The position numbers and the translations under genes are program-made. Below the pieces are notes generated by a model that saw only the letters and a program-made list of their open reading frames with translations, did not search any database and had not been told where the DNA came from. A stretch of DNA of 27,603 bases from Saccoglossus kowalevskii (taxonomy: Eukaryota; Hemichordata; Enteropneusta; Harrimaniidae): assembly GCF_000003605.2 (NCBI RefSeq), contig NW_003107604.1:28336-55938 (forward strand). Direction: 5' to 3'. This document shows, piece after piece, positions 1-27,603 of this stretch. How positions within the stretch are numbered: the first letter of the stretch is position 1; each line of letters starts with the position of its first letter.

Positions 1-1650
1 GGGTTAAACATACCACTACATGGTAAGTGAGTTTGTTTTCTGCAACCAAAGGTTAGACATACCACTATATGGTTAGTGAATTTGTTTTCTGCAACCAAAG
101 GTTAAACATACCACGATATGGTTAATGAATTTGTTTTCTGCAACCAAGGGTTAAACATACCACTACATGGTAAGTGAGTTTGTTTTCTGCAACTAAAGGT
201 TAGACACACCACTATATGGTTAGTAAATTTGTTTTCTGCAACTAAAGGTTAAACATACCACTATATGGTTAGTAGATTTGTTTTCTGCAACCAAAGGTTA
301 AACACACCACTATATGGTTAGTAAATTTGTTTTCTGCAACTAAAGGTTAAACATACCACTATATGGTTAGTAGATTTGTTTTCTGCAACCAAAGGTTAAA
401 CATACCACTATATGGTTAGTGAATTTGTTTTCTGCAACCAAAGGTTAAACATACCACTATATGGTTAGTGAATTTGTTTTCTGCAACCAAAGGTTAAACA
501 TACCACGATATGGTTAATGAATTTGTTTTCTGCAACCAAGGGTTAAACATACCACTACATGGTAAGTGAGTTTGTTTTCTGCAACTAAAGGTTAGACACA
601 CCACTATATGGTTAGTAAATTTGTTTTCTGCAACCAAGGGTTAAACATTGCACTATATGGTTAGTAAATTTGTTTTCTGCAACCAAGGGTTAAACATACC
701 ACTATATGGTTAGTGAATTTGTTTTCTGCAACCAAAGGTTAAACATACCACGATATGGTTAATGAATTTGTTTTCTGCAACCAAGGGTTAAACATACCAC
801 TACATGGTAAGTGAGTTTGTTTTCTGCAACCAAAGGTTAAACATTGCACTATATGGTTAATGAATTTGTTTTCTGCAACCAAAGGTTAAACATTGCACTA
901 TATGGTTAGTAAATTTGTTTTCTGCAACCAAGGGTTAAACATTGCACTATATGGTTAGTAAATTTGTTTTCTGCAACCAAAGGTTCAACATTGCACTATA
1001 TGGTTAGTGAATTTGTTTTCTGCAACCAAGGGTTAAACATTGCACTATATGGTTAGTAAATTTGTTTTCTGCAACCAAAGGTTAAACATTGCACTATATG
1101 GTTAGTGAATTTGTTTTCTGCAACCAAGGGTTAAACATACTACTATATGGTTAGTGAATTTGTTTTCTGTAACCAAGGGTTAAACATACCACTATACGGT
1201 TAGTGAATTTGTTTTCTGCAACCAAGGGTTAAACATACCACTATACGGTTAGTGAATTTGTTTTCTGCAACCAAAGGTTAAACATACTACTATATGGTTA
1301 GTGAATTTGTTTTCTACAACCAAGGGTTAAACATTGCACTACATGGTTAGTGAATTTGTTTTCTGCAACCAAAGGTTAAACATACTACTATATGGTTAGT
1401 GAATTTGTTTTCTGCAACCAAGGGTTAAACATTGCACTATATGGTTAGTGAATTTGTTTTCTGCAACCAAAGGTTAAACATACTACTATATGGTTAGTGA
1501 ATTTGTTTTCTGCAACCAAAGGTTAAACATTGCACTATATGGTTAGTGAATTTGTTTTCTGCAACCAAGGGTTAGACATTGCACTATATGGTTAGTGAAT
1601 TTGTTTTCTGCAACCAAAGGTTAAACATTGCACTATATGTTGAGTATATT
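1..1650. repeat. 49-bp tandem satellite array, about 33 copies, open at the left edge
   Basis: The unit runs GGTTAAACATACCACTATAT, then GGTTAGTGAATTTGTTTTCT, then GCAACCAAA, and repeats every 49 bases with almost no length change. Variant units differ at a few fixed sites: ACATACCAC, ACATTGCAC or ACATACTAC in the first third, and TTAGTGAA, TTAGTAAA or GTAAGTGAG in the middle. The last unit decays near 1640. The left end is cut by the window, so the true array is longer. The period is not a multiple of three and no reading frame stays open, so I read it as non-coding satellite or minisatellite DNA. Confidence 0.97.
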
Positions 1651-3281
1651 TGTGCAGTGTCCTCCATAGACCATTTCAAACAATACATGTAGATGCATGT
1701 TTCTTGAATATTAATGAGCAATATGTTTGTACAAGTGCTTTTTCATTATTCATTCTCTGTTTCATTTTAAAACAGTAGCATATTTGTATTCCCATGATAA
1801 AAATGTTTTCTTTTATTTGAAAAAAAAAATAGTTTCATTACGTTCAATGAATACAAAATATTATATTAAAATATTATTGATCCTAGCATACATTATACAA
1901 TATTATATAGAATGACAAGAATTGTTATTGTCAATATCACGATAAAATGTGAAAAAAATGTTACATTCATGACCCTCAAATTTATAACTTTAAATTACAT
2001 TGATTCATGGTGCACAATTAGAACACATTGTACAGATACAAAATACATAAAAATATAAAAAAACAACAAAGAAAAATACAAGTTACTTATCTTTCATTTG
2101 TTATTATATACAGATCAATTCTATTTATACAATGCTTATTATAGAATGTGTCATGGTCTGACTGCTACTAATATGATACTCAATACTAGTTATTAATTAT
2201 ATAGCTGTATTTCATATTAAAGAATGCATATACTTATTTAATAAATTATAAACTTCTTGTCATAGGCACAAAGCTACCAATTACACTGCATACATATTCT
2301 GTATGATTTTGATTTCATCAGGGCATGTTTATTTCTATTCATATCATATATGTGATCAGACTATAATAAACATCTGCTACACAGCAGCAGCATTTTCATA
2401 CATTCTACATAAGTCAAAGGTCACTCATTTGTAAACACCAGCAGGGTATAATAAGTGTCAAATAATATGTGCACAGGCTGTAAGGCAAACTCCTACTAGT
2501 AAATATATAAAGCCTGAATAATTAAATTACTGCGTGCCAATCACTGGACAGTGATGGGTTATTGTGTATGAATATATTTGTCATTAGACAAATCATGATA
2601 GAGATACAAGGCCCAGAAATATATTCAGGAGTTTGGTCAGTTTATAAATCACAGCTGATTTGGTCATGTTTTTCAGAAGTAAAGTAAGTTTTCATCATTA
2701 ATAGAAGCACAATTTTTATAATTTAAAATTTATATATAAACATATTTTTCAGATTTCCCTAACCATAATATATTAATAGTACATACAATGGTTATATAGT
2801 TTGACAAGACTATGGAGCACTTAAACTTGGATTGTTACTGATCAGAAATAATTATAAATAAATCAGAACACATTGAGTGTGCCATAAAAAAACAGACGTA
2901 TATACAGTTTGGTAGGTCAATAAAATTTGCCCACAGATCTGTTCTTGTGCTGACCTATCATTTTGGGCTACAAAAAGGACATATTGGGCATGATACATTG
3001 CAGTCATGGCAAACTGAGATTGTGGTTGATATGGATAGGTATTAAAATAACAATGTTACCATGAAAATGGGAGCATCAAAGTTATAAGATGTATGTTACA
3101 TTGTTTGTAGAAATTAGGATTCTGAACGTAATGATACCTGAGGCGTAAGTTGAATAGTGGATTAATTGTAATACTACACATTTTAGTTTCTACATATTAA
3201 GTTATTTCATCCTCTATTGTATTGTTGTGGTTTACAATGATTGATTTCATACAATGTGCATAAATCTGTCAACCATGTTAT
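1651..3281. other. AT-rich intergenic stretch downstream of LRRC45
   Basis: It lies between the end of the 49-bp array and the likely polyadenylation signal of the minus-strand LRRC45 gene. It is rich in A and T with short homopolymer runs. I see no conserved reading frame, RNA gene or repeat structure in it. The short open frame at 1727-1915 is low-complexity and not convincing. Confidence 0.6.
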
Positions 3282-3287
3282 TTTATT
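3282..3287 (-). terminator. Likely polyadenylation signal of LRRC45
   Basis: The minus strand reads AATAAA here, about 46 bases after the LRRC45 stop codon at 3333-3335. It is the first canonical hexamer after the stop, which suggests a short 3' UTR. Other A/T-rich hexamers lie further downstream, so longer transcripts cannot be excluded. Confidence 0.55.
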
Positions 3288-3332
3288 TCAGATCTATAAT
3301 GTACATTATTTACATCAACAATTTATATGAGT

Positions 3333-3683
3333 TTAAGACTTGTAAGGAGAAGCTGAAGGTGACGCTCTAGAGCTACTTACGTAACTCATTATTGCTGACT
3401 GTAACATATTAACACGTTGCGCTTCGTCTTCACGTATTCTAGCCATCTCCGCTTCCTTCATTCTCAACTTCTCAGATAACACTGACAGCTCGGATTCACG
3501 AGCTGCCAGAGTCTCTCTGTGTTGTTTAGATTGTTCCAGCATCTGCTTTTCAAGTCTCGTGCATTTTTCGCGAAGATCTTCCACTTCTTGGAGGTCAGAT
3601 TCCATTCGACTTATCTGTTTCTGGTAGTTCAACTTTACTTTATTTACTTCTGCTATAGTTTCATTACTTTTTCCGGATAATTC
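3333..3683 (-). CDS. LRRC45: LRRC45 coding exon 11 (terminal)
   Basis: Acceptor TATTTCAG. It encodes [15 protein letters not shown] to the stop, with the conserved [20 protein letters not shown] block and a Ser/Pro-rich tail ending SPYKS. A GTAAGT (minus strand, 3380-3375) sits in the tail and could act as a donor. The read-through tail resembles the family ending, so I keep it as coding. Confidence 0.94.
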   Translation of the reverse strand, partial: ELSGKSNETIAEVNKVKLNYQKQISRMESDLQEVEDLREKCTRLEKQMLEQSKQHRETLAARESELSVLSEKLRMKEAEMARIREDEAQRVNMLQSAIMSYVSSSRASPSASPYKS

Positions 3684-6600
3684 CTGAAATAATAGAAAAA
3701 TTGAATTAGACAGTAAAACATAATGATACACAAAAAATATACCAGGGTAACTGTGATACAGGATATTCATACATACACATTAAGAAAATATTAATTTTGA
3801 GACATATTTAAGTATTTAAAGACAGTTTAATATTCAACTGTAAATTCACCTGAATGCTTGCTGCAACAATAAATTGTTTACACTGTTTCCAAGTAATGAT
3901 ACTAATAAGTTTAGTAATCAAAAGCAAGACATCACATCCATCAAGCACATCACATTCATCAAGAATGCATCACATTGCAGAACAATGCATCACGTTCATC
4001 TAGAACAATGCATCATATTCATCTAGAACACATCACATTGCAGAACAATGCATCACGTTCATCTAGAATAATGCATCATATTCATCTAGAAAGTATCATA
4101 TTCATCTAGAAATTATCATATTCATCTAGAACGCATCATATTCATCTAGAACACATCACATTCATCCAGAACAACACATCATATTCATCTAGAACAATGC
4201 ATCATATTCATCTAGAACAACACATATTCATCTAGAACAACGCATCACATTGCAGAACAATGGATCACATTCATCTAGAACAACGCATCACATTGCAGAA
4301 CAATGCATCACGTTCATCTAGAATAATGCATCATATTCATCTAGAACATGTCATATTCATCTAGAAAGTATCATATTCATCTAGAACGCATCATATTCAT
4401 CTAGAACACATCACATTCATCCAGAACAACGCATCATATTCATCTAGAACAATGCATCATATTCATCTAGAACAACGCATCACATTGCAGAACAATGGAT
4501 CACATTCATCTAGAACAATGCATCATATTCATCTAGAACAATGCATCACATTCATCTAGAACAACACATATTCATCTAGAAAGTATCATATTCATCTAGA
4601 ACACATCATATTCATCCAGAACAATGCATCATATTCATCTAGAACAATGCATCATATTCATCTAGAACAATGCATCATATTCATCTAGAACAACGCATCA
4701 CATTGCAGAACAATGGATCACATTCATCTAGAACAACGCATATTCATCCAGAACAATGGATCACATTCATCCAGAAAAATGCATCATATTCATTTAGAAC
4801 ACATCACATTCATCCAGAACAACGCATCATATTCATCTAGAACAACACATGATGAGAAAGAATTGGTGATTCAATATGCAAGCTTTTTGATATTTGTTCT
4901 CTAATCGATGACATTATACTGATAACGAAAAGATTTATGAATTTCTAAAAAGTTATATCTTTAAGGTTTTATTTACCAAATTCAAGTCCTCCAGCTTCCT
5001 TTTCAATGACTCAACCTCAAGAGTAGCATTGCTGTATTTGGATTGGAACTCTGCAACCACCTGACTTTGTTGTGAATTGTGCTGTTGTAGGTCATCTTTT
5101 GCATTCTGTAGCATTCGGATCTTGTCTTCTAAGTGTTTACTTCTTTGTAGCTATAAATTTAACATATGGATGGTGTTATTTTAAAATTATTTATCATCTT
5201 CAGGGTAATGGCAATAAATAATATAAAACAAACTAAGTGAAATATCGAAAACAATACAGGCAAATATAAAAAAGGGAATGATTCAATTATAAAACATAAA
5301 ATTGTGTACCTCCTCTTCTTTGACTCTCTGCTTGGTTTGTAATAAATTTTCTTCATGTCCCATCCTTTCCGATAATTGAATTGCTTTTATTCTGCTCACT
5401 TCCTCTTCTAGGTTTAATCTGTGATGTTCCAATTTCTGTATCCTGTCTTTTAAGGCTTTTTCAGTGTCCTCTGCATCCTCTCTCACTCTCTGTAGCTCTT
5501 TCTCATGTTTCTGCTGAGCTTCTCGAAGGGCCTCCTTCGACTTCTGCTTCTCAACACTTATTTTCTCTACAATAACAATAATAATATGCAATGAAATAAC
5601 AAGTAGTCATAGGACTGAATGCACAAATATAATTTATAGAATAGTAATAATTGCTAATAAACATAGTTTGTTATTTGTGAATATAATATACTCAAATTAA
5701 AATTGAAAACAGATGATAATTAAAATGTAAACACAGATGAATCACTCTCCTACAATATTTTGCTATTGATTCAACATGATTATCATTTATAAAACAATTC
5801 AAATTTTCAGCACATTCAATTGTTGGCGATTGCTTCTACTTTAAATTTGATTGTTTGAATTTCATATACTGATTTGTTTGAAAAGTGTTCTATGTACATT
5901 CAAAAAGATTCACTTTTGTAACAAATTACTGTGGCCAGGATTATAATGAATTTAGACAAACCTTCAAATATTTCCAGTTCTTATCAACCCTTATTCTTAT
6001 CATCAAGTATTTTACATAATACTGGTGGTCTTAATTATGTTATATAAATGATTTCAGAGTAAAATTTTAAGAAATAACAGGTTTCACCTTTGTCAAATTA
6101 ACTTTCGAACAAGTTTTTAATAACTTTTACTCACCATCTGCTTGAGTGGCTTTTACTTTCATCTCAGCATTTTTTTCAGTAATATCTTCTTTTAATTCAT
6201 ATATCTGTTCTTGTTGCTGTTGACACTTTCGTTCCAATTCATCGACTCTATTTTCCAATTTCATGTTTCTGTCTTGAGTATCTGATAGCTCTTTTATTAG
6301 CTTGTTTTCAGATGAGTGTTTTTCCTGTAAGAGTATACACATGTATTCTTTGAATGCAGTAATTTTTTTCATCAAAATGTTGACGCCGTGGAATGTGCTG
6401 TCAATTTGATAATACAGTAAAATATATGAACCATATTTGGCAACATATATACTGTGAGGTCTAACATAATTTTGTTATTTATCACTATGCACGTTTAAAA
6501 ACTAAACCAATTCTTACAACTGTGATCACTGATCAACTAGTTTTTTTAATGTACTTGACATGTTCTAACTGGCATTCCACGGCCGACTGAGAATGAGTAA

Positions 6601-9600
6601 TTAAAAAAGAAAAGAAGCAGTTAATGGAGGTTGATAATTGAACTATTAAATCATAATGTCAATCTCTAACCCAACATCATGTTTAGAAATCCTAGCTCAA
6701 CCGGTCACTGTAGCCTAGTGGTTGTTGCATCAGACTCATAGCCGGTAGATCCAAGTTCAAATCCTATTTGGGCTGAACATCTAAGGGGTCGACCCCTACT
6801 CTGGGTGAGTGTGCTACAGACTCAATGGGAAGGCCAATTCCACAGGCTGAGATTCATTCACTAACGAATGTGACTTTGGGGGAACCTCGGTTATGATCCG
6901 GAGGTGCTTGTGTTCGACCGAGCCTGGTTGATGCCAGGATAATGCATTAAATGCGTAAATAATTCATTTGGTTCATTGCGATAACCCACAGACATGATTA
7001 GTTTAATGTTGATAAAAATGCATAATGATTATCTATTATTAGCCCATTTCTGATATCTAAAAAAAAAACAGAGTTTAATAGAATGAATTCATTACAGAGG
7101 TGTTCTGGAATTAGACTGAAAACCATGGATGAAGATTCAAATGTATTTTCTGTATGTATATAAATTTTGATACTGTGAATCACTTTTGTTTTCAAGTTGT
7201 GCATCTCAAATTGCAGACAAATATTAGTTGCCAAGCTTCCCATTTGAAAAGCAAATCTTAAATATTGAATTAATTTCAATGTGTCTCCAATACTTTCAGG
7301 ACATAGGAGTTCTTTCTAAGCTTTCTTTGATCTGTTTTCACTTGTCTCAGTTACGTTACTGTACTAAACATAATAAGATTACTTGGCAACATACTTTTAA
7401 AGTGGTAAAATTATGTCAATGAACAAATGTGAAAACAGCAGATTATATATTTTAAGTGAACACCATCATATAGCTCAGAATATAGTGTGAGAACCCATAA
7501 TGTGTGTACTAGTACAAGACAAATATCCATAAAAATATTACAATTCATTTTACAACAGTTTTAATTAAGTATGGTTTTATTGAAGACTACTTTACATGAC
7601 TACCAGCAGATTTGCAGTAAATAGTGTGTTAAAATGTATGGATGTTTATAATTACTTATGCAAAAAGAGCATTATACAATAGAAATTCTGTCGTTGCATA
7701 TCCCTCTTCTCTAAGATCTATGATTAGATACCATAGTTATTAAAGGAAGGGATTAAGTCAGCTATAAGGGATGAAAGTGTGCAAAATGAAACCATATCAA
7801 AATGCAGCGACTGCAGCCATTATTGTACTCACATCTCTTTCTAATCTGAGTTCCTCTTGGTGCTTTACCACCATCTCTGAATTATCTTGTCTTACCCTTT
7901 CCACCAAGTCAGCCAACTCTCTGGCTTTTTGTTCTGCTAGGGCATTAGATGCTTCTGTCATAGACAATCTGAAAAAGTGAGATTATAATAATATAATAAT
8001 TACTTTTAAGTTGACTATGGGCCAAATTAACATAATTTTTCATTGCCTACAAATCTTGATTAAAATCTTAAAAATTCAAAAATTGACTTGGTGCTCAAAG
8101 GTAAAAGTTGAATAATAAAAACAACACGTTTTACAAGGATTTCAAAAAGTATTCACTCAGCCCGTGTGGAATATGATATTATGAGGTTATTACGAGAACA
8201 CTGAAATCGTATCGACTGACACAAAGCGGAGGGCAATGCTTTTCAGTATTGCCTAAGTGCATACTTTGCAGTATTCTCGTCATAACCTTATTATTATATT
8301 ACTCGCTTTCAATAATAATTTAATGAAAGATAACAATCCAAAACATCGTGCACTGTCCATGGAATTCTACTTCTTTTATAACGTGGTATAGTGTTTCTGT
8401 GTTAATGTAAACCAAAGAAAATGTTTAAATGTGACATACACGTGATGCACAATTTCCAAAGAAAATGCGTTCACTTTCGAACATGTCTGTACAGTATTTC
8501 CAGACTGATGAATTCTATTGTTTTCGGTGTCTGATGTATATTAATGTGGGTATATTTTCAAAATAATCTATATTTCTTACTTTGCAGCTATTGACTTAAA
8601 AGCTGTTTTTCTTTCCTCCAATGCTTCCTGTAATTGTCCAATCCGGTATGACGTATTCCTATTTGACCTACCCATGGAGTCTTGCTGATGATCAAGTCTA
8701 TCCATTAAGTCGGAAACCTAACAATAAACATGTGCATATGGTGTCAGTTTAAATTACACCTTATCCAGGGTTTGTTCAAAGTGGCACCTGCTAGGAATAA
8801 GATTATTCTTATATCGTACAAAATTGTATAATCCACACATAAAGCAATTTGAGATTTTGAATCAAATCACCAAATAAAACATCAAGTTTAGTCATGTCAA
8901 GAAATTATGAAGAACAGACAGATGAACTCACGCCCAACACAACCCAAAACAAAGCCCCTGTTTTAGATTTTGTCCGCCACTTGGTAAAAAGATTTGCCCG
9001 TCTGTTTTCACCATACATGTGTATTTGTCTGAACTACTTGTCACATTCATCATTACAACACTAGAATCATTCTTATAACGAACCATTTAAATACCACACA
9101 GCCAGCAATGCAAAAAACATTAGTCATAGTGATTTTAGGGATGACATTTTAATAACTTGAATGCAAAATGGTAAATTTCTTGTTTTGGGTACTAGATGCG
9201 TAATAATATTTTATATTCTGAAAACCCATCTATGTATGGTTATGAATGTACAATTCAAAGAAGTAAGTCACATAAATAGAAGAACTATTACAATACCTGT
9301 TGTCTCTTCTCATTTTTTAGCTGTCTGATTTCTCTGCTGAGTATTTCTTGCCGTGTCTTATGTTGATTAGTAACTGATTCTCTGTCTTCGTTGCTAGCTA
9401 GGGCCACCTCTAAAAAAAAAAAGAAAACATTCATTATGATATGCATAAAATCCAGAAATCAGTATATGATTTTTTTTCAATTCAGCGACATGCAGAAAAA
9501 AGACATACAGTTGCTTTGTACATGTATTAACATTAATGATTCCATGAATGAAATAGTTATTTTAAGAGTTTTTGTCTCTAAAGGTATAAAGTTAAAGACT

Positions 9601-11963
9601 TGTATGCCCTTACAGTGGTATGTCTTGTACTGAAGCAAGCTGTAACCAAGAATATGACTATCACAACATCTAATACTTTACCTATTGCTTTGACAATATC
9701 CTGTGGTATATTATTACCAGCCATATCAATTCTTGTTAATGATCTATTATGCTGCAGTGATGTAAGAAGTGCTCTGCCACCCAATAATCCACAGTTGTTC
9801 CATCTCAAATCTGAATACAAAATGCAATGAGTGATTAAACCTTGGCTTAATATTTAAACAAATTGTCTAGAAAGATAAAAACACAGGTGATCAGCATCTA
9901 TATATACAAGATTTTATTCCACAAATATACAGCTTATAAAATGAAAAGTAAAAAAAAAAAATCAAATTACAATTTAAAATTGTAAGTTAAATTTACGTCG
10001 GACCATTGGGTAGCTTATTGGTAACCCCATACAAACCATTGCAATGGTTGAGTACAAACAATAATGTATGCACATGAGATAAAATTGGTTTCTAGGTGTA
10101 GACGACAAGTCTGATCCATAGGTTAGAAATGATGCTTTGGTTAAAATAGGTACGTACCTATATGTTTGAGAGTTGTATTCCTTTGCAAAGCTACTCCAAG
10201 TTCACCGGCAGAGTCATGGCCTATCTGATTATTCCTCAAATCCAGTAATTCCAGGGTATTATTAGAAGCAATGCCTTCAGCAAATGCTGCAAAGGAGTTC
10301 TCCCACATTCCCAGAGAGTTCCATTCTAAAACCAAACTATATTTCAAGAATTTAAGAAAAATTGAATTATTATTATTTCCAGGACCTTGCAAGATCTCAC
10401 TTGATTAGAAAATGAACATACCACATGTCATATTGCTATGATTTTCAAAGTAAAAAACGAAAATATTTACTAGTTAGTTGTTTAAAATTTCGTTATATTT
10501 ATAATATAAAATGATTCAGTGAAAATAAAATCCAGCGAAAATACCTTTTTTTCTATATTGTACATTCAACTCATCAAAAATTACAAAAAATCCAAAAAGT
10601 CTTTTAAGTGAAAAGTATTTTATTCAAACAAGTTGAAGTCAAGGTTGATTTTCAAAGAAATGTTATTTGTAGAAAGTCTGTAGTAGTTATAGTACTCTCC
10701 CACCTATAATTTTTTTATAAATATTTCTAAAACTCAGGAACTTAACAATGACTATGGCAGAAATATACAAAGAAATATAAATATCTGCAGATAACTTCAC
10801 TTATGTGATAACTGAAAACAAAAAACAATAGCAAACATTTCCCATATACATCATATTGGAATTTTTACTAATTCATCTTGAGATATTTAAAAAATTTAAA
10901 AAAAACATCTCAAATCTTCACTACATTTACTAATGACAGAAAAAGCAGTATGACATGATAGTATGGTTATATCATGGACCTAGCGGTATGTTTATAGGTC
11001 CATGATAATATCAAGAAAGCAATGGGCGCTGCAGACTCATTTTAAAACACGAGTATTTCAGCACTCAGAGGCAACAATTCATATGTGTAGGGTATGTAAT
11101 AGTGCTATTTCCTGCCAGAATTGCTGGTTCATAAGTAAATGAAGTTATGAGTGTAGAATCACTGTATTTTACCTTTTCAGGGTATGATTATGTCGCATCA
11201 TTTTACCGAGTGCTTCTGCTCCTGCACCACGTATGTTATTTCCTTTCAAATCCAATGTTTTTGTTGCGACATTCGATGACATACCATAAGCCAATAATTT
11301 TACCCCTGGGGAAAAATGATATAATTACATACATATTATGTCTTCTTTGATACAATCATAATACAAATGTAATTGATTGTGTAGATTTATTTTTAGTCCA
11401 TAGGTTTTACAAATGAAATTAATACATGTATTATAATTATACGACAGCTGTTGAAAGATTAATCAATCACTAGCACGATGATCATTTACAAAAATAACAA
11501 AAATATACTCGCTTAAATAAGCAAGTATATTGTTCAGTAATTAGGGGTTAATTTTAGACATATACTGGTACATATAACTTATTCATATAATTTTATGTTG
11601 TCTTTTTAAATTGAAATTTGCACATCTAAGGACAAATAATATACTCTTGTAATTTTGAATAATATTGCAATAAATTTAATACCGTACTTGTAGATGGAAT
11701 AAATCTTATTCACAGGGATATGTACCTTCATCTCCAATCATACAATCTGCCAATTTGACTTCGACAAAGAGTCTGTCAGCAGACAAGGCTTTTCCCAACA
11801 CAGCACAGGTCTCTGTAGATAAACTTGTTGTAGATAGGTCCAACCGTGATCTTGTTGACCCGGGACTGTGCTTGCAGCTCCGTAACAACTCAACAACTGA
11901 GTCTTGCGGCTCTACATGATTGTCCTTACACAAGCGCAGATACGTTGCCTTGAATTCATCCAT
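3333..11963 (-). CDS. LRRC45: LRRC45 orthologue, leucine-rich repeat and coiled-coil centrosomal protein (11 coding exons)
   Basis: LRRC45 is a centrosome-linker component that acts with CEP250/C-Nap1 and rootletin. It also sits at the mother-centriole appendage region and is needed for early ciliogenesis (family knowledge). Coding exons, minus strand: 11726-11963, 11173-11305, 10158-10336, 9682-9810, 9297-9409, 8581-8717, 7833-7968, 6135-6324, 5310-5566, 4977-5150, 3333-3683. They total 2037 bases including TAA, or 678 residues against about 670 in human. All phases agree and every border is GT-AG. Residues about 40-230 are leucine-rich repeats with family motifs [27 protein letters not shown] and GNNIP. 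Residues about 230-660 are charged coiled coil with VDELERK, KLIGVH-free heptads and REDEAQR near the end. The start follows a splice acceptor by one base. No frameshift is seen and all exons look intact. Confidence 0.96.
3930..4850. repeat. About 23-bp minisatellite with TCTAGA in most units, inside the last LRRC45 intron
   Basis: The basic unit is CATCATATTCATCTAGAACA plus ATG, with shortened units of about 19-20 bases (CATCATATTCATCTAGAACG type). Interspersed CACATTGCAGAACAATG units form a second subtype. Unit length varies and blocks of several units recur, for example the CACATTGCAGAACAATGGAT block. The array fills most of the intron between coding exons 10 and 11. The open frame at 4713-4904 is a by-product of the repeat. 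Confidence 0.95.
4977..5150 (-). CDS. LRRC45: LRRC45 coding exon 10
   Basis: Acceptor AATTTATAG, donor GTAAAT. It is exactly 58 codons with phase 0 at both ends. It encodes [20 protein letters not shown] through KRKLEDLNL, matching the family HLEDKLRLL segment. Confidence 0.92.
5310..5566 (-). CDS. LRRC45: LRRC45 coding exon 9
   Basis: Acceptor TATTGTAG, donor GTACAC. It encodes coiled coil with [20 protein letters not shown] and [11 protein letters not shown], ending VKEEE in phase 0. Confidence 0.94.
6135..6324 (-). CDS. LRRC45: LRRC45 coding exon 8
   Basis: Acceptor CTTACAG, donor GTGAGT. It encodes [15 protein letters not shown] and [20 protein letters not shown], ending KATQAD plus one base. 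The VDELERK core is strongly conserved in the family. Confidence 0.95.
6701..6955 (+). mobile_element. tRNA-derived SINE in an LRRC45 intron
   Basis: TAGCCTAGTGG at 6711-6721 is a full match to the RNA polymerase III A box, and GTTCAAATCC at 6755-6764 is a good B box. Their spacing of about 33 bases is typical of a tRNA. The segment between them (ATCAGACTCATAGCC) could form an anticodon arm with CAT in the loop, so the source may have been an elongator tRNA-Met. A body of about 190 bases follows, with GGGGTCGACCCC and GAGCCTGGTTGATGCCAGG blocks. The acceptor stem does not close as a functional tRNA would. I cannot name the SINE family, and no target-site duplication is clear. It is antisense to the host gene. 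Confidence 0.8.
7833..7968 (-). CDS. LRRC45: LRRC45 coding exon 7
   Basis: Acceptor CTTTTTCAG, donor GTGAGT. It encodes [20 protein letters not shown] and continuing coiled coil to LRLERD, ending in phase 0. The family LQMTEAALALSEQKA segment aligns directly. Confidence 0.92.
8170..8300. repeat. Long imperfect inverted repeat, MITE-like, in an LRRC45 intron
   Basis: The arm at 8170-8203 (containing GAGGTTATTACGAGAACACTG-type sequence) is matched in reverse complement at 8269-8300 (CAGTATTCTCGTCATAACCT and on). About 27 of 32 positions agree. A smaller hairpin, GGCAAT...ATTGCC at about 8233-8252, is nested in the 65-base spacer. It is probably a short foldback element. No clear target-site duplication is visible. 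Confidence 0.65.
8581..8717 (-). CDS. LRRC45: LRRC45 coding exon 6
   Basis: Acceptor TTGTTAG, donor GTAAGA. It encodes [15 protein letters not shown] and [16 protein letters not shown], which match the family GQLQEALNER segment. It leaves two bases (AA) of Lys310. Confidence 0.92.
9297..9409 (-). CDS. LRRC45: LRRC45 coding exon 5
   Basis: Acceptor after a long T run (TTTTTTAG), donor GTATTG. It starts the coiled coil: [12 protein letters not shown], then [15 protein letters not shown]. It ends in phase 0. Confidence 0.9.
9682..9810 (-). CDS. LRRC45: LRRC45 coding exon 4
   Basis: Acceptor TATTCAG, donor GTAAAG. It encodes the last [19 protein letters not shown], then [17 protein letters not shown]. 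It ends with one base of Glu. Confidence 0.94.
10158..10336 (-). CDS. LRRC45: LRRC45 coding exon 3
   Basis: Acceptor AAATATAG at 10337, donor GTACGT. It encodes [11 protein letters not shown] and [17 protein letters not shown] second, better-looking acceptor (GGTTTTAG) lies 11 bases further in, with the exon then starting at 10325. That one would break the frame, so the upstream site is preferred because it restores the family SLxLEWNSLG motif. Confidence 0.9.
10971..11006. repeat. 12-bp perfect hairpin in an LRRC45 intron
   Basis: ATCATGGACCTA at 10971-10982 is exactly reverse-complemented by TAGGTCCATGAT at 10995-11006, with a 12-base loop. Weak matching continues outward. No function is evident. 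Confidence 0.6.
11173..11305 (-). CDS. LRRC45: LRRC45 coding exon 2
   Basis: Acceptor CCCCAG, donor GTAAAA. It enters needing two bases of the split Gly codon and leaves two bases (AG) of a Ser codon. It encodes about residues 80-124, including the LRR core [18 protein letters not shown]. It is too short to stand out as an open frame and was found by matching the family pattern between its neighbours. Confidence 0.92.
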
Positions 11964-11964
11964 T
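11726..11964 (-). CDS. LRRC45: LRRC45 coding exon 1
   Basis: The exon opens after TTTTAG at 11965 with a single untranslated A, then ATG at 11963-11961. It encodes residues 1-79 plus one base of Gly80. It contains the family N-terminal pattern MDEF...YLRLC...EPQDSV and the first repeat-like RLDLSTTSL...ETC segment. The donor is GTACAT. Confidence 0.93.
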
Positions 11965-13828
11965 CTAAAATAGTGACCAAAGAAAGGAAATTAAATATAT
12001 AATTATTCATTTGATGCACATAATGTAATCAATAGTGCCATGAATAATCTGAGCTACCATCGTACATCATACCAATGTAAAATTGAAACTCATGAGTACC
12101 TACCATGATTCAATGATGAACTTAGCCCCAGCCCATCCCAATCACTAACATTTCATTTCCCGAAATATCAATCAATCAGATGGCAAAATAAAAAATTGGG
12201 CAAAAAAAAATAATATCAATCAATAAATTATTTTTAAACAGCAATAACAGCTTTCAGTAGTAACAAATCATTTCCCACAAGCACAAAACACAGTATTATT
12301 AAAAATCTGCTGTTTTGAAAAATGAAAACGAGCCTTTCCTAATCAGTATTAAATTTAATATTAAAATAAGAATGTAAATCATCAAAAATGATTAGTTTCA
12401 ACAGCTGGCATGAAGCTCTCACTGTTTAACAGAACAGAACTGCAAAGTAAGTAATTGTGCAACCATTGTCATTGATTATTATTTTTGCAAATGAACAAGA
12501 AAAACAACTATACCTCAAATAAGAGGATTTTAATTTATTTTTGACATTCATCAAACCGAAATATATTAGTAGACAATCCTAAAAACAAAACATTCAAATT
12601 GCAGAAAATTACAGTAGTATATGTACAAATATATATTTTTAATTCAAATGAGAAACTTAGGCAAAAATACATGCATGGCAATATTGAACTTCAATCTACA
12701 GTCTAATTAAAAATAAAATTTTAAACAAATTTGACACTTCAAATATTTAAGTATCATACAGGGTATACATAGAGTAAAAATAATTTGAATAAAAAAACGA
12801 GTAAAATTTACCTAGATAAATTTAGAGTGACAATTTACCAACAAGAATGACAGAAAGTTATCAGAGAGTTTACAGTGACCTAAATAGACCACTGTGTACA
12901 CTGTACACACTGTGAGTGAAATAATGGCAGACCCACCCATCATATAGCACAGAATTACAGCTATAAATTATCTCTATAGCAACAATTCAACTAATATGCC
13001 AAGCTACTTGTAAATGTATAACACTGGCACTAAATAAAACTGAAATTGCACTAAGTATGATATAATTACTAGGTTACTCCATATCAAGTTATTAACATTG
13101 CATGGCAACATATTTGGCAATTTATAAATAGTGCAGAAACATAAGTAAACGTATTTACGAGGCATGCCATTACCTCAAAAAGCACATCCTAACCCACACC
13201 CTAAGGATTAACTGGGTTTAATAGGATAAATGTAAATATCTATAACTAGCGCTATTTGGTAAAATGTACATAACAACCATCTCGTGTGCGTTAGTACACT
13301 CGTTATTATGCACGGCCGAGATCGGTAGCGAATTCCTGACTAACCAATTCAATCTGAATCATGGAAGCTCTGTTTTAGCTCAATGATTCAGTCAACCAAA
13401 TCCGCAAAGGGTTTATATATATTATAATTGTTTAAACACAACTGACGCTTGTATACTGTAAGTTGTACCCCGGGGTCCATGGTTGGTTAATTTGGCTGAA
13501 GTGCAATGACATTGACAACGATTGTGGACGTGGATCTAAACACTCGGTGATTAAACCAAGGCTTACAGTAAATGATACAATATTTTATACTCACGGACAG
13601 TCAAAAAAAATAATTACTCACTCAAAACATACACCGTTAAACTTAGAAGTGTAACTGATAATTCGGTATTTGGCTTGTCGACGTGCAAGTTTCGACAGGT
13701 CACTTCATAATAACGTTCAGAATACCACAACTTCAACGCAATAGGTGTCACGCGATCGGTTTCGGACGCTTACAAACTCCATATATGGTAAACAACACTT
13801 GTACTATTCTATAAACGCAATCACTTAC

Positions 13829-13990
13829 CTGTCACGATCACGAAATCACGGTAATAACATGAGATCTTAGTTGGTTGAAGCTTACTGCTCGCAACTCAGG
13901 GCTTGTTGTCGTTCGGAAGCGGACGCCATAATTCCAATTTCAAGATGCGCGCGCAGCTCGCACAGTCTCATTGAAAATCTCGCGAGTAAG
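13829..13990 (-). other. LRRC45: Non-coding first exon of LRRC45 (5' end approximate)
   Basis: The minus strand carries GACAG followed by the donor GTAAGTG at 13828. It pairs naturally with the acceptor at 11965, giving a first intron of about 1.86 kb. The sequence just upstream is the CpG-rich patch expected of a promoter. The 5' limit is a guess. Two short upstream frames lie inside: ATGGCGTCC... to TAA at 13929-13882 (15 residues) and ATGTTATTACCGTGA at 13860-13846. Splicing places the main ATG in the context ACAGAATGG. Confidence 0.65.
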
Positions 13991-14060
13991 TGCGAGAAAT
14001 CGCACGACTGGCCGGAAATTTCGTTTCCTTGCGCGATAGCTTATCAAATTTATAACAACA
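13860..14060 (-). promoter_or_regulatory. CpG-rich promoter of LRRC45
   Basis: CpG density rises sharply here against an AT-rich background. It includes GCGCGCGCAGCTCGCAC and TCTCGCGAG at 13978-13986, which resembles the TCTCGCGAGA palindrome of TATA-less housekeeping promoters. The minus strand also has GCTTCCG, an Ets-like core. The patch ends where the first-exon donor begins. The exact start site cannot be told from sequence. Confidence 0.55.
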
Positions 14061-14620
14061 GCAAATACCATTAAAAAAACACCTAATGGGTCATTAATAT
14101 TCCTTTACGGGGTACAGTCACTTCGCCCGAAATCCACTTCGTCCGAACTCCTTCGTCTGATTACCAGTTCGCCCAGTTACCGACAGGCAATGGGACAGGT
14201 ATGCATCGGCCATCATACACAGATTTTTCACTTGTTTCACCATCGGTGTTTGAATAAAATACTTTCACAGTGGTGTCGTTGGCAGAATAATTTCAATCCG
14301 CGCATTTTATGCAAAGATGGTCACATTGACGGAACCTTTGTACGCCCTCCGGTGTTGGGAACTTGGAACACTAAGTAGTACCTAAAGCCACCGTGTTGAG
14401 GGACGGTGCTAAAGCCAACCTCGGCGTTTATCAATCTAATAAAACTCGCAAATCACGACGTCGTTACCGTATTTTTAAAGTTTTAAATACAATTTATATA
14501 GTGGTTAATGTTAAATGGTTAATGTTAAATGTAACTGGGAATTACCAATATTCAATAATTTGCAACATTTTGTACTTTGAATTATGACGACGAGGCCATC
14601 GACTGTACGATGAAAAGTTA

Positions 14621-14887
14621 TTTTATCCGAATAATAAAACAGGTTTTATAATTGAAAGTGAGCTTATAACAGAGAGCATGAACACGCTTGTGGCACGACG
14701 AATATCAATAGTACATTCATTGTCATTNNNNNNNNNNNNNNNNNNNNNNNNNNNNNNNNNNNNNNNNNNNNNNNNNNTTTTTTATCCGAATAAATAAAAC
14801 AGGTTTTATAATTGAAAGTGAGCTTATAACAGAGAGCATGAACACGCTTGTGGCACGACGAATATCAATAGTACATTCATTGTCATT
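14621..14887. repeat. About 107-bp direct duplication on both sides of the gap
   Basis: The segment 14621-14727, beginning TTTTATCCGAATAATAAAAC and ending ATTCATTGTCATT, is repeated at 14780-14887. The only visible change is one extra A (AATAAATAAAAC). The two copies directly abut the N run, so this is probably one locus assembled twice. Confidence 0.92.
14728..14777. other. Assembly gap, 50 Ns
   Basis: Exactly 50 Ns, a length that looks like a placeholder rather than a measured distance. The flanks are near-identical copies of one another. Confidence 0.99.
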
Positions 14888-15881
14888 GCGACCTGTTTTT
14901 TTTTTTAGAGAAAAAACCTTGCAACTTAGCACAGTATTTCCACATTTACTTTTACAACTGACTGTGTGGTACGTTTACACTATTTCCCTGTTATACAAGT
15001 CGTTAATCGACGCAATTACACCATGATTACTTTGAAATATGCCCGAAACTTAGCATAGTACATTAACATTTTTTTAGATGTTCCCCTATTTATTTAGTCG
15101 TTAGCCGTTAACCGATGCAATTATTACACTGGTATAAAATCGATCACTAAAGTATACCGCTACAATTAGGTGTGAATTTGTTCATACATATGTGAAGAAT
15201 AACTCAACCACACCTTAAAAGGCGTAAAATCTCTTGAAACAAATAGAAAAAATGCACGTGGTTTGATTTCTATAATTTGTGGTAAGCTTTCATAATTGGT
15301 TCGCTGGAAATGTAACCAAAATACTAGTATTCATTTTCTGGGCAACTATTCTATTCTTGTTGGACGGTGGTTTTCATTCAGATTTATGATGATGAACCAT
15401 TTGTCCGTATTTATTGGTACATGTTTTCTTTCTTGGCATAAACAATTTCTAAATTTGGCGCCATATTTATATAATGAAATAGACCATTTTTTTTTTAACG
15501 CATCACGCACGTAAACATAAAAATGTCAATAAATATGAAAACGCGGGTCACGGTGCATTTAACTAAAGGAACTACCACCATCAAAGAAAAAAGGTGTGAC
15601 TGTCCCTCAACTCATTGTTTCCTCTCGATACACAAATGGCATGACCCACACAAGATGGCCGCAACGGTATAAAATTACGTTACAACCCCGTTGTAAACTT
15701 CACGTTCGTCACTTTATAAAAACAAATTTCGACTTCTACGTTATCTTGTTTTGACTACACGTAAATACCAAACATACGAGGAATCAGGCGAAATGGCAAT
15801 CGGGCGAAATGGTAATCGGGCGAACAGGTAATCGGGCGAAACTGTTCGGCGAAGTGGTAATTGGCCTGGGCGAAATGCCCC

Positions 15882-17083
15882 CAACTCTTTTTTACATTAT
15901 TACATGTAACTGTATTGTAGTAGATTTTAGATATCTAACTTGTTATGTTTATTTTAACACCTTTATTACATTTTATAAACCAAAATAGGTATGTAATTCA
16001 TTCAATAATGTTGTAATAAAGAATTATCTTATTTTATCTTATAGCTGAAAATACCTCTGCAAACGTCTCATTTTACCTTCATTTAATAAAAATAATCATA
16101 GTGTTTTATTCATAACCGGAAGAACTAGAGAAAATGCAACTTGCCAGCATTCACCAATTTTAAATCATTATAAAATAGAACATAATTACTTTGTAGAAAC
16201 ACTAAAACTAAATAATCTTATCATAAATAAACCAAAATAACAATACTCCTGCTAGATGTGAGTATACATCAGAGTGCCAACATTTGTCCATTAGGCTTTC
16301 AACTGTGTTTTATTTTGATTATACGTAAAAACAAATTTTCTCTAAAATTCGGTCAAAATGTCTAATATTTATTAATATGTCTAATATTTATTTTGGCTGC
16401 TGTTACGCGCACTTCTTTAAACCACAGTCCTTGTGTTAAACTGAAGTGCTCAGTGAAAAGTAGCATGAATATATATATCTTCTGAACCTACGCCTTGAAG
16501 CCAGTACTTCAGTATTCTCATGGCGTGTTTCCCATTTCTATAGTGGTATTGTGTCTTGGTATACTGCCTCCCTTCATTAAAGGCCTGTAGAAAGTACGTG
16601 ATATATTTGCATTATATACATGAGACAGTCTTTCAGTGTCTCATATTTTGACAGCAATTGTATATGTATTGTTGTTTACATTTAAAATGAGTCTGCAAAA
16701 TCATTTTTAAGGTGACCTTTCTCTGTATAAGGTTTATACCAATTCTTGTCAATGCACTAGTAGAACCATACCTACTACATATGTTAATTTTATAATTTGT
16801 GAATGGATGTTTGAGTGTTTTCAATTTGTTTTTAAAAAGAGTCATCGATGTCATTTGTGTCTAAATTAAAAAAAAAAAACGTATTTATGTTATATTTAAA
16901 TCCATTTATCATTAGTGTTGAAATTGAGTCAATATATGTGTAATTTGTATGTATTTATCAATTCTTGTCGAAACTCATTATTACTGTTTTCTTATTGTTC
17001 CCGTTTCTTTGCAGAGTTATACAAACAGTTCAAAGAGGTCTGTAGACCTTTTGGACTAATTTGACATGGGGATAATACCATCT
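15882..17083. other. Intergenic DNA, no gene recognised
   Basis: It is AT-rich. The only structure I see is a 16-base direct repeat, ATGTCTAATATTTATT at 16358-16373 and 16377-16392, and an 8-bp hairpin, ATGAGACA/TGTCTCAT, at 16620-16644. The minus-strand open frame at 16633-16854 shows no family features. Confidence 0.55.
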
Positions 17084-17114
17084 ACATATATATATATATA
17101 TATACATATATATT
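17084..17114. repeat. (TA)n microsatellite
   Basis: An alternating TA/CATA run of about 30 bases, interrupted once by a C. It lies about 370 bases before the sulfotransferase-like gene. Confidence 0.85.
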
Positions 17115-17229
17115 ATTTATTCATTTATTTGGTTTTGTTTATTGAAGCTACATTTCTACATTGTTGTTAAATCAGCACATTTGTCAACATTGACATCGAA
17201 AGGGTTACTTAATCTGTTTTTCCATACAT

Positions 17230-17483
17230 TAAAATGTGTTACCAATCAATCCCACTGACACGAACAACAACAGAGTCGGTCGAGCGAATCATTACGTAGT
17301 CACCCGTGTTCGTAGAGGTCACGACACATGCGTACGAAAGATCTCAATATCACCACCTGTAGTCGGTGCATGCGGGGGACGAGCGGCACTACGGGGACGA
17401 ATACGGACCAAACACTTCAGGAAACAAGTATACAAGTGATACAATGATTATGAAGATTATCCAAAATATCTGTTACTAACGAT
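17230..17483 (+). promoter_or_regulatory. Likely 5' flank or leader of the sulfotransferase-like gene
   Basis: GC and CpG content rise here (GTCGGTCGAGCG, GACGAGCGGCACTACGGGGA) directly before the coding region, as expected for a promoter or 5' UTR. A possible intron end lies at 17472-17491: TTACTAAC, a consensus branch point, then TTTCAG overlapping the proposed ATG. A 5' UTR intron could therefore end there. The upstream open frame 17236-17439 has no family features and is not called. Confidence 0.4.
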
Positions 17484-18683
17484 ATGTTTCAGAGAAGACG
17501 AGTCCAAAATATTCGATGTGTGTATTGGAAGAAAGTTGCGACCTTGGTCATTTGTGTGACGATATTCTTCGGATGCCGTTTTCTGCTGCTCAGTAAACGC
17601 GAGGTAAACAATCGTCTGCCCCAAGACTTCAAGGAGTTACGGCACAGAATTCCAGAACAGGGAAACCCAGCTGCTGCCGTCGGCAAATCGACAGGTATTC
17701 CGGAATTTCTTTCACACCATGCAAGAATTCATGGTCAGAGTTACGCACAGGTCAAGTTTGGTGATTCGTGTTATGAGATGGACAATAGAACGTTCTCCTA
17801 TTCAAAGCCACACAGCGACGATAAACTAACACTCAGGGGTTGTAGGAAGCGATTCCCCGATGCCCTCATTATCGGGTCTAAACAATGTAGCACTGTCAAC
17901 TTAGGTCATTTTCTGAGTTTTCATCCGTCCATTGCACTTAAACACAACAGAAGCAGCGAAGTTCATTTCTTCGATTTGCACCAAGATGAAGGATTCGCGT
18001 GGTACCGGGATCAGCTGCTCTATGCAACAAAACAACAGGTCGTCATGGAGAACACACCGCAGTACCTGACATGGCCTCATGACTGCGCTAAGAAAGTCCA
18101 CGATTACATCTCATCGAAGACGAAACTTGTTGTTATTCTGTGTGATCCAGTGAAGCGGGCAATCGCCGACTATGTCGCTTCTATCGCACCAAGACCGCGC
18201 GCTGACATCAACAAACGGAGACATTACAAAATCGGGAACACATTTGAACAGTCTGTCATCGATAACGAATATTCTGTTAATTCCATCAACTATTACAACG
18301 AACTTATAGACGCTGGTGTATACATCAAACACATACTGCCATGGTTAGAATATTTTCCCGGAAACCAAATGTACATCGCCGATGCTGGAGAGTTGGCAAG
18401 CGACCCATACGCAGAACTCCATCGACTGGAAGCGTTTCTTGGTCTTCCCGAATTCTTTTTCAGGGGACACTTTTATTTCGACGAAGTGAAGCGATTATAT
18501 TGCATGGCATTTCCATATAAACATTGCACCAATGACGGGGTAGACCCTCTAAACTATCCGGATGTAGATGATGCGATTCTTGATAAATTGTATGAATATT
18601 ATCATCCATATGACGCTCTATTGTCGGATATGTTCAACCGAACATTTTCCTGGATGGGAATATATGAAGAGTTGGCACTGTAA
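17484..18683 (+). CDS. Heparan-sulfate 3-O-sulfotransferase-like protein, possible pseudoenzyme
   Basis: The family moves a sulfo group from PAPS to the 3-OH of glucosamine in heparan sulfate in the Golgi lumen. This 399-residue intronless frame has a basic N-terminus, one signal-anchor helix (about 17-36), a stem, then a sulfotransferase domain (about 122-392). Fold motifs are clear: FPDALIIG (125-131), EVHFFD (159-164), FAWYRD (171-176), the Cys340/Cys348 pair and a C-terminal RTFSW. NRT, NRS and NRT glycosylation sites fit a luminal domain. Key residues differ. The loop usually written GVKKGGT is GSKQCST, with Gln134 where the essential Lys sits. The EKTP Lys is Asn190. RDP is CDP (Cys220). 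SDY is ADY (Ala228). The KGRxHP loop is DGVDPLNYP. The Glu/His/Asp of the catalytic base region remain (159, 161, 164). The frame is unbroken, so a retained non-catalytic or altered role is inferred. The start is uncertain if an intron ends at 17491. Confidence 0.88.
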   Translation: MFQRRRVQNIRCVYWKKVATLVICVTIFFGCRFLLLSKREVNNRLPQDFKELRHRIPEQGNPAAAVGKSTGIPEFLSHHARIHGQSYAQVKFGDSCYEMDNRTFSYSKPHSDDKLTLRGCRKRFPDALIIGSKQCSTVNLGHFLSFHPSIALKHNRSSEVHFFDLHQDEGFAWYRDQLLYATKQQVVMENTPQYLTWPHDCAKKVHDYISSKTKLVVILCDPVKRAIADYVASIAPRPRADINKRRHYKIGNTFEQSVIDNEYSVNSINYYNELIDAGVYIKHILPWLEYFPGNQMYIADAGELASDPYAELHRLEAFLGLPEFFFRGHFYFDEVKRLYCMAFPYKHCTNDGVDPLNYPDVDDAILDKLYEYYHPYDALLSDMFNRTFSWMGIYEELAL

Positions 18684-19599
18684 CGTGCTCCGGTTCATGT
18701 TTTTATATTAATACTTAATATCCTAGCAACGAACACTGTCTTCATCCAGGCCTCTATCGGGTGCAAACAATTATATTATTCAGGGGGTATGCCATGTTGT
18801 ATGACGAGTGGTCGATTATTTTATAGTTGATACAAGCTCATATACCTTTTAACATAAATCGTTTTGATCTGTAGTCGTCCCTCAAAAAATGTTATTAAAA
18901 GATTTACTATATGTTAAATGATGAATGCATAATTTGTTTTTTGATAAAATTTAACTCCGATGTCTCTAAAACAAATGGGGTAATCAGCCAAGAGTTTTAA
19001 ACCGCATCTCTGACATTTAATGTGTGATCACAACCAAGCTGAAATACTTTGGTTTTCATTTACTTCCCTAATTGATAATATCAATCAAGACATCAATCAG
19101 GAAAATAAACCGTTTCCAATATCTTTTATTTATTTTTCATATCCAAAACTAGTGCATATTTTCTGAAATATTGTTGTCACGGTCTTAAATTAGTTTAGAC
19201 TGGATTGACATATTGAATGGATGCAATTAGTATAGCGCTCTCTGTGGTCATTTGCCGAGTTTCTCTTGTTCTGCATTGTCGCTTGTTGGTGATGTTCTTG
19301 CAATGATTCGTCGTGTTGATTTTGTATCCTTTGTTAGATTACATTTACCTATATTGCTATTTTAGTAAGTAATAATAATAGTTTCAAAAGCATTTGTTAT
19401 TGAGTTTTCTCATAATAAATTATTGTCGCCGCAAATTGGTGACATCCGGTGTTTTGTTGTTGAAAAATGTACTGGAATAATATACTAAGAGAAACACAAT
19501 GGTATTATTCACAGAACTCCTGCACTAAGAGGCGCCCATGGTCAGAGATGTATCTATGTCTTGGTACTTGAACGCACGCCATCAGTAAAAAAAAATAGC
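18684..19599. other. 3' flank of the sulfotransferase-like gene and intergenic DNA
   Basis: It probably includes the 3' UTR. I see no further gene or repeat before the TTAA-flanked MITE. Confidence 0.5.
19104..19109 (+). terminator. Possible polyadenylation signal of the sulfotransferase-like gene
   Basis: AATAAA about 420 bases after the stop codon. An ATTAAA variant lies nearer, at about 18894, and could be used instead. Confidence 0.35.
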
Positions 19600-19756
19600 T
19601 TAAAGCGGGAGGGTCGTCACCTGCGCACGCGCGGGAATTGAGTCCCAAGCGACGATAACAACACACGCTAAAGGCTCATGAATAGACGCTTGTTTGTAAA
19701 CAGTGACATGCTATGGCCATCTGACGCATGCGCATGCGACGACTCCCCCGCTTTAA
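19600..19756. mobile_element. 157-bp MITE with TTAA target duplication (copy 1)
   Basis: TTAA at 19600-19603 and 19753-19756 flank inverted termini of 24 bases. The left begins AGCGGGAGGGTCGTC and the right, reverse-complemented, begins AGCGGGGGAGTCGTC; both end TGCGCA. About 20 of 24 positions agree. TTAA duplication is the habit of piggyBac and Kolobok elements. The interior is too short to code. Confidence 0.8.
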
Positions 19757-20099
19757 TGAGCATAGAACTGATAAACATGGTATTTACTTTGTTTACACCA
19801 GTATGAGAAACGAGAACCATACGAGTGTTTATAGTGTATTCAACTGATATCTCAAAAACGATTTTACGTTGTTACCAACTTTTTTATTGGGAAGTTCAAC
19901 TCATCTTGAACATGAAGATTGAAGTTGGTGTTTCCACGAAGAAATGACCTTATTATATCGATTGTAACTGAAAATAATAATTAACAATAACCTAATAATT
20001 ACTAGTACCTAACTTACGAGATATTTATTCACATCAACATTTCCGTGAAATTATGACGTATTCTAGTCGATATGTGGCATAACAAACAGAACGGAAATA

Positions 20100-20428
20100 A
20101 GAAGTCGTGGGGTGAGTTATGTCAATATACAATCTAAGGGTCACACAGTCCCTTCTCGCGACAAAATCGAGGAGTTCAAGATCACTGTCGAGCGTTTCAT
20201 GGAGCAAAACGCACACAATGATAAGCTGGTGGAAGTGCCCTGTACGCATGGAGTGAAGTGGATATATGTTATGTAAATACCTGAAAGATTGTCTTCACCT
20301 GGACGTAGATGATGCTATTTAACACACACAGGGGCCATTCCATCGACAGAAAAACGTATTTTACAGATTTGAGAAGATCTGTCGCTGTATGCAACTATGA
20401 TAATGAACAAAACGAATACGACTGGTAA
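20100..20428 (+). pseudogene. Broken DUSP11/PIR1-like RNA phosphatase relative
   Basis: Three blocks in different frames align in order with DUSP11-type phosphatases. Block A (20100-20255) encodes RSRGVSYVNIQSKGHTVPSR, then EEFKITVERFMEQN and NDKLVEVPCTHGV. Block B (20260-20319) encodes GYMLCKYLKDCLHLDVDDAI. Block C (20330-20428) encodes RGHSIDRKTYFTDL and a short tail to TAA. The active-site His-Cys is Pro-Cys (CCC at 20238-20240). About five bases are missing where the Asn-Arg-Thr of the phosphate loop should be, removing the catalytic Arg and shifting the frame. A second shift with loss of about eight bases separates B from C. I could not find the N-terminal third. No introns interrupt it, as in the intact gene at 22857. 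Confidence 0.85.
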
Positions 20429-20858
20429 ATAGATGAAAAGTGAAGCAGGTGTTGGAAGGAAAATTACAGGGACCTCAGTGACTCTAGTCATCCAGTCATG
20501 ATAAACGTTGGTACGCTTAAGAATAAAGTAATGCTATGTATTCGTGCTTTGCACCCAGCACATTTCTCTAATTTCAGTCGCGTCATTTACTCCGTGGTTG
20601 CAACAAATGATTTTTTTCAAAATACTTTCACTTTAAAAAGTTTCGCTTAACTTTTCAAGTTATATCGTGTTTTTATATGTGGTTCATCACTGGCATCAGC
20701 TAAACAATGATTCAAAAACAAAAAGTAATGTTATAAAAATCTTCTTATCTCTAAATATTGATTTATCTGTCAACGCTCCCATCTATATTTTAACACGTGT
20801 GTTATGTAAATTGTCGCCATGGTTGAATGACCATTCCTTAATATCAGGTCGCCATGTA
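20429..20858. other. Intergenic DNA between the pseudogene and MITE copy 2
   Basis: I see no gene, RNA or repeat that I can support here. The open frame 20667-20909 runs into the MITE terminus and has no family features. Confidence 0.5.
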
Positions 20859-21171
20859 TCAAAGCGCGGTAGTCGTCGCGCTGCGCATGTTCGACATTTG
20901 TGTTCATAAACATTGATTTTCCCCACAATCCAATGCGCTCTTCAAATGGAAATCACAAGTATGAGGTTTGACCTGGGCGCGACTTGCACTTATTACCGCC
21001 GGCGACTCCTTCGATACCTTCCAATCACATGAAAATTACCCAATTAAAGCTCGGAAACGTCTCGGTTCGTACTCGTTGATCTGCCCAACAGTCAAAGTCG
21101 CCGCGGCCATCTTTGGTATATGAGACCCATATATCCCGCACATGCGCAGCGCGACGACTACCGCGCTTTAA
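20859..21171. mobile_element. About 313-bp MITE with perfect 28-bp inverted termini (copy 2, related to copy 1)
   Basis: The terminus beginning AGCGCGGTAGTCGTCGCGCT at 20863-20890 is exactly reverse-complemented at 21140-21167. The flanks are TCAA (left) and TTAA (right), so the target duplication is probably TTAA with one base change. The GTCGTC and TGCGCA cores and the AGCG start are shared with the element at 19600-19756, which places both in one group. The interior has no coding capacity. Confidence 0.85.
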
Positions 21172-22487
21172 ACAAGTTATAGGGTTGTAAATTTGCATTT
21201 AATTACAAGGGGAACAATTTTCGCTATTGTTTTGTTGTGACTGAATTACCCACAAAAAGAAAGTTACAACTCATTTTATGTTTGTGTCGACTATTTTTTG
21301 TTTTTCATCACAATAAATAGATAAATAAATATGTCCTGATCTGATCTTAGATTTATATCATACGTTTGCAGGATATATGTAACACCCCTCTGTTATGTGG
21401 TGTTACCTCAATTTAATTTAAAATACGACAGACAAGGCAACATAATTTAATTTTAGCTTACACCATTCTCAAGAGGAGACGAGCTACATTGTGGGAGGGA
21501 CATAATTGTGATGTATTGTTTTATACTAGAATGTTTGCAACGAAAATGTATGAAATTGCTACACTTTATTCTCCTATCGAGTGAACAGAGTAATATTGTA
21601 ACACTGATGTTGGTAAGTAATGAATTTGAAAGCAATATGAAATTCCATTACAGTATAAAATTATAAATTCCTCATTTAAAAGCAACCGCCACAGATGTTG
21701 CAATATGTCAGGCATGTTGCAATGTGTCAGCCATGAAAAACATAAACTAAGTCAGAAAATGGCCACGGGCAATTCAATTGGTATATTCATAATGGATCAG
21801 AAATGAAATTAGAGTGCCCCTTCGTCATAATTATATTGCATCCCCTTTATTATGGTACGATCTAAAATCAAATCATGCCTTCCAACGTGCAGGTGTTGTT
21901 CCGTTCGGACATTCCTCCCTCTACAACCGATAGTGGAGTGCTTCGCCGGAACATTCGGAAAATTCAAGATGGTGTTATTTCTGATTTGGTGGTCTATAGA
22001 TTATTGTGAAAACAATAAACACTGGAGTTGTACAAAAACTCTACTTCTCAATATCAACAGTGGAACTTTTCGAGCAAGATGCTTTAATTTAAAGTTTACA
22101 TCGGTGAATTGTGTTTTTATTACTGTGGAAATTTACCAGCTGTGACGCTATCGCTGATTGGCTACTCGAGCTATCGCTAGCAGTACTAACATTTTCTCAT
22201 TTATATTTAATCTTAAGATTGCATCTTTTCTACACACATTAGAGCCTCCCCGGGTTTTTATGATATGTATACAATAAGACGTAACAATTTATTTAAAAAT
22301 TGTCACAAAAATGTATATACTTGTAAATCTAACAGGAACATTGTGCTTGTACGTGTATATCCGGTCTATTTTATTGTATTTCAAACCCCACCTTTATTTC
22401 AAATCCGACATTTGAAAATAACTTCACCACGTGATTTAGTTGGGAGATCTCGGTATTTGATTCTGGGAGGGTCAATGTGACTGTAAC
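21172..22487. other. Intergenic DNA, no gene recognised
   Basis: AT-rich with scattered CpGs. The open frame 21852-22145 has no recognisable domain or codon pattern. A CTGATTGGCTACTCG segment near 22152 contains an inverted CCAAT motif, but nothing supports promoter activity there. Confidence 0.5.
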
Positions 22488-22551
22488 TGCGCCCTCACCG
22501 ACGGAAATCATAGGGTCGTTGTTTGCGTATGAATCTTTCGGCGAGGGCGCA
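22488..22551. repeat. GC-rich palindrome, copy 1
   Basis: TGCGCCCTCACCGA at 22488-22501 pairs with TCGGCGAGGGCGCA at 22538-22551, 13 of 14 bases, across a 36-base spacer. The same arms recur at 26735-26785. It could be a tiny foldback element or a protein-binding palindrome. Confidence 0.7.
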
Positions 22552-22856
22552 ATAACTCGTACCGATCCTGTTCATCAACCATGCCATTTCTTGCTACATT
22601 GTATCCGATATTGAATGTAAAAACTGATATATTTAAAAGTGATATATTAAAAATGCCAATTTATTCTAGTTCAATTTAGTATACACAACTACCATCGAAT
22701 TGTCACTGTATTTTTTTTTTTTCAAAACGCGTAATATAAGTATGGAACCATTATTTCCACACTGACGAGTGAAACCTGGCTTGTTATAAGGCATATTTAT
22801 AGATTATACGTTTTACAATATGTTGTAGCATCGATGCTATTGCTATAACTCGAACT

Positions 22857-23561
22857 TTGTGTGACTCGAGTTTTTTAACTCGCACCTTAATTGATATCAG
22901 TGCACAGAGTGAAAGTGAGGCTTGGTTTCGATCAGACCAATTTCAAGTTCAAGCCAATATTAACAGTTTTAGTATGTGTGCGGCCAAGAATACCGGTATA
23001 TTTTCAGAAGAATGGATCGAAAAGTGGAAACCCTACAAACGAGTTGGCGAACCTTTACCGGGGACAAGAATGATCGTCTTTAAGACCCCGGTGGAAAAAA
23101 GCTTACTGGGAAACCTACTCCCAAAAGAAGACCTTTTTGGAATTGACGACCTGTTCAACGAAGTGGAGAGTCGTGGCTATACACTGGGAACCATTATCGA
23201 TCTCACATATAAGACCAATCTTTACTATGACTACAAAGATGTGATTGGCCGTGGCGTAGAATACGTGAAGATCCCTATATCCGGACAACAATCGGGAGCA
23301 GGTCAGTGCAGCCCGCCCGGGGATGAGTTAGTCGACAAGTTCTTCTTGGCCGTCGACCGTTTTATCGATCAAAACGTGGAGAATGAAAAGTTGATCGGTG
23401 TCCATTGTACCCAAGGTATCAACCGTAGCGGGTACATGGTATGTAGATACATGATAGACCGCATGGGAATGGATCCAGGTGATGTCATTGAAGCTTTTAC
23501 CAAAGCACGCGGGCATCGCATCGAAGCCGAACTTTATCTAGAAGATCTGAATCCAGTATAA
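22857..23561 (+). CDS. DUSP11/PIR1-like RNA 5'-triphosphatase, intronless
   Basis: DUSP11 belongs to the cysteine-phosphatase group that includes mRNA-capping triphosphatases. It removes gamma and beta phosphates from the 5' end of uncapped RNAs such as RNA polymerase III products. The frame encodes 234 residues. Family landmarks run in order: WIEKWKPYKRVG (53-64), PLPGTRMIVFKTP (67-79), DDLFNEV (97-103), IIDLT (113-117), RGVEYVKI (132-139), and the phosphate loop HCTQGINRSG (183-192), with catalytic Cys184 and Arg190 present. GYMVCRYMID and ARGHRIE follow. The usual ERQNY after the RGH motif reads EAELY, so one basic residue is lost. The true start may be Met40 (22974), which begins nearer the conserved region and follows an acceptor-like TTTTAG, giving 195 residues. 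Lack of introns across the whole catalytic domain suggests a retrocopy origin, now apparently old since no poly-A tail or target duplication is seen. Confidence 0.93.
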   Translation: MCDSSFLTRTLIDISAQSESEAWFRSDQFQVQANINSFSMCAAKNTGIFSEEWIEKWKPYKRVGEPLPGTRMIVFKTPVEKSLLGNLLPKEDLFGIDDLFNEVESRGYTLGTIIDLTYKTNLYYDYKDVIGRGVEYVKIPISGQQSGAGQCSPPGDELVDKFFLAVDRFIDQNVENEKLIGVHCTQGINRSGYMVCRYMIDRMGMDPGDVIEAFTKARGHRIEAELYLEDLNPV

Positions 23562-23730
23562 ATGTGTTGTTGGTCATGGTCCCCGAGTCCAGCGGAAAAT
23601 GACTTTTCCAATATGGAGGTTCGTTAACGATCGACCAATGTGCCGAAATATACACGACACATGAAAGCGGGACATTAGTTTTTATATTCAATATATTTAG
23701 TATCACGTATACCCATTGTAACGTAGAACT

Positions 23731-23736
23731 AATAAA
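23731..23736 (+). terminator. Likely polyadenylation signal of the DUSP11-like gene
   Basis: AATAAA about 170 bases after the stop codon, before the 60-bp tandem array begins. Confidence 0.5.
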
Positions 23737-23862
23737 TTTGCCTAGAATTCTAGTCATTTCTTATATGTGTATTATGTTCTGATCGGCGTAGGGTAGCCCC
23801 ACACAGACCTGCAGACATTCAATGAGCAATCTGCAGTATTATAGTATATGCATTTTTCTGAG

Positions 23863-25370
23863 CAGTGCGTACGTGTAGCAGGGATATGAAAAAAGTCAAC
23901 TTCGCAGGAGGGAAATCCCCCACCCAAAATGCGTACGGGTATTATGGATACATAAACGTCAGTTTCATGGGAGGGGAACTTCCACAGTGCCTACGTGTAG
24001 CCAGGATATATAAAAGCCAGTTTCACAGGAGGGGAATCCCCACAGTGCCTACGTGTACAGAGATATATAAAAAGTCAACTTCGCAGGAGGGAAATCCCCC
24101 ACCCAAAATGCGTACGGGTATTATGGATACATAAACGTCAGTTTCATTGGAGGGGAACTCCCACAGTGCCTACGTGTAGCCTGGATATATAAAAGCCAGT
24201 TTCACAGGAAGGGAACCCCCACAGTGCCTACGTGTAGCATTGATATATAAAAGCCAGTTTCACGGGAGGGGAATCCCCCCACAGTGCGTACGTGTAGCCT
24301 GGATATATAAAAGCCAGTTTCACAAGAGGGGGACCCCCACAGTTCCTACGTGTAGCATGGGTATATAAAAGCCAGGTTCACAGGAGGGGAACCCCAACAG
24401 TGCCTATGTGTAGCATGGATATATAAAAGCCAGTTTCACGGGAGGGGAACCCCAACAGTGCGTACGTGTAGCCTGGATATATAAAAGCCAGTTTCACAGG
24501 ACGGGAACCCCAACAGTGCCTACGTGTAGCATGGATATATAAAAGCCAGTTTCAAGGGAGGGGAACCCCCACAGTGCGTACGTGTAGCCTGGATATATAA
24601 AAGCCAGTTTCACAGGAGGGGAATCCGGATCCCCCCACAGTGCGTATGTGTAGCCTGGATATATAAAAGCCAGTTTCACAGGAGGAGAATCCCCCCACAG
24701 TGCATACGTGTAGCATGGATATATAAAAGCCAGATTCACAGGAGGGGAATCCCCCACAGTGCGTATGTGTAGCCTGGATATATAAAAGCCAGTTTCACAG
24801 GAGGAGAATCCACCCAAAGTGCATGCGTGTAGCATGGATATATAAAAGCCAGATTCACAGGAGGGGAATTCCCCCCCCCCCCACAGTGCGTATGTGTAGT
24901 CTGGATATATAAAAGCCAGTTTCACAGGAGGGGAATCCCCCCACAGTGCGTATGTGTAGCTTGGATATATAAAAGCCAGTTTCACGGGAGGAGAATCCCC
25001 CCACAGTGCATACGTGTAGCATGGATATATAAAAGCCAGTTTCACAGGAGGAGAATCCCCCCCACAGTGCGTATGTGTAGCCTGGATATATAAAAGTCAG
25101 ATTCACAGGAGGGGGAATCCCCCCACAGTGCGTATGTGTAGTCTGGATATATAAAAGCCAGTTTCACAGGAGGGGAATCCCCCCACAGTGCGTATGTGTA
25201 GCTTGGATATATAAAAGCCAGTTTCACAGGAGGAGAATCCCCCCACAGTGCATACGTGTAGCATGGATATATAAAAGCCAGTTTCACAGGAGGAGAATCC
25301 CCCCACAGTGCATACGTGTAGCATGGATATATAAAAGCCAGTTTCACAGGAGGAGAATCCCCACAGTGCG
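23863..25370. repeat. 60-bp tandem array, about 25 units, most with a TATA-box sequence
   Basis: The unit is CACAGTGCGTACGTGTAGCC, then TGGATATATAAAAGCCAGTT, then TCACAGGAGGGGAATCCCCC. About 22 units hold TATATAAAA, and roughly seven hold GGGGAATCCCC. The first units are more diverged (GGATACATAAACGTC, ACCCAAAATGCGTACGGG). They form a larger period of about 178 bases (three units) that repeats once, while the right side is very uniform. One unit near 24625 has an extra GGATCC-bearing insertion. Because 60 is divisible by three, long open frames appear on the minus strand (24494-25045, 25042-25377). They read as a 20-residue repeat in more than one frame and are not called as genes. Confidence 0.96.
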
Positions 25371-25590
25371 CAATCACACTTACACAAATGCAATGTTTGA
25401 CAATAATCTAGAACCACGTCAATTAAACACACAGTTATTATGACGGACAGATGAAAGTGGCTACCAATCTGTTCAATATCTGCTTCGAGGTAGTGGGTCT
25501 GAACAATCGGTACAATCTAAAGCGTTGTGTAGCAGGCCTGTAACTCGAAGTCAACGTAAACTCGAGCCATTTAACTCGAGCGATTTCAAA

Positions 25591-25660
25591 CATCCCCATC
25601 CCAGGGGCCTTAGCGCACATAATAAATGTGCACACGCTAAGACTTCTGGGATAGGGGATG
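25591..25660. repeat. 70-bp near-perfect hairpin, pre-miRNA-like in size
   Basis: CATCCCCATCCCAG...CTTAGCG on the left pairs with CGCTAAG...CTGGGATAGGGGATG on the right. The inner CACAT/ATGTG closes a five-base AATAA loop. Imperfections are one bulged A, a four-base stretch that pairs mostly by G-U, and a small CACA bulge near the loop. The strand of any transcript is unknown. It could be a microRNA precursor, a foldback MITE or another structured element. Confidence 0.7.
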
Positions 25661-26734
25661 GTCAGATTTCGAACCACGTCATTGGGGAAAATCCCTTGTA
25701 AATACCACCGGAGCCTTAATTCTGACCTGTTTTTATAATCCATTCAAAATACAATTGCTCTTTAAATACGGTGGATACCAGTATTAAGTATAATAAAATT
25801 AATACCAGTTTCCAGATTTGAAATGGTTATTATTCGCTGACGATAAAATTCCTGAGAAAGTGCGGGACACTTTTTAGGTTTGAAACCATTTCGATACGTT
25901 ACATTGTGATGTCGGACAAATGCATACACATTTTCTAACAACGTCTTTTCATTATTCTATCATGATTTATAACCACGATATAAACCTCACTCTGGTTACC
26001 TGGTACGTGCCTGGTATCAGCATATTGTGAACGTCTTTCGATCTACATGTTAGAAAGACATCATATAAGAGGATAGACCATTCACTGGAGGGATTCAAGT
26101 TGAGCTGACTTCTCCAAATAAAAATATACTGCGCGCCGTGTTCGATACACGGGTGTACTGATACGGAAAAAAACACAGACAAAATAGCAATCTTGCAAAA
26201 AAGTATACTTCATTTTGGTTCTTTTTTGACCTGGGTTAACGATTTGTATGACTTGATCGATGATTTTAGCGATTGTTAGCGAAGTTTTATATTTATCATG
26301 AATGCAAAAATTGCAGACCCCCTTTCAAGACACCACTGCATAAAAGAGAGTTCAGTCCACAATTGTGCTCAAAAAGGACTACACTTGGCGGTACTATACA
26401 TCTTTCCAACGAATGTTACATCCATTGTTTATTTATACAAAACATGATCATGTTAGTTACGACAATGGTGAATAATAATGCTACAGAAAAAAAGATGGTC
26501 ATAGATGCCAAGCAACCCTTTTTACCAGCAAAGAGAAACGGTAACAACTGTCCACATTCCACCCCATTCCACTCAACCCACAATGCAACGCACTCGAGAA
26601 TCGATAGCAAAGCAGATATCAGTGGATTCTTTTTATAAGAAACATTTGCATACATGCAATTGTGTGCTCACGGGGAATTTCCCCATCGACTAAAATCCCC
26701 GCTGACATTATCAGCTTCGTCGACGTTGAATTAC
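25661..26734. other. Intergenic DNA, no gene recognised
   Basis: Several open frames of 60-120 codons occur (for example 26273-26638 plus), but none shows a domain, a conserved motif or a plausible splice structure. I see no repeat structure beyond the flanking hairpins. Confidence 0.45.
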
Positions 26735-26785
26735 TGCGCCCTCGCCGACATAATCGTATAACTATTCTCTGTCGGTGAGGGCGCA
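26735..26785. repeat. GC-rich palindrome, copy 2
   Basis: TGCGCCCTCGCCGACA at 26735-26750 pairs with TGTCGGTGAGGGCGCA at 26770-26785, 15 of 16 bases, over a 19-base spacer. The arms match those at 22488-22551, but the spacers differ in length and sequence. Confidence 0.75.
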
Positions 26786-27546
26786 GCAACTACCGCAAAG
26801 TGTAACGTAAAGCCCGAGTCTACCGAGATATCGACATACCAAATTTGCAGGACATTGTCAACGTCTTTGTACGCTGCCCAATAATAAATTAGACATTTGC
26901 GGGAGATTCGTTACATTTTCTTCTTGGATGAAACGATCTACAGAGAAAAAGAAGAAAACGAAATATTTATATAGAAGCTCCTTACATCTGATGAAGGAAA
27001 GCACAGAAATTGAAGTTCAGAAAAAAATCTTCACTGTGTGTATCTCCCCTACCAAAGCATAAACTCCAGACTATAAACATAAGAAATATGCAGCTGGGCA
27101 ACCAGCAATATATTGCTTTTGACAAGTTTGTGTATTGAAATGTAGATGGTATGCATGTAGTGTATACATTTATTGTGAATTTGAATTCACATGATGTTTA
27201 TCTTTCAAAAATGTTCAGATCACCATCTTAATATACTTTCATTTGTTACATTTTTTTTTTACTCTTTGTTGTACGTTTTCAGGCGAAACAACTGCGGAAA
27301 AGTGCGTAGTTGAGTTATTGATCACGAAATTGAAGATTGCATGTACTATTGCGTGCTGCGCAATGACGCTTGGGTTGGCGTGACCCAGTCGTGGCAATTT
27401 TATTATTTTTATATGATAGTTTCTTTTGAACATTATTGTATAATCTTATCTGTTGGCGCGTAATTTCGCATCGGACCAAGATTAAAACGATTATAACGGC
27501 TGGACCAGTGTCGCATACGACTTGTTTACCACTTCCGTGTGACTGA

Positions 27547-27559
27547 GAATGTTCTAGAA
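27547..27559. promoter_or_regulatory. Possible heat-shock element
   Basis: GAATGTTCTAGAA is a full three-block GAAnnTTCnnGAA match. It lies 44 bases from the right edge, so any target gene would be outside the window. One such match in a window this size could arise by chance. Confidence 0.3.
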
Positions 27560-27603
27560 CCGTACTGTGTCTGGGTGGAATTTTTAGAAACTGGTTGAAT
27601 AGG

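Follow-up and report, generated by a model that had tools for sequence, protein, structure and literature searches.

A probable Golgi-type pseudo-sulfotransferase of HS3ST descent in Saccoglossus kowalevskii

A stretch of 27,603 nucleotides from Saccoglossus kowalevskii (contig NW_003107604.1, positions 28,336 to 55,938), referred to here as the window, contains a gene for an HS3ST-like protein, P0001, that is probably a Golgi-type pseudo-sulfotransferase, its HS3ST-derived fold no longer being able to hold PAPS. Most other conserved columns are unchanged in P0001 while the P-loop Lys, the EKTP Lys, the SDY Ser and all basic residues of the KGR loop are lost. This is the pattern by which a pseudoenzyme is recognised, with cofactor or catalytic residues gone and a fold that is intact and conserved, although Glu159, His161 and Asp164 are retained, which is odd for a protein without chemistry. 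The features of the gene are as follows, all on the forward strand.

17484..18683, forward: HS3ST-like protein P0001, single coding frame of 399 codons plus stop (open frame, Pfam and PDB matches)
17535..17591, forward: signal anchor or transmembrane helix, residues about 18-36 (hydropathy peak of 2.4 at residue 18)
17769..17771, forward: Cys96 of the stem (S-C-Y), shared by 16/17 subfamily members, with a gap in L024 and nothing equivalent in the canonical rows
17841..17843, forward: Cys120 at the domain start, shared by 16/17 subfamily members; L024 has Ala, and canonical HS3ST lacks the Cys
17874..17897, forward: P-loop G131-V138 (GSKQCSTV), from alignment with paralogues and human HS3ST
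17958..17975, forward: EVHFFD 159-164, retaining the counterparts of 3-OST-3 Glu184/His186/Asp189 (residues as named in passages of PMC8341778)
18048..18059, forward: ENTP 189-192 instead of EKTP, from alignment
18141..18149, forward: CDP 220-222 instead of RDP; Cys in 17/17 subfamily members
18165..18173, forward: ADY 228-230 instead of SDY, from alignment
18501..18527, forward: Cys340...Cys348 pair, present in 17/17 subfamily members and in HS3ST1/3A1/5
18528..18557, forward: loop 349-358 (TNDGVDPLNY) at the expected KGRxH site, with no basic residue

An unbroken frame for a sulfotransferase fold

An earlier note on this DNA had described an unbroken 399-codon frame, and 17484-18683 is indeed free of stops on the forward strand; the open frame extends 10 more codons 5' up to a stop (409 codons in total), and the opposite strand of 17484-18683 carries many stops. 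P0001 matches the Pfam family Sulfotransfer_1 (3.5e-12), and its top matches among PDB sequences are HS3ST3A1 (6.6e-40), HS3ST5 (3.3e-38) and HS3ST1 (2.3e-36), the match to NDST1 being weaker at about 1e-12. The predicted model has a confident sulfotransferase fold with 3-OST structures as its nearest neighbours, and together with these matches it bears out the 3-O-sulfotransferase scaffold of the earlier note. A chance open frame was rejected, since the family match, the fold and the paralogues all argue otherwise. The signal anchor that had been noted is likewise found as the hydrophobic segment at residues about 18-36; this segment and the sequons at residues 101, 155 and 385 suggest a type II Golgi membrane protein.

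At 17484-17492 the window reads ATGTTTCAG, a splice-acceptor-like string that overlaps the start codon, and the real initiator of P0001 could lie in an upstream exon. An Rfam search of the window and an NCBIfam search gave no match. Viral contigs gave no pattern match with P0001 and six with the family alignment, and a pattern search of genome contigs with P0001 gave 15, with no relative among the six or the 15.

Donor-site and catalytic residues

Aligned to HS3ST1, Gln134 corresponds to Lys68, Asn190 to Lys123, Cys220 to Arg151 and Ala228 to Ser159, in agreement with the earlier claim that Gln134, Asn190 and Ala228 replace the P-loop Lys, the EKTP Lys and the SDY Ser. The RDP Arg and SDY Ser hold the 3'-phosphate of PAPS in cytosolic sulfotransferases. 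Among 16 paralogues in the same genome, the Lys68 equivalent is Lys in all 16 and the Lys123 equivalent is Lys in 14 and Arg in two; the Arg72 equivalent, Val138 in P0001, is Arg in none. Ala228 is common to P0001, L018 and L019, the remaining 14 paralogues having Ser.

The KGRxHP loop, previously reported as gone, is absent in the strict sense that no Lys or Arg occurs from Cys348 to Pro359; the loss is therefore independent of the alignment, and a KGR motif hidden by an alignment shift was rejected on the same ground. Counted from the second Cys to the next Pro, Lys and Arg number 0 in P0001 and L024 and 1 to 9 in the other 15 of the 16 paralogues. The alignment also contains EVHFFD and the Cys340/Cys348 pair, both of which had been described as kept.

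Nine residues served as a yardstick, namely Lys162, Arg166, Glu184, His186, Asp189, Lys215, Gln255, Lys368 and Arg370 in 3-OST-3 numbering, which passages of PMC8341778 name as important for the activity of 3-OST-1 and 3-OST-3. HS3ST1, HS3ST3A1, HS3ST5 and the canonical L025 retain 9/9, and P0001 retains 3/9, the Glu, His and Asp of EVHFFD; L018, L019 and L023 also have only 3/9.

P0001, all 16 paralogues and the canonical L025 and L027 have Cys where human HS3ST has its first P-loop Gly, so that in this lineage the Cys is older than the subfamily. The idea that the donor site is blocked by a Cys135-Cys220 disulfide was dropped, as the canonical L025 has Cys135 yet Arg at the 220 position. A disulfide between Cys96 and Cys120 is possible.

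A subfamily with CDP in place of RDP

A search of the same assembly (572 Mb, 4830 contigs) with P0001 gave at least 20 matches, the census being a lower bound: the P0001 gene, three pieces of canonical HS3ST (L025, L026 and L027) and the 16 paralogues (the L009-L024 group), which have 29-41% identity and whose open frames run to 361-451 codons. P0001 and its paralogues share Cys for the RDP Arg (17/17), the absence of the P-loop Arg (17/17) and Cys96 and Cys120 (each 16/17), L024 being the sole member without the two extra cysteines. In a tree whose canonical side consists of four rows only (L025, HS3ST1, HS3ST3A1 and HS3ST5), with other animals absent and no root inferred, the 17 CDP rows split from the canonical rows with support 97/94. 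The position of P0001 within the subfamily has support of 84/85 at best, with no starred branch; its end branch is 1.03 long against a median of 0.59, and four of the 16 paralogues have longer ones.

Eight of the 16 paralogues keep the P-loop Lys, the Glu/His/Asp and KGR together and are termed enzyme-like here. The KGR motif is KGQ in L016 and KGL in L017, and it is lost in L010, L012, L018, L019, L023 and L024; a Lys is still aligned at its first place in 14/16 paralogues.

The Cys that the earlier note had counted as a lost RDP Arg is present, but it is not a loss of this gene, since it occurs in 17/17 members, the eight enzyme-like ones among them; the idea that Cys220 marks a loss private to P0001 was rejected accordingly. 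Nor need it mean inactivity, because NDST1, aligned by eye, has Asn at the Arg151 position. Judged from the aligned rows, Cys220 and the absent P-loop Arg are long-standing traits of the subfamily, and Gln134 and Asn190 are private to P0001.

L026 and L027 are HS3ST3-like exons of the canonical type, each on a small contig of its own (C2934 and C2692) and not joined, and the genome therefore also retains ordinary HS3ST genes. Three C218 flank stretches and one C217 end gave no further sulfotransferase match; as L030 consists wholly of N (9962/9962) and L029 and L032 partly so (4565/9936 and 6485/9900), this search is a weak test.

Other active-site losses occur within the subfamily. L012, L018 and L019 form a clade (support 100/100) in which Glu-x-His-x-x-Asp has become P-L-E/D-x-F-S and the P-loop Lys is retained; for L018 a good fold is nevertheless predicted (pLDDT 87.6). 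By their sequences these three qualify as a second, complementary kind of pseudo-sulfotransferase. In L023, which sits on a long branch, the Glu is Asp and the His is Lys. Key residues have thus been lost differently in at least two lineages of the subfamily, and probably in three. L012, L018 and L019 lie within about 55 kb of each other on contig C2922 (334-389 kb).

Targeted change, selection and the question of decay

Columns conserved in at least 90% or at least 80% of the other 20 rows were compared by Fisher test (p uncorrected for multiple testing here and below). Two site sets were used against the paralogues, the nine yardstick residues and fifteen sites made up of these nine and six further ones (P-loop 69-71, 151, 159 and 275). 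At the 90% cut-off, P0001 is changed in 4/4 active-site columns vs 2/28 others (p 0.0004), and at 80% in 4/9 vs 6/50 (p 0.036). When the 80% test was applied to the other 20 rows as a control, p fell below 0.05 only in L012 and L018, both of which have lost the catalytic triad. With all 16 paralogues as reference, the 80% cut-off gives p 0.013 for nine and 0.011 for fifteen sites; columns with 16/16 agreement give no significance (nine sites, 1/1 vs 1/22, p 0.087; fifteen sites, 1/3 vs 1/20, p 0.25) because few columns qualify. When the eight enzyme-like paralogues alone are the reference, fifteen sites yield p 0.006 at both cut-offs, and nine sites yield 0.017 and 0.049. Other conserved columns are changed in 12% of cases in P0001, in 4-16% in 14/16 paralogues, and in 27% and 33% in L023 and L024. 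In most tests run, change in P0001 is centred on the active site.

A codon model fitted to 320 codons in 15 subfamily members gives an overall omega of 0.096. The P0001 branch has an omega of 0.15 with dS near 2, and omega = 1 is worse by 2dlnL 7.0 in a branch test that refitted neighbouring branch lengths only; the profile, flat below about 0.2, excludes only values above about 0.5. As this dN/dS comes from paralogues and the branch covers time both before and after the residue losses, selection on the dead enzyme is supported, not proven. The earlier note had proposed that selection preserved the protein while its reaction was given up. The intact frame, the rejection of omega 1, the active-site-centred change and the confident fold support this proposal, but Cys220, being a subfamily trait, has to be struck from its list of losses.

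These results also bear on whether P0001 is a recently silenced paralogue, whose function was lost not long ago and whose frame is still unbroken. In 1000 runs of simulated neutral drift a stop had arisen in 99.8% by 0.1 changes per site, but at 0.02 changes per site in 71%, leaving 29% of frames stop-free; with dS near 2 and a profile flat below about 0.2, a recent decay could have escaped notice, and the retention of only 3/9 key residues, as in L018, L019 and L023, would fit it. Neutral decay should, however, strike active-site and other columns equally, whereas P0001 combines several active-site changes and a rebuilt KGR loop with change in 12% of the other conserved columns. Furthermore, a branch omega of 1 is rejected, and neither the cysteines of the stem nor the Cys340/348 pair have been lost. 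Silencing is considered unlikely.

Proposed role

The pseudo-sulfotransferase reading, which we prefer, would imply the following course. The subfamily would first have acquired Cys at Arg151 and lost Arg72, and Lys134 and Lys190 would then have been lost on P0001's own branch, a parsimony argument based on the retention of Lys or Arg in 16/16 paralogues. P0001 would reside in the Golgi and transfer no sulfate, because little remains to hold the phosphates of PAPS, and its folded lumenal domain would be retained for some other job. The likeliest role would be that of a non-catalytic partner or regulator that either pairs with an enzyme-like paralogue or retains a substrate, protein or glycan, within the Golgi.

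P0001 might instead still be a sulfotransferase, its donor site rebuilt with Lys133 or other residues and Glu159/His161/Asp164 acting on a new acceptor. The triad is present, active enzymes vary at the donor site, as the by-eye alignment of NDST1 illustrates, and Lys133 occupies the first basic P-loop position. Yet of the 21 other rows that have a residue at this position (L026 is cut), 20 have Lys or Arg, beside Lys68, and L024 has Ile, so that Lys133 is no compensating gain, and the KGR loop is without a basic residue. A rebuilt donor site thus seems improbable to us. Nothing in these results speaks for the use of another donor, which the earlier note had also raised.

A wider and rather speculative proposal, to which we give little credence, is that the subfamily is split into enzyme-like members, a donor-dead P0001 with Glu/His/Asp, and L012/L018/L019 with the P-loop Lys, joined in hetero-oligomeric Golgi complexes in which the dead subunits would set the acceptor choice or the stability of the live ones. 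Pseudo-glycosyltransferase partners provide an analogy for such sulfotransferase complexes.

Acceptor side and glycan binding

Of the acceptor contacts of 3-OST-3 named in passages of PMC8341778, among which are also Arg173, Arg179, Arg190, Ser284 and Gly365, six were mapped, with a loose alignment around Lys259, and all six are replaced: for Arg166, Lys215, Gln255 and Lys259 P0001 has Val138, Asn190, Ala232 and Pro236, and Lys368 and Arg370 have no counterpart. Heparan sulfate binding in the old mode is therefore doubtful, which weakens the earlier suggestion that P0001 may bind glycans as far as the old cleft is concerned. That P0001 is a lectin-like pseudoenzyme holding a heparan-sulfate-like chain in that cleft is very unlikely, for although the fold and Glu/His/Asp are retained, basic KRRHYK (244-249) lies behind the ADY helix and inactive pseudoenzymes can recognise carbohydrates (passages of PMC12274613), the six mapped contacts are gone and KRRHYK falls in a block of pLDDT 65 and is absent from the paralogues.

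The equivalents of Arg166 and Gln255 are absent in the eight enzyme-like paralogues too, and Gln163 is absent in 15/16 paralogues; the acceptor of the subfamily therefore probably is, or was, different from the heparan sulfate sequence that 3-OST enzymes usually modify. The basic stretch after the ADY helix, NKRRHYK at residues 243-249 (18210-18230), has no counterpart in the paralogues and is presumably heparin-binding-like.

Relation to known sulfotransferases

Compared with HS3ST enzymes (3-OST-3, -5 and -1), P0001 lacks the P-loop Lys and Arg, the EKTP Lys, the RDP Arg, the SDY Ser, the Gln255 equivalent and the KGR loop, and has two extra cysteines. To our knowledge, no HS3ST-family pseudosulfotransferase has been described. 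Among the open-access papers listed by searches, as judged by titles and abstract starts and with subscription papers mostly outside, none concerned HS3ST pseudoenzymes or such expansions, and the matching passages, including those of PMC9539457 and PMC12274613, describe no HS3ST pseudoenzyme; pseudosulfotransferases are listed among pseudoenzyme classes in a passage of PMC9539457. The N-sulfotransferase domain of NDST1, the weaker match to P0001, belongs to a PAPS enzyme with donor-site Lys614 and Lys833 (passages of PMC3733922).

SULT4A1 resembles P0001 in its sulfotransferase fold; it is highly conserved, as expressed protein it bound neither PAPS nor PAP, and a PAPS-dependent activity is reported not to have been described for it (PMC11275347), although PMC8803991 argues for one that depends on sulfate. 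SULT4A1 differs in being cytosolic and in keeping a TYPKSGT P-loop, its distinguishing defect being a shortened Loop 3 (passages of PMC11275347). Large HS3ST sets exist among molluscs, as the giant African snail is reported to have 11 HS3ST genes, tied to acharan sulfate, with no mention of lost residues in the passages on this set (PMC10295696). P0001 and its enzyme-like sisters, which differ at the donor site within one genome, form a ready system for studying the function that a sulfotransferase fold has in the Golgi in the absence of sulfate transfer.

Other features of the window

An open frame at 22857-23561 (forward strand) matches Pfam DSPc (4.9e-13), the domain of dual-specificity phosphatases. 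We take it to resemble DUSP11 or an mRNA-capping triphosphatase. Frames at 3333-3770 and 5283-5591 (reverse strand) resemble coiled-coil exons of a larger gene and match no Pfam family above the cut-off. Three long tandem arrays are present, and on the minus strand the last of them is read as three open frames that overlap.

2-1653: long tandem array, unit of 49 bases
3979-4845: long tandem array, unit of 23 bases
23863-25370: long tandem array, unit of 60 bases, also as a 242-base unit
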